From Microvirga arsenatis (GTDB taxonomy: Bacteria; Pseudomonadota; Alphaproteobacteria; Rhizobiales; Beijerinckiaceae), in NCBI RefSeq assembly GCF_009910705.1, contig NZ_JAAAXJ010000004.1, positions 1 to 64,000 on the forward strand: a stretch of 64,000 nucleotides of DNA, written 5' to 3'. Made by a program: the position numbers and the translations under genes. Positions 1 to 64,000 of the stretch are shown here, piece after piece. The first letter of the stretch is position 1. Each line of letters starts with the position of its first letter. The notes beneath the pieces were generated by a model. That model ran no database searches. It had not been told where the DNA came from and saw only the letters and a program-made list of their open reading frames with translations.

Positions 1-246
1 AACCGAAGCGGTGTACTCACCAAAGCGCAAGACTGGTCGATGTCTATTCCACCCGGCCCTCTCGGGCCGGCGCAAGGACACCGCCGCCTACGCTTCTCTT
101 TCCTTCTCAACAATGTCAAAGAGCAAACGTCCCACAAGAGACAAAACATAGCCCCCGCAGAACAAGTCCCGGTCCTAACCGAAGTCAGGCCCATAAGCCC
201 AGGTTCTGTGGAAGAGCACATCGCCAGCCGCATCAGCAGCGGCGAT
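1..246 (-). other. rRNA operon leader (truncated; 16S rRNA expected just beyond the left edge)
   Basis: Read on the minus strand, this segment follows a strong consensus promoter and carries a boxA-type antitermination signal. Next comes the purine-rich GAGAAGGAAAGAGAAGCG stretch that typically precedes 16S rRNA in Rhizobiales, and then a GC-rich hairpin (positions 54-71, 7-bp arms CCGGCCC/GGGCCGG). No protein-coding potential is evident. I infer that it is the 5' leader of an rrn operon transcribed leftwards, with the 16S gene starting within tens of bases to the left of position 1. No mature rRNA sequence is visible in the window itself. Confidence 0.7.
114..125 (-). promoter_or_regulatory. 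boxA-like antitermination site of the rRNA leader
   Basis: Minus-strand sequence TGCTCTTTGACA differs by one base from the enterobacterial rrn boxA TGCTCTTTAACA, the NusB/NusE binding site that protects rRNA transcripts from Rho. It lies about 120 bases downstream of the predicted start of transcription, in front of the pre-16S leader sequence. Confidence 0.7.
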
Positions 247-252
247 GGGCGC

Positions 253-282
253 TATATAGGCCGAACCCTTCCGGCCTGTCAA
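253..282 (-). promoter_or_regulatory. Strong sigma-70 promoter of the rRNA operon
   Basis: On the minus strand a perfect -35 TTGACA (277-282) is followed, after 18 bases, by TATATA (253-258); reading the -10 as CTATAT gives a 17-base spacer. A GC-rich discriminator (GCGCCC) follows, as is usual for stringently controlled rRNA promoters. Transcription would start near position 246 and run left. Confidence 0.72.
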
Positions 283-521
283 CGGCCTTGTGAAAGTTTT
301 TTGACACCCCGAGGCGGCGTCCGACTCGACCGAATTTTGGCCTTTCGCCTCACTGCGGACACAGTGCGGATCGAAGCAGGGCCGCGGCAGGTGCCCTCCC
401 GCCCGCAAGGGGGCTCGGCGCCCAAGCTTATCTATGGCCTGTGCGGTTGCTGTCCCTTATGCTAGATGGCCTCTGGTGTCTGTGACAGCAACCCACCCAC
501 TCCGACACTTCCAAAGAGACC

Positions 522-2555
522 ATGAGTCACCTTCCTCCTGATGACAGCCATGCGAAAGGCGCCCGTCGCGCAACGGCCCGCCTGTCATCGGGCATCGATC
601 TCGGCCACGAGCCGCCCCTCAACACCAGCGGCAGCGCGGCTCCGGAGGTCGACAAGTGGGAGGTGAACCTGCGCTGGCTCGGCGCCAGCATCCTGACCGG
701 CGTCACGGGCGCCGCGCTGATCGGCGCCTCCATCTACATCGCGCTCGAGGGCGCGGCCACGTCGGCCCTGCCCCCGGAGCGTGCGACGGTCGGCACCCGC
801 ACGGCCGCGTCCGGCGGGGAGGACCGGGCCGCCGCCGTGGCCCGCAAGGCCGACCGGCTCAACCGGACGGAACAGACGAGCGCCGCACGGCAGAACTTCA
901 AGGCGCCCATGACGATCCGCAGCGGCGAGCGCGAGGCCATCAAGGTTCGCCACTTCGTGCGGGTGGCCACCAACCTTTCCCTGTCCGCCGGCACCTATGC
1001 CTCGGACATCCCGCCCTTCAATCCCCTGCGGCTCTTCGCGGAGGACACGCCGGAGCGCACCGAGCCGACGCCCGAGATCACGGATGCCGATGTTTCGGTG
1101 CTGCGGCGCGACCTCGCCGCCATCGCCATTGCGGCCAGCGCCCCCTCCCTGACCGACAGCGACGTGCTGGCCATGCTGGAGGAGGAGCGCCGGGTCTTCA
1201 ACGAGGCCGGCCGGCGGACGTCCGTTCCCATTCCCGCCCAGCAGATGCTGTCGCGGACCCTGCGTCAGCCGGAGGCGCTCGGCGAGGCTTTGGGCTATGC
1301 CCGCGTGATCGATGCCCCCTTCAGCGCCATCGAGGTCCGCGTCGTTCCCGAGAACGTCACGGAACTCCGGAAGGCCGAGCAGAAGGCCATGCCTCCCCTC
1401 ATCGAGGAGCGCGACGTCGTTCTCCGCAAGGGAGAGACCCTCGAGACCGCCCTGCGCAGCTATGGCGCCACGCCGGAGCAGATCGCCGCGATCTCCTCCG
1501 CCCTGGCCGCACGCATCAGGGTCGAGAGCATGACGGAGGGCCAGCGGCTGCGCATCCTCATCGCGCCGGGGCCCCGTCTCGGCGATCCCCGGCAGATCGT
1601 GCGGGTGATCGCCTTCGGGGAGCGGGGGGTGGAGGGCATCGCGGCCGCGAACGATCGCGGCGTCTTCGTCTCCGCTCCGATCCCCACGGACGACTCGAAC
1701 AGCCAGGCGGCCCAGGCTCCCGAGGAGGATGAGGAGGATGAAGGCCGCGGCGGCGTGCGGCTCTACGAGAGCCTCTACGAGACCGCGCTCAAGAACGACC
1801 TGCCGCGCCAGACCGTGGACGAGCTGGTCCGGATCTTCGGCTACGACGTGGATTTCCAGCGCCGGGTCAGCCAGGGCGATTCCTTCGAGGTCCTCTTCGG
1901 CTCCGACGACGAGAACGGCACGCCGGAGATCCTCTTCGCCTCCCTCACCGTGGGCGGCGAGCAGCGGCGCGTCTATCGCTACCAGGGCGAGGACGGCGCC
2001 GTCGACTTCTTCGACGAATCCGGACGCTCGCTCAAGAAGTTCCTGATCCGCAAGCCCATCGCCGACGGCATCCTGCGCTCGGGCTTCGGGTCCCGCTTCC
2101 ATCCGATCCTGGGCTATTCGCGCCCCCATACCGGCGTGGACTGGGCGCACAAGGTCGGCACCCCCATCATCGCCGCCGGCAACGGAACGGTGATCAAGGC
2201 CGAGTGGGATTCCGGCTATGGCCGCCGGGTCGAGATCCAGCACACCAACGGATACGTGACCGCCTATTCGCACATGTCGAGCTTCGCCAAGGGCATCGCG
2301 CCGGGCAGACGCGTGCAGCAGGGGCAGGTCATCGGCTATGTGGGCAATTCGGGTCTCTCGACAGGCCCGCACCTCCACTACGAGGTGATCATCAACGGCA
2401 GCTTCGTCGATCCGCTGAAGATCCGCCTGCCCCGCGGGCGGGAGCTCGAGGGTCGCGGCCTGGTGGAGTTCAAGCGCCAGCGTGAGCAGATCGACGAGCT
2501 GATGAGCCACAACGTGGCCTCTGCGAGCCTCTCCCAGCGCGCCGAGCTGCGATAG
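522..2555 (+). CDS. M23 family metallopeptidase (MepM/NlpD-like murein hydrolase)
   Basis: Predicted inner-membrane-anchored murein endopeptidase of 677 residues. A single membrane segment lies at about residues 52-75 after a 50-residue cytoplasmic tail. A long low-complexity linker is followed by a LysM/OapA-like middle region (about 305-400) and a second accessory domain (about 425-510). The C-terminal LytM/M23 domain (about 525-650) has the zinc-binding HTGVD motif (H536, D540) and HLHYE (H617, H619), so it should be catalytically active. Known M23 enzymes of this build cleave peptide crosslinks during growth and division. Only 5 bases separate it from the following AEC gene, which suggests cotranscription. 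The exact bond cut cannot be told from sequence. Confidence 0.88.
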   Translation: MSHLPPDDSHAKGARRATARLSSGIDLGHEPPLNTSGSAAPEVDKWEVNLRWLGASILTGVTGAALIGASIYIALEGAATSALPPERATVGTRTAASGGEDRAAAVARKADRLNRTEQTSAARQNFKAPMTIRSGEREAIKVRHFVRVATNLSLSAGTYASDIPPFNPLRLFAEDTPERTEPTPEITDADVSVLRRDLAAIAIAASAPSLTDSDVLAMLEEERRVFNEAGRRTSVPIPAQQMLSRTLRQPEALGEALGYARVIDAPFSAIEVRVVPENVTELRKAEQKAMPPLIEERDVVLRKGETLETALRSYGATPEQIAAISSALAARIRVESMTEGQRLRILIAPGPRLGDPRQIVRVIAFGERGVEGIAAANDRGVFVSAPIPTDDSNSQAAQAPEEDEEDEGRGGVRLYESLYETALKNDLPRQTVDELVRIFGYDVDFQRRVSQGDSFEVLFGSDDENGTPEILFASLTVGGEQRRVYRYQGEDGAVDFFDESGRSLKKFLIRKPIADGILRSGFGSRFHPILGYSRPHTGVDWAHKVGTPIIAAGNGTVIKAEWDSGYGRRVEIQHTNGYVTAYSHMSSFAKGIAPGRRVQQGQVIGYVGNSGLSTGPHLHYEVIINGSFVDPLKIRLPRGRELEGRGLVEFKRQREQIDELMSHNVASASLSQRAELR

Positions 2556-2560
2556 GGCCG

Positions 2561-3478
2561 ATGCTCGACCTGCTTGCGATCGTCCTGCCGGTCTTCGGCC
2601 TGATCGGCATCGGCTACATCGCGCGCTGGGCGGGATTCGTCTCGGAGCGCGTCGGCGAGGGGCTCTCCGAATTCGTCTTCACCCTCTCCCTCCCCTGCCT
2701 GATCTTCCGCACCCTCGTCCGCGCCGAGATCCCGGCCGTCCAGCCCTGGGGCTACTGGATCTCGTACTTCGCCGGCGTGGCCGTGGTCTGGCTCTTGGCG
2801 ACCGCCCTCGGCCGGCACTTCTTCGGCATCAAAGGCGTCTCCGGGGTCGTGGCCGGGTTCGCGGCCGGCCAGGCGAACACCGTCTTCGTCGGCATCCCGA
2901 TGATCCTCAAGGCCTATGGCGACGCGGGCGCGGTCCCGCTCTTCCTTCTGATCGCCGTGCATCTTCCCGTCACCATGACGCTCGCGACGATCCTGGCCGA
3001 GGGACGACAGGCCTCGCCCCTTCTCATCCTGCGCCGCCTCCTGACCCATCCCATCGTGGTCGGCATCCTGGCCGGGTCCGCCTGCCGCCCGATCGCCGCC
3101 TATGTGCCGGCGCCGGCCTGGCAGGTCATGGACCTGCTCGCGAGCGCGGCGGTGCCCTGCGCCCTGATCTCCATGGGGATCGCCCTGCGCCGCTACGGGC
3201 TGCAGACCGGCTGGAAGCTGCCGACACTCATCTCGTTCCTCAAGCTCGTGGTGCACCCCCTCGTGGTGCTGCTGCTCGCCACCCAGGTCTTCCAGATGCC
3301 GCCGGTCTGGGCGGGCGTGGCGGTGCTCTTCGCCTCCTGCCCCTCCGGCATCAACGCCTATCTCTTCGCCGAGCGCTACGGCGAGGGCGTAGCGCTCGCG
3401 TCCAGTGCCGTCACGCTCTCGACCTTCCTGGCCCTGGGGAGCACCCTCGCCTGGCTCTACGTGCTGGGGGTGGGGTGA
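2561..3478 (+). CDS. AEC family transporter (auxin efflux carrier superfamily permease)
   Basis: Integral membrane protein of 305 residues with about ten hydrophobic segments in the five-plus-five arrangement of the AEC family (Mem_trans). It starts almost directly in a membrane helix and keeps the family's polar break, a region with GQANTVFVG at about residue 107. Bacterial members export or take up carboxylates such as malate or malonate, but the substrate cannot be assigned here. The gene follows the M23 peptidase by 5 bases, and its 3' end overlaps that of the convergent gluQ by 22 bases, so there is no room for a terminator between them. Confidence 0.85.
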   Translation: MLDLLAIVLPVFGLIGIGYIARWAGFVSERVGEGLSEFVFTLSLPCLIFRTLVRAEIPAVQPWGYWISYFAGVAVVWLLATALGRHFFGIKGVSGVVAGFAAGQANTVFVGIPMILKAYGDAGAVPLFLLIAVHLPVTMTLATILAEGRQASPLLILRRLLTHPIVVGILAGSACRPIAAYVPAPAWQVMDLLASAAVPCALISMGIALRRYGLQTGWKLPTLISFLKLVVHPLVVLLLATQVFQMPPVWAGVAVLFASCPSGINAYLFAERYGEGVALASSAVTLSTFLALGSTLAWLYVLGVG

Positions 3479-4353
3479 GCCTCGAACCCGAGGCGCCGGC
3501 GCACATCCTGAGGGGTGACGCCGGCCGACCGCAGCTCCGCCAGGGATTGCGACTGGCGGCTCTTGGCGAGCTTGTCGCCCTCCGGGTCGAGAACGAGCCC
3601 ATGGTGATGGTAGAGAGGGCCCGGAAGCTCAAGCAGGGCCTGGAGCAGGACATGGAGATCGGTGGCGGCTTCGAGATCCCGGCCCCGGACCACATGGGTG
3701 ACGCCCTGAAGGGCGTCGTCCACCACGACCGAGAGATGATAGCTCGTCGGGGTGTCCTTGCGGACGATCACCGCATCGCCCCAGCGCCAGGGATCGGCGG
3801 CCACCGCCTCCTCGCGGCCGTCGCGCTCGAACCGGCGATAGCCGTGCGGCCCCGGCAGGAGGTTCCGCAGCACCGCCATGTCGAGCCGCCAGGCATGAGC
3901 CTCCCCCGCGGCGATCCGGCGGTCGGCCTCGCGGGGCGTCAGGCTGCGGCAGGTGCCGGGATAAAGCGGAGCGCCGTCCGGGTCGCGCGGCCAGGTCCGG
4001 CCGGTCTCCGCCTCCCGGCAGGCGACCGCCGCCGCAATGTCCTTGCGGGAGCAGAAGCAGGGATAGACCAGCCCCCTGCCCTGCAGCCGTCGGAAGGCGG
4101 CTCGATAGTCGTCGAAATGCTGCGACTGGCGCCGGACGGGCTCTTCCCAGGCGAGACCGAGCCAGGAGAGATCCTCGTAGATGGCCGCCTCGAACTCGGG
4201 ACGGCAGCGTGTGGTATCGATATCCTCGATGCGCAGGAGGAAGCGTCCGCCGAAACGGCGGGCGAGTTCGGCGTTGAGCAGTGCCGAATAGGCATGGCCC
4301 AGGTGAAGCCGCCCGTTGGGGCTGGGAGCGAATCGGAATACGGGCTTCGTCAC
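3457..4353 (-). CDS. gluQ: Glutamyl-Q tRNA(Asp) synthetase
   Basis: Paralogue of glutamyl-tRNA synthetase lacking the anticodon-binding domain. It attaches glutamate to queuosine at position 34 of tRNA(Asp). The 298 residues match the short family length. Visible motifs are the HIGH-type signature HLGHA near residue 17, the zinc ligands in the CFC pair and the YPGTC segment (about residues 99-135), and the KMSKS-equivalent KLAKS near residue 260. The start is GTG. It is convergent with the AEC gene and divergent from the AlkA-like glycosylase, the two start codons being 32 bases apart. In many proteobacteria the gene sits beside dksA; that is not the case here. Confidence 0.9.
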   Translation of the reverse strand: MTKPVFRFAPSPNGRLHLGHAYSALLNAELARRFGGRFLLRIEDIDTTRCRPEFEAAIYEDLSWLGLAWEEPVRRQSQHFDDYRAAFRRLQGRGLVYPCFCSRKDIAAAVACREAETGRTWPRDPDGAPLYPGTCRSLTPREADRRIAAGEAHAWRLDMAVLRNLLPGPHGYRRFERDGREEAVAADPWRWGDAVIVRKDTPTSYHLSVVVDDALQGVTHVVRGRDLEAATDLHVLLQALLELPGPLYHHHGLVLDPEGDKLAKSRQSQSLAELRSAGVTPQDVRRRLGFEAHPTPST

Positions 4354-4385
4354 GGGAGCCTGCGAGAACCAAGGAACGCGAAGGA

Positions 4386-5030
4386 ATGGCCACCCTCCTC
4401 GAAACGGATGCGGTTCTCAAGAGGGGCCTTGCCGCGCTGGCACAGGCCGATCCCGTGATGGCGCGGCTTGCTGCCGAAGGGGTGATGCCGCAACTGCGCA
4501 AGCGCCCGCCCGGGTTCGAGGGCTTGGCGTGGATCGTGGTGGGCCAGCAGGTCTCCACCGCCAGCGCCACGGCGATCTGGGGGCGCCTGCGCGCGATCCT
4601 CGAGCCTCCGACGCCGCAGGCCTTCCTGGCCCTGTCCGACGAGAGCCTGCGGGCGGCGGGCCTCTCCGCGGGGAAGGTCCGCACCCTGCGAGCCGTCGCC
4701 ACGGAGATCCTGGAAGGACGGCTGCCCCTCGACGGCCTGCACGACCTCCAGGCAGAAGAGGCCCATGCCCTGCTGACGCGAGTCAGGGGCATCGGCCCGT
4801 GGACCGCGGACGTCTACCTGCTCTTCTGCCTGGGGCACCCGGACGCCTTTCCGAGCGGGGATCTGGCCGTGCAGGAGGCCGCCCGGCTCGCCTATGGCCT
4901 CGACCGGCGGCCCGATGCGAAGGCGCTCACGATGCTCGCCGAGCGCTGGCGCCCCTGGCGGGGCGTGGCGGCCAAGGTGCTCTGGGCCTATTACCGCACG
5001 GTCAAGGCGCGGGAGGGAGCGCCCGCCTGA
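4386..5030 (+). CDS. DNA-3-methyladenine glycosylase, HhH-GPD (AlkA type)
   Basis: Base-excision repair glycosylase of 214 residues that removes alkylated purines from DNA. The HhH-GPD core shows the IVGQQVST segment, the helix-hairpin-helix VRGIGPWTADVY (about residues 132-143) and the catalytic aspartate in SGDLAVQ. It lacks the N-terminal beta domain of E. coli AlkA, so it belongs to the shorter bacterial Mag/AlkA-2 group. The ATG at 4386 was chosen because the homologous sequence begins there and an AAGGA lies close upstream; a longer frame exists upstream but overlaps gluQ. One of three alkylation-repair genes in the window. Confidence 0.88.
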   Translation: MATLLETDAVLKRGLAALAQADPVMARLAAEGVMPQLRKRPPGFEGLAWIVVGQQVSTASATAIWGRLRAILEPPTPQAFLALSDESLRAAGLSAGKVRTLRAVATEILEGRLPLDGLHDLQAEEAHALLTRVRGIGPWTADVYLLFCLGHPDAFPSGDLAVQEAARLAYGLDRRPDAKALTMLAERWRPWRGVAAKVLWAYYRTVKAREGAPA

Positions 5031-5070
5031 CGGGCATTCCGGCCCCCTCCTGCTCGAAGGCCTAGGCGGC

Positions 5071-5841
5071 CTATGCGCGGGCCGCCGCAAGGGCAGCCTG
5101 GGCTCCGGCTCTGAGCATGCCCATGTCGCTGCCGACGGCGATCAGGTGGAAGCCCTTGGCCGAAAGCTCCGCCGCCCGGGCGCCGGAGACCGCATAGACG
5201 GCGGCGATCTTGCCGGCGGCTTTCGCGCGGGCCAGGGCATGGTCCAGCGCCTTGTCCACCTCTGCGCCGGCCGGGTCGAGCCCCTTGCCGCCCGAGAGCG
5301 CGATCGAGAGGTCGGAGGGGCCGATGAAGATCCCGTCGATGCCGGGCACCGCCAGGATGTCGTCGACGATGGCGAGCGCCTCCCGGGTCTCCACCATGGC
5401 GAAGGTGACGGTGAGATCGTTGGCCTGCTTCAGGTACTGCGCCGGCTCGAGCCCCGTGAGGGCGAGCGCCGCATGGGGTCCCCAGCTGCGCTCTCCGAGG
5501 GGCGGGAACTTGGTGAAGGCGGCGAGGCGCCGGGCGTCCTCCGCCGTGTTGATCATGGGCGCGATGATGCCCGAGGCCCCCGCGTCGAGGTAGCGCGAGG
5601 CGGAGGCGAACTCCCCCACCGGGATGCGCACCAGGGCCGGCTTTCCCGCCGCGGCGATCAGGGGAACGGCCTGAACCGCGGCGGCGAAGTCGATGGCGCC
5701 ATGCTGGGTGTCCAGCACCACCGCATCGAACGCCTCGCGGGCGAGGATCCCCGCTACGGAGGGGTGCGGCAGGCCGCACCAGGCGGTCAGGAGGGGAGCA
5801 CCGCCGCTGAGGCGCTCGGCGAGGGAAGGATGGGCTGGCAT
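5071..5841 (-). CDS. HpcH/HpaI family aldolase
   Basis: Class II, metal-dependent pyruvate aldolase of the HpcH/HpaI family (TIM barrel, 256 residues). Relatives cleave 4-hydroxy-2-oxo acids such as 4-hydroxy-2-oxoheptanedioate or 2-dehydro-3-deoxyglucarate to pyruvate plus an aldehyde. The sequence shows the DTQHG catalytic-base segment near residue 45, the RIP segment and the GASGIIAPM stretch that carries metal and substrate ligands. No sugar-acid or aromatic-degradation gene is adjacent, so the physiological substrate is open. The gene lies head to tail with the DUF1476 gene, about 50 bases downstream of it on the same strand. Confidence 0.85.
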   Translation of the reverse strand: MPAHPSLAERLSGGAPLLTAWCGLPHPSVAGILAREAFDAVVLDTQHGAIDFAAAVQAVPLIAAAGKPALVRIPVGEFASASRYLDAGASGIIAPMINTAEDARRLAAFTKFPPLGERSWGPHAALALTGLEPAQYLKQANDLTVTFAMVETREALAIVDDILAVPGIDGIFIGPSDLSIALSGGKGLDPAGAEVDKALDHALARAKAAGKIAAVYAVSGARAAELSAKGFHLIAVGSDMGMLRAGAQAALAAARA

Positions 5842-5892
5842 GGCGCCCCTTTCGAGGGTTGCAGGGGTGAGTCGCAGGTGCGGCGCGGGCCG

Positions 5893-6216
5893 TCAGCGGC
5901 CCTCTTTCACGTCCTTGATCGCGCGTTCGGTCAGCTCGCTCAGCTTGGCCTGGAGCTCGGAATCCCCGACCGTCTTGCCGGCGCCCTCGAGGTCCCGGCG
6001 GACCTTGCGCAGCACGTCCGCGTCGCCCGCCTCCTCGAAATCAGCCAGCACGACGCTCCTGGCATAGGCCTCGGCCTCCTCGCCGGATTTGCCCAGGCGC
6101 TCGGCGACCCAGAGACCGAAGAGCTTGTTGCGCCGCGCCGTCGCCTTGAAGCGCAGCTCCTCGTCATGGGCAAACTGCTTCTCGAAGGCGTCTCTCCGGT
6201 CGTCGAATGCGGTCAT
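5893..6216 (-). CDS. DUF1476 protein, ATP synthase inhibitor zeta subunit
   Basis: Small, highly charged, helical protein of 107 residues beginning MTAFDDRRDAFEKQFAHDEE. This is the DUF1476 family, whose Paracoccus denitrificans member is the zeta subunit that blocks F1-ATPase rotation and so prevents ATP hydrolysis. The family is confined to alphaproteobacteria and the N-terminal inhibitory region is conserved here. It is divergent from purC, a pairing common in Rhizobiales. Function is inferred from the family; nothing local shows regulation. Confidence 0.9.
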   Translation of the reverse strand: MTAFDDRRDAFEKQFAHDEELRFKATARRNKLFGLWVAERLGKSGEEAEAYARSVVLADFEEAGDADVLRKVRRDLEGAGKTVGDSELQAKLSELTERAIKDVKEGR

Positions 6217-6456
6217 CGTGTTCGTCTCCTCAAGCTTGGGGCCTCATGCGATATAAGGGCGCACTCGCGCAGGCGCCAGACGCCCCCCATCTAAAGGATC
6301 GATGCTTTTCCCGGGCTGCCCGCCGGCGGCCCTTCCCCGCGTTGTGCTTGTCCCAGGGATCGGATAGGTTGCCCCTGAAGCGGAGCGCCGGTGTTCAGCC
6401 GCGCCACGCCAGCCGCGGATCTTATAAAAAATGACCATCCCCAGGAGCCACGGCAA

Positions 6457-7251
6457 ATGGATTTTCTCAAACCACGGTACACGCCTATGAATCGTCGCCG
6501 TCGCATCTATGAGGGCAAGGCGAAGGTCCTCTATGAGGGCCCGGAACCCGGCACGCTCATCCAGCACTTCAAGGATGACGCGACCGCCTTCAACGCCAAG
6601 AAGCATGAGGTGATCGACGGCAAGGGCGTGCTCAACAACCGGATCTCCGAGTACATCTTCCAGCATCTCAACGACATCGGCGTTCCCACCCACTTCATCC
6701 GCCGCCTGAACATGCGCGAGCAGCTGATTCGCGAGGTGGAGATCATCCCGCTCGAAGTCGTCGTGCGGAACGTGGCGGCGGGCTCGCTGGCCACCCGCCT
6801 CGGGATCGAGGAGGGCACCCAGCTGCCCCGCTCGATCATCGAATTCTATTACAAGAACGACGCGCTCAACGACCCGCTGGTCTCCGAGGAGCACATCACC
6901 GCCTTCGGCTGGGCCTCGCCTCAGGAGATCGACGACATCATGGCGCTCGCCATCCGGGTCAACGACTTCCTCTCCGGCCTCTTCCTGGGCGTCGGCATCC
7001 GTCTCGTCGACTTCAAGATGGAGACGGGCCGGCTCTGGGAGGGCGACCTGATGCGCATCGTGGTGGCCGACGAGATCTCCCCGGATTCCTGCCGCCTGTG
7101 GGACATCAAGTCCAAGGACAAGCTCGACAAGGACCGCTTCCGCAGGGACATGGGCGGGCTGGTCGAGGCCTATTCCGAGGTCGCCCGCCGGCTCGGCATC
7201 CTGGCCGAGAACGAGAACCCGGTCACCGGCGGCCCCCGCCTGGTGCAGTGA
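6457..7251 (+). CDS. purC: Phosphoribosylaminoimidazole-succinocarboxamide synthase
   Basis: SAICAR synthetase of purine biosynthesis, joining CAIR and aspartate with ATP. Characteristic segments are [11 protein letters not shown] near the start, [10 protein letters not shown], the [14 protein letters not shown] stretch and [12 protein letters not shown]. The ATG at 6457 is preferred because an AGGAG stands 9 bases upstream; a second in-frame ATG at 6487 begins exactly at the family core ([11 protein letters not shown]) but has no ribosome-binding site, so 264 or 254 residues are both possible. An AT-rich stretch (TTATAAAAAA, 6422-6431) just upstream may be part of its promoter. Confidence 0.95.
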
Positions 7252-7281
7252 GCTCTCTGCCCGATCGCGCAAAGCCCGGCC

Positions 7282-7530
7282 CTGCGCTGGCTCACCTCTC
7301 CCTGAGGGAGAGGTCGCGCCTTCAGGCGCGGGTGAGGGGTTAGTGTCCTCTCCGGAGACCGCTCTCCCCCTCGCGTTCGCTCGACCTCTCCCCGCCGGGG
7401 AGAGGTGAACCTGCGTCACGCTGGTCCAGTTCAGCGCTCACACCCCCACCCTAGCCCTCCCCGCAAGGGGATGGAAATACCGCGCTCCATCCTGCACGCG
7501 ATCCCGGATCGGCTTCGCCGTCCGGGATGA
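7282..7530. repeat. Intergenic inverted-repeat cluster downstream of purC
   Basis: Several palindromes lie back to back. CCTCTCCC-TGA-GGGAGAGG is at 7295-7313, a GCGCC/GGCGC hairpin at 7316-7329, and CCTCTCCCC-GCC-GGGGAGAGG at 7385-7405. A CCCCACCCTAGCCCTCCCC half-element near 7442-7470 is related to the elements at 15.3 and 18.2 kb. A CCGGAT/ATCCGG-type hairpin near 7500-7530 is related to the one at 35.4 kb. These are REP-like elements, and the distal hairpin could also end transcripts coming from either side. Confidence 0.7.
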
Positions 7531-7815
7531 CGCAGGTGGTGAGTCTCTCAAAGATCCAGCGCCTTCGGGCCCGCAGCGTGAGCTGCGAGCCGTCGGGTTT
7601 GCTCGAGGGTGGCGCTTGGGGCAGCCCGGCTCGATGGGTGGTGGTGTGGATGGAAGAGCTGGACGGCCTCTTCGCGCACGGTTCTTTTCAGGCGGACCTG
7701 GAGCAGGCCAGGATCGGCCTCCCGCGACCACAGGATTGCGAGCCCTGCGGCGGGACCGTGCCTGCTCCCACACTGCGACGCCTCGCGAGCGCGCCCCTCA
7801 CAGGAGCAGATCTAC
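7530..7815 (-). ncRNA. Candidate structured non-coding RNA, unknown class
   Basis: On the minus strand a consensus promoter (7821-7849) opens onto a segment with no convincing reading frame but strong secondary structure. A rod-like hairpin spans 7768 to 7700, with outer stem GGAGCAGGC/GCCTGCTCC (9 bp), then TCCCG/CGGGA (5 bp), then CCGCAGG/CCTGTGG (7 bp) and a 9-base loop. The 5' end carries CTGCTCC (7803-7809), which can instead pair with the GGAGCAG of the outer stem, so two exclusive folds exist. I see no hallmark of tmRNA, RNase P RNA or SRP RNA; 6S RNA cannot be excluded. The 3' end is a guess, set at the repeat near 7530. Confidence 0.5.
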
Positions 7816-7820
7816 ACAAC

Positions 7821-7849
7821 GATATAGCCGAGCTTGCAGCACCTGTCAA
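7821..7849 (-). promoter_or_regulatory. Consensus sigma-70 promoter facing left, in front of the candidate RNA
   Basis: Minus strand TTGACA (7844-7849), exactly 17 bases, then TATATC (7821-7826). It resembles the rRNA promoter at 253-282 in both boxes, an unusual strength for an intergenic region with no protein gene on that strand. Transcription would start near 7814. Confidence 0.65.
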
Positions 7850-7877
7850 GAACAAAGTAAGAACATTGCACAGGCCT

Positions 7878-8025
7878 CACCTGCCCGCACCCTCGCCCTC
7901 TCCCCGCTGCGGGAGAGGGTGGCCTGCGCAGCAGGCCGGGAGAGGGGCCGTGTTCACCCGGTACTCCCCCTCTCCCGGCTCGCTCCGCTCGCCACCCTCC
8001 CCCGCACAGGAGGGAGGGAAAAGTG
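7878..8025. repeat. Inverted-repeat element with CCCTCTCCC arms
   Basis: A pair of imperfect hairpins, CCCTCTCC...GGGAGAGGG and its inverted partner, flank about 60 bases that include GGCCTGCGCAGCAGGCC. The same architecture (arms, then GGTGGC, then GCCGGGAGAGG) recurs at 17203-17332, so this is a dispersed family. It separates the candidate RNA promoter from the Ada-like gene. Confidence 0.65.
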
Positions 8026-8163
8026 CCACGTCCTAAACCCGATCCGGATGGGAGGGCCAGGGTGCGGGCGCCTTTCCGGCCAAGCACCGAGGAGGCTCGC
8101 AGGAATCGGGTGTCGCCGCTCCGCCGGGCCCGCTAGGATGAACGGCAATAGAGGATCGTTCCC

Positions 8164-9072
8164 ATGCTCAACACCTTGCGCAACATCACCATCGAGCCGG
8201 CAGCGCTGACCGTGCAGGATGAGCCTCAATCGGATTACGAGCGCGTGCGCCGGATCATCGCCTTCATCTCGGAGCGCTGGCGCGAGCAGCCGTCGCTCGA
8301 GGCGATCGCCGACCATGTGGGGCTCTCCACCACCCATGTGCATCACCTGTTCCGGCGCTGGGCGGGCCTGAGCCCAAAAGCCTTCCTGCAGGCGATCACG
8401 CTCGACAACGCCAAGGCGCTGCTGGCGGATTCCGCGAGCGTGCTCGACGCCACCTACGAGGTCGGCCTGTCGGGCCCCGCCCGGCTGCACGACCTCTTCG
8501 TCACCCACGAGGCCATGACGCCGGGCGACTACAAGGCGGGCGGAGCGGGGCTCACCATGCGCTTCGGCTTTCACCCCTCCCCCTTCGGCGAGGCGCTGCT
8601 GATCGTCACCGACAGGGGACTCGCCGGCCTCGGCTTCGTGGACGACGGCGACCGGCCCGCGGCGCTCGCCGACATGACCCGGCGCTGGCCGAAGGCCGAA
8701 TATGTGGAGGATCCGGCCGCCACGGCGTCGGTGGCCAAGCGCATCTTCAACCCCACCCAGTGGCAGGCCGAGCAGCCGCTCCGGGTGGTCCTCATCGGCA
8801 CCGATTTCGAGGTGCGGGTCTGGCAGACCCTGCTGCGCATCCCCCGCGACCGGGCCACCACCTATTCCGACATCGCCCGCCACATCGGCAAGCCCGCCGC
8901 CTGCCGGGCGGTGGGTGCGGCGGTCGGCAAGAACCCGGTCTCCTTCGTGGTCCCCTGCCACCGGGTTCTCGGCCGCTCGGGAGCGCTCACCGGCTACCAT
9001 TGGGGGCTCACCCGCAAGCAGGCGATCCTGGGGTGGGAGGCTGGGCGGAGCCTGGGCGGGAGCGAGTCTTAG
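8164..9072 (+). CDS. Ada-like regulator / methylated-DNA-[protein]-cysteine S-methyltransferase
   Basis: Two-domain protein of 302 residues. An AraC-type helix-turn-helix (about residues 20-115, with LEAIADHVGLSTTHVHHLFRRW) is joined to an O6-methylguanine-DNA methyltransferase domain whose acceptor cysteine is C265 in PCHRV. It repairs O6-alkylguanine by suicidal transfer. The N-terminal zinc-cysteine domain of E. coli Ada, which senses methylphosphotriesters, is missing, so any regulatory role must be triggered differently. Such N-terminally short Ada proteins are common in Rhizobiales. The ATG follows an AGAGGATC stretch. Its 3' end faces the Crp/Fnr gene. Confidence 0.9.
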   Translation: MLNTLRNITIEPAALTVQDEPQSDYERVRRIIAFISERWREQPSLEAIADHVGLSTTHVHHLFRRWAGLSPKAFLQAITLDNAKALLADSASVLDATYEVGLSGPARLHDLFVTHEAMTPGDYKAGGAGLTMRFGFHPSPFGEALLIVTDRGLAGLGFVDDGDRPAALADMTRRWPKAEYVEDPAATASVAKRIFNPTQWQAEQPLRVVLIGTDFEVRVWQTLLRIPRDRATTYSDIARHIGKPAACRAVGAAVGKNPVSFVVPCHRVLGRSGALTGYHWGLTRKQAILGWEAGRSLGGSES

Positions 9073-9095
9073 AATCAGAAGCGGCAGGGGCAGTT

Positions 9096-9839
9096 TCACG
9101 CATTCCCGTCCTGCCGCAGGTGCAGGTAGAGCGGGTCGAAATCGCCCGCTTCTCTCAATCTCTCCCAGTCCAGGATCTGCACCTGCGTTCCCTTGCTGCG
9201 GATGAGCCCGTCGCCCCGAAGCTCCTGCAGGACCCGGTTGACGTGGACCGCGCTGGCGCCGATGGCGTCGGCGAGTTCGTTCTGGGTGAGGGGCAGATCG
9301 AAGGTCTCGTCCTCCACCAGGCCCACGGCCTTCAGGCGCAACAGCAGCTCGCACAGGAGATGGGCCATCCGGTTGTAGGCCTCGCGCCGCCCGATGCCGG
9401 TCATCCATTCCCGGAAGATCGAGCCGTCGACGAGGGTCTCGCGCCAGAAGGCGGCGGTGATCCGGGGAAATCGGTTGCAGATGTCGTGCAGGGCCTCGTG
9501 CGGGATGAAGCCGAGGGTGCACGGGCTCACCGTCGCGACGCTGTTGTCCATCACCTTCAGGTGCAGGCTCTGCAGGTCGGGGATGTCCCCCGGGACGTGG
9601 AAGGCCACGATCTGGCGCTTGCCCTCGGCGGTGATCTTGTAGACGCAGGTGAATCCCTCCAGCAGCAGGCAGGACTGGAACGGACGGTCGCCGATGCGCA
9701 CGATGTCCCGGTCGGGCTTGAGGCGCGTGACGTGGATCGGGAGATCGGCGAGGGTCTGCTTCTCCTCGTCCGAAAGCGGGAAGATGCTCTCCAGCTTGCG
9801 GATCATCAGAGTATTGGGAGCTTTCCCGTTGCTTGTCAT
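9096..9839 (-). CDS. Crp/Fnr family transcriptional regulator
   Basis: Regulator of 247 residues: N-terminal cyclic-nucleotide-binding-type beta barrel (about 20-140), dimerisation helix, and C-terminal winged helix with LTQNELADAIGASAVHVNRV (about 180-200). No cysteine cluster of the FNR or FixK type is seen at the N terminus, so an iron-sulfur oxygen sensor is unlikely. The start at 9839 has AGGGAAG 6 bases upstream; an upstream in-frame extension of 67 residues has no homology-like character. Rhizobiales carry many such paralogues whose signals are unknown. It is divergent from the DUF6894 gene, with about 200 bases between them. Confidence 0.85.
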   Translation of the reverse strand: MTSNGKAPNTLMIRKLESIFPLSDEEKQTLADLPIHVTRLKPDRDIVRIGDRPFQSCLLLEGFTCVYKITAEGKRQIVAFHVPGDIPDLQSLHLKVMDNSVATVSPCTLGFIPHEALHDICNRFPRITAAFWRETLVDGSIFREWMTGIGRREAYNRMAHLLCELLLRLKAVGLVEDETFDLPLTQNELADAIGASAVHVNRVLQELRGDGLIRSKGTQVQILDWERLREAGDFDPLYLHLRQDGNA

Positions 9840-10046
9840 GGCGAGCTTCCCTATGGACAAGGCAGGACGAGCCGTCAGCCGCAGCAACCCTGTACGGCCT
9901 TCACGATACAGGAGAGCAGAAAGCGAGACCAGAAAGCAATCGGCCGCCCTCCAGCCCATTGGAAAACAGAGCCTTTTCGAGACGGCCCGGAAGAACCACG
10001 AACTAATTGCCGGGTTTCGGGGTTTAGCAAACGCCCTCACAAGGAC

Positions 10047-10304
10047 ATGCCAGTGCCGCGCTACTTCTTCGATACCTTCGATGGGGATCGCCTCATCGCC
10101 GATTCCGAAGGGATCGAGCTGCCGGACCTGGAACAGGTGAAGGCCGAGGCCCAGAGGGCCCTGCCCGACCTGGCACGGGATGGCCTCCCCGACGGCGACC
10201 AGAAAACCTTCATCGTCAGCGTCAGGGACGAGACCGGGCAGGTGGTCTTAAGGGCGGCGCTCAGCCTGATCGTCGAAACCGCCCCCGAAAGCCGCTCTGC
10301 CTGA
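10047..10304 (+). CDS. DUF6894-like small protein
   Basis: 85-residue acidic protein beginning [15 protein letters not shown], with the PRYFFDxxDGD signature, the [14 protein letters not shown] helix and a C-terminal strand [11 protein letters not shown]. This is the pattern of the DUF6894 family, which is widespread and often multicopy in Methylobacteriaceae and Bradyrhizobiaceae. Its function is unknown. AAGGA stands just before the ATG. Upstream, AGAAC-N16-GGTT (9992-10016) is a weak match to the EcfG general-stress promoter, with one mismatch in each box. It lies between the Crp/Fnr gene (divergent) and dnaK. Confidence 0.75.
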
Positions 10305-10391
10305 ACGTGCCCCAGGGCTGCGGCCCGTATTGCAGCCGTGCAACAGCCCCCGGCTCCGGCGACATCCGGCAAAACAAGACCGCAGCTTCGT

Positions 10392-10423
10392 CTTGCAGCC
10401 CCCAAAACCCCTTCTTATATCAG
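10392..10423 (+). promoter_or_regulatory. RpoH (sigma-32) heat-shock promoter of dnaK
   Basis: CTTG (10392-10395), 18 bases, CTTATATCAG (10414-10423). This matches the alphaproteobacterial RpoH consensus CTTG-N17/18-CYTATNTNNG at every defined position. The start of transcription would be near 10430, about 115 bases before the dnaK ATG. Confidence 0.85.
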
Positions 10424-10545
10424 CGCCAGAACAGGGCGTGGCTCGGCTTGAGGCGGCCCTGTCCGAATTTTGTCAACAACATGAAAGCCATGGGCCGGGC
10501 TGCTTTCAGGGCTCGGCGGTCTGCTTGAAAGTGAGGGATCCCGCC

Positions 10546-12465
<1,920 letters not shown>

Positions 12466-12490
12466 AGCGATGACCGCTTCCTGAAGAATC

Positions 12491-12523
12491 CGGCACCCGG
12501 TTTCATGACCGGGTGCCGTTTTC
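12491..12523 (+). terminator. Intrinsic terminator after dnaK
   Basis: Perfect 10-bp stem CGGCACCCGG/CCGGGTGCCG with an 8-base loop, followed by TTTTC. It lies 25 bases after the dnaK stop codon and should limit readthrough to dnaJ. Confidence 0.85.
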
Positions 12524-12672
12524 GTGAAAAGGCTTTAGATCCAGAATGACCGATCGACCCACCGCTTCCCGCGATGCTCTGGCAAAGGCTTCCCGAGCCT
12601 TTTCCTGTGCAGCGCAGGCCGAATCGGGGTTGACCACGATGGAGCGTCCGACCGCTCCCAGGGGCGCCTGAC

Positions 12673-13815
12673 ATGTCCAAGCGCGATTACTACGAGGTTC
12701 TCGGCGTCTCGCGGACCGCAACCGAGGCGGAGATGAAATCCGCCTTCCGCAAGCTCGCCATGCAGTACCACCCGGACCGCAACCCGGGCGACCACGAGGC
12801 CGAGGTCAAGTTCAAGGAAATCAACGAGGCCTACCAGACCCTCTCCGATGCCCAGAAGCGCGCCGCCTACGACCGCTACGGCCATGCGGCCTTCGCCAAT
12901 GGCGGACCTGGCGGCGGGCCGGGCTTCAACGGCGACTTCTCCGACTTCATGTCGGACATCTTCGAAAACTTCTTCGGCGACGCCGGCCGCGGGCGCGGCG
13001 GGCGCGGCGGCACCGCCCGCGAGCGCGGCGCCGACATGCGCTACAACCTCGAGATCACCCTCGACGAGGCCTTCCACGGCAAGACCGCCGAGATCAAGAT
13101 CCCGACCGCCGTCACCTGCGAGGCCTGCTCGGGCTCGGGGGCAAAGCCCGGCTCGAAGCCCAGGGCCTGCCCCACCTGCGGCGGCGTCGGCCGGGTACGG
13201 GCGACGCAGGGCTTCTTCTCCATCGAGCGCACCTGCCCCAACTGCCACGGGCGCGGCGAGGTCATCGACGACCCTTGCGCCTCCTGCGGCGGCGCGGGCC
13301 GCGTCACCCGCGAGCGCACGCTCTCGGTCAACATTCCGGCGGGCGTCGAGGACGGCACGCGCATTCGCCTCGCGGGCGAGGGCGAGGCCGGCCTGCGCGG
13401 CGGGCCTCCGGGCGATCTCTACATCTTCCTCTCGCTGAAAGCGCATCCGTTCTTCCAGCGCGACGGCGCGGACCTGTTCTGCCGCGTGCCGATCTCCATG
13501 GTGACGGCCGCGCTCGGCGGCGAGTTCAGCGTGCCAACCTTGGGCGGCACCGAGGCGCTCGTGAAGGTGCCCGAGGGCACCCAGACCGGCAAGCAGTTCC
13601 GCCTGCGCGGCAAGGGCATGCCGGTGCTGCGCTCGCGGGACGTGGGCGACCTCTACATCCAGGTTGTTGTGGAAACCCCGCAGAAGCTCACCAAGCGCCA
13701 GCGCGAACTGCTGATGGAGTTCGACAAGGAGTGCTCCAAGGAGAATCACCCGGAGAGCTCGGGATTTTTCTCGCGATTCCGCGAGTTTCTCGACGGCCTG
13801 GGTGGATCGACTTAA
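12673..13815 (+). CDS. dnaJ: Molecular chaperone DnaJ (Hsp40)
   Basis: Type I Hsp40 cochaperone of 380 residues that delivers clients to DnaK and stimulates its ATPase. The order is J domain with HPD in YHPDRNPG (about residue 34), a Gly/Phe-rich linker (about 75-130), and four zinc-finger repeats ([32 protein letters not shown]). Two beta-sandwich client-binding domains follow, ending at a dimerisation tail. It lies 207 bases downstream of dnaK behind the terminator. No clear RpoH site of its own is seen in that gap. Confidence 0.97.
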
Positions 13816-13882
13816 CTTGACGGTCGTTTTCTTTGGGCTCTAAACAGCCAACACGATCCGCCCGATCAAGGGGTCTGACTCA

Positions 13883-14506
13883 GTGCTTCAGTCGTTTCAA
13901 CGGACAACGGCCCGGAAATTACCCCTCAAGAAGGATCGCTTCGAGGACGAGGCCCGCTTCCTGAGGTCCTGGCTCGAGCGCCCCCTCGTCATGGGAGCGG
14001 TCACCCCCTCCGGCAAGATCCTGGCGCGGACCATGGCCTCCTACGTGGATCCGCGCATCCCCGGCCCCGTGATCGAGCTCGGACCCGGCACGGGTCCGGT
14101 GACCGATGCCCTGATCCGGCGCGGCGTGGCGCAGGAGCGCCTCGTCCTCATCGAGTACAATCCCGAGTTCTGCCAGCTCCTGAAACGCCGCTTCCCGAAA
14201 GCGACGATCATCCAGGGCGACGCCTACGACCTGAAGGAAACCCTCTCGGGCCTTCTGAGCGAGCCGGCGGCCGCCACCGTCTCGAGCCTGCCGCTCTTCA
14301 CCAAGCCCATGGACCAGCGCCTGGAGCTTCTGGAGACCGCCCAGGAGCTGATGCACCCGAACGCACCCTTCATCCAGTTCACCTATGCGGTGGTGCCGCC
14401 GATCCCGGCGCGCTCGCAACGCTACAAGGCCAGGGCCTCCAACCGGATCTGGCGCAACCTGCCCCCGGCCCGCGTCTGGGTCTACAACAAGGTCATGAAC
14501 CCATGA
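13883..14506 (+). CDS. Class I SAM-dependent methyltransferase, PmtA-like (phospholipid N-methyltransferase type)
   Basis: Rossmann-fold methyltransferase of 207 residues with the SAM-binding motif [14 protein letters not shown] (about residues 64-77) and an acidic residue in LVLIEYN. The small, soluble architecture with an N-terminal amphipathic stretch fits the Rhodobacter-type PmtA, which methylates phosphatidylethanolamine to phosphatidylcholine. Related sequences are often auto-annotated as rRNA adenine methyltransferases. The start is GTG with AAGGGG upstream. Its last four bases overlap the start of pyrF, implying translational coupling. The substrate is inferred from family resemblance only. 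Confidence 0.75.
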
Positions 14507-15237
14507 GCGCCGCGATGTCTCTTCCGACGAATCCCGTTCCCGCAGGAGACATCCGCGACAGGCTCATCATCGGGCTCGACGTTCCGTCCGTGGACGAGGC
14601 ACGCGCTCTGGTTCAGCGCATCGGGGACGCCGGCACCTTCTACAAGATCGGCTACCAGCTCGCCTATGCCGGCGGGTTGGAGTTTGCCCGCGAGCTGATC
14701 GATGCGGGCAAGAAGGTCTTTCTCGATCTCAAGCTGCACGACATCGGCAACACGGTGGAGGAGGGCGTGCGCTCCGTGGCGCGGCTCGGCGCCACGTTCC
14801 TGACCGTCCATGCCTATCCGCAGACCATGCGCGCCGCCATGGCCGGCAAGGCGGGATCTTCCTTGAAGATCCTCGCCGTGACCGTGCTGACCTCCTACGA
14901 CGACGCCGATCTCGTCGAGGCGGGCTATGCCCCCGTTCCGGCCGCGGAACTCGTCGCCCGCCGTGCAGGACAGGCCCGCGACCTCGGCGTCGACGGCATC
15001 GTCTGCGCGGCGCCGGAAGCGGCGCGCGTGCGCTCCATCGTCGGCTCCGACCGCCTCATCGTGACACCCGGCATCCGCCCGGCCGGCGCGGATGCGGGCG
15101 ACCAGAAGCGCATCGTCACGCCGGCGGAGGGCATCCGGCTCGGCGCCAATCACCTCGTGGTGGCCCGCCCCATCGTGAAAGCCGCTGATCCGCGCGCTGC
15201 GGCGGAAGCCATCGTTCGCGATATCGCCGCCGCATGA
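14503..15237 (+). CDS. pyrF: Orotidine 5'-phosphate decarboxylase
   Basis: Last enzyme of de novo UMP synthesis, 244 residues, TIM barrel. The group-1 signature [13 protein letters not shown] (about residues 77-89) holds the catalytic Asp-Lys-Asp array, and the C-terminal phosphate-binding part reads TPGIRPAG. It is four-base overlapped with the upstream methyltransferase. The C-terminal region ends just before a repeat element. Confidence 0.95.
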
Positions 15238-15279
15238 GCCCGATCTTCAAAGTCCAATTCATAAAGGCTGGACTTTGTG

Positions 15280-15441
15280 TTTCCCTCCCCCTTGCGGGGA
15301 GGGATGAAGGGTGGGGGTCGCAAAGTCGGAGTGCCCATCAACCTCGTTAGAGTGCAGCAGTTAATACAGCGCCATATTCGGCTGACGCTCGCCCGGTCTG
15401 ACCACCCCCACCCCTACCCCTCCCCGCAAGGGGGAGGGAAA
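15280..15441. repeat. MITE-like element, copy 1 (terminal inverted repeats of about 40 bp)
   Basis: The left end (15280-15320), reading TTTCCCTCCCCCTTGCGGGG onward, is mirrored by the right end (15401-15441) with few mismatches. The 80-base middle has no coding potential. A second copy with the same right end and similar interior is at 18220-18443, and a solo half lies near 7442-7470. Total length is 162 bp. It sits directly upstream of the beta-lactamase gene and its right arm ends about 43 bases before that gene's start. Confidence 0.7.
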
Positions 15442-15484
15442 CCCGCGCCATATACTGATGATCCCGATCCTCAGGAGCATTTCG

Positions 15485-16279
15485 ATGCACGCCGTGCGAC
15501 TGGCCCTTCTGTTTGGTATTCTGCTCGTCAGCGGACAGGTTCTCGCCGATACCTGCACCCTTGTCACCGAGCTCGAGACCGGCCGCATCCTGAAGCGCGA
15601 GGGCGATTGCGAGCGCCGCAACAGCCCGGCCTCCACCTTCAAGGTGCCCCTGAGCCTGATGGGCTACGATGCGGGCATCTTGAAGACCGAGGACGAGCCG
15701 GCCTGGCCCTACAAGCCTGAATACAAGGCTTGGAACGAGGCGTGGCGGAAGACCATCACGCCGCGCCCGTGGCTGCGCGACTCCGTCGTCTGGTACTCGC
15801 AGGCGCTGACCCGCGAGATGGGCATGGAGCGTTTCCGGCGCTATGTGGATGCGTTCCAATACGGCAACCGCGACGTCAGCGGCGACAAGGGCAAGGCCAA
15901 CGGCCTCACCCATGCCTGGCTGAGTTCCTCGCTGCAGATCTCGCCCGTCGAGCAGATCGGTTTCCTGAGGAAGCTTCTCAAGCGCGAGCTGCCGGTCTCA
16001 CGCAGAGCCCACGACATGACGCTCGCGATCATGCCGACATTCCCGCTGCCCGACGGCTGGATTGCCTATGGCAAGACCGGTTCGGGCTTCCAGCCATCGG
16101 CGAACGGCAGTCCCGACCGCGAGCGCCAGTTCGGCTGGTTCGTCGGGTGGGCGCAGAAGGGAGAGCGCAGGATCCTGTTCGCCCGCCTGATCCGCGACGA
16201 GCGCAAGGAGACCTCCGTGGCAAGCTTCCGCGCCCGCGACAGCCTGCTGGCGGAGCTGCCCGCCCTGATTGCCGACTGA
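15485..16279 (+). CDS. Class D (OXA-type) beta-lactamase family protein
   Basis: Secreted serine hydrolase of 264 residues with a signal peptide (about 1-21, cleavage near VLA-DT). All class D motifs are present in order: S50-T-F-K53 with the nucleophilic serine, S100-V-V, Y126-G-N, a tryptophan at about W144 and K197-T-G-S. It should therefore be catalytically competent in the periplasm against penicillins or a related substrate. ATG 15485 has AGGAG 7 bases upstream. There is no adjacent regulator such as blaR or ampR. It lies between two repeat elements, which may mean insertion but equally may be a resident chromosomal gene, as in other Rhizobiales. Confidence 0.9.
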   Translation: MHAVRLALLFGILLVSGQVLADTCTLVTELETGRILKREGDCERRNSPASTFKVPLSLMGYDAGILKTEDEPAWPYKPEYKAWNEAWRKTITPRPWLRDSVVWYSQALTREMGMERFRRYVDAFQYGNRDVSGDKGKANGLTHAWLSSSLQISPVEQIGFLRKLLKRELPVSRRAHDMTLAIMPTFPLPDGWIAYGKTGSGFQPSANGSPDRERQFGWFVGWAQKGERRILFARLIRDERKETSVASFRARDSLLAELPALIAD

Positions 16280-16319
16280 TCTTCTCAGAGGGTTGATTAT
16301 AAGAGGTGGATGAGACATT

Positions 16320-16530
16320 CCCCATTCGTCATGGCCGGGCTTGTCCCGGCCATCCACGTCTTGAGCAACTGCAAACCTCATCCTGAGGAGCAGACGCAGT
16401 CTGCGTCTCGAAGGAGGATCCAGAGAGCACTGGATCCTCCTTCGAGACGGTCGCTGGCGCGACCTCCTCAGGATGAGGGTGGAGGGTTTAAAAGCGAGAT
16501 CACCGGCACAAGGCCGGTGATGGCGAGAAG
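16320..16530. repeat. Composite repeat: one inverted-repeat family nested inside another
   Basis: The outer element has TCATGGCCGGG...CCCGGCCAT at 16328-16353 and ATCACCGGC...GCCGGTGAT near 16499-16522, the same pair found at 19108-19201 and 36929-37018. Between the two halves lies a second element (16376-16483) bounded by CCTCATCCTGAGGAG and CTCCTCAGGATGAGG, with an internal GAAGGAGGATCC...GGATCCTCCTTC palindrome. That inner family recurs at 28566-28680. This fills the gap between the beta-lactamase and DUF1330 genes; I see no gene in it. Confidence 0.75.
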
Positions 16531-16597
16531 GATAAGGGTTGACGATCAGCCGCCTCTCGCGTTCGCTGCGTCACCCGAAATCTCAAAGGAGCGCCCG

Positions 16598-16888
16598 ATG
16601 CCCAAAGGCTATGTGATTGCCCGCGTCACCGTCACGAATCCCGAGGCTTACGCGGAATACGCCAAGGGCGCGACGGCGGCGATCAAGCAATATGGCGGTC
16701 GTCCGCTGGTCCGCGGCGGCGCCTACGAAGCGCTTGAGGGCGAGGCGCGCCCGCGCAACGTGGTGATCGAGTTCGACTCGGTGGAGCAGGCCAGGACTTA
16801 TTATCACTCGCCCGAGTACCAGGCGGCCAAGGCCAAGCGCGAGGGCGCCTGCATCGCCGAATTCGTGCTCGTCGAGGGAGCCGAGTGA
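16598..16888 (+). CDS. DUF1330 domain-containing protein (first of a tandem pair)
   Basis: Small dimeric alpha/beta (ferredoxin-like) protein of 96 residues. Family hallmarks are KGYVIARVTVTNPEAY, the GGRPLVRGGAYEALEG segment and RNVVIEFDS followed by a YHSPEYQAAK helix. No enzymatic activity is established for DUF1330. AAAGGAG is 6 bases upstream of the ATG. The gene overlaps the next by one base (TGATG), so the two are translationally coupled. The products share the same layout and many identical residues, which points to local duplication, and they may form a heterodimer. Confidence 0.88.
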   Translation: MPKGYVIARVTVTNPEAYAEYAKGATAAIKQYGGRPLVRGGAYEALEGEARPRNVVIEFDSVEQARTYYHSPEYQAAKAKREGACIAEFVLVEGAE

Positions 16889-17190
16889 TGAAGGGCTACT
16901 GGATCGGCCGCGTCGACGTCTCCAACCCCGACGCCTATCAGAACTATGTGAAGGCGAATGCGGTGCCCTTCGCCAAATACGGCGCCCGCTTTCTCGTGCG
17001 CGGCGGCGCGTATCGGATCGCCGAGGGCGATGCACGCGCCCGCAACGTGGTGATCGAGTTCCCCACCTACGAGGCGGCGCTCGCCTGCTGGGATTCGCCC
17101 GAGTATCAGGCGGCCAAGGCCGAGCGCGACGGCCACGCGGTCGCCGACATCATCATCATCGAAGGCTACGAGGGGCCGCAGCCGGGTTAG
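16888..17190 (+). CDS. DUF1330 domain-containing protein (second of a tandem pair)
   Basis: 100-residue paralogue of the preceding protein, with the same landmarks: KGYWIGRVDVSNPDAY, FLVRGGAYRIAEG, RNVVIEFPTYEAA and SPEYQAAKAERDG. It ends in a more acidic tail. The ATG at 16888 shares its A with the stop codon of the first gene; a GTG one codon earlier is also possible. Function is unknown. The downstream boundary is a repeat element that separates it from dapB. Confidence 0.88.
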   Translation: MKGYWIGRVDVSNPDAYQNYVKANAVPFAKYGARFLVRGGAYRIAEGDARARNVVIEFPTYEAALACWDSPEYQAAKAERDGHAVADIIIIEGYEGPQPG

Positions 17191-17202
17191 CGCGGCGCTA
17201 TT

Positions 17203-17332
17203 AGCCCTCTCCCCTGCGCGGGAGAGGGTGGCGAACGATAGTGAGCCGGGAGAGGGGACGTCAGGGCAAGCACAGCCCCTCTCCCACCCTGCTTCGCAGG
17301 GCACCCTCTCCCGCGCAGGGGAGAGGGAGGTT
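17203..17332. repeat. Inverted-repeat element with CCCTCTCCC arms, second copy
   Basis: The left arm has CCCTCTCCC...GGGAGAGGG and the right arm CCCTCTCCCGCGCAGGGGAGAGGG. The middle reads GGTGGCGAACGATAGTGAGC and CCACCCTGCTTCGCAGGG. Ends and interior match the element at 7878-8025. It lies between the DUF1330 pair and dapB. Confidence 0.7.
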
Positions 17333-17396
17333 TGCAGCGCTTCTCAGCCGCCCCCCGAGCCGCTATATCCGGGCCCGACATCAGAGGAGAACGGCC

Positions 17397-18212
17397 ATGA
17401 GCGAGATGCGACTTGTCGTGGTGGGGGCCGCCGGGCGCATGGGGCGCATGCTCATCAAGGCCGTGGCCGAGACGGAAGGCTGCACCCTCGTCGGCGCCAT
17501 CGAGCGGAAGGGATCCCCCGCCCTCGGACAGGATGCCGGGCTTCTCGCCGGAACGGGCCCGCTCGGCGTGACCGTGACCGACGATCCCCTGCCCGTCTTC
17601 GCCCGGGCCGACGGCGTGCTCGACTTCACGGCGCCCGCCGCCACCACGGCCTTCGCGGCGCTGGCCGCCCAGGCGCGCATCGTCCACGTGATCGGCACGA
17701 CGGGCTTGGCAGAAGCCGACTTCGCCAAGCTGGAGGCGGCCGCGCGGCATGCGCGCATCATCCAGTCCGGCAACATGTCGCTCGGGGTCAACCTGCTCGC
17801 GGCCCTCGTGCGCAAGGCAGCGGCAATCCTGGGTGAAGACTTCGACATCGAGATCCTCGAAATGCACCACCGCATGAAGGTGGACGCGCCATCCGGCACC
17901 GCCCTGCTGCTGGGCGAGGCGGCGGCCGAGGGACGGAAGGTGTCGCTGAAGGAGCGCTCCGTGCGCAGCCGCGACGGGCATACGGGCGCGCGCAATCCGG
18001 GCGACATCGGCTTCGCGACCCTGCGCGGCGGCACCGTGGTCGGCGAGCATTCGGTGATCTTCGCAGGCGCCGGCGAGCGCCTGGAGCTGTCGCACCGGGC
18101 CGAGGACCGCGCCCTCTTCGCCCGGGGCGCGGTGAAGGCCGCGCTCTGGGGCTTTGACAAGAAGCCGGGCTATTACACCATGGCCGATGTTCTCGGCCTC
18201 GATCGGCTCTAG
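17397..18212 (+). CDS. dapB: 4-hydroxy-tetrahydrodipicolinate reductase
   Basis: Second committed enzyme of lysine and meso-diaminopimelate synthesis, 271 residues, NAD(P)H-dependent. The Rossmann motif GAAGRMGR is near residue 9, and the catalytic [15 protein letters not shown] segment with the general acid histidine and lysine is near residues 156-170. AGAGGAGA lies before the ATG at 17397. A longer in-frame extension into the repeat upstream is not used, because the family N terminus begins at this ATG. Diaminopimelate also feeds peptidoglycan synthesis. Confidence 0.96.
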
Positions 18213-18219
18213 CGCTTCT

Positions 18220-18443
18220 TCCCTCCCCACCCATCTCGGGCTTGCCCGAGATGGGTATCTTCTTGCACAAGTCGGGAACACCCGACTTGTGTCGGGGAGG
18301 GACCAAGGGTGGGGGTCGGAAAGTCAAAGCTGAAGGCTGAATTGTTTGGGCAACTAGACCAGTACAGCATCTCGTCTATCTGATCTCTCACCCGGTCGAA
18401 CCACCCCCACCCCTACCCCTCCCCGCAAGGGGGAGGGGATCAC
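18220..18443. repeat. MITE-like element, copy 2, with extra hairpins in its left part
   Basis: The right end (CCACCCCCACCCCTACCCCT onward) and the segment AAGGGTGGGGGTCGGAAAGTC match copy 1 at 15280-15441. The left end is split by two extra palindromes, CCCATCTCGGGC/GCCCGAGATGGG and ACAAGTCGGG/CCCGACTTGT, near 18231-18295. This looks like an element into which further hairpins were inserted or duplicated. It occupies the gap between dapB and gpmA. Confidence 0.68.
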
Positions 18444-18460
18444 ATCGGAGAACTCTCAGC

Positions 18461-19081
18461 ATGGATCGCCTTCTTGTGCTTGCCCGCCACGGCCAGAGCG
18501 AATGGAACCTCAAGAACCTGTTCACCGGCTGGAAGGATCCGGGGCTCACCGATCTCGGCATCCAGGAGGCGAGAACGGCCGGCCAGCGGCTGAGGGAGAT
18601 GGGCGTCCAGTTCGACATCGCCTTCACCTCCAACCTTTCCCGGGCGCAGCGGACCTGCAAGCTGATCCTGGAAGAGATCGGCCAGCCCGACCTCAGGACC
18701 ATTGCGGACCAGGCACTGAACGAGCGCGACTACGGCGACCTCTCCGGCCTCAACAAGGACGATGCCCGCGCCCGCTGGGGCGAGGAGCAGGTCCATCTCT
18801 GGCGCCGCTCCTACGACGTGCCGCCGCCCGGGGGCGAGAGCCTGAAGGACACGGTGGCCCGCGTGCTGCCCTACTACATCCGCGAGATCCTGCCCCGCGT
18901 GATGCGCGGCGAGCGCGTGCTGGTCGCCGCGCACGGCAACTCGCTGCGCGCCCTCGTGATGGTGCTCGACGGCCTGACCTCCGAGACGATCCCGGGCCTC
19001 GAGCTCGCGACCGGGATCCCGCTGGTCTACAGGCTCAACGAGGATACGACGGTGGCCGACAAGAAGGTGCTGGAGGGATAA
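18461..19081 (+). CDS. gpmA: 2,3-bisphosphoglycerate-dependent phosphoglycerate mutase
   Basis: Glycolytic/gluconeogenic enzyme interconverting 3- and 2-phosphoglycerate, 206 residues. This is the short form usual in Rhizobiales; enterobacterial GpmA is about 250. The phosphohistidine loop ARHGQSEWN is at residues 8-16, and the second catalytic histidine lies in AAHGNSLRA. The neighbouring arginines and a glutamate in LNERDYG support a mutase rather than a general histidine phosphatase. The gene stands alone between two repeat elements. Confidence 0.93.
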
Positions 19082-19107
19082 GGCGTACGCTTCGCATCCC
19101 CTCGCAT

Positions 19108-19201
19108 GTCATGGCCGGGCTTGTCCCGGCCATCTCTCTTCTGAGAAGGAAGCGCAGCGCTCCGAACAATCGGGATCACCGGCACAGGGCCGGTGATGAC
19201 G
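19108..19201. repeat. Short inverted-repeat element (GGCCGGG / CACCGGC family)
   Basis: TCATGGCCGGGCTTGTCCCGGCCAT-type hairpin at the left and GATCACCGGC...GCCGGTGATGACG hairpin at the right, about 40 bases apart. Copies are at 16320-16530 (interrupted) and 36929-37018. The right hairpin ends 29 bases before the preferred alkB start. Confidence 0.75.
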
Positions 19202-19229
19202 TGCTGCGGTGAACGTGCAAAATAAATTC

Positions 19230-19850
19230 ATGCCCTCCATCACCCTCGCTCCCGGCCTCGTCTACCATCCCGACTATCTCGACCGCCCGGCGCAGGAGCG
19301 GCTGCTCCAGGCGCTGCGCGCCATCACGAAGGCTGCGCCTCTCTTCACCCCGCGCATGCCGCGCACGGGCAAGCCGTTTTCCGTGCGCATGACCAATTGC
19401 GGGCGGCTGGGCTGGGTGTCGGACGTGCAGGGCTACCGCTACCAGCCTACCCATCCCGAGACGGGCGAGCCCTGGCCCGCCATGCCCGATCAGGTGCTGC
19501 GCGCCTGGGAGGAGCTGAGCTCCTACCCGCACCCGCCCGATGCCTGCCTGATCAATTTCTACGAACAGAGCGCCCGCATGGGGATGCACCAGGACAAGGA
19601 CGAGGAGGAGTTCGAGGCGCCCGTCGTGTCCCTGTCGCTCGGCGACACGGCGCTGTTCCGCTACGGCGGCCTGGACCGGAAGGATCCGACGAAATCGGTC
19701 AAGCTCCGCTCCGGCGATGCCATCGTGTTCGGCGGCCCGGCGCGGCTGATCCATCACGGCATCGACCGGCTCCTGCCCGGAAGCTCCGACCTGCTGCCCC
19801 AGGGCGGGCGGCTCAATCTCACCTTGCGCAAGGTGGAAAAGCCGCTTTAG
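19230..19850 (+). CDS. alkB: Alpha-ketoglutarate-dependent dioxygenase AlkB
   Basis: Fe(II)/2-oxoglutarate oxygenase that removes 1-methyladenine and 3-methylcytosine from DNA by oxidative demethylation. The 206 residues fit the family. Iron ligands are in HQDKDE (HxD) and the HHGIDR histidine, and RLNLTLR supplies the 2-oxoglutarate-binding arginines. The NFYEQSARMGMHQD segment is diagnostic. The start is uncertain: ATG 19230 is used here, and a GTG at 19209 would add seven residues; neither has a good ribosome-binding site. Third alkylation-repair gene of the window. Confidence 0.92.
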   Translation: MPSITLAPGLVYHPDYLDRPAQERLLQALRAITKAAPLFTPRMPRTGKPFSVRMTNCGRLGWVSDVQGYRYQPTHPETGEPWPAMPDQVLRAWEELSSYPHPPDACLINFYEQSARMGMHQDKDEEEFEAPVVSLSLGDTALFRYGGLDRKDPTKSVKLRSGDAIVFGGPARLIHHGIDRLLPGSSDLLPQGGRLNLTLRKVEKPL

Positions 19851-19889
19851 CTTCACCCGAGATGATGTTGCCGTCCCGGAGGGGCATTC

Positions 19890-20828
19890 ATGAAAGCATT
19901 GGCATTCGCCGCCCTCGGCCTCCTGTTGTCCTTTCAAGCCGCCCTGGCGGCGGAGCCCGTCTTTCCGCCCGCTTCGCGGCTCGGCCTCGTGCCGCCGAAG
20001 GACATGACCGTGTCGCGCCGGTTCAGCGGCTTCGAGAACGAGGAGAAGGCGGCCGCCATCACCCTGGTGGAAATGCCGGCCGCCGCCTACGAGCAGCTGG
20101 TCGGCGGCTTCACGAAGGAGGCCCTGAAGCGTCAGGGCTTGGACGAGACCTCCCGCGAGCCCGTCAAGCTCGGCGGCATGGAAGGCATGCTCATCGGCGG
20201 CACCATGCTGGGACCCGTGCAGGGCCGCAAATGGCTGCTCGCGATCAAGGGCGCGGACATGGCCGGCCTGGTCGTGGCCCAGGTTCGCGGCGGCGAGGAC
20301 GGCTACAGCGAGGCGCAGATCCGCGAGGCCCTGAAGAGCGTGGCCCTGCGCGGCCCGGTCTCCCTGGAGGAGCAGATCGCGGCCCTGCCCTTCCGGCTCG
20401 GCGACACGGCGGGCTTTCGCCCGGTGCGCGTGATGACGGGCAACTCCGCCCTGTTCACCGACGGCCCCAAGGATACGATCAAGGGTGTGGAGCAGCCGGT
20501 GCTGATCGTCGCCTCCTCCCTCGCCCCTCCGCCCCCGGCGGGCGAGCGGCGCAACCAATTCGCCCGGGCGGCGCTCAACTCCAACCAGATCCTGCAGGAC
20601 ATCAAGATCGAACGCTCGGAATCCTTCCGCTTCAGGGGGCAGGACTGGCACGAGATCGTCGCCAAGGCGGTGGAGGCGGAATCCGGCCAGCCGGTGATCG
20701 TGATGCAGACCATCCGCTTCGAATCGGGCCGCTACGTGCGCATGGTGGGCATGACCCGGGTCGAGCAGCGGGACCAGCACCTGCCGCGGTTCCGGGCCGT
20801 GATCGACGGCGTCGAGATGAACCCCTAG
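19890..20828 (+). CDS. Secreted protein of unknown function
   Basis: 312-residue protein with a clear signal peptide (residues 1-21, LAA-EP cleavage). No enzyme motif is recognised. The mature part appears to consist of two halves of about 140 residues (about 22-155 and 160-308). Each holds alternating strands and a G-rich turn reminiscent of PsbP/Mog1-like folds, but this is only an impression from the pattern. GGAGGGG precedes the ATG. It follows alkB by 39 bases and may be cotranscribed, although nothing links the functions. Confidence 0.7.
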   Translation: MKALAFAALGLLLSFQAALAAEPVFPPASRLGLVPPKDMTVSRRFSGFENEEKAAAITLVEMPAAAYEQLVGGFTKEALKRQGLDETSREPVKLGGMEGMLIGGTMLGPVQGRKWLLAIKGADMAGLVVAQVRGGEDGYSEAQIREALKSVALRGPVSLEEQIAALPFRLGDTAGFRPVRVMTGNSALFTDGPKDTIKGVEQPVLIVASSLAPPPPAGERRNQFARAALNSNQILQDIKIERSESFRFRGQDWHEIVAKAVEAESGQPVIVMQTIRFESGRYVRMVGMTRVEQRDQHLPRFRAVIDGVEMNP

Positions 20829-20915
20829 AGCTGTTTCATTGGCATGGAATCATCTCTTTTCTTGGTTTGCCGCATCTTTTGACGGCGAACCGGATCCGCT
20901 TCGCCGAAAAATGAT

Positions 20916-21551
20916 CTAGTCCCGCGCCGGAAAGGCCGGCAGCGACCAGCCGCGCAGAATGGCGAGCGCCCGCAAGCCGAAGGCCGCGACGAAGCCGGCG
21001 GCGGCGCTGACGAACGGATCGAGCCCGACGGCCTGCAGCGCCACCATGACGGCGGCCCCGAGCGCGGCCGCCGTGACGTAGATCTCCTGACGCAGGACGA
21101 GGGGGAGCGTCCCGGCGAAGATGTCGCGAATGATGCCGCCGAAGGTGGCGGTGATGGTGCCCAGCGCCACCGCCGAAAGGGCGGGCACGCCGGCGGCGAG
21201 CGCCTTGCCGGTCCCGGAGACGGCAAAGAGGGCAAGTCCCAGGGCGTCCGCCCAGATCAGGACGCGTCCCTGCCTGCCGCCCTCGATCCAGGCCACCCGC
21301 CTGGGGCCGAGCGCGAAGACCAGCTCCGCCACGATCAGGCAGACCAGCACGTCGCTCGGGTCGCCCACCCAGAAGACGGGCCTTGCCCCGATGAGCAGAT
21401 CCCGCACGGTGCCGCCGCCGACCCCCGTGAGGGTGGCCAGCAGCGCGAAGCCGAACGGGTCCATGCCCTTGCGGGCCGCCATCAAGGCGCCGGAGAGCGC
21501 GAAAACGGCAACGCCGATGGCCTCGAAGGGGAGGTTTTGGAGGAAAGACAC
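20916..21551 (-). CDS. Trimeric intracellular cation (TRIC) channel family / UPF0126 membrane protein
   Basis: 211-residue inner-membrane protein with about seven hydrophobic segments arranged as two repeats of three plus one. The paired glycine motifs GVGGGTVRDLL (about residue 43) and FGGIIRDIF (about residue 130) are the signature of the UPF0126/YadS family. Archaeal and bacterial structures show homotrimeric channels for monovalent cations. Physiological role in bacteria is not settled. It stands alone and is convergent with the upstream secreted-protein gene. Confidence 0.87.
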   Translation of the reverse strand: MSFLQNLPFEAIGVAVFALSGALMAARKGMDPFGFALLATLTGVGGGTVRDLLIGARPVFWVGDPSDVLVCLIVAELVFALGPRRVAWIEGGRQGRVLIWADALGLALFAVSGTGKALAAGVPALSAVALGTITATFGGIIRDIFAGTLPLVLRQEIYVTAAALGAAVMVALQAVGLDPFVSAAAGFVAAFGLRALAILRGWSLPAFPARD

Positions 21552-21652
21552 CGAGAAGCCGACCTTGCCCGTTGGAGCCGTGAGACGCTCCCGTATTGAT
21601 CATGCAGGTCCGTTTCAGGCAACTGCCGCTCGCTCACGGGCTGCGCAACCGG

Positions 21653-21677
21653 CCCTCTCCCCCACAAGGGGAGAGGG
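21653..21677. repeat. Single CCCTCTCCCC/GGGGAGAGGG hairpin
   Basis: Perfect 10-bp arms with a CACAA loop. Same core as the CCCTCTCCC repeat family at 7.9 and 17.2 kb. It lies downstream of grpE and upstream of the TRIC gene on the minus strand, where it could act as a terminator-like structure without a T-run. Confidence 0.6.
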
Positions 21678-21708
21678 GACACACGCGCAATCTGGAATAG
21701 CGGCTTCG

Positions 21709-22329
21709 TTACGACGCCGATGAATTATCCGCCGTCTCGGCCCCGGCGCCGTTGGCGGCCGCCTTCGGGCCGCCCTTGGAAACTCCCACGAGGGCCGGGC
21801 GCAGCACGCGCTCGCCGATGACGTAGCCGGACTGGACCACCTGCAGGACCGTGCCGTTGGGAACCTCGGCGTTGGGAATCTCGAACATGGCCTGGTGCAG
21901 GTTCGGGTCGAATTTCTGGCCCTGCGGGTCGAGCCTCTTCACCCCGTGCCGCTCAAGGGTCTTGAGCATGTCGCGCTCGGTGAGGTCGATGCCCTCGATC
22001 AGGCCCTTGAAGGCGCCCTCGGCGGTCTTGCTCGCCTCCTCCGGCACGCTTTCGATGGCGCGGCGGATGTTGTCGGCCACGTTGAGCATGTCGCGGGCGA
22101 AGTTGGCCACCGCATAGGTGCGGGCATCGGCGATCTCGCGCTCGGTGCGGCGGCGCAGGTTCTCCATGTCGGCCATCAGGCGCAGGAGCTTGTCCTTCAG
22201 ATCCGCCTTCTCGGCCTCAAGAACGGCGATCGGGTCGGCCTCGGGCGCGGAAGCCGCCTCGGGAGCCGCATCGTTGGCGGGCTCGGCCTGCGGGGCCGCG
22301 TTCTGGTTTTCCGTGTCGTTCGGATTCAT
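21709..22329 (-). CDS. grpE: Nucleotide exchange factor GrpE
   Basis: DnaK cochaperone of 206 residues that releases ADP. The acidic, alanine-rich N terminus (about 1-35) is disordered. The long dimerising coiled coil begins near residue 35, and the C-terminal beta domain contains [17 protein letters not shown] and the [23 protein letters not shown] signature region. It is separated from dnaK-dnaJ by about 8 kb and has its own RpoH promoter located at the end of glnD. The usual Rhizobiales neighbour hrcA is elsewhere in the window (38.5 kb). Confidence 0.96.
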
Positions 22330-22367
22330 GATCGATCAACTGAAGATGGGAAGAGAAGGGTTCGGGG

Positions 22368-22399
22368 CACATATCAGGTCGAAGGCGCCACAAATCAAG
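22368..22399 (-). promoter_or_regulatory. RpoH-type heat-shock promoter of grpE, overlapping the 3' end of glnD
   Basis: Minus strand CTTG (22396-22399), 18 bases, CTGATATGTG (22368-22377). This agrees with CTTG-N17/18-CYTATNTNNG at all defined positions but one. The -35 box covers the glnD stop codon. The start of transcription would be about 30 bases before the grpE ATG. Confidence 0.72.
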
Positions 22400-25142
22400 C
22401 GCTGCGCTTCTGGGGCGCCTCGGTTTCCTCCGTCCTGAACACATCGAGCAGGGCCCGCTGGATGGTGGCCTGACGGCCCGCATGGGTGATCTTCGTGCCG
22501 GTCAGGTCCGTCACGTAGAACACGTCCACGGCCTTCTCGCCGAAGGTCACGATATGGGCCGAGGCGATGTTGAGGTTGAGCTTGCCCAGGGCCGTGGTGA
22601 GATCGTAGAGCAGGCCCGGCCGGTCGAGGCCCGAGACCTCGATCACCGTCTGGCGGCTCGACAGGGAATTGTCGATGGTCACCTCCGGCGGCACGTGGAA
22701 GGCCCTCGAGCGCTCCTTCGCCGGCCTTCTGCCGCCCACGAGGTCGGCGATCCTCACCTCGCCCTTCAGCGCCCTCTCGATGGCCGTGGCCACCCGTCCG
22801 GCCCGGCGCAGTTCGTCCTCGTCCCGGTCGAAGGCGCGGGAGAGCACGATGGTGTCGAGCGCGATGCCGTCGGTGGTGGTGAAGATCTGCGCGTCGACGA
22901 TGTTGCCGCCGGACGCCGCGCAGGCGCCGGTGATGATCGCGAGCAGGCGCGGATGGTCCGGGGAGAGGATGGTGAGCTCGGTCACGCCCCGGAACTGGTC
23001 CGTCTCGTAGGCCGTGGTGACGGTCTGTCCGTCCTTCTCCGATTCCCTCAGGAGCCGGGCCTGCTTCGCCCGCCGTGTCTCGTCGGTCTTGATCCAATAG
23101 CCCGGCGTATGGCGGGCGGCGTAGGATTCGAATTCCGCATCGGACCAGTCGGGCAGCTCGGCCCTCAGCTGCTCCTGAGCGAGGCGCACGCGCTCGGAGC
23201 GGGCGATGTCCACGGCGCCGCCGCCGAGGATCACCTCCGTCTCGTGGTAGAGGTTGCGCAGGAGCTGGCCCTTCCAGCCGGTCCATGTGCCGGGCCCGAC
23301 GGCCCGGATGTCGGCGATGGTGAGCACGAGCAGGAGCTTCAGGCGCTCCATGGTCTGCACCACCTCGGCAAAGCTCTTGATGGTGGCGGGATCGGACAGG
23401 TCGCGGCTCTGCGCCGTGTTCGACATCAGCAGATGGTGCTCGACGAGCCAGGCGACCGTGTCGGTCTCCGCATCGCTGAGGCCGAAGCGCGGCCCGAGCT
23501 TGCGGGCGATGGCCGCTCCGGCCACCGAGTGATCCTCCGGCCGCCCCTTGGCGATGTCGTGCAGGAAGACCGCGGCATAGAGCGCGCGCCGGTTGCGGAT
23601 GGTGGGGAAGATCCGGTCGGCGAGCGGATGCTCCTTGCCGAGATGACCCGCCTCGATCTCGCGCAGCACGCCGACCGAGCGGATAAGATGCTCGTCCACC
23701 GTATAGTGGTGATACATGTTGAACTGCATCATCGCGACGATGCGCCCGAAATCCGGCACGAAGCGGCCGAGAACGCCGGCCTCGTTCATGAGACGCAGCA
23801 CCACCTCCGGTGCGTTCTTCGAGGTGATGATGTCGAGAAAAAGCTTGTTGGCCTCCGGATCGTTGCGCAAGCCCGGGCCGATGAGCTTGAGCGAGCGGGT
23901 GGCAAGGCGCGTCGCATCGGGATGGATGGCGAGATTGTGCCGGTCGGCGAGCCAGAAGAGCCGGATCAGGTTCACCGGATCGCGCCCGAACACCCCTTCG
24001 TTCTCGACGTTGAGGCGGTTGTTGTCGATGATGAAGCCGTCGCTCACCAGCGCGCCGCCGCGGCGGCGGAAGCGGCCGAAAACACGGTCGAGCATGGGAC
24101 GGCGTTTGGTCTGGCGCGCCTCGAGCTCGGCGCAGACGATGGCCGTCAGATCACCCACATCCTTGGCGATCAGGAAGTAGGCTTTCATAAACCGCTCGAC
24201 CGCCGACAATCCGCCCCGGGGAGCAAAGCCGATGCGCTCGGCGATGGTGCGCTGCAGGTCGAAGGTCAGGCGCTCTTCGGCGCGTCCGGTGGCGAAATGC
24301 ATGTGGCAGCGCACCCGCCACAGGAACTCCTCGCAGCGGGCGAACAGGTTGAACTCGTCCCGCGTGAAGAGGCCTGCGGTCACCAGCTCCTCGGGCTCCT
24401 TCACCCGATAGACGTATTTCGCGATCCAGAAGAGCGTGTTGAGGTCGCGCAAGCCTCCCTTGCCGTCCTTCACGTTGGGCTCGACGAGGTAGCGGGAGGC
24501 GCCGGCCTTGGCGACGCGCGCATCGCGCTCCTTGAGCTTCGCATCGACGAAGGCCGGCGCGGAAGTGGCGACGATTTCCTTGTCGAACCGCCTGGCCAAG
24601 TCGTTGAAGAGGTCGTGATCGCCGAACAGGAATCGCGCCTCGAGCAGGGAGGTGCGGATCGTCATGTCGGCTTGGGCCTCGCGCAGGCACTCCTCCACGG
24701 AGCGGGTGGCGTGCCCCACCTTCAGCTTGAGGTCCCACAGCACGTAGAGCATCGCCTCGACCACGCTCTCGCTCCAGGCGGTCTGCTTGTAGGGCAGGAG
24801 GAACAGGAGATCGACGTCGGAGCCCGGCGCCAGGGTGCCGCGGCCGTAGCCGCCGGTTGCGACGACCGCAAGACGCTCGCCGGCAGACGGATTGGCGGCA
24901 GGATAGAGATGCTCGACCACAGCGTCGTGGGCGATCTCCACCAGCCGGTCCATCCGCTCGCAGAGATAACGGGCGCAGGCGAGGCCGTCCTGGCTTTCCA
25001 GCAGCCTCGCCTCCGCCTCGGTTCTGCCCTCGTCGAGGAAGGCCTTGAGGACGGGAACGAGCCTGCCGCGCAGGTCGGCGGCGTCCCGGACAGGCTGGCT
25101 GCCGAGGCTGTGCAGAAGGTTTTGAGAACTCTCGGACGACAT
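22395..25142 (-). CDS. glnD: [Protein-PII] uridylyltransferase / uridylyl-removing enzyme
   Basis: Bifunctional nitrogen sensor of 915 residues. It uridylylates PII when glutamine is low and removes UMP when glutamine is high. The N-terminal nucleotidyltransferase domain has GGYGRGTLAPGSDVDLLFL (about residues 93-111). A central HD domain contains FLHDIAKGRPEDHS and is responsible for UMP removal. Two C-terminal ACT domains (about 730-810 and 840-905) bind glutamine. The ATG at 25142 is preferred; a GTG at 25178 would add 12 residues. PII and glutamine synthetase genes are not in the window. The gene is 65 bases upstream of grpE on the same strand. Confidence 0.95.
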   Translation of the reverse strand: MSSESSQNLLHSLGSQPVRDAADLRGRLVPVLKAFLDEGRTEAEARLLESQDGLACARYLCERMDRLVEIAHDAVVEHLYPAANPSAGERLAVVATGGYGRGTLAPGSDVDLLFLLPYKQTAWSESVVEAMLYVLWDLKLKVGHATRSVEECLREAQADMTIRTSLLEARFLFGDHDLFNDLARRFDKEIVATSAPAFVDAKLKERDARVAKAGASRYLVEPNVKDGKGGLRDLNTLFWIAKYVYRVKEPEELVTAGLFTRDEFNLFARCEEFLWRVRCHMHFATGRAEERLTFDLQRTIAERIGFAPRGGLSAVERFMKAYFLIAKDVGDLTAIVCAELEARQTKRRPMLDRVFGRFRRRGGALVSDGFIIDNNRLNVENEGVFGRDPVNLIRLFWLADRHNLAIHPDATRLATRSLKLIGPGLRNDPEANKLFLDIITSKNAPEVVLRLMNEAGVLGRFVPDFGRIVAMMQFNMYHHYTVDEHLIRSVGVLREIEAGHLGKEHPLADRIFPTIRNRRALYAAVFLHDIAKGRPEDHSVAGAAIARKLGPRFGLSDAETDTVAWLVEHHLLMSNTAQSRDLSDPATIKSFAEVVQTMERLKLLLVLTIADIRAVGPGTWTGWKGQLLRNLYHETEVILGGGAVDIARSERVRLAQEQLRAELPDWSDAEFESYAARHTPGYWIKTDETRRAKQARLLRESEKDGQTVTTAYETDQFRGVTELTILSPDHPRLLAIITGACAASGGNIVDAQIFTTTDGIALDTIVLSRAFDRDEDELRRAGRVATAIERALKGEVRIADLVGGRRPAKERSRAFHVPPEVTIDNSLSSRQTVIEVSGLDRPGLLYDLTTALGKLNLNIASAHIVTFGEKAVDVFYVTDLTGTKITHAGRQATIQRALLDVFRTEETEAPQKRSA

Positions 25143-25212
25143 GGAGCAACCGTATACGAGGCGCCGTTGGCCGACCACCCGAACATGACTTCGTCCAAGG
25201 ACGAACTGGATC

Positions 25213-25230
25213 TATCCGGCAAACCGGATA
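25213..25230. promoter_or_regulatory. Palindrome, possible operator upstream of the ABC importer
   Basis: TATCCGG-CAAA-CCGGATA, a perfect 7-bp inverted repeat, sits 26 bases upstream of the -35 box of the predicted importer promoter. This is a position where an activator could bind. Its symmetry could also form a hairpin on a glnD-side transcript. No cognate regulator gene is adjacent. Confidence 0.4.
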
Positions 25231-25255
25231 AGATGTTCTTTATAAGAAATATCGT

Positions 25256-25284
25256 TTGACGCAACAAACGGGCTGTTCTATAAA
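25256..25284 (+). promoter_or_regulatory. Sigma-70 promoter of the sulfonate/nitrate-type ABC operon
   Basis: TTGACG (25256-25261), 17 bases, TATAAA (25279-25284). Five of six consensus positions match in the -35 box and five of six in the -10 box. Transcription would begin about 100 bases before the substrate-binding protein gene. Confidence 0.65.
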
Positions 25285-25391
25285 AAGGATACGCGCCGAT
25301 TTGAGCATGCAGATTGCGGGCGCGAAACAAGTGCAGCTAAAGCGCCGGGCGCCTCACGCGGCTCCCATGCGCCCAACATGGGACCACTCCG

Positions 25392-26360
25392 ATGAGCCTG
25401 ACCCGTCGCCTCCTCCTTGCCGCCTCCGTCGCCGCCGGCCTGACGGCGCTCGCCACCGGCGCCATCGCGCAGCCCAAAGAAATCCGCATCGACTTCGCCA
25501 CCTACAATCCGGTCAGCCTCGTGCTCAAGGACAAGGGCTTCTTGGAGAAGGAGCTGGAGAAGGACGGCATCAAGGTGCGCTGGGTACAGTCGCTCGGCTC
25601 CAACAAGGCCCTCGAATTCCTCAACGCGGGCTCCATCGATTTCGGCTCCACCGCCGGCGCCGCCGCCCTCATCGGCAAGGTCAATGGCAACCCGATCAAG
25701 TCGATCTATGTCTATTCCCGCCCGGAATGGACGGCCCTCGTGACCCGCAAGGACACGGGCATCGCCAAGGTCGAGGACCTGAAGGGCAAGCGCGTCGCCG
25801 TGACCCGCGGCACCGATCCGCACATCTTCCTGGTGCGCGCCCTGCAGGAAGCCAAGCTCACCGAGAAGGACGTGAAGCTCGTCCTCCTTCAGCATCCCGA
25901 CGGCCGCACGGCGCTCGAGCGCGGCGATGTTGATGCCTGGGCCGGCCTCGACCCTCTCATGGCTGCCGCCGAAATCGAAAGCGGCGCTCAGCTCTTCTAC
26001 CGCAACGCCGGCGCCAACACCTGGGGCGTGCTCAATGTCTCGGAGGCTTTCGCCAAGGAGAACCCGGCCCTCGTGGAGCGCGTGCTCAAGGCCTATGAGG
26101 AGGCGCGCAAATACGCGCTGGCCAACAAGGACGAGCTGAAGAAGTCCCTGATCGCCTACACCAAGCTGCCCGATCCGGTGATCGAGCGCCAGCTCGAGCG
26201 CACGGAGCTGACCCATTCCTCCATCGGTCAGGCGCAGGTGGACACGATCCTCGCCGCGGGCCTCGCCCTGCAGCAGGCCGGCGTCATTACGCCTGAGACC
26301 AACGTGCGTGCCGCCGTCGATGCCCTGATCGACCGCCGCTTCGCCACCGCGTCGCGCTGA
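25392..26360 (+). CDS. ABC transporter substrate-binding protein, SsuA/NitT-TauT family
   Basis: Periplasmic binding protein of 322 residues with a signal peptide (about 1-27, ending AIAQP). NMT1/SsuA-like fold features include the KALEFLNAGSIDFGSTAGAAAL segment and WAGLDPLMAAAEI. Family members bind aliphatic sulfonates, taurine, nitrate or pyrimidine precursors; the sequence favours the sulfonate branch but does not fix the ligand. It overlaps the permease gene by one base and heads a three-gene importer operon. No monooxygenase such as ssuD is present, so desulfonation would have to be encoded elsewhere. Confidence 0.85.
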   Translation: MSLTRRLLLAASVAAGLTALATGAIAQPKEIRIDFATYNPVSLVLKDKGFLEKELEKDGIKVRWVQSLGSNKALEFLNAGSIDFGSTAGAAALIGKVNGNPIKSIYVYSRPEWTALVTRKDTGIAKVEDLKGKRVAVTRGTDPHIFLVRALQEAKLTEKDVKLVLLQHPDGRTALERGDVDAWAGLDPLMAAAEIESGAQLFYRNAGANTWGVLNVSEAFAKENPALVERVLKAYEEARKYALANKDELKKSLIAYTKLPDPVIERQLERTELTHSSIGQAQVDTILAAGLALQQAGVITPETNVRAAVDALIDRRFATASR

Positions 26361-27238
26361 TGATTTCATCACGGGAGAGCGCCGTGACAGGCCCAGCCAC
26401 GAGCCAAGCCTGGTCCTCCCATGAGGGTGCCGCCGCTCTCGCGGCCCCTGCCCTTGCCGAGAAGCGACGCGCCTTCGACGGGCGCATCCTTCTCGGCTTT
26501 TTATTACCCATCGCCGTTGCGCTTCTCTGGGAGGCTGCGGTCTCCTTCGGCCTCGCCGAAGGCCGCCTCGTGCCGCCGCCGAGCCGCATTGTCGCAACGC
26601 TCTGGGCACTCGCCCAGACCGGCGAATTGTGGACCCACGCCTGGATGACGCTCTGGCGCGTCCTCGTGGGCTTCGTCATCGGCGCAGCCGCCGGCATCGT
26701 GCTCGGCGCCCTGTCCGGTTCCAGCAAGACCGTCCGGCACCTGCTCGATCCGACCCTGCAGGCCCTGCGCGCGATCCCCTCCATCGCCTGGGTGCCGCTG
26801 TTCATTCTCTGGCTCGGCATCTTCGAGGCTTCGAAGGTGGCGCTCATCGCGGTGGGCGTGTTCTTCCCGGTCTATCTCGGCATCGCGGGCGCGATCCTCT
26901 CCGTCGACCGCAAGCTCGTGGAGGTCGGCCACGTGTTCCGCCTCTCGCGCCTCCAGCTCGCCCGGCGCATCCTGCTGCCCGCCGTTCTGCCGGAAGCCGT
27001 GATCGCCCTGCGCTCGGGCCTGGGCCTCGGCTTCATGTTCGTGGTCGCGGCCGAGTTCATGGGAGCGTCGGAAGGCCTCGGCTATCTCCTCGTCGACGGG
27101 CAGCAGATGGGCAAGCCCGACCAGATCCTCGCCGCCATCATCGCCTTCGCGCTGCTGGGCAAGATCGCAGACAGCCTATTGGTTGCCGCCACGAAGCCGC
27201 TCGTGCGCTGGCAGGACACCGTGCGGGAGAGGCTGTGA
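26360..27238 (+). CDS. ABC transporter permease, SsuC/TauC family
   Basis: Inner-membrane permease of 292 residues with about six hydrophobic segments after a 40-residue cytoplasmic N terminus. The coupling-helix EAA-type loop lies around LSRLQLARRILLPAVLPE (about residues 193-210), where the ATPase docks. It is joined by one-base overlaps to the binding-protein gene before it and the ATPase gene after it, so the three form one transcription unit. Confidence 0.87.
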   Translation: MISSRESAVTGPATSQAWSSHEGAAALAAPALAEKRRAFDGRILLGFLLPIAVALLWEAAVSFGLAEGRLVPPPSRIVATLWALAQTGELWTHAWMTLWRVLVGFVIGAAAGIVLGALSGSSKTVRHLLDPTLQALRAIPSIAWVPLFILWLGIFEASKVALIAVGVFFPVYLGIAGAILSVDRKLVEVGHVFRLSRLQLARRILLPAVLPEAVIALRSGLGLGFMFVVAAEFMGASEGLGYLLVDGQQMGKPDQILAAIIAFALLGKIADSLLVAATKPLVRWQDTVRERL

Positions 27239-28026
27239 TGCTCAGTCTCGAACATCTCTCCAAGACCTATGCCGACGGCACGCGGGCGCTCTCCGACATC
27301 AATCTCACCGTGCACGAGGGCGAGATCGTTTCTCTGATCGGCGGCTCGGGCTGCGGCAAGACCACGCTGCTGCGCCTCATCGCCGGGCTCGATCGCGAAA
27401 GCGCCGGGCAGATCCGCCTCGACGGCGAGCGGCTCTCCGGTCCGCATCCGGCCGTCGGCATCGTGTTCCAGGAGCCGCGCCTGCTGCCTTGGCTGTCGGT
27501 CTTCGACAACATTGCCTTCGGTCTCGCCGGCGTGAGCGCCGCCGAGAAGAAGGCCCGCGTCGAGCATGCGCTGGAAAAGATCGGCCTCGCCGAGCATGCC
27601 AGGCGCTGGCCGCGCGATCTTTCGGGCGGACAGCAGCAGCGCGTGTCGATTGCGCGCGCGTTTGTCACCAACCCGAAGGTGCTGCTCCTCGACGAGCCGT
27701 TCTCGGCGCTCGACGCCTTCACCCGCGCGAGCCTGCACGAGCACCTGCTCGGCCTGTGGGAGGAGACGCGCCCGACCGTGGTGCTCGTCACACACGACGT
27801 GCAGGAGGCGGTGACGCTCGCCGACCGCGCCGTCGTGATGCAGCCCAAGCCCGGCCGGATCTTCGACGAGTTGCCGCTCACGCTCTCGCGTCCGCGCGAC
27901 AGGACGGGGCTTCCCTTCGAGACCTCCGTGCGCCGCGTCTTGACGGCCCTGGACCATTCCCTCAAAGCTCCTCAAGCACAGCCCCAGCGCGAACGCGACC
28001 GACAGGCCGCGGCGCTATGGTGGTAA
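27238..28026 (+). CDS. ABC transporter ATP-binding protein, SsuB/TauB family
   Basis: ATPase of 262 residues powering the importer. The Walker A is GGSGCGKTT (about residues 36-44), the Q-loop VFQEPRLLPW, the ABC signature LSGGQQQR (about residue 127), the Walker B LLLDEPFSAL and the switch histidine in LVTHDVQEA. The VFQEPRLLPW form is typical of nitrate, taurine and sulfonate systems. ATG 27238 overlaps the permease stop by one base. An OsmC-family gene follows after 19 bases. Confidence 0.9.
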   Translation: MLSLEHLSKTYADGTRALSDINLTVHEGEIVSLIGGSGCGKTTLLRLIAGLDRESAGQIRLDGERLSGPHPAVGIVFQEPRLLPWLSVFDNIAFGLAGVSAAEKKARVEHALEKIGLAEHARRWPRDLSGGQQQRVSIARAFVTNPKVLLLDEPFSALDAFTRASLHEHLLGLWEETRPTVVLVTHDVQEAVTLADRAVVMQPKPGRIFDELPLTLSRPRDRTGLPFETSVRRVLTALDHSLKAPQAQPQRERDRQAAALWW

Positions 28027-28045
28027 CAGATTCAAGGACATCATC

Positions 28046-28555
28046 ATGGATGCGACCACCCTTCGCGCCCTCCAGGCGCCGCTGAAGGATCAGTACCGCA
28101 GCGATCCGAACGCCGCCGTCATCACCTTGAAGGCGCAAGGCACCCTCGACGAGCAGCACATCGCGTGCAAGGTCGAGACCGGCCGCGCGCTCGCCGTCGC
28201 GGGCCTCCACCCGGCCACCGGCGGCTCGGGTGCGGAGCTGTGCTCCGGCGACATGCTGCTCGAGGCGCTCGTCGCCTGCGCCGGCGTGACGCTGAAGGCC
28301 GTTGCCACAGCCCTCGAGATCGATCTGCGCCACGGCGCCGTGAAGGCGGAGGGCGACCTCGACTTCCGCGGCACGCTCGGCGTCGACAAGACCGCGCCCG
28401 TGGGCTTCAAGAACATCCGCCTCTCCTTCGAGGTCGACACGGATGCGCCGCAGGAGAAGATCGATCAGCTGCTCAAGCTCACCGAGCGCTACTGCGTCGT
28501 CTTCCAGACCCTCAACAACAAGCCAGACTTAAGCGCGACGCTGACGCGCAAGTAA
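28046..28555 (+). CDS. OsmC family peroxiredoxin-like protein
   Basis: 169-residue OsmC/Ohr-fold protein. The two redox cysteines expected for the family are present, one in EALVACAGVTL (about residue 77) and one in RYCVVFQTL (about residue 152). It should reduce organic or fatty-acid hydroperoxides with thiols or a dihydrolipoyl partner. It is placed 19 bases after the ATPase gene, so it is probably the last gene of the importer operon. This association of OsmC with sulfonate-type importers may reflect a sulfur or oxidative theme but is only contextual. Confidence 0.85.
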   Translation: MDATTLRALQAPLKDQYRSDPNAAVITLKAQGTLDEQHIACKVETGRALAVAGLHPATGGSGAELCSGDMLLEALVACAGVTLKAVATALEIDLRHGAVKAEGDLDFRGTLGVDKTAPVGFKNIRLSFEVDTDAPQEKIDQLLKLTERYCVVFQTLNNKPDLSATLTRK

Positions 28556-28565
28556 CTTTTCCAAA

Positions 28566-28680
28566 CTCTCTGTCCTCATTCTGAAGAGGTCGCGGAGCGA
28601 CCGTCTCGAAGGAGACTCTAGAGAGCACTGAATCCTCCTTCGAGAGGCAGCCTCACGGCTGCTCCTCAGGATGAGGTTGA
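28566..28680. repeat. Inverted-repeat element (CTCATCCTGAGGAG family)
   Basis: The ends CCTCATTCTGAAGAG and CTCCTCAGGATGAGG are inverted. The interior has TCTCGAAGGAG and CTCCTTCGAGA arms around AGAGAGCACTGAATC. It is the same family as the inner element at 16376-16483, there nested in another repeat. It occupies the convergent gap between the OsmC and LpoA-like genes. Confidence 0.72.
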
Positions 28681-28698
28681 GTTGTTCTGGAGATGGCT

Positions 28699-29970
28699 TT
28701 AGTTCCCCGTCACCAACGTCCGCGGCGCACCGCTGATCGCGACGGCCGCCCCGCCCCGGATCTCCTGCACCGTCAAGGCGCGGCTGTTGGTGCCGTCGGG
28801 GTTGAAGCGGAACACGCCGTCGGCGCCGGCGAAGCCCGCAGGATTGGTGAGCGTGGCGTCGCTGAAGCCCTGCACGCCCTGCATGCGCGCCAGCGCCGCC
28901 GCGAGCGTCACCGCATCGTAGGAGAGCGTCGCGAGCCGGATCGGATCGCTGTTGAAGCGCGCCCGGTAGCGCTCGGCGAAAGCATCGAAGCCGCGATTGT
29001 CGGGCGCGGCGAACCAGCCGCCCTGAAGAGCCGGCAGCGCCAGCACCCGCGGCTCGTTCCAGATGCCGGTGCCGAGCGGCTTGACCCGCAGGCGATCGTA
29101 GCCCGCCATCGGCAGAGCCTGGGCCACGGCAGGCAGCCCATCGCCGCTGTCGGGGATGAACAGCGCGTCGGCCTGGGGCGCGGAGCCGCCGATGACCGGG
29201 GCCAGACGCTGCACGGCCGCCTGAGGCTGTCCGGGCTGATAGCGCTCGATCGCAGCGATGCGGATGCCCTGCCGGGCTGCAATCTGGTGCAGCCGCACCT
29301 CGGCCACGCGGCCATATTGCGTTTCAGGGATCAGCGCCGCGATGGAGCGGCGGCCTTGGGCCGCCGCGAAGGAGACAATGCGGTCGACCTCCTCCTGCAC
29401 CAGGAAGCTCAGGAGATAGACGCCGCGGGTGGCGACGCTCGCATCGGTCGAGAACCCGATGACCGGCCTGCCCCTCTCCCGCGCCACCTGCCCGGCCGCC
29501 TGGACCGAGCCCGCGAAGAGCGGGCCGATGACGAGCTCGGCCCCCTCCGCAAGAGCCTGCTGGGCGGCGGCCTGCGCCCCCTCCGGCGTGCCGCGGTCGT
29601 CCTTGACCAGGAGGGTGATGTCCGACCCCTGGAACTCGCCCAAGGCCAGCTCGGCGGCGTTGCGCATGCTCTGCGCCACCATCGCCCCCTGACCCGGTGC
29701 GGTCATGGGCAGGATCAGGGCCACCTTGACGGGGCCGCTGCCGATGGTGGTGCTCCCTCCCGGAGAGCCGGATGGAGCCTCCGCCACCCCGGCGCCGGCG
29801 GCATAGGCCGGCTCGACGGGGACGGCGGGCCGAGGCTGGCTCGTCTTGCGCGGCGGCAACAGGCTGCCGGAGCCGATGCAGCCGGACAGGGCCAGCGAGC
29901 CGGCCAATACGATGGCCCAAGCAGCCCGGCCTGCGAGCGCCCCGGCTGCCGCAAACGATACGCGCGCCAT
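28699..29970 (-). CDS. Penicillin-binding protein activator, LpoA-like lipoprotein
   Basis: Outer-membrane-type lipoprotein of 423 residues. The signal peptide has a lipobox LSGC with the lipidated cysteine near residue 31. The body is a periplasmic Leu/Ile/Val-binding-protein fold, like the C-terminal half of E. coli LpoA, which activates PBP1A. Rhizobiales have this short form without the N-terminal TPR part. ATG 29970 has AAGGGGG upstream. The gene is divergent from rsmI, matching the yraM-yraL-yraN arrangement found in many proteobacteria. Direct activation of a penicillin-binding protein is inferred. Confidence 0.8.
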   Translation of the reverse strand: MARVSFAAAGALAGRAAWAIVLAGSLALSGCIGSGSLLPPRKTSQPRPAVPVEPAYAAGAGVAEAPSGSPGGSTTIGSGPVKVALILPMTAPGQGAMVAQSMRNAAELALGEFQGSDITLLVKDDRGTPEGAQAAAQQALAEGAELVIGPLFAGSVQAAGQVARERGRPVIGFSTDASVATRGVYLLSFLVQEEVDRIVSFAAAQGRRSIAALIPETQYGRVAEVRLHQIAARQGIRIAAIERYQPGQPQAAVQRLAPVIGGSAPQADALFIPDSGDGLPAVAQALPMAGYDRLRVKPLGTGIWNEPRVLALPALQGGWFAAPDNRGFDAFAERYRARFNSDPIRLATLSYDAVTLAAALARMQGVQGFSDATLTNPAGFAGADGVFRFNPDGTNSRALTVQEIRGGAAVAISGAPRTLVTGN

Positions 29971-30089
29971 CTCCACCCCCTTGGGAAACAGCTTTCGTCA
30001 CCTCGAGGAAGCGTGACAGCAAAAAGTAAACATTGTTTCTCAAACCGAGACCGCAGGCTCACCCGCCGCTTCCGCAAGGCGGCTCCTTC

Positions 30090-31046
30090 ATGCAAAAGTG
30101 CCGGACAATGACGCAGAGAATCGACAACCGGACCAAGCGACGCGAGATCCCTGAGCGGATCGCCACCTTCACCGCCTTCGGCCTCGCCGCCGAGGCCAAG
30201 CCCCTCTCGCCCGGCCTCTATGTGGTCGCGACCCCCATCGGCAACCTGCAGGACGTGTCCTTTCGCGCGCTCAGCGTGCTCGCGGCCGCCGATGCGATCC
30301 TGGCCGAGGATACGCGGGTGACGAAGACGCTGCTGGCTCATTACGGCATCACCACGCCGCTCGTGGCCTATCACGAGCATTCCAACGATGCCGTGCGCGA
30401 GCGCATGATCCACCGCATCCGCGAGGGGCAGGCCCTGGCCCTCGTATCCGATGCCGGCACGCCTCTGGTCTCGGACCCAGGCTACAAGCTCGTCCAGGCC
30501 GCCATCGAGGAAGGGTTGTCCGTCACGCCGATCCCGGGCCCTTCCGCGGTGCTCACCGCCCTCGTGGCTTCGGGCCTCCCCACGGATCGCTTCTTCTTCG
30601 AGGGCTTCCTGCCGCCCAAGAGCGCCGCGCGCCGGGCAAGGCTCGCCACGATCGGCTCGATCCCCGGCACGCTGATGCTCTTCGAAGGACCGCACCGCCT
30701 GCCCGAGATGCTCGCCGACGCCGCCGAGGTTCTGGGCGAGCGTCAGGCCGTGGTGGCGCGCGAGCTGACCAAGATGTTCGAGACCATCCGGCGCGGCACC
30801 TTGCCCGAACTCGCGCGGCAGTTCGCCGAGGAGGGGCCGCCGAAGGGCGAGATCGTGGTGCTGATCGGCGAGGCGACGAAGGAGATGCACGCGGCGGAAG
30901 CCGATGCGGCGCTCGACGGCAGGCTGGAGGCGGCGCTGAAGAACCACTCGATCAAGGATGCGGCGGCGCTCGTGGCGGCGGAACTCGATCTGCCCAAACG
31001 TGAGGTCTATGCCCGCGCCCTGACGCTCGCGAAGAAGGGCGAATGA
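30090..31046 (+). CDS. rsmI: 16S rRNA (cytidine(1402)-2'-O)-methyltransferase
   Basis: Tetrapyrrole-methylase-fold enzyme methylating the ribose of C1402 in the decoding centre. Motifs are [19 protein letters not shown] near residue 40, [23 protein letters not shown] and [11 protein letters not shown]. The C-terminal RsmI-specific HTH-like region ends the protein. ATG 30090 (318 residues) is favoured by AAGGCGG 7 bases upstream; ATG 30108 would be six residues shorter. The last four bases overlap yraN. Confidence 0.94.
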
Positions 31047-31486
31047 GGAGCGCGCTCAAGCATTTCCCCGCAAAGCTGTATGCGGTCTTGCGCAGGGAGA
31101 TGCGACAGAGCGAGAAAGCGTTGGCACGCCGCGAAGCGACCTTTCTGCGCGGCCACCGCGCCGAGTGGATCGCGCTGCTGCTGCTCCTGATGAAGGGCTA
31201 CCGCCCGCTCGCGCGCCGCTATGCGGCCTCCGGCGGGGAGATCGACCTGATCGTCATGCGCGGCAGCACCATCGCCTTCGTCGAGGTGAAGGCACGCGGA
31301 TCCATGGAGGATGCGCGCTTCGCCATCACCGCCAGGAAGCGCCAGCGCTTCTCCCGCGCGGCACGCGCGTGGCTCTCGCGCAATGCGTGGGCCGCGGGCA
31401 AGACCTGGCGCGCGGATGCGGTGTTCGTCGCGCCGGGTCAATGGCCGCAGCATATCGCCTCGGCCTTCGAGCTGGAGATGCCCTGA
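31043..31486 (+). CDS. YraN family protein (UPF0102)
   Basis: 147-residue protein with a predicted Holliday-junction-resolvase-type PD-(D/E)XK nuclease core: [22 protein letters not shown] (about residues 66-87) supplies the E-D and ExK residues. The activity of YraN in vivo is unknown. It is translationally coupled to rsmI by an ATGA overlap, which is the conserved arrangement. An N-terminal extension of about 45 basic residues precedes the core. Confidence 0.88.
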
Positions 31487-31509
31487 ACCTGCGGGCATCA
31501 GCGCAAGTC

Positions 31510-32403
31510 TCAACCCTTCGCCGTCTTCGGCGCCAGCACCGTCACCGCCGCAGGCCGGATGGAGAAATGCGCGGGCGTCTGCGTGACGATCTCGCCGTCC
31601 GCATTGACGGGCTTGGGCTTGCGGGTGCGGATGTCGAACTCCTTGGCGCGCACGGCGCGCACCTCGTTCCAGGCCCCGTGCCGCCCATGCCGGAACGAGC
31701 GCGCCATCAGGGCGAGCTTCCAGGCCCGCTCCAGTTCCAAGCTGTAGAGATCGAGGTGGTGGTCGTCGATCGCCGCATCCTGCTCGACCGCATTGCCTCC
31801 CCCGTAGAAGCGTCCGTTGCCGACGGCGATCTGCAGGGTCCGCACGCGGGCAACCTCGTTCTCGCTGTAGATCGTCGCCCGGAAGGGCTTGGCGTGGAGC
31901 AGCACGTTCAGGGCCACCATGGCATAGCCCAAGCGGCCCCAGCGGCGCTTGATGTCCCGCGTCAGCTTCTGCGCCAGTTCCGCCGAGAGCCCGAGGCTCG
32001 CCACGTTGAAGAAGGGCTCGCCGTTGACGATGCCGAGATCGATCTTGCGGGTGTGTCCGTCGGCGATGACCTGGGCGGCCCCATCGAGATCGAAAGGGAT
32101 CTCCAGGGTGCGCGCAAGGTCGTTGGCCGTGCCGAGCGGCAGGATGCCCAGCGGCAGCCCGGCCTCGATCACGCCGAAGGCTGCCGCATTCAGCGTGCCG
32201 TCGCCGCCGCCGACCACGGCGCAATCCACGTCCCTGGCATGCTGGACGATGAGCGGCGACAGGTCCTCGCGGCGGGCGCATTCCACGTGAACGGGCTCGA
32301 TTCCGTGGTCCCGCAGGCGCTCGATGGCGATGTCGCGCTGGGCGGCGCCGCTGCGGCTCTTGGCATTGACGATGAGAAGGGCGCGGCGGGGCATGGCTAT
32401 CAC
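31510..32403 (-). CDS. Diacylglycerol kinase family lipid kinase (YegS/DgkB-like)
   Basis: 297-residue soluble lipid kinase. The DAGK catalytic signature VGGGDGTLNAAA (about residues 63-74) and the GTANDLARTL segment (about 92-101) are intact. Related enzymes phosphorylate diacylglycerol, phosphatidylglycerol or sphingosine-type lipids. The substrate cannot be read from sequence. It is convergent with yraN and divergent from gshB. Confidence 0.87.
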   Translation of the reverse strand: MIAMPRRALLIVNAKSRSGAAQRDIAIERLRDHGIEPVHVECARREDLSPLIVQHARDVDCAVVGGGDGTLNAAAFGVIEAGLPLGILPLGTANDLARTLEIPFDLDGAAQVIADGHTRKIDLGIVNGEPFFNVASLGLSAELAQKLTRDIKRRWGRLGYAMVALNVLLHAKPFRATIYSENEVARVRTLQIAVGNGRFYGGGNAVEQDAAIDDHHLDLYSLELERAWKLALMARSFRHGRHGAWNEVRAVRAKEFDIRTRKPKPVNADGEIVTQTPAHFSIRPAAVTVLAPKTAKG

Positions 32404-32555
32404 ATGGACAAGCGGGAGAGGATCTGCAAGAGGCTTGCTGAAGCGGGGCTGTTGGATAACCCACCTCTCCCGTTTTCGTTCACAGGGCCTGCGGCCGGGA
32501 GTTGCCTTCCCGGTTTTTCAGGCCAATAACCCTCCTTCGCGAGGAGACCCGACCC

Positions 32556-33500
32556 ATGAGCCTTACCGTTGCGTTCCAGATGGATCACATCCGCAGCATC
32601 AAGATTGCGGGCGATACCGGCTTTGCGCTCCTTCTCGAAGCCCAGCGGCGGGGGCATCGGGTTCTCCACTACACGCCCGACCGCCTCTCCCTGCGCGACG
32701 GCGCGGTGATCGCCATGGCCGAGCCCATCGAGGTGCGGGACGTGGAAGGCGATCACTTCACCCTGGGAGCGCCCGAGCGGGTCGATCTGTCGAGCGTGGA
32801 CACGGTGCTCATGCGACAGGACCCGCCCTTCGACCTGGCCTACATCACCGCCACCCATTTCCTGGAGCGCATCCACCCGAAGACGCTCGTGGTCAACGAT
32901 CCGACCCATGTGCGCAACGCGCCGGAAAAGATCTTCGTCACCCATTTTCCCCACCTCATGCCGCCGACGCTGATCTCCCGCGACAGGCAAGAGATCGAGG
33001 AGTTCCGCCGCGAGCATGGCGACGTGGTGATGAAGCCGCTCTACGGCCATGGCGGCGCGAGCGTGTTCAAGGTCGGGCGTGAGGATCCGAATTTCGGCTC
33101 GCTCTACGACCTGTTCTCTAACCTGTTCCGCGAGCCCTGGGTGATCCAGCGCTTCCTGCCGAAGATCACGGAAGGCGACAAGCGCATCATCCTCATCGAT
33201 GGCGAGGCGGCAGGCGCCATCAACCGGGTGCCGGTGGCGAACGACATCCGCTCCAACATGGTGCGCGGCGGTGCGGCGAAGCCCACGGACCTGACGCCGC
33301 GCGAGCGCGAGATCTGCGAGACCATCGGCCCGGACCTGAAGCGCATGGGTCTGATTCTGGTGGGCATCGACGTGATCGACGGCAACCTCACGGAGATCAA
33401 CGTGACCGCCCCCACAGGCCTGCGCGCCATCAAGCGCCTCGGCGGCCCGGATCTCGCCGTGAGGGTCTGGGACGTGATCGAAAGCAAGGTGAAGGGTTAG
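32556..33500 (+). CDS. gshB: Glutathione synthetase
   Basis: ATP-grasp enzyme of 314 residues joining gamma-glutamylcysteine and glycine. Diagnostic segments are [18 protein letters not shown] near the start, [16 protein letters not shown] (ATP-grasp loop, about residues 157-172), [20 protein letters not shown], and [12 protein letters not shown] near the end. ATG 32556 has GAGGAG upstream and gives the family N terminus. It overlaps nothing; the convergent LysE gene starts its 3' end one base after the stop. Confidence 0.95.
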
Positions 33501-33501
33501 G

Positions 33502-34131
33502 TCAGGCCGGCCGACGCGCGAGCGCAAGAAGGGCGCCGAGGCCGCACATGACCGTCCCCGAAGCCTGACGGACGCGCCGGATGACATGAGGCCGGCGGGC
33601 GAGGCCGTCTCGGGCCCGGGATGCCATGAGGGTGACAAGAACAGCCCCAAGCGTGTTCAGGGCGATCGAGACCAGTCCAAGCATAACGAACTGAAGCGCG
33701 ACGCCGCCCTGATCCAGGCGGACGAATTGCGGAATGAAGGCGAGGAAGAAGGCTGCGGTCTTGGGATTCAGAGCCTCGACCAGAACGCCGTCACGGAAGG
33801 CTCGCCATGGCCCCGAGGCCGAGACGTCCGTAAGCGCCTCGGCCTTCGCTTCCCGGATCGTCTTGAACCCGAGCCAGACCAGATAAGCGGCGCCGAAAAG
33901 CTTGAGAAGCGTGAATGCCTCGGCGCTCGCCATCACCAGGGCCGAGACCCCGAATGCCCCGGCAAGCACATGGACGAGGCCGCCGATGGCGGTGCCGCAG
34001 GAGGAAGCGATCCCTTCCCTGCGTCCGCCGGCCAGAGTTCGAGCGGTCACATAGAACAGTCCCGGGCCAGGCGTGATCGCGATGAGCAGAGCCGCGGCAA
34101 AGAAGAGGACAAAGCTTTCAGGTGATGGCAT
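33502..34131 (-). CDS. LysE family translocator (RhtB-type amino acid exporter)
   Basis: 209-residue membrane protein with about six hydrophobic segments. The family start FVLFFAAALLIAITPGPGLFYV carries the conserved PGP motif, followed by GIASSCGTAIGGLVH. Members export lysine, arginine, homoserine, threonine or other small metabolites; the substrate is not predictable. It lies between gshB (convergent) and hemW (same strand, 52 bases downstream of it). Confidence 0.87.
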   Translation of the reverse strand: MPSPESFVLFFAAALLIAITPGPGLFYVTARTLAGGRREGIASSCGTAIGGLVHVLAGAFGVSALVMASAEAFTLLKLFGAAYLVWLGFKTIREAKAEALTDVSASGPWRAFRDGVLVEALNPKTAAFFLAFIPQFVRLDQGGVALQFVMLGLVSIALNTLGAVLVTLMASRARDGLARRPHVIRRVRQASGTVMCGLGALLALARRPA

Positions 34132-34183
34132 GAACCCGCTCCTGACAGCCCTTCAATGGGCTGCTCAAGACACGACGCTCGGC

Positions 34184-35344
34184 CTAGGCTGCGAGTTCCG
34201 CGATGACCGCATTAAGGACCGGGAACCCCTTCGGCGTCACCGCCAGGCGTGAGCCGTCGTGGCGGATCAGGCCCTCCTCCTCGAGAATGCGCAAGCCGCG
34301 CTGGTTGAGCGTCTTGCCCGTGAACGCTTCGTAGCGCCGCGGATCGACACCTTCCTTCAACCGCAGGCCCATGAGCAGGAACTCGTCGCCCTCGGCCTCG
34401 GAGGTCAGCACCTCCTCGTCGATGACGCCATGGCCTTCGCGCTCGACCAGCTCCAGCCACGTCTCCGGGTGCTTCTCCGTCGCGGTGGCAAGCCGTGCAT
34501 TGCCGGTGACCAGGCGGCCATGGGCGCCGGGGCCGATGCCGGCATATTCGCCGTAGCGCCAGTAGAGCAGGTTGTGCTGCGATTCCGCGCCGGGCCTCGC
34601 ATGATTCGAAATCTCGTAGGCCGGAAGGCCGTGCTTCTCGCACACCTCCTGCGTGATGTCGTAGAGCGCGCGGCCGGTCTCCTCGTCCGGCACGGTGATC
34701 TTGCCGGCGTCGTAGAGGCGCTGGAACCAGGTACCGGGCTCGATGGTGAGCTGGTAGAGCGACAGGTGCTCCACCGCATGGGAAATCGCCTCCTCCAGCT
34801 CCGCGCCCCAGGCCTGAGGTGTCTGGCCCGGACGGGCATAGATCAGGTCGAAGGAGTAGCGCTCGAAGATGGAAGCGGCGATCTTCACCGCGCCCAGGGC
34901 CTCATCGACCGAATGCATCCGGCCGAGGCGTCTCAGATCGGCATCGTTGAGCGCCTGGACACCGAGGGAGATCCGGTTGATGCCGGCATGGCGGTAGCCG
35001 CGGAAGCGCTCCGCCTCGACGCTGGTGGGATTGGCCTCCAGGGTCACCTCGGCCTTCGGATCGATGGCCCAGGCGCCGGCGATGGCATCGAGGATGGCAC
35101 CCACGGTCTCAGGCTTCATGAGCGAAGGCGTGCCGCCGCCGAAGAACACGCTCGTGACCGTCCTGCCCGGAATGCGCGCCGCCGTGTGGGCGATCTCGCG
35201 CCGGAAGGCCGCAAGGAACCGCTCCTGGTCCACCGGCTGGTGGCGCACATGGCTGTTGAAGTCGCAATAAGGGCATTTGGAGGCGCAGAAGGGCCAATGG
35301 ACATAGACGCCAAAGCCCACATCGCGCGTCGGATGATCGATCAT
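34184..35344 (-). CDS. hemW: Radical SAM family heme chaperone HemW
   Basis: 386-residue radical SAM protein. The cluster motif is CASKCPYC within PFCASKCPYCDFNSH (about residue 20), lacking the extra cysteine that marks HemN. FFGGGTPSLM and EANPTS follow, and the C-terminal HemW domain has the RYGEYAGIGPGAHGR segment. HemW inserts heme into respiratory proteins; older annotations call it oxygen-independent coproporphyrinogen oxidase. In Rhizobiales it commonly follows rdgB; here about 1.7 kb with the TetR/DUF2852 pair lies between the two. Confidence 0.9.
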   Translation of the reverse strand: MIDHPTRDVGFGVYVHWPFCASKCPYCDFNSHVRHQPVDQERFLAAFRREIAHTAARIPGRTVTSVFFGGGTPSLMKPETVGAILDAIAGAWAIDPKAEVTLEANPTSVEAERFRGYRHAGINRISLGVQALNDADLRRLGRMHSVDEALGAVKIAASIFERYSFDLIYARPGQTPQAWGAELEEAISHAVEHLSLYQLTIEPGTWFQRLYDAGKITVPDEETGRALYDITQEVCEKHGLPAYEISNHARPGAESQHNLLYWRYGEYAGIGPGAHGRLVTGNARLATATEKHPETWLELVEREGHGVIDEEVLTSEAEGDEFLLMGLRLKEGVDPRRYEAFTGKTLNQRGLRILEEEGLIRHDGSRLAVTPKGFPVLNAVIAELAA

Positions 35345-35410
35345 GGGCCGTATATGGCAGGTCGAAGGCCGAACGTCACGGGTGCCGGTGTCGCGTTGAT
35401 TTCATCGACG

Positions 35411-35516
35411 TTCAGTCGTCCCGGACGGAGCGTAGCGGAGATCCGGGATCGTTGGACGAGAATGGTGCCTGATTCTGCCGGCGATCCCGGCTCTCGCTTT
35501 GCTCGGCCGGGATGAC
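35411..35516. repeat. Inverted-repeat element (GTCCCGGAC / GGCCGGGATGAC family)
   Basis: The left part CGTCCCGGACGGAGCGTAGC, then ATCCGGGATCG, mirrors the right part CGATCCCGG...GGCCGGGATGACG around a 30-base centre. A related half-copy lies near 7500-7530. It fills most of the 305-base gap between hemW and the TetR gene. The remaining bases there (35517-35649) must hold both promoters, but I see no clear boxes. Confidence 0.65.
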
Positions 35517-35649
35517 GCCCTTTGACCTCTCTTGAGAGAAACTTTTCTGAACCTCTTCGCTCACAACGATGTTCACTCTATGAGCTTTTCCATCCTGGCT
35601 TCCACCGCACCGGGGGCCTAAGATGGCAGGCAGAGAGTAGGAACCCATC

Positions 35650-36303
35650 ATGCGGCATTGGCGCGGCCCGTTCGACCGGCAGGGCTATCACCACGGCAAT
35701 CTGAAGGAGGCGCTGATCGAGGCGGCGCAGCGCTTCATTGCCGAGCGCGGCATCGGCGGGTTCACCCTGGCCGACGCGGCCAAGCTCGTGGGCGTGACCC
35801 CGGCCGCGCTCTACCGCCACTTCCGGGGCCGGGATGCGCTGGTGGCCGAGGTGGCCTTCCGGGGCTACGACGAGCTGGCCAAGCGCCTCGGCCGGGCCCT
35901 GCAGGGCGAGGGCACGGCGCTGGAGCGGTTCACCCGCATGGGCGAGGCCTATCTCGCCTTCGCCGAGCAGGAGCCCGGCTTCTATACGGCCATGTTTTCG
36001 GCCAAGCCCGCCGAGGGCGAGGCCTGTGCGCCGTTCTGGGCCAAGGCTGTGGACAGCGGGGACAAACCCGCCGGCAACGCCTTCGACTTCCTGGTTCAGG
36101 CCCTCTCCAACACCTTCCCGGAGGGGTTCCAGGGTGTCGACGTGCGCTTCATCGCGATCGAGGTCTGGGCCCTGTCCCACGGAATCGCCACCCTCGATGC
36201 TGCCGGCCAGCTGCCGAAAGGCCCCGGCCTGCCGGACAAGTACGAACTCCTGCGCGCCGGCGTCCTCGCCCTCGTCCACGGGGCCCTGAAAGGCCGAGCA
36301 TAG
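35650..36303 (+). CDS. TetR/AcrR family transcriptional regulator (WHG-type C-terminal domain)
   Basis: 217-residue repressor-type regulator. The N-terminal HTH includes FTLADAAKLVGVTPAALYRHFRGRDAL (about residues 38-64). The ligand domain resembles the TetR_C_33/WHG group. The operon partner is probably the DUF2852 gene 91 bases downstream, with a perfect palindrome in between that is the best candidate binding site. No transporter or enzyme gene is divergent from it, so the usual efflux-pump logic does not apply. Confidence 0.87.
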   Translation: MRHWRGPFDRQGYHHGNLKEALIEAAQRFIAERGIGGFTLADAAKLVGVTPAALYRHFRGRDALVAEVAFRGYDELAKRLGRALQGEGTALERFTRMGEAYLAFAEQEPGFYTAMFSAKPAEGEACAPFWAKAVDSGDKPAGNAFDFLVQALSNTFPEGFQGVDVRFIAIEVWALSHGIATLDAAGQLPKGPGLPDKYELLRAGVLALVHGALKGRA

Positions 36304-36357
36304 ACCCCAAGTCGAATTTTTGACGTCAGTCCCTTGAAAGCGCCAAGATCGATGGGC

Positions 36358-36382
36358 ATGTTAATGTTGTTAGCATTAACAT
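36358..36382. promoter_or_regulatory. Perfect 9-bp inverted repeat, candidate operator
   Basis: ATGTTAATG-TTGTTAG-CATTAACAT: 9-bp perfect arms with a 7-base spacer, 25 bp in all, strikingly AT-rich against the GC-rich surroundings. It lies between the TetR gene and the DUF2852 start (36395), overlapping the place where a -10 box would fall after TTGAAA (36334-36339). Size and symmetry fit a TetR-family operator. Confidence 0.6.
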
Positions 36383-36394
36383 AGGACCCCTTCG

Positions 36395-36871
36395 ATGTCA
36401 GATTCTGCCTCCGCCGCCTGGAACGCGGGCCCGCATGTGGGGCCGTGGGAAAACCGGACCGACTGCCGCCGCGGGCGCAAGCCCGGCCGCGGTCTGGAGA
36501 TCGCCGGCATCATTCTGGGCTTCATCTTCGTCTGGCCGCTCGCGCTGGCCTACCTGGTGTGGAAAATGTGTGGATATCCGAAATACGACGAGGCCAAGGC
36601 TTTCCTGAACGAGACCTTCGGTCGTGCCAAGGACGACCTCTTCCGCTCCCGCGGCCCTGCCGGCTTCGGCGGCTTCGCCAGCACCGGCAACGCGGCCTTC
36701 GACGAGTACCGCCGCAGCGAGCTTGAGCGCCTCGAGGAAGAGCGCCGCAGGCTCGACGAGGAGGCCCGCGACTTCCGCAACTTCGTCGAGGAGCTGAAGC
36801 GGGCCAAGGACCGCGAGGAGTTCGACGCCTACATGGCCAAGCGCCGGGGCAACGGTCCGACGAACGTTTGA
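36395..36871 (+). CDS. DUF2852 family membrane protein
   Basis: 158-residue protein with one membrane segment (about residues 31-51, IAGIILGFIFVWPLALAYLVW). A soluble half follows that is rich in charged residues and predicted to form a coiled coil (about 105-150, SELERLEEERRRLDEEARDF). This is the DUF2852 layout, found in alphaproteobacteria; the function is unknown. It is preceded by the palindromic operator candidate and followed by a terminator, so it is either the last gene of the TetR unit or a single-gene unit under its own operator. Confidence 0.85.
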   Translation: MSDSASAAWNAGPHVGPWENRTDCRRGRKPGRGLEIAGIILGFIFVWPLALAYLVWKMCGYPKYDEAKAFLNETFGRAKDDLFRSRGPAGFGGFASTGNAAFDEYRRSELERLEEERRRLDEEARDFRNFVEELKRAKDREEFDAYMAKRRGNGPTNV

Positions 36872-36885
36872 CGCCGAGACAAGAG

Positions 36886-36912
36886 AAGCGCCCCGAGGGG
36901 CGCTTCTTCGTT
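36886..36912 (+). terminator. Intrinsic terminator after DUF2852
   Basis: Stem AAGCGCCCC/GGGGCGCTT (9 bp) with a two-base GA centre, followed by CTTCGTT. It lies 14 bases after the stop codon. Confidence 0.75.
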
Positions 36913-36928
36913 GTAGGGCACATACTAC

Positions 36929-37018
36929 CTCATGGCCGGGTTCGTCCCGGCCATCTCGATTGGAAGCGTGCTGCGCTCATAGGATCGGGATCACCGGCAC
37001 AAGGCCGGTGATGACGTG
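36929..37018. repeat. Short inverted-repeat element (GGCCGGG / CACCGGC family)
   Basis: TCATGGCCGGG...CCCGGCCAT at the left and GATCACCGGC...GCCGGTGATGACG at the right, about 90 bases in total. Third copy of the family seen at 16320-16530 and 19108-19201. It sits between the DUF2852 terminator and the 3' end of rdgB. Confidence 0.75.
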
Positions 37019-37024
37019 GAGGGT

Positions 37025-37666
37025 TCACCCCCTCTGCAAACACCCCTTGGCCAGCTTCACGAAGGCCCGGGCCCGGTGGGACAACCCTGAGGGCTCCGGC
37101 TTGGACCAGTCGATGCCGTGCTTCTCCTCCGAGGAGATCTCGCCGAAGGTCTCAGCAAAGCCGTCCGGCTGGAACATGGGATCGTACCCGAAACCCTTGG
37201 TCCCGCGCGGCGGCCAGACCACCTGGCCGAAGACGCGGCCCTCGAACAGCTCCTCGTGCCCGTCGGGCCAGGCAATGACGAGGGCGGAGACGAAATGCGC
37301 CCGATGGTCCGTCGCTTCGCGCTTGTCGAGCTCGCGCTTCACCCGCTCCATGGCGGCATAAAAATCCTTCTTCGGCCCGGCCCAGTCCGCCGTGAACAGC
37401 CCCGGCGCGCCGTCGAGGGCATGGACGCAGAGGCCGGAATCGTCCGAGAGGGCCGGCAGGCCCGTGGCCCTGGCGGCCGCATGGGCCTTGATGGCGGCGT
37501 TCTCGGCGAACATGTGGCCGGTCTCGTCGGGCACGGGCAGGCCGAGCTCGCCCGCCGACACCGCCTCGATGCCGAAGGGAGCGAGCAGCTCCTGCATCTC
37601 GCGCAGCTTGCCCGCATTGTGGGTGGCGATGACCACCTTGCCGGTCAGGGGGCGGCGCTCCTTCAT
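37025..37666 (-). CDS. rdgB: RdgB/HAM1 family non-canonical purine NTP pyrophosphatase
   Basis: House-cleaning enzyme of 213 residues hydrolysing ITP, dITP and XTP to monophosphates. The substrate loop is [12 protein letters not shown] (about residues 13-24), with [13 protein letters not shown] (about 71-83) and the [11 protein letters not shown] motif. ATG 37666 overlaps the rph stop by four bases (ATGA), so the two genes are translationally coupled, as in other Rhizobiales. Confidence 0.95.
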
Positions 37667-38376
37667 GCCACGGCCTTCTTCTGCAGGTCCACGAGCTGCG
37701 CCACCCCGGCCTTGGCGAGGCGCAGCAGGTTCAGGAACTCCTCCTCCGAGAAGGGCTTGCCCTCGGCCGTGCCCTGGACCTCGACGATGCCGCCGGAGCC
37801 CGTGATCACGAAATTGGCGTCCGTCTCGGCGGTGGAATCCTCGGCGTAGTCGAGGTCGAGCACCGGGGTGCCCTTGTAGATGCCGCAGGAAATGGCGGCG
37901 ACGGGCTCGCGCAGGGGGTTGATCGAGATGATCGAGCGGCTCTGCATCCAGGCGAAGCAATCGTGCAGGGCCACCCAGGCGCCGGTGATGGAGGCGGTCC
38001 GGGTGCCGCCGTCGGCCTGGATCACGTCGCAATCGACCACGATCTGCCGCTCGCCGATGGCGGGCAGGTTGACCACGGCGCGCAAGGAACGGCCGATGAG
38101 GCGCTGGATCTCCTGGGTGCGCCCGGAAGGCTTGCCGGAATTGACCTCCCGCTTGGTGCGCTCGTGCGTGGCCCGCGGCAGCATGGAATATTCCGCCGTC
38201 ACCCAGCCGCGGCCCGTGCCGCGCAGCCACGGCGCCCCCTTCTCCTCCAGCGAGGCCGTGCAGATCACCCGGGTGTTGCCGAAGGAGACGAGGCAGGAGC
38301 CCTCCGCATAGCGCGCGACGCCCCGCTCCAGGGTGACGGGACGCAGTTCATCGGGGGCGCGGTTGGACGGGCGCAT
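37663..38376 (-). CDS. rph: Ribonuclease PH
   Basis: Phosphorolytic 3'-5' exoribonuclease of 237 residues that trims tRNA 3' ends. Family segments are [19 protein letters not shown] at the start, [19 protein letters not shown], the [18 protein letters not shown] stretch and [19 protein letters not shown]. No catalytic gap is seen, unlike the frameshifted rph of E. coli K-12. It is divergent from hrcA with about 150 bases between them. Confidence 0.96.
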
Positions 38377-38524
38377 GGCGGGATTCTCCTCTAAACTCGC
38401 GATTCACGCCTGTTTGGAGCGCCAGGCCGCTTTGCGCAAGGGCGAAGCCTTGCCTAAAAGCTCCCGGACCCGCACATAATGCGGACCTCAAGGGTGGATT
38501 GTCAGAAGGCGTAGAACCCATCGG

Positions 38525-39616
38525 ATGCACGCAACCGGCCCCTTTTCCCATCTGTCGGAGCCCCGCGCCATCGCGGAGCTGAACGATCGCTCGCGCGAAA
38601 TTTTCCGCCAGATCGTCGAGAGCTACCTGATGACCGGCGAGCCTGTCGGCTCGCGCCACCTCTCGCGCATCCTGCCGATGACGCTCTCCCCCGCCTCGAT
38701 CCGCAACGTGATGGCCGATCTGGAAGCGGCGGGTCTGATCTATGCACCCCATACGAGCGCCGGGCGCCTTCCCACGGAAACGGGCCTGCGCTTCTTCGTC
38801 GATGCCATGATGGAGATCGGCGACGTGACCTCGGAGGAGCGGGCGCGGATCGAGGCGCAGATGCGCGCCGCCGCCTCCGGCCACACCCTGGAAACGGCGC
38901 TGGCCGAGGCTTCGGCGCTGCTCTCCGGCGTCTCCCGCGGCGCGGGAGTGGTGGTGACCTCCAAGTCCAATGCGCGCCTGAAGCATATCGAGTTCGTGCG
39001 GCTCGATCCGACCCGCGCCCTGGTGGTGCTGGTCTCCGAGGACGGCTCGGTGGAGAACCGTCTCCTCGACCTGCCCGCGGGCCTGCCGGCCGGCGCCCTG
39101 GTGGAAGCCGGCAACTTCCTCAACGCCCGCATCCAGGGCAAGACGCTGGGCGACATCAAGCGTGAGATCCAGTCCCGTCGCGAGGAGATGGAGCGCGAGC
39201 TCGATGCGCTTACCGCAAAGCTCGTGGAAGCGGGGCTCGCCACCACCGTGGGACCGGCGGAATCGCGCCAGCTCATCGTGCGCGGCCAGGCGAATCTTCT
39301 CGATGACCTGAAGGCGGCCGAGGATCTGGAGCGCATCCGCCTGCTCTTCTCGGACCTGGAAACCCAGACCGACGTGATCGACCTCCTGAGCCGGGCCGAG
39401 GGCGGCGAAGGGGTCCGCATCTTCATCGGCTCGGAGAACAAGCTCTTCTCGCTCTCCGGCTCCTCCATGATCGCCGCGCCCTTCCGGGACGGCAGCCAGA
39501 AGATCGTCGGGGTTCTGGGCGTTATCGGTCCGACCCGGCTCAACTATGCCCGCATCGTCCCGATGGTGGACTACACGGCCAAGGTGATCTCGCGCATCCT
39601 GGAGAAGGGCCGCTAG
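38525..39616 (+). CDS. hrcA: Heat-inducible transcriptional repressor HrcA
   Basis: 363-residue repressor that binds CIRCE elements upstream of groESL-type operons. The N-terminal winged helix has [25 protein letters not shown]-type sequence (about 20-45), followed by [16 protein letters not shown] and the [16 protein letters not shown] stretch. The remainder is the GAF-like dimerisation domain. No CIRCE (TTAGCACTC-N9-GAGTGCTAA) was found in the window, so its targets lie elsewhere. dnaK and grpE here appear to be under RpoH, which agrees with the usual alphaproteobacterial split. Confidence 0.95.
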
Positions 39617-39732
39617 GCCTCTGTGCCTCGTCAGGACGGAGCCTCCGCCAGCCCCATAGGAAATAATCTTCCCTGTCGGCGTTAAACCTCCGGTCCGTGG
39701 AAACGGCCCTGTTCCCCACAGAGGAGGTTTTG

Positions 39733-40152
39733 ATGAAGATCCTGACGATCGTGGCCAGCACCGGCCTCGCACTGATCGGTACGCTTGGCGTGGCTCAAGC
39801 CCAAACGAGCGGCACTCCGGGCTCGCCCTTCCCGCATGCCGCCCCGCACGAGATCCAGACCATCAACGGCGTGCCATGCCGCACCGTTCTCGACCGCGCC
39901 AACAATCAGCGCATCCCGGTGCAGTGCGCCACCTCGGCCGGCATGGTCGGCATGGACCCGACGACAACCGGCAGCATCCTCGTCGGCCCGGCTTCCGGGG
40001 CGCCGACGGCCGGGGCGGCGGTCTCCGGCACGCCGAACTCGGCCTTCCCAACGGCCGCGCCGCACGAGATCCGCGTCATCAACGGCGTTCCGTGCCGCAC
40101 CGTCCTGGTTCCGGGCACCGAGCAGCGCGTTCCCGTCGAGTGCGCCCGTTAA
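39733..40152 (+). CDS. Small secreted protein with two tandem cysteine-pair repeats
   Basis: 139 residues with a signal peptide (1-24, VAQAQ). The mature protein is two copies of a module of about 40 residues: SGTPGSPFPHAAPHEIQTIN onward (C49, C65) and SGTPNSAFPTAAPHEIRVIN onward (C121, C137). A Gly/Ala/Thr-rich linker joins them. In each module the cysteines are 16 residues apart around NGVPCRTVL...PVxCA, suggesting one disulfide per module. Function is unknown. GAGGAGG stands 5 bases before the ATG. It is placed after hrcA and is probably an independent unit. Confidence 0.75.
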   Translation: MKILTIVASTGLALIGTLGVAQAQTSGTPGSPFPHAAPHEIQTINGVPCRTVLDRANNQRIPVQCATSAGMVGMDPTTTGSILVGPASGAPTAGAAVSGTPNSAFPTAAPHEIRVINGVPCRTVLVPGTEQRVPVECAR

Positions 40153-40167
40153 GCGGGGCCGTCCTGG

Positions 40168-40197
40168 ACAAGCGCGGACTTCCACGTCCGCGCTTGT
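40168..40197. terminator. Hairpin between convergent genes
   Basis: ACAAGCGCGGAC-TTCCAC-GTCCGCGCTTGT, a perfect 12-bp stem, is located between the stop codons of the secreted-repeat gene and the convergent hydrolase gene. Only short T stretches follow (TTC on plus), so efficiency is uncertain. Confidence 0.6.
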
Positions 40198-40222
40198 TCA
40201 CTCATACAATCGGGCAAGCCTG

Positions 40223-41554
40223 TCAGTTGGCGCCCCGCGCCTTCCGCTCCAGCATCAGGCCCATGGCAGTCCGGCTGGCAAAGCCCTTCCAGTATGTGTG
40301 CTCGGGCTTGGGCTTGCCGTCCTTTTCGACCGCATAGACCGCCTCGCTCGCCCGTTCGACCGGCACGTCGAGATGACTGCCGAGTTCGGCATCGTTCTTC
40401 ACGTAGCGGCCCAGGAAGGCGGTGACGAAATGCTGCGCGATGTTGTTCATGCGCACGCTGTCCCAAACCGGATCGGCATAGTGGTTGAAGGGGGATGAGG
40501 CCGCGCCCTCCCCGGCCTTCCAGCTTTCGACGGGCGCCGGGATCGGCGCCGCGGCGTTGTGGTTGGCGTTCTCGAAGGTCAGGAGGTAGCGGTCGGCGTT
40601 GACCGTGCCGGCGTAGAGGGCGCGGACGCCCTTCTCGTAGCCCGAGACGTCGTCCTTGCTGCCGGCCACGTAGAGGATGGGAGTCGTGATCGCGCTCAGG
40701 CCCTCCCCGTTCCAGAAGCCGCGCTGCATCCCCCAGGGCGCGATGGCCACGACGGCCTTGATGCGCTCGTCACGAAGCTTCCTGTGCGTCTCGGATCCGG
40801 CCAGGTGCACGGAGAGCATTCCCGCCGGCACGCCCGAATCGTAGGCTACGGCCTCCTTGGTCACGCCCGCGCCGGCCGTGATCACCGCACCGTAGCCGCC
40901 CATGGAATAGCCGATCAGCCCGGTGCGCGAGGCATCGACCAGCCCGCTGAGGAAATGGCCCGGCTGCTTCGACAGCCGGTCCATCTCGTTGAGGACGAAG
41001 AGCTGGTCGAGCGGCCGGTTGATCAGGGTCGAGCCGAACTTGCCCTGGTCGTTATAGGTCGAGTCCGCATGGTCGATGGCGGCCACGACATAGCCCTTCG
41101 TCGCCAGATTTTCGGCCAGGTGGCTGAGCAGGAAGCGGTTGCCCGGATAACCGTGACTGATGATCGCCAGCGGGTAGCCGCCGGCGGCCGGCTTGGGCGC
41201 GGCGTCCCTGGCCGCCCGGCCGTGGAGCGTCACCTGGGTCTTGCCGTCGCGCAGGAACACACCGGAATAGGCGCCCGGTTGTCCATTGCCCGCATCGGCG
41301 GGGTACCAGACCTCCAGGGTGAGCTTGCGGTCGTAGCGGGGCGGCTCCTGGCCGGCCGCGGCCTTCAGCACGTCGATCTGGTTCGGATTGGTCACTTCGA
41401 TCGTGCGGACCCCGATCGCGTGCTCGCCATGCCTTGCGAGAGCCGGCGCATCGGGCCGCACGAGGTCGATCCGGTTGGCGTGATGGGTGTTCTGCGCGAG
41501 GGATGGAAAGGTCGTCGCCAACAGGATCAAGGCTCCCAATGCTGCACGTCTCAC
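40223..41554 (-). CDS. Secreted alpha/beta hydrolase (dienelactone hydrolase / platelet-activating-factor acetylhydrolase-like)
   Basis: 443-residue hydrolase with a signal peptide (about 1-21, FPSLAQ). The nucleophile elbow GYSMGGYGAV (serine near residue 215) sits in a PAF-acetylhydrolase/dienelactone-type fold, and the oxyanion region reads IISHGYPGNRF. A catalytic histidine is probably in FENANHNAAAP. The start is taken as GTG 41554, because AGAAGGAGAAAC lies directly upstream; an earlier in-frame ATG (41599) lacks such a site. It should act in the periplasm on an ester or lactone of unknown identity. Confidence 0.8.
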   Translation of the reverse strand: MRRAALGALILLATTFPSLAQNTHHANRIDLVRPDAPALARHGEHAIGVRTIEVTNPNQIDVLKAAAGQEPPRYDRKLTLEVWYPADAGNGQPGAYSGVFLRDGKTQVTLHGRAARDAAPKPAAGGYPLAIISHGYPGNRFLLSHLAENLATKGYVVAAIDHADSTYNDQGKFGSTLINRPLDQLFVLNEMDRLSKQPGHFLSGLVDASRTGLIGYSMGGYGAVITAGAGVTKEAVAYDSGVPAGMLSVHLAGSETHRKLRDERIKAVVAIAPWGMQRGFWNGEGLSAITTPILYVAGSKDDVSGYEKGVRALYAGTVNADRYLLTFENANHNAAAPIPAPVESWKAGEGAASSPFNHYADPVWDSVRMNNIAQHFVTAFLGRYVKNDAELGSHLDVPVERASEAVYAVEKDGKPKPEHTYWKGFASRTAMGLMLERKARGAN

Positions 41555-41647
41555 GGCGTTTCTCCTTCTTGGTCTTTCGCTGACCGTAGAACCGGACATA
41601 GCGTCCGGAGCCCACTTACGAAGTGGCCGATGACAGCTTGACGACCG

Positions 41648-41956
41648 TCAGGCAGGCGCGGCCGGCAGCGCAAAGGCATCGTCCTGGGCTGCAATCAGGG
41701 CCAGCAGCCCCGCCTTGGAACCATCCACACAAGACCATTCCCGCAGAGCAGCCAGGCGCGAGGCTGGACCGAGCCGCACTTCCGCAAGGCGGCATTGAAG
41801 ATCGCTCAGGCTGTTGAATCCCATGTCCAGCGCCCGCTCCTCGGCGCTGCGCGGCAACCCCCGTACCGGCTCCGGTGCGGGCGGATGGGACGCAAAATCC
41901 CGCCCCAGGCTGTCCAGCACGCGAAACAGCGGGTTTTGGGTCACCGGATAGATCAC
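41648..41956 (-). CDS. Hypothetical protein
   Basis: 102-residue soluble protein with no recognised family. It has a short N-terminal hydrophobic patch (PVTQNPLFRVLDSLG), a helical middle with AEERALDMGFNSLSDLQ, and a C-terminal alanine-rich end. GTG 41956 is preferred because AGGGATGATTCC precedes it; a TTG 33 bases upstream is the alternative. Codon usage and third-position GC look like the surrounding genes, supporting a real gene. Its neighbours are an alpha/beta hydrolase downstream and a histidine kinase about 200 bases upstream. Confidence 0.5.
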   Translation of the reverse strand: MIYPVTQNPLFRVLDSLGRDFASHPPAPEPVRGLPRSAEERALDMGFNSLSDLQCRLAEVRLGPASRLAALREWSCVDGSKAGLLALIAAQDDAFALPAAPA

Positions 41957-42160
41957 GGAATCATCCCTGCAGGCTTTGTTCGCCAGCAATCCTATCGGAT
42001 GCAGGAGCGGCCCTGTCCTGCCGTTAAGGAAGAATTAACAGGTAAGTGACCGGCCCGGAGCGGCTCAGGCTCGGAGTCTGCGCATGGGCCGGGGTTGCGG
42101 CGAGGAGAAAGGCCAGGCTCTGCGAAGGCGCGTCGTGTTCCTCGACTCCAGTGGGCCCGC

Positions 42161-43858
42161 TCAGCGTTCGCCAACCGCCTCCTGGTGCCCCTCGACAACC
42201 CGGGCGATGGCCATCTGCTGCACCGAGGGCTGGAACGTGATGGCGAACTCCGTTTCCCCGGCCATGCTGGCAGCCTCAAGATGGCCGCCGATCTGCGCTA
42301 CGGTCGATCTGACCATCCGCATGCCAAAACCCTTCGTCATGGTGAGGTCATAGTTGGGGGGGAGCTCGCCACGGTTCCGCACCGCGAGCCGGCACCCCTC
42401 GCTGGAGCGTCCGAGCTTGATCGTGATGGAGGGCTCCATGCCTCCGTGCTTGATGGCGTTGGTCACCAGTTCGTTCACGACGAGGGCCAGGGGCATTGCC
42501 TGGTCGGGGCTCAGCAGGATCGGATCGGCCTCGACCACGATGGGATTGCCGGCCGAAAGCATCGATGCCTGGAGTTCCGCGCACAGCTCCCGGATGAAGG
42601 TGGCGAACTCGACGACCTCCACGCCTCTGGCGGCATGCAGGCGGCGATAGGCCAGAGCGACGGAATTGATGCGGGACGCGGCCTGGTCGAAGAGGCCGCG
42701 CGACTCCGCATCCTTCATGGCCTTGGCCTGCATGATGAACAGCGACCCGATGGTCTGCAGGCTGTTCATCACGCGATGGCTCAGCTCGCGCAGGAGCAGA
42801 TCCTTGTACTGAAGCGATTTCTCCAGATCCGCCGCCATGGCGTTGAAGGCTTCCGCGAGGCGGCCGAGTTCCGAGCGAGGATTGCCGACGTCGACGCGGG
42901 CCTCAAGGTCGCCCTTGCGCAGGCGCTCCGCCGCCCCGAGCAGCTTGGAGACCGGCTGAATGACGAAGGCGCGCCCGGCAAGATGGGCGGCGAACAGCGC
43001 CAGAAAGGCCGTTAGCGTGACAAGGAGAAGATTGCGAAGCCTCGCCTCTTCCAGACCGGCGAAGATCACATCCAAGGGAATGCCGACGGAGACACCGATG
43101 CCGCGCGGCCGCTCCTCCACGGCGGTGTAGCCGAGCAGGCGGGCCACTCCGTCGGCCGTGTTCTCGGCCGTGGACCTGAGGGTTCCGCTCTGTTGGGCCG
43201 TGAGAAGCTGGGGGTAGCGCGCCAGCTTGGTGCCCTCCCGCTCGCGATTCGGGATGCGGACAAGAATGGTCCCGGCCCGGTCGATGACCGTGATCGAACT
43301 GCGGGATGGAAAGTCGCCGCTTCTCTCGGCCAGGTATTGCCCCAGCCAGTCGAGGCGCAGCGTCGTGACAATGACGCCGATCACCTGTCCTTCCCTCTTG
43401 ATCCGCATGGCGAAAGGGAGCACCGGCAGCCCCGAGGTCTTGCCGACGACGTATTCGCCGACGATGAATTCATCGGATTGCAGGGCCTGTCTGAAATACG
43501 GACGATCGGTGATGTTCACCAGGTCGACGGCGCTGCACCGGCGATCCCCGTTCACGTCGTAGACGGACACGGAGGTGGTGGCGGCATTGGTGGATTCGAG
43601 GCGCCTCAGATAGCGGCCGCATTCCGGGTCCTGGAAACCCTGCACGACAGGAGCCTCGGCGACTGCGCTGAGCTGGGCTCGCACACCTTCGAAGAGGCGG
43701 TCCATCTCGCTCGAGACGAGGCGAGCATACCGGAGCGCATCGGCTTCGGCCTGGATCTCCCTGTGCTTTCGGTCGCTCCAGTCATTGTAGAACAAGAGAG
43801 CGATGGCCGGGGCGAGAGCCAAGAACACGAGAAGGTAGAGCCGCGTGCGCAGGGTCAT
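42161..43858 (-). CDS. Sensor histidine kinase, HisKA_2/HWE type, with periplasmic Cache domain
   Basis: 565-residue membrane kinase. TM1 is at about 7-25, followed by a periplasmic dCache-type sensor (about 30-270, with ITDRPYFRQAL and GVIVTTLRLDWLG), TM2 at about 277-298 and HAMP to about 350. The HisKA_2 dimerisation helix carries the phospho-accepting H361 in LSHRVMNSLQTIGS. The ATPase domain has the N box VVNELVTNAIKHG and the G box KGFGMRM. Cache domains of this type bind small organic acids or amino acids. Kinases of this family in alphaproteobacteria often feed PhyR-type or single-domain regulators. No response regulator is adjacent. Confidence 0.88.
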   Translation of the reverse strand: MTLRTRLYLLVFLALAPAIALLFYNDWSDRKHREIQAEADALRYARLVSSEMDRLFEGVRAQLSAVAEAPVVQGFQDPECGRYLRRLESTNAATTSVSVYDVNGDRRCSAVDLVNITDRPYFRQALQSDEFIVGEYVVGKTSGLPVLPFAMRIKREGQVIGVIVTTLRLDWLGQYLAERSGDFPSRSSITVIDRAGTILVRIPNREREGTKLARYPQLLTAQQSGTLRSTAENTADGVARLLGYTAVEERPRGIGVSVGIPLDVIFAGLEEARLRNLLLVTLTAFLALFAAHLAGRAFVIQPVSKLLGAAERLRKGDLEARVDVGNPRSELGRLAEAFNAMAADLEKSLQYKDLLLRELSHRVMNSLQTIGSLFIMQAKAMKDAESRGLFDQAASRINSVALAYRRLHAARGVEVVEFATFIRELCAELQASMLSAGNPIVVEADPILLSPDQAMPLALVVNELVTNAIKHGGMEPSITIKLGRSSEGCRLAVRNRGELPPNYDLTMTKGFGMRMVRSTVAQIGGHLEAASMAGETEFAITFQPSVQQMAIARVVEGHQEAVGER

Positions 43859-44160
43859 GGAAGCCCCTTCGCGCCGGTCGGCCCGCCCGACAAATCCCGA
43901 GTTGCCGACCAGAGATCCATAGCTGCCTTATGAGAGTTGCCGGAATGCCGGCTCGAGCCGAGCTCCACAGTTGTAGACTGCCGAGCCTTCAGATCAAGGA
44001 CAATCCAAGGCGGGATCCGTCCCTCCCTCGGCCGCCCGTCAGGTCTCCAGGTTCCCCATCGTCGCCTCGGAGCGCGGGGACGACCCGCGGACCTATCGGG
44101 CGGACGGCTTTGCGCTTATGAGGGGATGATCCCGACACTTGTAAAGCACGTGCGCAGATC
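43859..44160. other. Intergenic gap of about 300 bases, no gene seen
   Basis: Divergent gap between the histidine kinase and the nucleotidyltransferase-like gene. Short reading frames here have no ribosome-binding sites and no protein-like pattern. It must contain both promoters. The TTGTAAAG stretch near 44140 is the only AT-richer piece, and no convincing -35/-10 pair or GGAAC-type box was found. Confidence 0.5.
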
Positions 44161-44640
44161 ATGCCCTCTCCGGCCCCTGCCCATCTCCCTGCCCCCGTCC
44201 TCCAGACCCTGACAATGGTGGCGGATGCATTGACGGGAGCGGAGGATCCCTGGTGGCTGATCGGCGGAGCCGCGGCTGGGTTGCAAGGGATCGCGTCACC
44301 TGCAATCCCCGATGTCGATGTGGTCATGAGCGCCCGGGACGCCCGGCAGGTGTTGCCGGGGCTGAACATTCCACCAGGAGAAGACGGCGGGACCGATCTG
44401 TTCCGGTCGGAGGTTTTCGGGCGATGGACGATCCCGCCCCTTCCCGTCGAGATCATGGGCGGCTTTCGGATTCGGACCCAGGGAGGCTGGCAACCCATGG
44501 AGCCGGCCAGCCGCGAGGCTTTCCTCATCGATGGGAGGCCTGTCTATGCCCCCTCCCGGTCTGAGCTGATCGCAATCTGCCGGTTGTTCGGACGCCCGAA
44601 GGACCTCGCCCGGGCCGAGGCTCTCTCGCGGCTGGAATAG
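44161..44640 (+). CDS. Nucleotidyltransferase-fold protein, unknown function
   Basis: 159-residue protein whose start resembles the minimal/AbiEii-type nucleotidyltransferase fold: WWLIGGAAAGLQGIA (about residues 31-45) followed by PDVDVVMS (about 50-57), i.e. the G-[GA]-x9-D-x-D pattern. A third acidic residue could be E100 in PVEIMGG. The C-terminal helices (YAPSRSELIAICRLFGRPKD) resemble those positioned after the core in such proteins. There is no adjacent HEPN, MNT or abortive-infection partner. It could be a stand-alone kanamycin-nucleotidyltransferase-like or DUF-type enzyme. Confidence 0.6.
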   Translation: MPSPAPAHLPAPVLQTLTMVADALTGAEDPWWLIGGAAAGLQGIASPAIPDVDVVMSARDARQVLPGLNIPPGEDGGTDLFRSEVFGRWTIPPLPVEIMGGFRIRTQGGWQPMEPASREAFLIDGRPVYAPSRSELIAICRLFGRPKDLARAEALSRLE

Positions 44641-44753
44641 CCCGGATTCCAGAGCCCTATGGCGAATAGCCCCTCCCCCGGGCCATCGACTTCCCTTGGC
44701 TTTGGGGGCCTGCCCTGCTATTGCGGCCCGATCCTTCTTATATTTGCAAGATT

Positions 44754-46559
<1,806 letters not shown>

Positions 46560-46589
46560 GGCGCATCCTGCACCGTTCTAAAGCCTGAG

Positions 46590-46620
46590 GGCCCAGCCAC
46601 CTGTGAGCTGGGCCTTTTCT
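46590..46620 (+). terminator. Intrinsic terminator after lepA
   Basis: Stem GGCCCAGC/GCTGGGCC (8 bp) with a 9-base loop, followed by TTTTCTTT. It lies 31 bases after the lepA stop codon. Confidence 0.85.
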
Positions 46621-46819
46621 TTCGCGGCGCCCCTGGACACCGAACACCGGAACATCCCCTCCCCCGTAGAGTTCACCCAAGGCACGGGGCTCGGTGTTCC
46701 CACTGTCATTCGCCGGTGAACGGGGTCACGCGACCCCGGGCTTCGGCACGCCCATCGGTGAGGCCAAGCTCCCGCAACCGCACATCCGAGCCACAGGATC
46801 TCGCTTCACAGGAGAGCCC

Positions 46820-48055
46820 ATGACTTCGTCTCTGCGGACCACCCTGCCGACCCTCTTTGCCCTCCTTCTCGGCTACGCTCTCATGCAGACCGGCAACACC
46901 CTGCTGGGCACGCTGCTCAGCGTGCGCGGGAGCATCGAGCAGTTCACGCCCACCGAGATCGGCGCCGTGGGCGCGGCCTTCTGGGTCGGCATCGTGCTCG
47001 GCTCCCTCTGGGCCGGTCGGGTGATCCATCAGGTGGGGCATACCCGCGCCTTCTCGGCGCTGGCGGCGGTGGCGGCGTCGACCGCGCTCCTGCATCTTCT
47101 CGTGATCAGCCCGGCGGTGTGGATCGCCGCGCGGTGCGTGACCGGTTTCTGCTTTGCAGGCCTGTTCATCGTCGTGGAGAGCTGGCTCAACGCCTCGGTG
47201 ACGGCCGAGACCCGCGGGCAGATCCTGAGCCTCTACGGCATGACGGGTCTCGTCGCCGGCATCGGCGGGCAGATGCTCCTGCCATCAGGCGATCCTCATG
47301 GATTCCGGCTGTTCTGCTTCGTGGCCATTCTGATCTCGCTTGCTCTCGTGCCCACCGCCCTGTCGCGGGCGACGGCCCCGGCCCATGCGGTGAGCGACAC
47401 GAAGATCAATCTGGTGCAGCTCTACCGGCAATCGCCCTTCGGCGTGGTGGCGGCGGTTCTGTGCGGCATCACCACCAGCTCGTTCTTCGCGCTCGGACCG
47501 ATCTGGGCGCAGGAGCGGGGCCTGGACACGACGGAGATCGCGCTCTTCATGACCTGCGGCACCTTGGGCGGATTTCTCACCACATGGCCCCTCGGGTGGC
47601 TGTCGGACCGCATGGACCGCCGCCACGTGATCATGGGAACGGCCGCCATGGCGGCCTCGATCCTGCTCGCGCTCATCCACTTCGTGCCGGCCACCGTGCC
47701 GACGTGGCTGCTCTTCGTCTATGTCGCCATCTTCGGCGGCAGCGTGATCCCCACCTACAGCATCGTCACGGCCCATGTGAACGACATGGTGCGGCCCGGC
47801 GAGTTCGTAGCTGCGGCCGGAGGGCTCCTGATCCTGCTGGGCGCCGGCGCCGCTGTCGGACCCGTGATCGCAGGTGCGGCCATGACGGAGTTCGGGCGCC
47901 TCGGACTCGTCTATGTCTTCGTCACCGCCCAGTTGCTCATGGCGATCTGGGGCGCCTACCGCAGCATCCAGCGCGCCGCACCGCCCACGGGGTCGAAGGA
48001 GGCCTTCGTGCCGGAACCCACCGTCCCCGTGGGAACGCGGCTGGAGGCGCACTAG
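46820..48055 (+). CDS. MFS transporter (YcaD-like)
   Basis: 411-residue major facilitator with twelve hydrophobic segments and a central cytoplasmic loop near residue 195. The loop-2/3 motif WAGRVIHQVGHTRAFS and the second-half repeat LGWLSDRMDRRHVIMG (about 255-270) are typical. Resemblance is to the YcaD branch, whose substrates are unknown. ATG 46820 is preceded by ACAGGAGAGCC; a longer upstream frame has no transporter character. It is convergent with the SDR gene, 18 bases apart. Confidence 0.87.
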   Translation: MTSSLRTTLPTLFALLLGYALMQTGNTLLGTLLSVRGSIEQFTPTEIGAVGAAFWVGIVLGSLWAGRVIHQVGHTRAFSALAAVAASTALLHLLVISPAVWIAARCVTGFCFAGLFIVVESWLNASVTAETRGQILSLYGMTGLVAGIGGQMLLPSGDPHGFRLFCFVAILISLALVPTALSRATAPAHAVSDTKINLVQLYRQSPFGVVAAVLCGITTSSFFALGPIWAQERGLDTTEIALFMTCGTLGGFLTTWPLGWLSDRMDRRHVIMGTAAMAASILLALIHFVPATVPTWLLFVYVAIFGGSVIPTYSIVTAHVNDMVRPGEFVAAAGGLLILLGAGAAVGPVIAGAAMTEFGRLGLVYVFVTAQLLMAIWGAYRSIQRAAPPTGSKEAFVPEPTVPVGTRLEAH

Positions 48056-48073
48056 CGTCCCCACGCCACGTGT

Positions 48074-48853
48074 CTACACCAGCAGCGACTGAGCCCCGTC
48101 GATCCAGACCGGCGTTCCCGTGATGTGGCGCGCGCGGTCGGAGGCCAGGAAGTGCACGAGCTCCGCCACCTCCTCGCTCGTGCCGGGCTCCTCGCCCGTG
48201 AGCGGAATCGGTCCGGCGGGAAACTCGCTGGGGACTTCCGCCTCCTCCGTGTTGCGCTTCTGCGTGTTCTCCATGATCTCCGTGCCGATCTTGCCGGGGC
48301 AGACCACGTTCACGCGGATCTTGTGCTTGGCCAGCTCCACCGCCAGCATCTGCGCCATCGCCACCTGCGCGGCCTTGGTGGCGGAATAGGCCGTGGCTCC
48401 TGCCGTCGTGAAGGTGCGGGTGCCGTTGATCGAGGCCGTGATGATGATGGAGCCGCCCGCCGTCTTCAGGTGCGGCACCGCATAATGGATGGTGAGATAG
48501 GTGCCGCGCAGATTCGTGTTGATGGTGCGGTCCCATTCCGCCGGCTGCAGTTCGTCGATGGGGGCCCAGACGCCGTTGATGCCCGCATTGGCGAAGACGA
48601 TGTCGAGCCGCCCGTGAGCCTGGACCAGATCGGCCACGGCCTTCCTCATCTGACCCTCGTCCGCCACGTCGGCCACGAGCGGCATGGCCCTGCCGCCGGC
48701 CCCCTCGATCTCCTGCGCGGTCTTTCGGATCTCGTCTTCGGTGTGGCTCAGCACCCCGACGATGGCTCCCTCCCGCGCCAGGCGCAGGGCCGCCGCCTTG
48801 CCGATGCCGGATCCTGCGCCCGTGACGAGCGCGACCTTGCCTTGAAGCTCCAT
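48074..48853 (-). CDS. SDR family oxidoreductase
   Basis: Classical short-chain dehydrogenase of 259 residues. The cofactor loop TGAGSGIGKAAALRLA is at residues 11-26, the NAG structural motif is in FANAGINGVWAP, the catalytic serine in TASINGTRTF and the YxxxK in YSATKAA. The C terminus GTPVWIDGAQSLLV is that of FabG-like enzymes. An NAD(P)-dependent alcohol or sugar substrate is likely but cannot be named. It stands upstream of nothing on its strand except the convergent MFS gene. Confidence 0.88.
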   Translation of the reverse strand: MELQGKVALVTGAGSGIGKAAALRLAREGAIVGVLSHTEDEIRKTAQEIEGAGGRAMPLVADVADEGQMRKAVADLVQAHGRLDIVFANAGINGVWAPIDELQPAEWDRTINTNLRGTYLTIHYAVPHLKTAGGSIIITASINGTRTFTTAGATAYSATKAAQVAMAQMLAVELAKHKIRVNVVCPGKIGTEIMENTQKRNTEEAEVPSEFPAGPIPLTGEEPGTSEEVAELVHFLASDRARHITGTPVWIDGAQSLLV

Positions 48854-48922
48854 TGCCTGTTCTCCGGGGACGGGGTCGTCCCATCCCTGAACCGGATCGG
48901 CCTCGGCTTGTTCCCGGGCGCC

Positions 48923-49348
48923 TCAGGCGAGGCCGACGCGCCGTCCCGAGGCGTCGACCACCGGCTCGCCGTCCTCCTTGACGAATTCCCCCTGCTGCGG
49001 CGGCAGGATGTCGATGACCGTTTCCGATGGGCGGCAGAGCCTGACGCCGAGCGGAGTCACCACGATGGGCCGGTTGATCAGGATCGGATGCGCCATCATG
49101 GCATCGAGAAGCTGGTCGTCGCTCAGGGAAGAATCCTCGAGCCCGAGTTCATGGTATGGCGTTCCCTTCTCGCGGACCACGTCGCGCACGGAGAGCCCCA
49201 TGCGCTCGATGAGCTGGCGCAGGAGCAGGCGCGTCGGCGGGCACTTCAGGTATTCGATGATATGGGGCTCGATCCCCGCATTGCGGATCAGCCCCAGGGT
49301 ATTGCGCGAGGTTCCGCATTGCGGGTTGTGGTAGATGATGACGTCCAT
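48923..49348 (-). CDS. arsC: Arsenate reductase (glutaredoxin type)
   Basis: 141-residue thioredoxin-fold enzyme reducing arsenate to arsenite with glutaredoxin. The catalytic cysteine is C11 in HNPQCGTSRNTL, and the three arginines that bind the oxyanion are in the RLLLRQLIERMGLSVRD, NRPIVV and RLCRP segments. It is a complete ArsC of usual length. No arsR, arsB or acr3 gene is near, so arsenite export would depend on a distant locus. Spx-like or YffB-like paralogues are less likely because of the arginine set. Confidence 0.9.
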   Translation of the reverse strand: MDVIIYHNPQCGTSRNTLGLIRNAGIEPHIIEYLKCPPTRLLLRQLIERMGLSVRDVVREKGTPYHELGLEDSSLSDDQLLDAMMAHPILINRPIVVTPLGVRLCRPSETVIDILPPQQGEFVKEDGEPVVDASGRRVGLA

Positions 49349-49424
49349 GATCTGCTCCGACCCTCCACCGTTTCACGCCACGGGCGAGGCATGGAGGAAA
49401 AGGCGCGCAATGTCCATCGGGGCC

Positions 49425-50045
49425 TTACGGCTGGCACGATGCCTTGCCCTGCACCCGCAGCCGGGACAGGAGCTGCTGCGCGAGGGCATCGTAGGCCTGC
49501 CGGGTATGAAGGCCCGACAGGGACAGTTCGAGCACCCATTCGCTTGACAGCGGGACGATGAGGGCCTCCACCGTCATCGATCGGGAAGCCGTCGGCAGAT
49601 TGGCGTCTGTCCAGGTTGCCGACCATCGGGCTGCACCCGTACCGGCGGAGAGGGAGACCGATTGCGCGGGACGCCCGAGCAGCTCCTCGTAGTCCCGCTG
49701 CAGCACGGCGGCGTCGCGACTCGCAAGATCGGGGTGCGGCAGGTCGCGGAGCTCCTGAGCGGAGCGAAGGCTCACCGCGAGTTCACCCTCCGAGGCAACG
49801 GCATCCAAGCCCTGCGCGGTGGTGCGCCATTCATCGGGAAGAACGAAGGAGAAGCAAAGGCCGGGTGCCGCCATTCCGGTGGCGACCGTCTGCCGCGTGA
49901 CGGAATCGAAACGGGCGTGGAGGGTCTGCGTGGCCAACACGTCCCCGATCGGCCCATTGGCAGCCCGCGCCCACGGGGCGCCGGTGAGCAGCGCCAGTAC
50001 GAGAGCCCCTATGGCCCATGCCCTCCGATGTTCGACGCCGTGCAC
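49425..50045 (-). CDS. Secreted protein of unknown function
   Basis: 206 residues with a cleavable signal peptide (about 1-29, WARAANG). The mature part begins with a hydrophilic helix and continues into alternating strands (SVSLSAGTGAARWSATWTD, SMTVEALIVPLSSEWVLELSLS), ending in a helix and a basic tail with one cysteine. No family is recognised. It overlaps the region upstream of the MltB-like gene, from which it is divergent. It may be an outer-membrane-associated or periplasmic protein. Confidence 0.65.
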   Translation of the reverse strand: MHGVEHRRAWAIGALVLALLTGAPWARAANGPIGDVLATQTLHARFDSVTRQTVATGMAAPGLCFSFVLPDEWRTTAQGLDAVASEGELAVSLRSAQELRDLPHPDLASRDAAVLQRDYEELLGRPAQSVSLSAGTGAARWSATWTDANLPTASRSMTVEALIVPLSSEWVLELSLSGLHTRQAYDALAQQLLSRLRVQGKASCQP

Positions 50046-50182
50046 CCCTGTCCTCCTGGCTTCGCCCCGGTCCTTCTGGAAACGCGCTCGATGCGCGGCG
50101 GTTGCCTGCCAAGGTCGCGGGCTTGAGTTGCCGGGGTGGGACCCTACCTCGCTCTGGAACGGAACGAATCTGGAGAGACCTC

Positions 50183-51016
50183 ATGCAGGCTTTCATGCGC
50201 GCCTCCCTTCTTGCAGCCACCCTTCTTGCCGCAACCCAAGCGACGGCAGCGACCTGCCGCGATCCGGCAGGCTTCGAGAAATGGCTGGACGACATTGCGG
50301 AGGAGGCCGTGGCGCAGGGCATTTCGCCTCAAGCGGTTCGGCAGGGTCTGGCAGGCGTCACCCTCGACCCATCCGTCATCAAGAAGGATCGCGGCCAGGG
50401 CGTGTTCAAGCAGAGCTTCGAGCAATTCGCCGGCCGCATGGTCTCGCCCGCCCGCCTCAAGGGCGGCGCCAACATGCTGAAGCGGCACGCAGCGACCCTC
50501 GAGCGCATCGAGCAGCGCTTCGGCGTCCCGGCTCCCGTGCTCGTGGCGATCTGGGGGCTGGAGACCGATTTCGGCGCCGTGAGAGGCAACCTGCCCGTCA
50601 TCCGCTCGGTCGCGACGCTGGCCTACGATTGCCGTCGCTCCGACTTCTTCAAGGCCCACCTCTTCGACGCCCTGCGCATCGTCGAGAGGGGCGACCTGAC
50701 CCCGGCCGAAATGCGCGGGGCCTGGGCCGGCGAGATGGGGCAGACCCAGTTCATGCCGTCGTCCTATGTCAAGTACGCGGTCGATTTCGACGGCGACAGG
50801 CGGGCCGATCTCCTGCACAGCCCGGCGGACGTGCTGGCCTCGACGGCCAACTACCTCAAGGGCCACGGCTGGGTGAAGGGAGCCGACTGGGAGCCGGGCA
50901 CGCCGAACTTCGAGGCGATCCGGGCCTGGAACAAGTCCCAAGTCTACGCGAAGACCATCGCCTATTATGCAAAGAAGCTCGCGGGCGAGGACACCTCGGC
51001 CTTCGCGAGCCAGTGA
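50183..51016 (+). CDS. Lytic murein transglycosylase (MltB/SLT-3 family)
   Basis: 277-residue periplasmic enzyme with a signal peptide (about 1-22, TAATA) and no lipobox, so unlike E. coli MltB it is soluble. It cleaves the glycan backbone of murein with 1,6-anhydro product. The catalytic glutamate is in IWGLETDFGAVRGN (about residue 128), followed by GEMGQTQFMPSSY (about 190). The C terminus ends after the transglycosylase core without a peptidoglycan-binding domain. A terminator follows directly. ATG 50183 has TGGAGAG upstream. Confidence 0.9.
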   Translation: MQAFMRASLLAATLLAATQATAATCRDPAGFEKWLDDIAEEAVAQGISPQAVRQGLAGVTLDPSVIKKDRGQGVFKQSFEQFAGRMVSPARLKGGANMLKRHAATLERIEQRFGVPAPVLVAIWGLETDFGAVRGNLPVIRSVATLAYDCRRSDFFKAHLFDALRIVERGDLTPAEMRGAWAGEMGQTQFMPSSYVKYAVDFDGDRRADLLHSPADVLASTANYLKGHGWVKGADWEPGTPNFEAIRAWNKSQVYAKTIAYYAKKLAGEDTSAFASQ

Positions 51017-51028
51017 CGGGCGGAAACA

Positions 51029-51052
51029 GGCGGGCTCCGGGCCCGCCTTTTT
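51029..51052 (+). terminator. Intrinsic terminator after the transglycosylase gene
   Basis: GGCGGGC-TCCGG-GCCCGCC with 7-bp arms, followed by TTTTTC. It begins 13 bases after the stop codon. Confidence 0.82.
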
Positions 51053-51075
51053 CATTCATGCGTGAGTGGCATGAC

Positions 51076-51249
51076 TTAGAAGATGAGCTCGCCGGCTCCC
51101 CAGGCCAGCAGAATCAGCAGGATGAAGCCCAGCAGGAACATGACGAACAGGATCTTGGCGATCGTTCGGGCGCCGGACGCGATTCCCGTAAAGCCGAGCG
51201 CTCCCGCCACGAGGGAGACCACGAGGAAGATCAGAGCCCATCTCAGCAT
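51076..51249 (-). CDS. DUF1328 family small membrane protein
   Basis: 57-residue protein made of two membrane helices: [20 protein letters not shown] and a C-terminal segment with [22 protein letters not shown]1328 (YtjA-like) members are widespread, often stress-induced, and of unknown function. ATG 51249 starts the conserved first helix, preceded by a GGGGTGCC stretch. Upstream, GGAAC-N16-GCTT (51288-51312, minus) is a partial match to the EcfG promoter. The length is typical of the family. Confidence 0.85.
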
Positions 51250-51332
51250 GCCGGCACCCCTGTCGCTCACCGTCCAACCTGGAGCATAAGCGCTCGAGCT
51301 TGATCGGGTTCCCGTTCGACGGACGCCTCGTT

Positions 51333-52424
51333 TCAGATCACCACCGTGACCGTCTCGGCAGCCCGCGTCAGGGCCGTGTAGAGCCAGCGGCTGCGATGCT
51401 CGCGGAAGGCATAGGACTCGTCGAACAGCACGACATCGTCCCATTGCGAGCCCTGGGCCTTGTGCACGGTGAGAGCATACCCATAGGTAAACTCATCCGA
51501 TTCCTTGCGCAGCACGAACGGCACCTCCTCCTCGGTGCCCTCGAAGAACGCCTTGTGCACGGCCACCTCCACGGAACGACGGCGCGCATCGTCGTCGGGC
51601 AGCACGTCCATGCGGATGAAGTCGTTGCGGATGCCGCGCAGGGCCTGGATGCTCCAGGTGCCGCCATTGAGGAGGCCCTTGGTCTTGTCGTTGCGCAGGC
51701 AGACGAGCTTCTCGCCCGCTGCGGGCATGGGATCGCGGTATCCGTTCAGCTCGCGCAGTCGCGTGTTGTAGAGGCGCCGGGTCTTGTTGAGGCCGACCAG
51801 CACCTGATCGGCCGCCATGACGGCCGCCGCATCGATCTCGCGCCGGCGGATGATGCGGCTCTTTCCATAGGTGCCGGGCTCGAGACGGCCTCCCTCGCGC
51901 ACCTTCATCGAGAGATGGATGATCGGGTTGTCCTTGGCCTGGCGGTGCACCTCGGTAAGCATTACGTCGGGCTCCCCCTCCGTGAAGAAGCCTCCGCCCT
52001 TCACGGGAGGCAGCTGCGCCGGATCGCCGAGCACGAGCACGGGCCGGCCGAAGGAGAGGAGGTCGCGTCCCAGCTCCTCGTCGACCATGGAGCACTCGTC
52101 GATGATGATGAGGTCGGCCTTGGAAGCCGGGCTCTGCCGGTTGAGGACGAATTGCGGCCCGTTCTCGTCGGATTCCCGCGAGCGGTAGATCATGGAATGG
52201 ATCGTGGAGGCCTCCCGGCAGCCCTTGGTGCGCAGCACGAGCGCCGCCTTGCCGGTATAGGCTCCGAACGCCACCTCCCCGTCGACATGTTCGGCGATGT
52301 GCCTGGCCAGCGTCGTCTTGCCGGTGCCTGCATACCCGAACAGGCGGAACACGGGACGATCGCCGCGGCGCAGCCACTCGGCGACGGCTTTCAGGGCGGC
52401 ATCCTGCTGCGGCGACCAGCTCAT
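51333..52424 (-). CDS. Stand-alone ATP-dependent RecD-like DNA helicase (SF1B)
   Basis: 363-residue AAA/UvrD_C_2 helicase. The Walker A is [13 protein letters not shown] (about residues 28-40), the Walker [14 protein letters not shown] (about 110-122). The C-terminal half has the SH3-like insert and the conserved [17 protein letters not shown] and LYTALTRA motifs. It resembles short RecD2-like or Dda-like helicases rather than RecD of RecBCD, and no recB/recC genes are present. It probably unwinds DNA 5'-3' in repair or replication. Overlaps the EamA gene start by four bases, so the pair is cotranscribed. Confidence 0.87.
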
Positions 52425-53287
52425 GCGGATCGCGCCTCGCGATGCAGGGAATAGAGCAGGCCGACGATGATGCAGCCGCTCCCGAGGAAGACGAAGGGGT
52501 CGAGCGCCTCGCCGTAGAACTGCCAGCCGACCAGGGCGATCAGCGGGATGCGCATGAAGTCGAGCGGCACCACCATGGTGGCGTCGCCCTGACGGTAGGC
52601 GTTGGTCAGGCAGTAATGGGCGAGAAGCCCGCCGACGGAGATGCCGACGAGAGGCAGTGCGTGGCTCGGCTGGACATGAAGCCAGAAGGCGCGGCTCACG
52701 CCCAGGAGGTTCATGGGCAGCTGCAGCAGGTTCATGAAGTACAGGATCGAGAACGTGGTCTCCGTCATGGTGAGCCGCTTGGTCATGATCGCCACGAGGG
52801 CGAAGCTCAGGGCGACGCCCAGCATGAGCAAACTGGCCGGCTGCAAGGTTTCCAGCCCCGGCCGCAGGATCACGAGGATGCCGACGAAGCCCAGGATCAC
52901 GGCCACGAGACGGCCTCGCGTCATCGTCTCCTTCAGCAGCGGAATCGCAAGCAGAGCCACCCAGGCCGGCGTGGTGAATTCGAGCGCGAAGACGGTGGCG
53001 AGCGGCAGGAGCGTGAGCCCGTAAGCCCAGCCGTCAGTGCCGGCGAAGTGCAGGACGTTGCGCATCAGGTGGAGCCTGAAGCGCCGCGGCTTCAGGCCCG
53101 GCCTCAACTCGGGCTTGAGCAGCGCGAGGGCGAGCAGGATCAGGACCCCGGCGGCGTTGCGCACCGCGAGCATCTCGAAGATCGAGAAGGCCGGCGCAAG
53201 CGCGCGCACCGCAATCGCCGTTGCGGAGAAGGAGAGGAGCGCGCCGCTCATCCAGAGGACGACGGCAAGGATGCTGCGATGGGGCAC
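52421..53287 (-). CDS. DMT superfamily (EamA) transporter
   Basis: 288-residue membrane protein with ten hydrophobic helices in two EamA repeats (about 5-140 and 150-285). Members export amino acids, nucleosides or other metabolites. Characteristic stretches are GALLSFSATAIAVRAL, the ALEFTTPAWVALLAIPLLKE junction typical of repeat 1, and GWQFYGEALDPFVFLGSGCI at the end. The stop overlaps the start of the RecD-like gene by four bases. The substrate is unknown. Confidence 0.87.
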   Translation of the reverse strand: MPHRSILAVVLWMSGALLSFSATAIAVRALAPAFSIFEMLAVRNAAGVLILLALALLKPELRPGLKPRRFRLHLMRNVLHFAGTDGWAYGLTLLPLATVFALEFTTPAWVALLAIPLLKETMTRGRLVAVILGFVGILVILRPGLETLQPASLLMLGVALSFALVAIMTKRLTMTETTFSILYFMNLLQLPMNLLGVSRAFWLHVQPSHALPLVGISVGGLLAHYCLTNAYRQGDATMVVPLDFMRIPLIALVGWQFYGEALDPFVFLGSGCIIVGLLYSLHREARSA

Positions 53288-53853
53288 GACGAACCGACGG
53301 TGGGAATCCTCCCCCCTCGATTACCCTGCTCCTTCCCCGCCGTGAAGCCTTCCCGGCCTCGCCATCCGCAGCGACCTAGGAGCGCATGAGCAAGGCTCCG
53401 CGAACAGGCGCGGGCTTCCTGCTCGCGTCGACGATTCACGATCCTGATTCTGAGACAGCCGCGCATCCTTTCACTCGATGCCGACTCTCCGGACGAAAAT
53501 TCCTGCATGCGCGTCGGACGATCGCGCGACGGTGCGAGAGGCACCCTCATCCCTCTCCAAGTGGAGGGAATTTGCGATGGTATGTTGAACGCAGACGAAC
53601 ACATCCGAATACTCGCAGAGCGCGCAAAATCATCTTATCTGACTGCGCAAGCCTTTGATATAAAATGAATTTCCAGATCGCCGGGGATGCGCTGCCGATC
53701 TGTTTGCGACCAGCAGACAGGCTCATGCGGAGTCCCTAAGCTCCTCAGCGCACACCCGAACTTGAGTCTTTCACCTGCAAGTGCTGAGAGATGGCGCCGA
53801 CAAAATATCCACAGAAAAAGTGCGCATTCTACTGTCTACACTTTCCGGTATTC
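53288..53853. other. Gene-free region of about 570 bases upstream of the histone-like gene
   Basis: No reading frame here looks like a protein. The stretch from about 53620 is distinctly more AT-rich than the genome average (for example TTTGATATAAAATGAATTTCC near 53655), suggesting regulatory DNA. Its right end runs into an EcfG-type promoter. The promoter of the leftward EamA/RecD-like operon must also lie here, but no clear boxes were seen. Confidence 0.5.
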
Positions 53854-53878
53854 GGAACCGCGTTGGTATAACGACGTT
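53854..53878 (+). promoter_or_regulatory. EcfG (sigma-EcfG, general stress) promoter of the histone-like gene
   Basis: GGAAC (53854-53858), 16 bases, CGTT (53875-53878). It matches the alphaproteobacterial general-stress consensus GGAAC-N16/17-CGTT exactly. It lies 49 bases before the start codon. Transcription would start about 8 bases after the -10 box. Confidence 0.78.
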
Positions 53879-53927
53879 GCCTTGCAAGCGTGACGGTTGC
53901 ACGCGAAGGCCCTTGAAGGAGGCGGCA

Positions 53928-54575
53928 ATGCCGACAGATACCAAGAACCCGCTGACGATGCTGTTCACGGGTGACACCGGTGCGACCAGCACCAAGAAGA
54001 CCGCGAAGAAGAGCAGCTCGCGCAGCAGCTCCTCCAGCGCCAAGAAGTCCGGCTCGAAGAGCTCGGGCGCCAAGAAGAGCTCGGGCACGAAGAAGACCGC
54101 AGCGAAGTCGACCTCGAAGTCGGCCTCGAAGTCTTCGGCGAAGTCCGGCGCGAAGAAGACCACTGCCAAGAAGACGGCCGCCAAGAAGACCTCGACCAAA
54201 TCGGCCTCGAAGTCCTCGGCGAAGTCCGGCAGCAAGTCGACTGCGAAGAAGTCCGCAGCCAAGAAGACCACCGCCAAGAGGACCTCCGCGAAGTCGACCG
54301 GTTCGACCGCCCGGAAGTCCTCGTCGCGTTCGTCTTCGTCGCGCTCCGGCGCATCCCGCTCCGCGTCCAAGAGCTCTGCGTCCCGCAGCTCCAGCCGCGG
54401 CGGAGCCAAGTCCTCGGCTTCGAAGTCGCGCAGCGCGTCCAAGTCGGCTCCGAAGCGCGCGGCCGCCGCGACCAGCCGGACCTCTTCCACGAAGAAGTCC
54501 GGCACCGTTGCGAAGCGGTCCTCCGGCTCCCGCTCGTCGAGCTCCCGCAAGAGCCCCTCGAAGTCGAAGCGCTGA
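53928..54575 (+). CDS. Lysine/serine/alanine-rich histone H1-like protein
   Basis: 215 residues, nearly all Lys, Ser, Ala, Thr, Arg and Gly in degenerate repeats such as SKSSAKSGAKKTTAKKTAAK. The N terminus (MPTDTKNPLTMLFTGDTGAT) is the only non-repetitive part. Composition matches bacterial histone H1-like proteins that bind and compact DNA without sequence preference. GAAGGAGG precedes the ATG. An EcfG promoter upstream implies induction in stress or stationary phase. The gene is followed by a strong bidirectional terminator. Repeat number may vary between strains. Confidence 0.75.
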   Translation: MPTDTKNPLTMLFTGDTGATSTKKTAKKSSSRSSSSSAKKSGSKSSGAKKSSGTKKTAAKSTSKSASKSSAKSGAKKTTAKKTAAKKTSTKSASKSSAKSGSKSTAKKSAAKKTTAKRTSAKSTGSTARKSSSRSSSSRSGASRSASKSSASRSSSRGGAKSSASKSRSASKSAPKRAAAATSRTSSTKKSGTVAKRSSGSRSSSSRKSPSKSKR

Positions 54576-54632
54576 GCCAACCATGCCGCCCGCACCGGGA
54601 CAGGCTCCGCCTGGCGCCCGGTGTGTGCGCAT

Positions 54633-54666
54633 AAAAAATCGCCCGGTGGAAGCCGGGCGATTTTTT
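54633..54666. terminator. Bidirectional terminator between the histone-like and PRC-barrel genes
   Basis: AAAAAA-TCGCCCGG-TGGAAG-CCGGGCGA-TTTTTT: 8-bp GC stem flanked by six A and six T, so it works for both convergent transcripts. Confidence 0.9.
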
Positions 54667-54682
54667 ATTGGGGGGAGCCGGC

Positions 54683-55096
54683 CTAGCGGCCGGTGCTCAT
54701 CGGATCGCTGGCGCCCCAATAGGGGGTGGCATTGTAGTAGCGATGGACATGCTCCTCCCACTCGCGGTCGTAGGAGGCATCATGCCCTTCCGCGCTGCGG
54801 CGGGGAGCGCCGCGGAGCTGATCCTCCGACAGGTTCAGCTCATAGGCGTCGAGCTCGGTGTTGTACTTCAGCACGCCCCAGGGAAGGGTGTAGTACTCCT
54901 CGCCCAGGCCCATGAAGCCGCCGAAGCTCATCACCGCATAGGCCACCTTGCCGGACCGCTTCTCGATCATCACGCGCTCGATGGTCCCGATCTTCTCGCC
55001 ATCCGAGCGGCGCACCGGCGTACCCTCGACCTTGTCGCTGGCGATCAAGCTCTGGGTCTCGCGAACGTCGCCACTTTGTGCCGTCGTCTGCATCAT
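54683..55096 (-). CDS. PRC-barrel domain-containing protein
   Basis: 137-residue cytoplasmic protein. The PRC barrel (about residues 17-80) shows LIASDKVEGTPVRRSDGEKIG, ERVMIEKRSGKVAYAVMSFGG and EEYYTLPWGVLKYN. The tail (about 95-137) is acidic and aromatic, with HRYYNATPYWG. PRC barrels bind partner proteins or RNA; this small stress-type form is common in Rhizobiales and often general-stress controlled. An EcfG-type promoter lies just upstream on the same strand, back to back with that of the SDR gene. Confidence 0.85.
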   Translation of the reverse strand: MMQTTAQSGDVRETQSLIASDKVEGTPVRRSDGEKIGTIERVMIEKRSGKVAYAVMSFGGFMGLGEEYYTLPWGVLKYNTELDAYELNLSEDQLRGAPRRSAEGHDASYDREWEEHVHRYYNATPYWGASDPMSTGR

Positions 55097-55126
55097 GTCG
55101 CTCCTTCATCCGTGGGATCCTAAGGC

Positions 55127-55152
55127 AACGCTCGGGTTGAAAGCCCGGTTCC
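55127..55152 (-). promoter_or_regulatory. EcfG-type promoter of the PRC-barrel gene
   Basis: On the minus strand GGAAC (55148-55152), 17 bases, CGTT (55127-55130). Exact match to GGAAC-N16/17-CGTT. The start codon is 31 bases beyond the -10 box. Confidence 0.78.
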
Positions 55153-55215
55153 GGCTCGAAGCCCCCTCCTCCAGCGTTTCCAAGGCTTTGCCCCCCTGCA
55201 GCAAGCGCTGCCTTA

Positions 55216-55240
55216 GGAACCCGCCTCCCGGCCTCACGTT
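55216..55240 (+). promoter_or_regulatory. EcfG-type promoter of the membrane-anchored SDR gene
   Basis: GGAAC (55216-55220), 16 bases, CGTT (55237-55240). Exact match to the general-stress consensus, 42 bases before the SDR start codon. Together with the opposite-facing site at 55127-55152 it forms a divergent stress-promoter pair. Confidence 0.78.
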
Positions 55241-55282
55241 GATCCACGTTCGTGAAACCTTGAGGATAGGGAGGAGATTGCC

Positions 55283-56443
55283 ATGGCGTTTCGCCAGAAG
55301 CCGGTCGAGGAGCAGGTGGTCGTCATCACCGGCGCGTCCAGCGGCATCGGACTTGCGACGGCGCACCTGTTCGCCGAGCGCGGCGCCAGGGGGCTCGTTC
55401 TCGTGGCACGCAACGAGGAGGCCCTGCGCCGGATTGCCGGCGAACTCAGCCAGGGCAACACCCGCGCCGTAGCAGTCGCGGCCGACGTGAGCCGCCGGGA
55501 GGATCTCGAGCGGGTCGCGCGCACGGCGATCGACACGTTCGGCGGGTTCGACACCTGGGTGAACGATGCGGCGGTCGCCGTCTACGGCAGCCTGACCGAA
55601 GTGCCGCTGGAGGATCAGCGGCACCTCTTCGAGGTGAACTACTGGGGCGTGGTCAACGGCTCGCTGATCGCGGCGGAGCACATGCGTCGGCGTGGCGGCA
55701 CGATCATCAATGTCGGCAGCGTGCTGTCCGAGAGAACCATGATCCTGCAGGCCCAGTATTCGGCCTCCAAGCATGCCGTCAAAGCCTTCACCGACGGCTT
55801 GCGCATGGAGCTTGAGAACCAGGGCGCGCCGATTGCGATCACCCTCATCAAGCCTTCGTCCATCGACACGCCTTACGTCGAGCATGCCCGCAACTATCTC
55901 GACCGGGAGAATGCCGTTCCGCCGCCGGCCTACGATCCCCATCTCGTGGCCAAGGCCATCGTGTTCTCAGCCGAGCACCAGCGGCGCGAGATCACCGTCG
56001 GGTTCGGCGGCTGGGTCATCGGCGCGATGGGCAAGGTGGCACCCCGCCTCGTGGACAAGGCCATGGAATGGACGGGCTACGGTTCGCAGACCACGGACCA
56101 GCCGGAACGCCCCGCCATGCGCGACAACCTCTACGAAGCCCGCGAGGACGAAGACATCTACTCGTCACTTCCCGGGGAACCGCGCAAGACCAGCCTGCTG
56201 CTCGAGGCGCAGCTTCACCCCTTCGTCACGGCGGCGGTGCTGGCCGGCGTTGCGGCAGGCATTGCGGCCCTGTTCATGCGACCCGCGGCATCCTCCCGTC
56301 GAAGCCGCCCCGTCAAGCGCCCGACGCCACGCTACCAGCCCACCATGCGCCGCACCGGCAACGGGCACGACAAGCGTACGCTCGGGCCGGGCCATGTGAG
56401 CCAGCGCGGGCCCTATGAGGGCCGCCCGCAGCCCAGGCACTGA
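55283..56443 (+). CDS. SDR family oxidoreductase with C-terminal membrane segment
   Basis: 386 residues. The N-terminal classical SDR core (about 8-260) has TGASSGIGLATAHLFAE, NDAAVAVYG in place of NNAG, the catalytic serine in NVGSVLSERT and YSASKHA. After it comes a tail of about 120 residues with a hydrophobic helix (about 312-332, FVTAAVLAGVAAGIAALFM) and a basic Pro/Arg-rich C terminus, so the enzyme is probably membrane-attached. A GAGGAGATT sequence precedes the ATG. The upstream EcfG-type promoter indicates general-stress induction. The substrate is unknown. Confidence 0.85.
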   Translation: MAFRQKPVEEQVVVITGASSGIGLATAHLFAERGARGLVLVARNEEALRRIAGELSQGNTRAVAVAADVSRREDLERVARTAIDTFGGFDTWVNDAAVAVYGSLTEVPLEDQRHLFEVNYWGVVNGSLIAAEHMRRRGGTIINVGSVLSERTMILQAQYSASKHAVKAFTDGLRMELENQGAPIAITLIKPSSIDTPYVEHARNYLDRENAVPPPAYDPHLVAKAIVFSAEHQRREITVGFGGWVIGAMGKVAPRLVDKAMEWTGYGSQTTDQPERPAMRDNLYEAREDEDIYSSLPGEPRKTSLLLEAQLHPFVTAAVLAGVAAGIAALFMRPAASSRRSRPVKRPTPRYQPTMRRTGNGHDKRTLGPGHVSQRGPYEGRPQPRH

Positions 56444-56449
56444 GGCATG

Positions 56450-56476
56450 AAGGGCCGGAGCATCCCTCCGGCCCTT
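56450..56476 (+). terminator. Hairpin after the SDR gene
   Basis: AAGGGCCGGAG-CATCC-CTCCGGCCCTT, 11-bp perfect stem 6 bases after the stop. It is followed by CGTCC rather than a T-run, so it is a stable 3' structure or a weak terminator. Confidence 0.6.
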
Positions 56477-56547
56477 CGTCCGAAGAGCGACAAGATGGCC
56501 TCGTCCGCTACGTTCCTCGCTCGCGCAATGCGGGTTAGCCTTCCCGC

Positions 56548-57459
56548 ATGAACGCGATTCGACTCCTCGCCATGATCCTCGCCCTCGCTGCCGGCGGCAC
56601 CGCCGTCGCCCAGGACAAGGGCACCCTCGATCCCAAGCCCCTGCCGCCGCTCGCCAACCCGGGTGATCCGAACCTCGCCGCCAAGGAGCTGTTCGGGCGC
56701 CGCGCCACGCCCGCCGATCTGCGCTCCCGCTCCATCGGCAGCTATGCCAAAGGCTGCGTGGCGGGCGCTGCGGCGATCCCGTTCGACGGGGAGACCTGGC
56801 AGGTCATGCGCCTCTCCCGCAACCGCAACTGGGGGCATCCGGAGCTGATCGGCTTCCTGCAGCGCTTCGCCGCGAAGGTGCCCTCGATCAACGGCTGGCC
56901 AGGACTGCTCGTCGGCGACATCTCGCAGCCCCGCGGCGGGCCCATGCTCACGGGCCACGCCTCGCACCAGATCGGTCTCGATGCGGATGTCTGGCTCACG
57001 CCGATGCCCACCCGGCGCCTGTCGCGGGCGGAGCGGGAGGAGATGTCGGCCACCAACGTGGTTCGCGAGGACTGGCTCGACGTGGACCCTGCCCGATGGA
57101 CGCCGCAGCACACGGCGCTCATCCGCGCTGCGGCCCAGGAGCGGGGCGTGGCGCGCATCTTCGTGAACCCGGCGATCAAGAAGGCGCTCTGCCGGGAAGC
57201 GGGTCCAGACCGCGGCTGGCTGTCAAAGGTGCGGCCCATGTGGGGCCACAACTATCACTTCCATATCCGTCTCGCCTGCCCGGCCGGCGAGACCGGCTGC
57301 TCGGACCAGGACCCGCCCCCGGGCGGCGACGGGTGCGGTGCCGAGCTCGCCGCCTGGTTCACCCCTCAAATGCTGAACCCGAAGCCGGGCAAGCCCCGCC
57401 CGCCCCTGACGATGGCGCAGCTGCCCACCGAGTGCCGCCGGGTTCTGGAAGCGCCCTGA
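56548..57459 (+). CDS. mepA: Penicillin-insensitive murein endopeptidase MepA
   Basis: 303-residue periplasmic metalloenzyme of the LAS (M74) family that cuts D-Ala-mDAP crosslinks. The signal peptide covers about 1-22 (AVAQ). Zinc ligands are seen in GHASHQIGLDADVW (H and D, about residues 133-146) and in MWGHNYHFHIRL (HxH, about 233-243), and cysteine pairs near C72/C214, C250 and C257 fit the disulfides known for the family. Complete and probably active. It stands alone, with a GC-rich hairpin about 10 bases after its stop codon. Confidence 0.93.
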   Translation: MNAIRLLAMILALAAGGTAVAQDKGTLDPKPLPPLANPGDPNLAAKELFGRRATPADLRSRSIGSYAKGCVAGAAAIPFDGETWQVMRLSRNRNWGHPELIGFLQRFAAKVPSINGWPGLLVGDISQPRGGPMLTGHASHQIGLDADVWLTPMPTRRLSRAEREEMSATNVVREDWLDVDPARWTPQHTALIRAAAQERGVARIFVNPAIKKALCREAGPDRGWLSKVRPMWGHNYHFHIRLACPAGETGCSDQDPPPGGDGCGAELAAWFTPQMLNPKPGKPRPPLTMAQLPTECRRVLEAP

Positions 57460-57529
57460 CGCAACACGAAAGGGCCGCGCCCTCAGGACGCGGCTCCTCC
57501 TTCAAGCCTTCCCATGCTTGGGCGCAGAC

Positions 57530-58189
57530 CTACTCGGCCGCGACGCCCACGCCGATGGGGCAGGAGACGCCGGTACCCCCCAGGCCGCAATAGCCGTTGG
57601 GGTTCTTCGCCAGGTACTGCTGGTGGTAATCCTCGGCGAAGTAGAACGGGCCTGCCTCCAGGATCTCCGTGGTGATCGGTCCATAGCCCTTGGCCGCGAG
57701 CGCCTTCGCATAGGCCGCTCGGGAGGCCTCGGCGGCCCTGCGCTGGCTCTCGTCGAACACGTAGATCCCGGAGCGGTACTGGGTGCCGACGTCGTTGCCC
57801 TGGCGCATGCCCTGGGTCGGGTCGTGGCTCTCCCAGAAGGTCTTGAGCAGGGCCTCGTATGACACCTGTCGGGGGTCGAAGACCACCAGCACCACCTCGT
57901 TATGCCCTGTGAGGCCGGAGCAGACCTCCTCGTAGGTCGGGTTCGGCGTGATGCCGGCCGCATAACCCACCGCGGTGATCCAGATTCCGTCGCCCATCTG
58001 CCAGAACTTGCGCTCGGCACCCCAGAAGCAGCCGAGGCCGAACACGGCCTTCTGCATGCCCTCCGGATAGGGCGGCTGCAGCGGGCGCCCGTTGACGAAG
58101 TGGCGGTCGGCCGTCGGAAGGGGGCTGGACCGGCCCGGCAAGGCCTCGGCGGCGGTCGGCAGGTCGGCTCGTTTGCGGAAGCTGAACAT
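57530..58189 (-). CDS. msrA: Peptide-methionine (S)-S-oxide reductase
   Basis: 219-residue repair enzyme for oxidised methionine. The catalytic cysteine lies in [14 protein letters not shown] (about residue 53), followed by [18 protein letters not shown] and the YRSGIYV segment. A second cysteine in [14 protein letters not shown] (two, near the C terminus) serves for resolution. The first 40 residues are an extension found in Rhizobiales MsrA. The start is 58189. It is convergent with mepA and has a small membrane-protein gene upstream on the same strand. Confidence 0.95.
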
Positions 58190-58276
58190 GGAAGTCCCTC
58201 GCGTGATCCCGCTTATGTAGTCACGGCGCTCCGCGAGGGGGAGTGGCGGCGCTCGTCACCTTGCCGTGAAAGGCTC

Positions 58277-58597
58277 TCAGCGGCCCGCCAGGTAGCCGAT
58301 CGGCTCCAGCGGCTTCTGGCCCAGCCAGAGCAGCAGGGCACCGAGAAGGAAGCCGGTCACGGAGGCCGGCATCTGGAGGAGGCTGGTCGCGATCGGGTCC
58401 CACAGCCACGGATAGCCCCGCTGAGCGATGCTTCCCTCAAGCCCCGACAGGCTGTTCGGGAACAGGGTGCCGGCCACCCGCCCGAGCGGCGCGAACGATA
58501 CAGCATTGTTGACGATGGAGCGTGTTCCATCGATCACCAGGCCGACGAATCCGGCGGCGATCAGCAAAAGGCCAAGGCTACGCGCGAGGAACTTCAC
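58277..58597 (-). CDS. Small membrane protein of unknown function
   Basis: 106 residues with an N-terminal hydrophobic helix (about 6-23) and a second one near the C terminus (about 81-93, TGFLLGALLLWLG). The loop between them (about 25-78) contains PLGRVAGTLFPNSL and a WLWDP motif. This two-helix layout with the W-W loop occurs in Rhizobiales as a conserved hypothetical. No function is known. It lies 87 bases upstream of msrA on the same strand and may be cotranscribed. Confidence 0.7.
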   Translation of the reverse strand: MKFLARSLGLLLIAAGFVGLVIDGTRSIVNNAVSFAPLGRVAGTLFPNSLSGLEGSIAQRGYPWLWDPIATSLLQMPASVTGFLLGALLLWLGQKPLEPIGYLAGR

Positions 58598-58799
58598 CGG
58601 AGGATACCTCTATGAACAGAGAGGTCATTATCTAGAGCCTTTTGTCGCAATAGCAAAGGCGATTCAGGATAGCTTGCCCCAAGTTCGGTCTTGCATTCCT
58701 CCCCCATTTAGCGATACACGAGCGCTCCGCACGCAGAGCGGAAAACCTCTGCCGGCTCGAAGCCGGCACGGGAGGTTCCTGAGCCTGCCGGCTCATGCT

Positions 58800-58889
58800 G
58801 GAGGGGTGGCCGAGTGGTTGAAGGCGCACGCCTGGAAAGTGTGTATACGGGAAACCGTATCGCGGGTTCGAATCCCGCTCCCTCCGCCA
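58800..58889 (+). tRNA. tRNA-Ser (anticodon GGA)
   Basis: 90-base class II tRNA including encoded CCA. Acceptor GGAGGGG/TCCCTCC, discriminator G (58886), D arm GGCCGAGTGG, anticodon stem CACGC/GTGTG with GGA at 58834-58836, long variable arm around TACGGGAAACCGTA, T arm GCGGGTTCGAATCCCGC. It decodes UCC and UCU. The antisense strand gives a classic false protein call. Confidence 0.97.
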
Positions 58890-58977
58890 CTGTCTCGGCA
58901 CCCGAAAAAGCCTCTTTCGCCTAAGATCCCCTATTCCCAAGTGCTTGGTTGCTGGTGTTAGGTTCAGGCCTGCCACT

Positions 58978-59134
58978 CCGACGGCGGGCTCTGGATGCCG
59001 AGGGGAGTCCTCGGGACACCGCCGCCTTTCTCATCCGTACCTTGGGGACCCGGAGGCCACGGACTTAGTAAGCCGGACCTCCGGGAACAATCCGGCCCTG
59101 CAGGGCGAGGCTGCCCGACCTCTGTCTCCGTCGG
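58978..59134 (+). ncRNA. Candidate structured RNA downstream of tRNA-Ser, class unknown
   Basis: A 157-base segment whose two ends are complementary (CCGACGG 58978-58984 with CCGTCGG 59128-59134). It holds internal hairpins CCGAGG-GGAGT-CCTCGG (58998-59014), CCCGGAGG...CCTCCGGG (59049-59085) and GCCC-TGCA-GGGC (about 59095-59106). No reading frame on either strand is protein-like. Strand is not certain; plus is chosen because it continues from the tRNA. Size and end pairing resemble 6S-type RNAs, but I cannot confirm membership. Confidence 0.35.
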
Positions 59135-59149
59135 GAAGCCGATGGCACC

Positions 59150-59470
59150 CTAATGCGCGGTCAATGCCTTGGCTTCGTCCTGGGAAGCCGGATCGCTCGG
59201 CATCGGCATCCTCTCCTCGGTCTGCCCGGGGGTTGGACGCATGGTCAGCGTGGGCTCGAACGCTTGCGCGGAGAAGCGGGGGCGGTTGCGCAGATCCATC
59301 AGGGCGCGCAGCTCGGTGGCGGGCAGGTCCATCGGTTTCGCGTCCCGCCAGCGCCTGCGCAGCTTCCTGCGCGAGAAGAGCCCCCATGCGCTCTCCACTT
59401 CTTCCTCGACCTGCAAAATGATCCGTCCGGAAAGGGATTTCCGGAGATTGAACCGCCCCGTCAAAGCCAT
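59150..59470 (-). CDS. Hypothetical protein
   Basis: 106 residues, basic N-terminal half and acidic C-terminal end. The start reads MALTGRFNLRKSLSGRIILQ, followed by VEEEVESAWGLFSRRKLRRRWRDAK, the kind of short soluble helical protein found as a conserved hypothetical in Rhizobiales. No motif is recognised. Third-position GC is high, as in the neighbours, and its upstream sequence ATAAGGACAGAAC gives an acceptable ribosome-binding site. It is convergent with the tRNA-Ser/RNA region. Confidence 0.6.
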   Translation of the reverse strand: MALTGRFNLRKSLSGRIILQVEEEVESAWGLFSRRKLRRRWRDAKPMDLPATELRALMDLRNRPRFSAQAFEPTLTMRPTPGQTEERMPMPSDPASQDEAKALTAH

Positions 59471-59665
59471 TGTTCTGTCCTTATGAATCGGGCCCTTCGT
59501 CCCGATACTTTATTACCAGACAGAGGTCGCCAAAGCTTTAAGACATAAGGTAAATGGAGAGCGGATGAGGGGTGATGCGATCCCCAGCCTCGACAGCGCG
59601 CGGATCTCCCCTTGGCTCGGTGCCAGGTATCGCAGGGTCATGCGGCGCTGTCCGGAGAGCCGCCA

Positions 59666-60160
59666 TCATTCCTTGCAGGCCCGTGCCAGGAGCACCGGCA
59701 CAATCTGTTGCGCGATCAGCATGGCCTGCTCGACGTGCCGCTCGTCATAGGCGCCCTCGCGGTCGAGGAGGTTGACGGTTCCGAGCACCGCCCCATTGAA
59801 GAGGACCGGCAGGTTCATGACGCTTCCCAGCCCGAGGCTCACAATCGTCTCGTGATCGGGAAAGAGCGGGGCGAACTCTGCGGGAGTCCTGGCAAGGAAC
59901 GGCTTCATCTCGCCGCAGATGCGCTGAGTGTAGGCATTGGGCAGGATGGGCTTGCGACCGCCGACGGAATAGACGTCGGCATTCGTCGTGTAGATGCGCT
60001 CGACCTCCAGCCCGCCGCTCAGCATCTGCGTCACGGTGTAGAGGCGGTATCCCACGGTTTTCGCGAAGGCCTCACCGGCAGCCTCCAAGGTCGCGCCGGG
60101 CTGGTTTCCTGCAGCCCAGGCGCGCTGCACGCTCACTACTGCCTGATGAACATCGAGCAT
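59666..60160 (-). CDS. GAF domain-containing protein
   Basis: 164-residue single-domain protein. The GAF fold covers about residues 20-155, with TVTQMLSGGLEVERIY, the SVGGRKPI turn, YTQRICGEMKPFL and GSVMNLPVLFNGAVLGTVNLLDREG. Free-standing GAF proteins of this kind bind small molecules or act as free methionine-R-sulfoxide reductases (fRMsr). The fRMsr cysteine set is not evident, only one cysteine being present in the core (C105 region), so a sensory role is as likely. ATG 60160 has AGGACG upstream. It is separate from uxuA by 131 bases. Confidence 0.75.
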   Translation of the reverse strand: MLDVHQAVVSVQRAWAAGNQPGATLEAAGEAFAKTVGYRLYTVTQMLSGGLEVERIYTTNADVYSVGGRKPILPNAYTQRICGEMKPFLARTPAEFAPLFPDHETIVSLGLGSVMNLPVLFNGAVLGTVNLLDREGAYDERHVEQAMLIAQQIVPVLLARACKE

Positions 60161-60291
60161 CGAGTCGTCCTGTCGTCTCTCGAGGGCGGGCTCATCCTTG
60201 CAGCCGCCCGCCCGGTGGCCAGCCATAGGAGAGCCCGTTCGTCCCGCGAATGCAAGGAGGGGCCGCTTGGCTCCCCGCCCGTGACGATGCC

Positions 60292-61488
60292 CTAGAGCGG
60301 CAGGCCGCGCAGGGCCGAGACGGCCTTCATCACGCCGCGCAGCTCGGCAAGGCCCCGCAGGCGCCCGATGGCCGGGTAGCCGGGATGGGTGGGCTTGCCC
60401 ACATCGTCGAGAAGCTCATGTCCATGGTCCGGGCGCATCGGAATGCGCCAATGCGACTCTCCGGCGCTCTTGCGGCGCCCCTGCTCCTCCAGGAGTACGG
60501 TGATGAGGGACACCATGTCCGTATCGCCGCCGAGATGATCGGCCTCCATGAAGGAGCCGTCCGGCTCCTTCGCCACGTTGCGCAGATGGGCGAACCAGAT
60601 GCGGTTCGCGAAGCGCCGCGCGATGGCCGGAACATCGTTGGCCGGATTGGCTCCCAGGGAGCCGCTGCAGAGGGTGAGGCCGTTCGCGGGCGAATCCACC
60701 GCATCGAGGATGAAGGCCAGATCGCTCTCCTTCGACACGATGCGCGGCAGACCCATGAGCGGGCGCGGCGGGTCGTCGGGATGAATGCACATCCGGATGC
60801 CCACCTCCTCCGCCGTTGGAATCACCTCCCGCAGGAAGCGGGCGAGATTTCCGCGCAGGGCATCGGCATCGATGTGGCGGTAGCGCTCGAGCATCACGCG
60901 CAGGCCCGGAATGTCGTAGCGGTCGAAGGCGCCCGGCAAGCCCGCCATGATGCTGGAGAGAAGCTTGCGCCGGTCGGACTCGGACGAGCGGTCGTGCCAT
61001 TCCTTCGCGCGACGCAACACCTCCGGGGCGTAATCCGCCTCCGCGCCGGGGCGCTGCAGCATGTAGCAGTCGAAGGCAGCGAATTCATGCAGGTTGAAGC
61101 GCAGGGCCGTGCCGCCGCCCGGGAGGGGGTAGGCAAGCTCCGTGCGGGTCCAGTCCACCACGGGCATGAAGTTGTAGCAGACCGTTGTGATGCCGCACCG
61201 GGCGAGGTTGCGCAAGGACTCGCGGTAGTTCTCGAACAGGGGCGTCAGATCGCCTTCGCCGATCTTGATGCTTTCGTGAACCGGCAGACTTTCCACGACG
61301 CTCCAGCGCAGGCCGAGCGAGGGATCGGCTGCGATCTCGCCCTTGCGCTTCTCGATCTCCTCCACGCTCCACACGACACCATAGGGGATGTGATGCAGGG
61401 CGGTGACGATTCCGGTCGCCCCCGTCTGGCAGATATGGGGAAGTCGGACCGCATCCTCAGGTCCGAACCAGCGCCAGGTCTGTTCCAT
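60292..61488 (-). CDS. uxuA: Mannonate dehydratase
   Basis: 398-residue metal-dependent enzyme converting D-mannonate to 2-keto-3-deoxygluconate in hexuronate catabolism. It begins MEQTWRWFGPEDAVRLPHIC, the UxuA N terminus, and continues with TALHHIPYGVVW, CYNFMPVVDWTRTEL and the metal-binding IHPDDPPRPLMGLPRI and CSGSLGA segments. The start is fixed by this N terminus (ATG 61488). It lies 54 bases downstream of the fructuronate-reductase-type gene on the same strand; the pair carries out two consecutive steps. Confidence 0.95.
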   Translation of the reverse strand: MEQTWRWFGPEDAVRLPHICQTGATGIVTALHHIPYGVVWSVEEIEKRKGEIAADPSLGLRWSVVESLPVHESIKIGEGDLTPLFENYRESLRNLARCGITTVCYNFMPVVDWTRTELAYPLPGGGTALRFNLHEFAAFDCYMLQRPGAEADYAPEVLRRAKEWHDRSSESDRRKLLSSIMAGLPGAFDRYDIPGLRVMLERYRHIDADALRGNLARFLREVIPTAEEVGIRMCIHPDDPPRPLMGLPRIVSKESDLAFILDAVDSPANGLTLCSGSLGANPANDVPAIARRFANRIWFAHLRNVAKEPDGSFMEADHLGGDTDMVSLITVLLEEQGRRKSAGESHWRIPMRPDHGHELLDDVGKPTHPGYPAIGRLRGLAELRGVMKAVSALRGLPL

Positions 61489-61542
61489 GATGATAACCTC
61501 GTAGCAGCCGGGCTCGCCTGCCGGCATGGGTTGGGGCCGGCT

Positions 61543-63027
61543 CTACCGTCCCGGCTCGATCCAGTCTGACACCGTGCGCCTGGCGCCCTGCGCGAAGAGC
61601 CGCGCCAGCGCTTCCGTGACCGTGCCGGTGAAGCGCGGGTCGCGGGGCAGATCATCCCCGAAGACCTCGCGCACCGCGAACAACTCGCCTGCAAGGCTCT
61701 CGGCCGATCCCGCGGCCCGATCCGCCAGCGCGCGTAGGCGTGCCGCCATGGGATCGCGCACGTCGATGGCAGCGCCCTTCTCGTCGATGCCCGTCACGTA
61801 GCGCATCCAGGCCGCAACGCCGAGCGCAAGCCGCCTGATCGGGGCATCGGCCTGCAGCCGATCCCGAACGGTGCCGAGAAGGCGCTGCGGCAGCTTCTGC
61901 GAGCCGTCCATGGCGATCTGCCAGGTGCGGTGCTTCAGAGCCGGGTTTCTGAACCGCGTGACGAGGGCGCTCCTGTAAGCTTCCAGGTCGGCACCCGGCG
62001 GCATGTGGAGCGTGGGCGTGACCTCCTCGTCCATGAGGCCGCGGATCAGCCGGACGAAGGCCTCGTCCGCCATGGCATCGGCGACGGTCTCGTAGCCAGA
62101 AAGATAGCCGAGATAGGCAAGCGTCGAATGGCTGCCGTTGAGAAGCCGGAGCTTCATGTGCTCATAGGGCTCTACGTCGCTCACGAACTCGACACCAGCT
62201 TTCTCCCAGCCGGGTCGTCCCTGCGGGAAGCGATCCTCGATCACCCACTGCGTGAAGGGTTCGGTGACTACAGGCCAGGCATCCGCCACGCCGAGCGATT
62301 GGGCAATCCGCTCCCGATCCTGGTCGCTCGTCGCGGGAACGATGCGATCGACCATGGTGGACGGGCAGGAGACCTCCTCCGCGACGAACCGGCCGAGCTC
62401 CGGATCTACCAGCTCGGCAAAGCGCGTGAGAACCCGCTTCACCGTGCGCCCGTTGGCGGGAAGGTTGTCGCAGGTCAGAACCGTGAAGGGCGGCACGCCG
62501 TTCATGCGGCGGCGGCGCAGGGCCTCGACGATGAAGCCAGGTGCAGACTTCGGCGTTCTCAGATAGGCCAGATCGTGCACGATGTCCGGATGCGCCTCAT
62601 TCAGAGCGCCAGTGGCGGGATCGTGGCAATAGCCCTTTTCCGTCACCGTGAGGGTGACGATGCGCGTCTGCGGATCGGTCATCACCTCAAGCAGGCTCTC
62701 GATCTCCCGCGGCGCGACGATCACGCGGCGGATCGATCCGATCACCCGCAGCGCTTCCCCCTCCTGGGAGCGCACGGACAGGGTATAGAGCCCGTCCTGC
62801 GGCTGCAGCGCATCGTAGGTGTCGGGGCTGCGCAGGCTCGCGGCCACGATGCCCCAACGCGGATCCTGCGCCAGCACATCGTCCGTATAGACGGCCTGGT
62901 GCGCCCGGTGGAACGCCCCCACGCCGAGATGGACGATGCCTGTTCCGATGGCTCTGCGATCATAGGCGGGGCGGCGGACATCCGCCGGCAGATCGGGGAG
63001 CATGTCGTCGTTCAGACGGTCTGACAT
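61543..63027 (-). CDS. Mannitol dehydrogenase family protein, probable fructuronate reductase
   Basis: 494-residue long-chain polyol dehydrogenase. The N-terminal Rossmann domain has IVHLGVGAFHRAHQAVYTDD (about residues 31-50), followed by VTEKGYCHDPATGALN and TCDNLPANGRTVKRVL. The C-terminal domain supplies the catalytic lysine region KLRLLNGSHSTLAYLGYL. The family covers mannitol 2-dehydrogenase, arabinitol dehydrogenase and fructuronate reductase (UxuB). The uxuA gene immediately downstream favours fructuronate reductase. A permease gene ends 7 bases upstream, so the whole set is one operon. Confidence 0.88.
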   Translation of the reverse strand: MSDRLNDDMLPDLPADVRRPAYDRRAIGTGIVHLGVGAFHRAHQAVYTDDVLAQDPRWGIVAASLRSPDTYDALQPQDGLYTLSVRSQEGEALRVIGSIRRVIVAPREIESLLEVMTDPQTRIVTLTVTEKGYCHDPATGALNEAHPDIVHDLAYLRTPKSAPGFIVEALRRRRMNGVPPFTVLTCDNLPANGRTVKRVLTRFAELVDPELGRFVAEEVSCPSTMVDRIVPATSDQDRERIAQSLGVADAWPVVTEPFTQWVIEDRFPQGRPGWEKAGVEFVSDVEPYEHMKLRLLNGSHSTLAYLGYLSGYETVADAMADEAFVRLIRGLMDEEVTPTLHMPPGADLEAYRSALVTRFRNPALKHRTWQIAMDGSQKLPQRLLGTVRDRLQADAPIRRLALGVAAWMRYVTGIDEKGAAIDVRDPMAARLRALADRAAGSAESLAGELFAVREVFGDDLPRDPRFTGTVTEALARLFAQGARRTVSDWIEPGR

Positions 63028-63034
63028 CGGATCC

Positions 63035-63877
63035 TCAATGCGCCGGCTGCTGCTTCGCGCGGGTGACGATCTGCGTCGGGTTGACGAAGCGCAGGGCGAT
63101 GATGAGCCATACGAGGGTCGTGACCATATAGATCACCGCCATGGCGTCGATGGACTGCACCGCGCGCACGCCGGCCGCGAAGACGGCGTAGTAGAGTGCC
63201 ACCACGAGGGTCTGGCTGGTGGGGCCTGCCACGAGAAAGGTCAGTTCGAACGTGGCGATGGTGCGCACCAGAACCAGCAGCAGCGCCGCCAGGATGCCGG
63301 GCAGGAGCAGGGGGAGCAGCACATAGATGAACAGCTTGAAGGTGTTGGCCCCGAACACACGGGCGGCCGCCTCCACTTTAGGATCGATCTGCTCGATGAA
63401 CGGAATCATGACAAGGATCACGAAGGGCACCGTCGGCACGAGATTGGCCGCCACCACGCCCCAGAACGTGCCCGCAAGGCCGGTCTGGTAGAGCACGGTC
63501 GCGAGCGGGATGCCGAAGGTCATCGGCGGGATCAGGAGCGGCAGCAGGAAGAGCAGCACGAGGAGGCGCTTGCCCGGGAAGTCCCGGCGGGCGAGGGCAT
63601 AGGCCGCGGTCACGCCCAGTGCCCCGGAGATGAAGACGACGGCCGCGATGACCTGGAATGTGACGACGAGCACATCCCAGAGCTGGAACTCGCTCCAGGC
63701 GGAGGTGTACCAGCGCGTGGTCCAGCCGGCCGGCAGCCAGGTGCCGAGCCAGCGGGTGGCAAAGGAGCTCGTCACCACGGTCGCAATCATCGCGATCAGG
63801 TTCAGGACGAAAAAGCCTATGGTCGCCCAGACGGCCGCGGCCCAGAGCTTGGCGCCGATGGTGGTGTCGCGGATCAT
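63035..63877 (-). CDS. ABC transporter permease (PotC/CysW-like, binding-protein-dependent)
   Basis: 280-residue inner-membrane permease with six hydrophobic segments. The EAA loop lies around IDPKVEAAARVFGANTFKLFIYVLLP (about residues 168-193). The overall pattern is that of PotC-type permeases for polyamines, iron or sugar derivatives, not the MalG type usual for sugars. Because it sits 7 bases upstream of the dehydrogenase and uxuA, it is likely to import a hexuronate- or alditol-type compound. ATG 63877 is the start; the preceding permease gene ends 4 bases upstream. Confidence 0.87.
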   Translation of the reverse strand: MIRDTTIGAKLWAAAVWATIGFFVLNLIAMIATVVTSSFATRWLGTWLPAGWTTRWYTSAWSEFQLWDVLVVTFQVIAAVVFISGALGVTAAYALARRDFPGKRLLVLLFLLPLLIPPMTFGIPLATVLYQTGLAGTFWGVVAANLVPTVPFVILVMIPFIEQIDPKVEAAARVFGANTFKLFIYVLLPLLLPGILAALLLVLVRTIATFELTFLVAGPTSQTLVVALYYAVFAAGVRAVQSIDAMAVIYMVTTLVWLIIALRFVNPTQIVTRAKQQPAH

Positions 63878-63881
63878 CGGC

Positions 63882-64000
63882 TTATCCTTTCGCGCCGGAG
63901 GCAGGGCCGCGGTAGAACAGCCCGCGCGAGGCGAGCACCGCAACGACGATGGCCAGCTGGACGAAGCCCATGATCATCGCGATCGCAGAGCCCATGGAAT
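63882..64000 (-). CDS. ABC transporter permease, C-terminal part (cut by the window edge)
   Basis: Only the last 39 codons are inside the window. They encode a hydrophobic helix (MGSAIAMIMGFVQLAIVAVL) followed by a short polar tail ending ASGAKG. The stop codon (63882-63884) lies 4 bases before the next permease, the usual spacing of paired permease genes. This should be the PotB-like partner; the ATPase and binding protein are expected further right. No start is visible. Confidence 0.7.
   Translation of the reverse strand, partial: SMGSAIAMIMGFVQLAIVVAVLASRGLFYRGPASGAKG

What the first reader, a model, noticed from the sequence alone, without database searches (positions are those of the whole stretch)
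7530..7850. Promoter-driven, strongly structured minus-strand RNA in a gap without a protein gene
Seen directly: TTGACA-N17-TATATC (7821-7849) is as good as the rRNA promoter at the left edge and drives a segment with no protein-like frame. That segment folds into a 69-base rod (outer stem of 9 bp, then 5 bp, then 7 bp). The strand GGAGCAG can pair either with the 5' CTGCTCC or with the downstream GCCTGCTCC, giving two exclusive folds as in an attenuator or a switch-like RNA. Known: tmRNA, RNase P and SRP RNAs have hallmarks that are absent here. Inference: an abundant regulatory or stable RNA, possibly a divergent 6S or a new class.
Basis: partly seen in the sequence, partly recalled or inferred. 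Interest (0 to 1): 0.75.

Follow-up and report, generated by a model that had tools for sequence, protein, structure and literature searches.

The report
SOS-controlled multicopy structured RNA family
The stretch is one of about two dozen copies, scattered through a soil bacterium's genome, of an apparently undescribed folded RNA whose promoter carries the switch for the DNA-damage (SOS) response; what the RNA does is unknown.

Summary
The promoter is real, but the feature is not a single gene. Window 7864-7546 (minus) is one copy of a dispersed non-coding element of about 305 bp: BLAST finds 24 copies in this genome, a covariance model 26. Named relatives are Microvirga; 41 of 48 genomes of the genus carry 1-34 copies. 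A LexA operator (GTTC-N7-GTTC) overlaps the promoter in all 24 BLAST copies. The own lexA and an imuA-like gene carry boxes of this type. The body is a structured RNA: 93.5% of cells pair, 28 of 75 pairs change on both sides, 0 of 500 shuffles reach this; G-U outnumbers A-C 313 to 65, fixing the strand. No Rfam family matches. Copies at orthologous sites resemble their own genome's copies more (57 of 57 pairs): concerted evolution. Multicopy relatives occur elsewhere in the order. In 22 of 28 genomes some copies end within one mismatch of the rRNA BoxA. The proposed switch is not conserved (6 of 47). Expression and function are untested; best guess: a DNA-damage-induced, trans-acting RNA.

The parts
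7546..7864 (-). whole element: LexA box, promoter, structured RNA, BoxA-like tail
   Evidence: BLAST, alignment and covariance model
7850..7864 (-). LexA operator GTTCTTACTTTGTTC (GTTC-N7-GTTC)
   Evidence: motif in print for Caulobacter (PMC12700426, passage seen)
7844..7849 (-). -35 TTGACA
7821..7826 (-). -10 TATATC; start of transcription would lie near 7814 (not tested)
7761..7810 (-). P1 (7810-7803 with 7768-7761) enclosing the near-invariant GAGGGGCGCGCTCGCGAGGCGTCGC
   Evidence: 7 of 8 pairs with double-sided change
7775..7794 (-). core hairpin, almost invariant
   Evidence: 99.7% of cells paired, no double-sided change
7678..7759 (-). P2 (7759-7755 with 7682-7678), closes a multi-branch domain
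7721..7754 (-). P3 arm
7690..7719 (-). P4 arm; the region is extended in the long class (36 of 128 non-redundant copies)
7612..7677 (-). P5 arm with hypervariable C/A-rich loop
7605..7799 (-). proposed pseudoknot GAGGG (7799-7795) with CCCTC (7609-7605)
   Evidence: 97% of cells pair but no double-sided change; not supported by the shuffle test in distant relatives
7568..7591 (-). P6 terminal hairpin
   Evidence: 5 of 10 pairs with double-sided change
7546..7556 (-). degenerate BoxA-like end GATCTTTGAGA (family form GCTCTTTGACA)

Best explanation
It is one locus of a dispersed multigene family encoding a multi-branched structured RNA of about 270 nt. Steps shown from sequence: LexA operator plus sigma-70-type promoter in nearly every full-length copy; a conserved, covarying RNA on one strand; many unlinked copies, mostly between genes and in either orientation; homogenisation within genomes. 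Steps inferred: LexA cleavage after DNA damage derepresses some two dozen promoters at once, and the RNA accumulates and acts in trans, the copy number providing dosage. The least certain step (about 0.2) is the target: the rRNA-type BoxA at the 3' end in many genomes suggests binding of NusB-S10 (the Nus antitermination complex), which would divert it from rRNA transcription and damp ribosome synthesis during repair.
For: LexA box: all 24 BLAST copies of the own genome, plus the two second-type copies, make up 26 of the 42 sites of the box pattern, against 0 for the reversed control; 62 of 63 full-length copies found by BLAST have it. A box of this type stands upstream of lexA (TIGR00498) and of an ORF weakly matching ImuA. 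TTGAC and TATA are 0.95-1.00 conserved. Covariation: 232 cells with double-sided change against 78 in shuffles and at most 44 in slid controls. G-U 313 against A-C 65. 36 of 41 copies overlap no predicted gene; downstream gene same orientation in 25, opposite in 16. A paralogue is closer than the orthologue in 57 of 57 pairs. BoxA 11-mer: 53 of 148 exact and 83 of 148 within one mismatch at the 3' end, none within one mismatch in three control windows.
Against: No transcript data. Distant relatives mostly show other promoter sequences, so LexA control is not a property of the whole RNA family. BoxA is degenerate in this genome (2 of 22 copies within one mismatch) and 6 of 28 genomes show none. 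Seven of 48 genomes of the genus have no match, so the RNA is dispensable over evolution. Presence at a site varies between species, as a selfish element would also show. Five of 41 copies overlap a crudely predicted gene. The shuffle controls do not keep relatedness, and the structure was derived from the same alignment.
Confidence: 0.6

Rival explanations
1. A non-autonomous mobile element: the structured RNA serves the element's own spread (like a guide or bridge RNA, or a template), with SOS control timing its movement; it has no host function.
For: High copy number with genome-specific subfamilies; presence/absence differences at the same site, and at the L058 site three occupied loci where the copy sits elsewhere, one reversed; relatives scattered through the order, often multicopy and several at contig ends.
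Against: No target-site duplication signal (4.02 shared bases against 4.02 shuffled, 147 copies); the unit of roughly 305-400 bp is too short for a mobility gene; no match found on plasmids, phages or viral contigs with the searches made; many copies sit at orthologous sites in several species.
Confidence: 0.22
2. A cis-acting portable leader: an SOS promoter whose 3' BoxA makes RNA polymerase read through into the neighbouring DNA.
For: BoxA lies at the 3' end, where it would act on downstream DNA; the downstream gene is co-directional somewhat more often than not (25 of 41).
Against: 16 of 41 downstream genes are opposite; BoxA is degenerate in most copies of this genome although the RNA fold is kept.
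Confidence: 0.1
3. A DNA-level repeat (REP/BIME-like or chromosome-organising), with the RNA structure incidental.
For: Often flanked by REP-like palindromes.
Against: Strand asymmetry of G-U over A-C and covariation; promoter hexamers conserved.
Confidence: 0.03
4. A divergent member of a known RNA class such as 6S.
For: The 5' domain alone can be drawn as a rod.
Against: No match of the element to any of 4227 Rfam families at gathering thresholds, and no match with E up to 0.5 for seven loci holding relatives. Up to E 5 the only row overlapping the element is a 16-bit hit to a human lncRNA family, far below its threshold.
Confidence: 0.03

Closest known systems
Multicopy trans-encoded sRNA families of Rhizobiales (e.g. 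SmelA075/SmelA099, PMC3927594, passages seen)
   Same: Several copies per genome, said to be stress-linked, in the same order
   Different: Those are described there as chains of similar hairpin modules; this is a multi-branched fold of 270-500 nt with a LexA operator and up to 34 copies
SOS-regulated bacterial sRNAs (IstR-type; recalled)
   Same: LexA box at the promoter
   Different: Those are single-copy antisense regulators beside a toxin gene (recalled); here there are many copies with differing neighbours. Toxin genes were not searched for
Large structured RNAs GOLLD, ROOL and HEARO/omega RNA (recalled)
   Same: Large, complex RNAs of unknown or mobility-linked function; GOLLD is linked to phage induction (recalled)
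   Different: No Rfam match; no match found in viral or phage collections
rRNA leader BoxA (PMC5725501, passages seen)
   Same: 3' end GCTCTTTGACA equals the 11-mer in the presumed rRNA leader at window 114-124
   Different: Sits at the 3' end of an unrelated RNA rather than ahead of rRNA

Membership tests
LexA (SOS) regulon | GTTC-N7-GTTC operator at the promoter | tested here: met
   24 of 24 own BLAST copies; 62 of 63 full-length BLAST-found copies; own lexA and an imuA-like gene carry boxes of the same type
LexA (SOS) regulon | induction by DNA damage, dependence on LexA cleavage | not testable with these tools
   needs RNA measurements
6S RNA | covariance-model match (RF00013) | tested here: not met
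   no 6S row
Riboswitch/attenuator | two mutually exclusive conserved folds | tested here: not met
   alternative run of 8 bp or more in 6 of 47 copies
Riboswitch/attenuator | downstream gene in the same orientation | tested here: not met
   25 of 41 same, 16 opposite; the kinds of downstream gene were not identified
MITE / IS derivative | target-site duplication | tested here: not met
   147 copies, no excess over shuffled pairs; exact borders are uncertain, which weakens the test
MITE / IS derivative | dispersed, presence/absence polymorphic copies | tested here: met
IS110 bridge RNA or omega RNA | recombinase or nuclease gene in the same element | tested here: inconclusive
   the unit is too short to hold one; a trans-acting one elsewhere was not searched for
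Rhizobial cuckoo-type multicopy sRNA | CCUCC-type anti-Shine-Dalgarno hairpin loops (recalled) | not tested
   not examined
BoxA-bearing RNA | binding of NusB-S10 | not testable with these tools
   sequence match only

The most novel reading that the evidence does not exclude
A new class of RNA machine: dozens of LexA-controlled loci release, on DNA damage, a structured RNA whose rRNA-type BoxA tail captures the NusB-S10 antitermination module and throttles rRNA synthesis, while the loci overwrite one another through SOS-time recombination so that the whole family evolves as one gene.
Probability: 0.12. Interest if true: 0.92.

Novelty: categorically new. Interest (0 to 1): 0.82.

Why it matters
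An RNA family with up to 34 copies per genome, a LexA operator and a clear covarying fold matches nothing in Rfam 15, and no description turned up in the paper searches made here (open-licence papers only). If it is expressed, the SOS response of these bacteria has a large RNA arm. The concerted evolution of short, unlinked, non-coding loci across a genus also poses a testable question: what keeps some 25 dispersed copies of 305 bp alike within a genome while they diverge between species?

Tried and rejected
Single conserved RNA gene: rejected, the segment is a repeat.

6S or another Rfam class: rejected. Most low-score rows lie on the neighbouring palindromes; one (WT1-AS_4, 16.2 bits, E 1.6, threshold 60) overlaps the 3' end of the element and is taken as chance.

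Switch by exclusive folds: rejected. Thermodynamic stability as evidence: rejected, z-scores are near zero or positive.

Target-site duplication: no signal. Empty-site comparison at the L041 site (8 of 30 fetched loci occupied) and the L058 site (20 of 30) showed occupied and empty alleles, but the intergenic DNA is too diverged to place the exact junction. Only 30 of the 48 matching genomes were fetched at each site.

Pseudoknot by compensation in distant relatives: looked convincing by eye, but only 3 of 20 representatives had a run that 5% or fewer of shuffles reached, and in those three the best run is not the predicted partner. Kept as a proposal only.

Phage or plasmid carriage: no match. 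The two viral-contig hits of a looser core pattern look like chance matches on reading them, one apparently inside a methyltransferase frame.

Paper searches for a published description found none; what was seen are listings, plus passages of three papers.

Full report
What was reported. A minus-strand promoter at 7821-7849 driving a structured RNA without a protein frame. The promoter is there as described. The gap lies between purC and an Ada-like methyltransferase/regulator gene.

It is a repeat. BLAST of 7500-7860 against the window's own genome gives 42 places. The first 24 cover the element body; the other 18 rows are 32-52 bp matches to the end of the query, which is the neighbouring REP-like palindrome. 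A covariance model of the 5' part (R1, 58 sequences) finds 26 in the same genome. The two extra places appear to be C1:285287 and C23:108920, copies of a second, roughly 490-nt type that share only about the first 120 bases with the main type. The alignment of own copies shows sharp borders: the 5' edge at GTTCTYACTTTGTTCTTGAC, the 3' edge near GCGCTGGATCT.

Distribution. With R1, 41 of 48 genomes of the genus have matches, from 1 to 34 each; seven have none. Outside the genus, R1 finds six of 396 other genomes of the order at E up to 0.001. A shorter RNA-only model R2 (31 sequences, some of them from those six) finds 11 of 396 other genomes at E up to 0.01, seven of them at 0.001 or better, in five other families; 9 of the 11 have more than one match, and the weakest may be chance. 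In the family R2 finds 26 of 298 genomes: 20 of the genus and six from two other genera. In the class sample only the own genome matched, 1 of 385 at E up to 0.001. No match in plasmids, phages or viral contigs with the main searches.

Promoter and operator. The working set is 155 full-length copies out of 183 profile hits, which favours copies with an intact 5' end. In its 148 distinct sequences 145 have GTTC-N7-GTTC and 146 have TTGAC. The two GTTC halves, TTGAC and TATA are 0.95-1.00 conserved; the first eight spacer bases are 0.39-0.69; the second half of the spacer (AA-CT-GGC) is again mostly above 0.85. Part of the set was fetched with a pattern containing half of the box; in the BLAST-found part the figure is 62 of 63. 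In the own genome the pattern GTTCYNNNNTTGTTC occurs 42 times against 0 for the reversed control; 24 of these sites are the 24 BLAST copies, two the second type. GTTC-N7-GTTC is the published LexA motif of Caulobacter (PMC12700426, passage seen). Of the other sites one lies 30 bases upstream of an ORF weakly matching ImuA (NCBIfam E 6e-10, well below the cut-off; no Pfam match), and a box of the same general type, outside the pattern, lies 61 bases upstream of lexA (TIGR00498, above cut-off). In distant relatives the promoter region mostly differs, and one genome shows a different palindrome over the -35; by eye one copy outside the genus (L282) has a GTTC-N7-GTTC box. LexA control is thus mainly a trait of this genus.

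RNA structure. RNAalifold on 92 short and 35 long copies gives similar arms with many compensating pairs (one of 36 long copies, without a recognisable promoter, was dropped). On a separately made alignment of 47 diverse short copies from the same set (one of 48 selected, of intermediate length, was left out), a structure of 75 pairs, taken from RNAalifold on that alignment with weak 3' pairs removed and the pseudoknot added, has 93.5% of cells paired, 28 pairs and 232 cells with double-sided changes, and covariation score 0.255. Shuffles give 87.2%, 20.4, 78 and 0.152 (0 of 500 reach any measure); slid controls give at most 15 pairs and 44 cells. The shuffles do not keep relatedness, and the structure's origin favours it over the slid versions. 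Paired cells hold 313 G-U but only 65 A-C, so the functional strand is the window's minus strand. Single-sequence folding energy is not unusual. The GAGGG/CCCTC pseudoknot pairs in 97% of cells but shows no double-sided change, and the shuffle test in distant relatives does not support it.

Position and evolution. Of 41 copies in three genomes, 36 overlap no predicted gene and five overlap a crudely predicted one; the downstream gene is co-directional in 25 and opposite in 16. Flanks of many copies match between species on both sides. At the L058 site 20 of 30 fetched loci hold an element; 17 of these (nine short, seven long, one truncated) are followed by a shared GGAACTCTGC-like flank that the ten empty loci lack, while three sit elsewhere, one of them reversed. 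So this site looks like one old insertion whose body was later replaced. Of 130 distinct labelled copies from 28 genomes (25 of the 155 were dropped as unlabelled or identical), 100 of the 120 with a same-genome partner have their nearest neighbour in the same genome (shuffled mean 8.0, maximum 18). For orthologues I took 13 groups of loci by hand and left out its two largest components (42 and 40 loci) and several small ones. In 57 of 57 cross-genome pairs a paralogue is closer than the orthologue (mean identity 0.87 against 0.64; gaps count as differences, which lowers pairs of unequal length class). G033 was treated as M. lupini AT3.9 because contig lengths agree. This is concerted evolution, by gene conversion or an unknown route.

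BoxA. The 3' end carries GCTCTTTGACA exactly in 53 of 148 copies and within one mismatch in 83; in three control windows per copy (where available) none came within one mismatch. The same 11-mer stands at window 114-124 (minus), in what I take from recall to be an rRNA leader. The gamma-proteobacterial BoxA consensus is GYTCTTTAANA (PMC5725501, passage seen). In this genome only 2 of 22 copies are within one mismatch; 22 of 28 genomes have at least one such copy. The Nus-factor idea is therefore a lead, not a result.

Verdict. The identity (a LexA-operated, covarying structured RNA family absent from Rfam, in many dispersed copies) I hold at about 0.9. The reading that it acts in trans as a DNA-damage RNA is at 0.6, and the target is open. 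Expression itself has not been shown. I call it categorically new because the nearest kinds, multicopy rhizobial sRNAs and single SOS sRNAs, share only single traits with it; a reader who counts any structured RNA as one kind would call it a new member.

Noticed in passing
L307:1501-1990 and L330:1501-1990 (own genome C1:285287, C23:108920): A second, roughly 490-nt type of the RNA, 93% identical to each other, sharing the LexA box, promoter and core with the main type.
   Followed up: partly
window 7827-7835 (minus): The half of the spacer next to the -10 (AA-CT-GGC) is as conserved as the promoter hexamers across copies; reason unknown.
   Followed up: no
L345, L354, L362 (genome G398) upstream of the RNA: The -35 sits in a (near-)palindrome AATAATCCTTGAC...GTCAAGGATTAT, suggesting a different repressor operator where Microvirga has the LexA box.
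   Followed up: no
L339, L342, L349, L350: In other genera the RNA follows a conserved TTATCCCCGC...(A/G)(C/A)AATG-like upstream block, not a TTGACA promoter.
   Followed up: no
window 7500-7531 and about 7890-7946: REP-like palindromes (GTCATCCCGGACGGCGAAGCCGATCCGGGATC on the minus strand; CCCTCTCCC type) flank this copy, and similar ones flank many other copies.
   Followed up: partly
window 114-124 (minus): GCTCTTTGACA, a BoxA-like site in what looks like an rRNA leader at the left edge, where the contig begins.
   Followed up: partly
L302:1680-1860: A viral contig holds a GC-rich segment resembling the RNA core just upstream of an ORF; probably chance.
   Followed up: no
L311, L318, L320 (own genome): Further LexA-like boxes (GTTCTNGNTTTGTTC) beside genes not tested here; one lies about 220 bases upstream of an ORF that looks DnaB-like by eye.
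   Followed up: no
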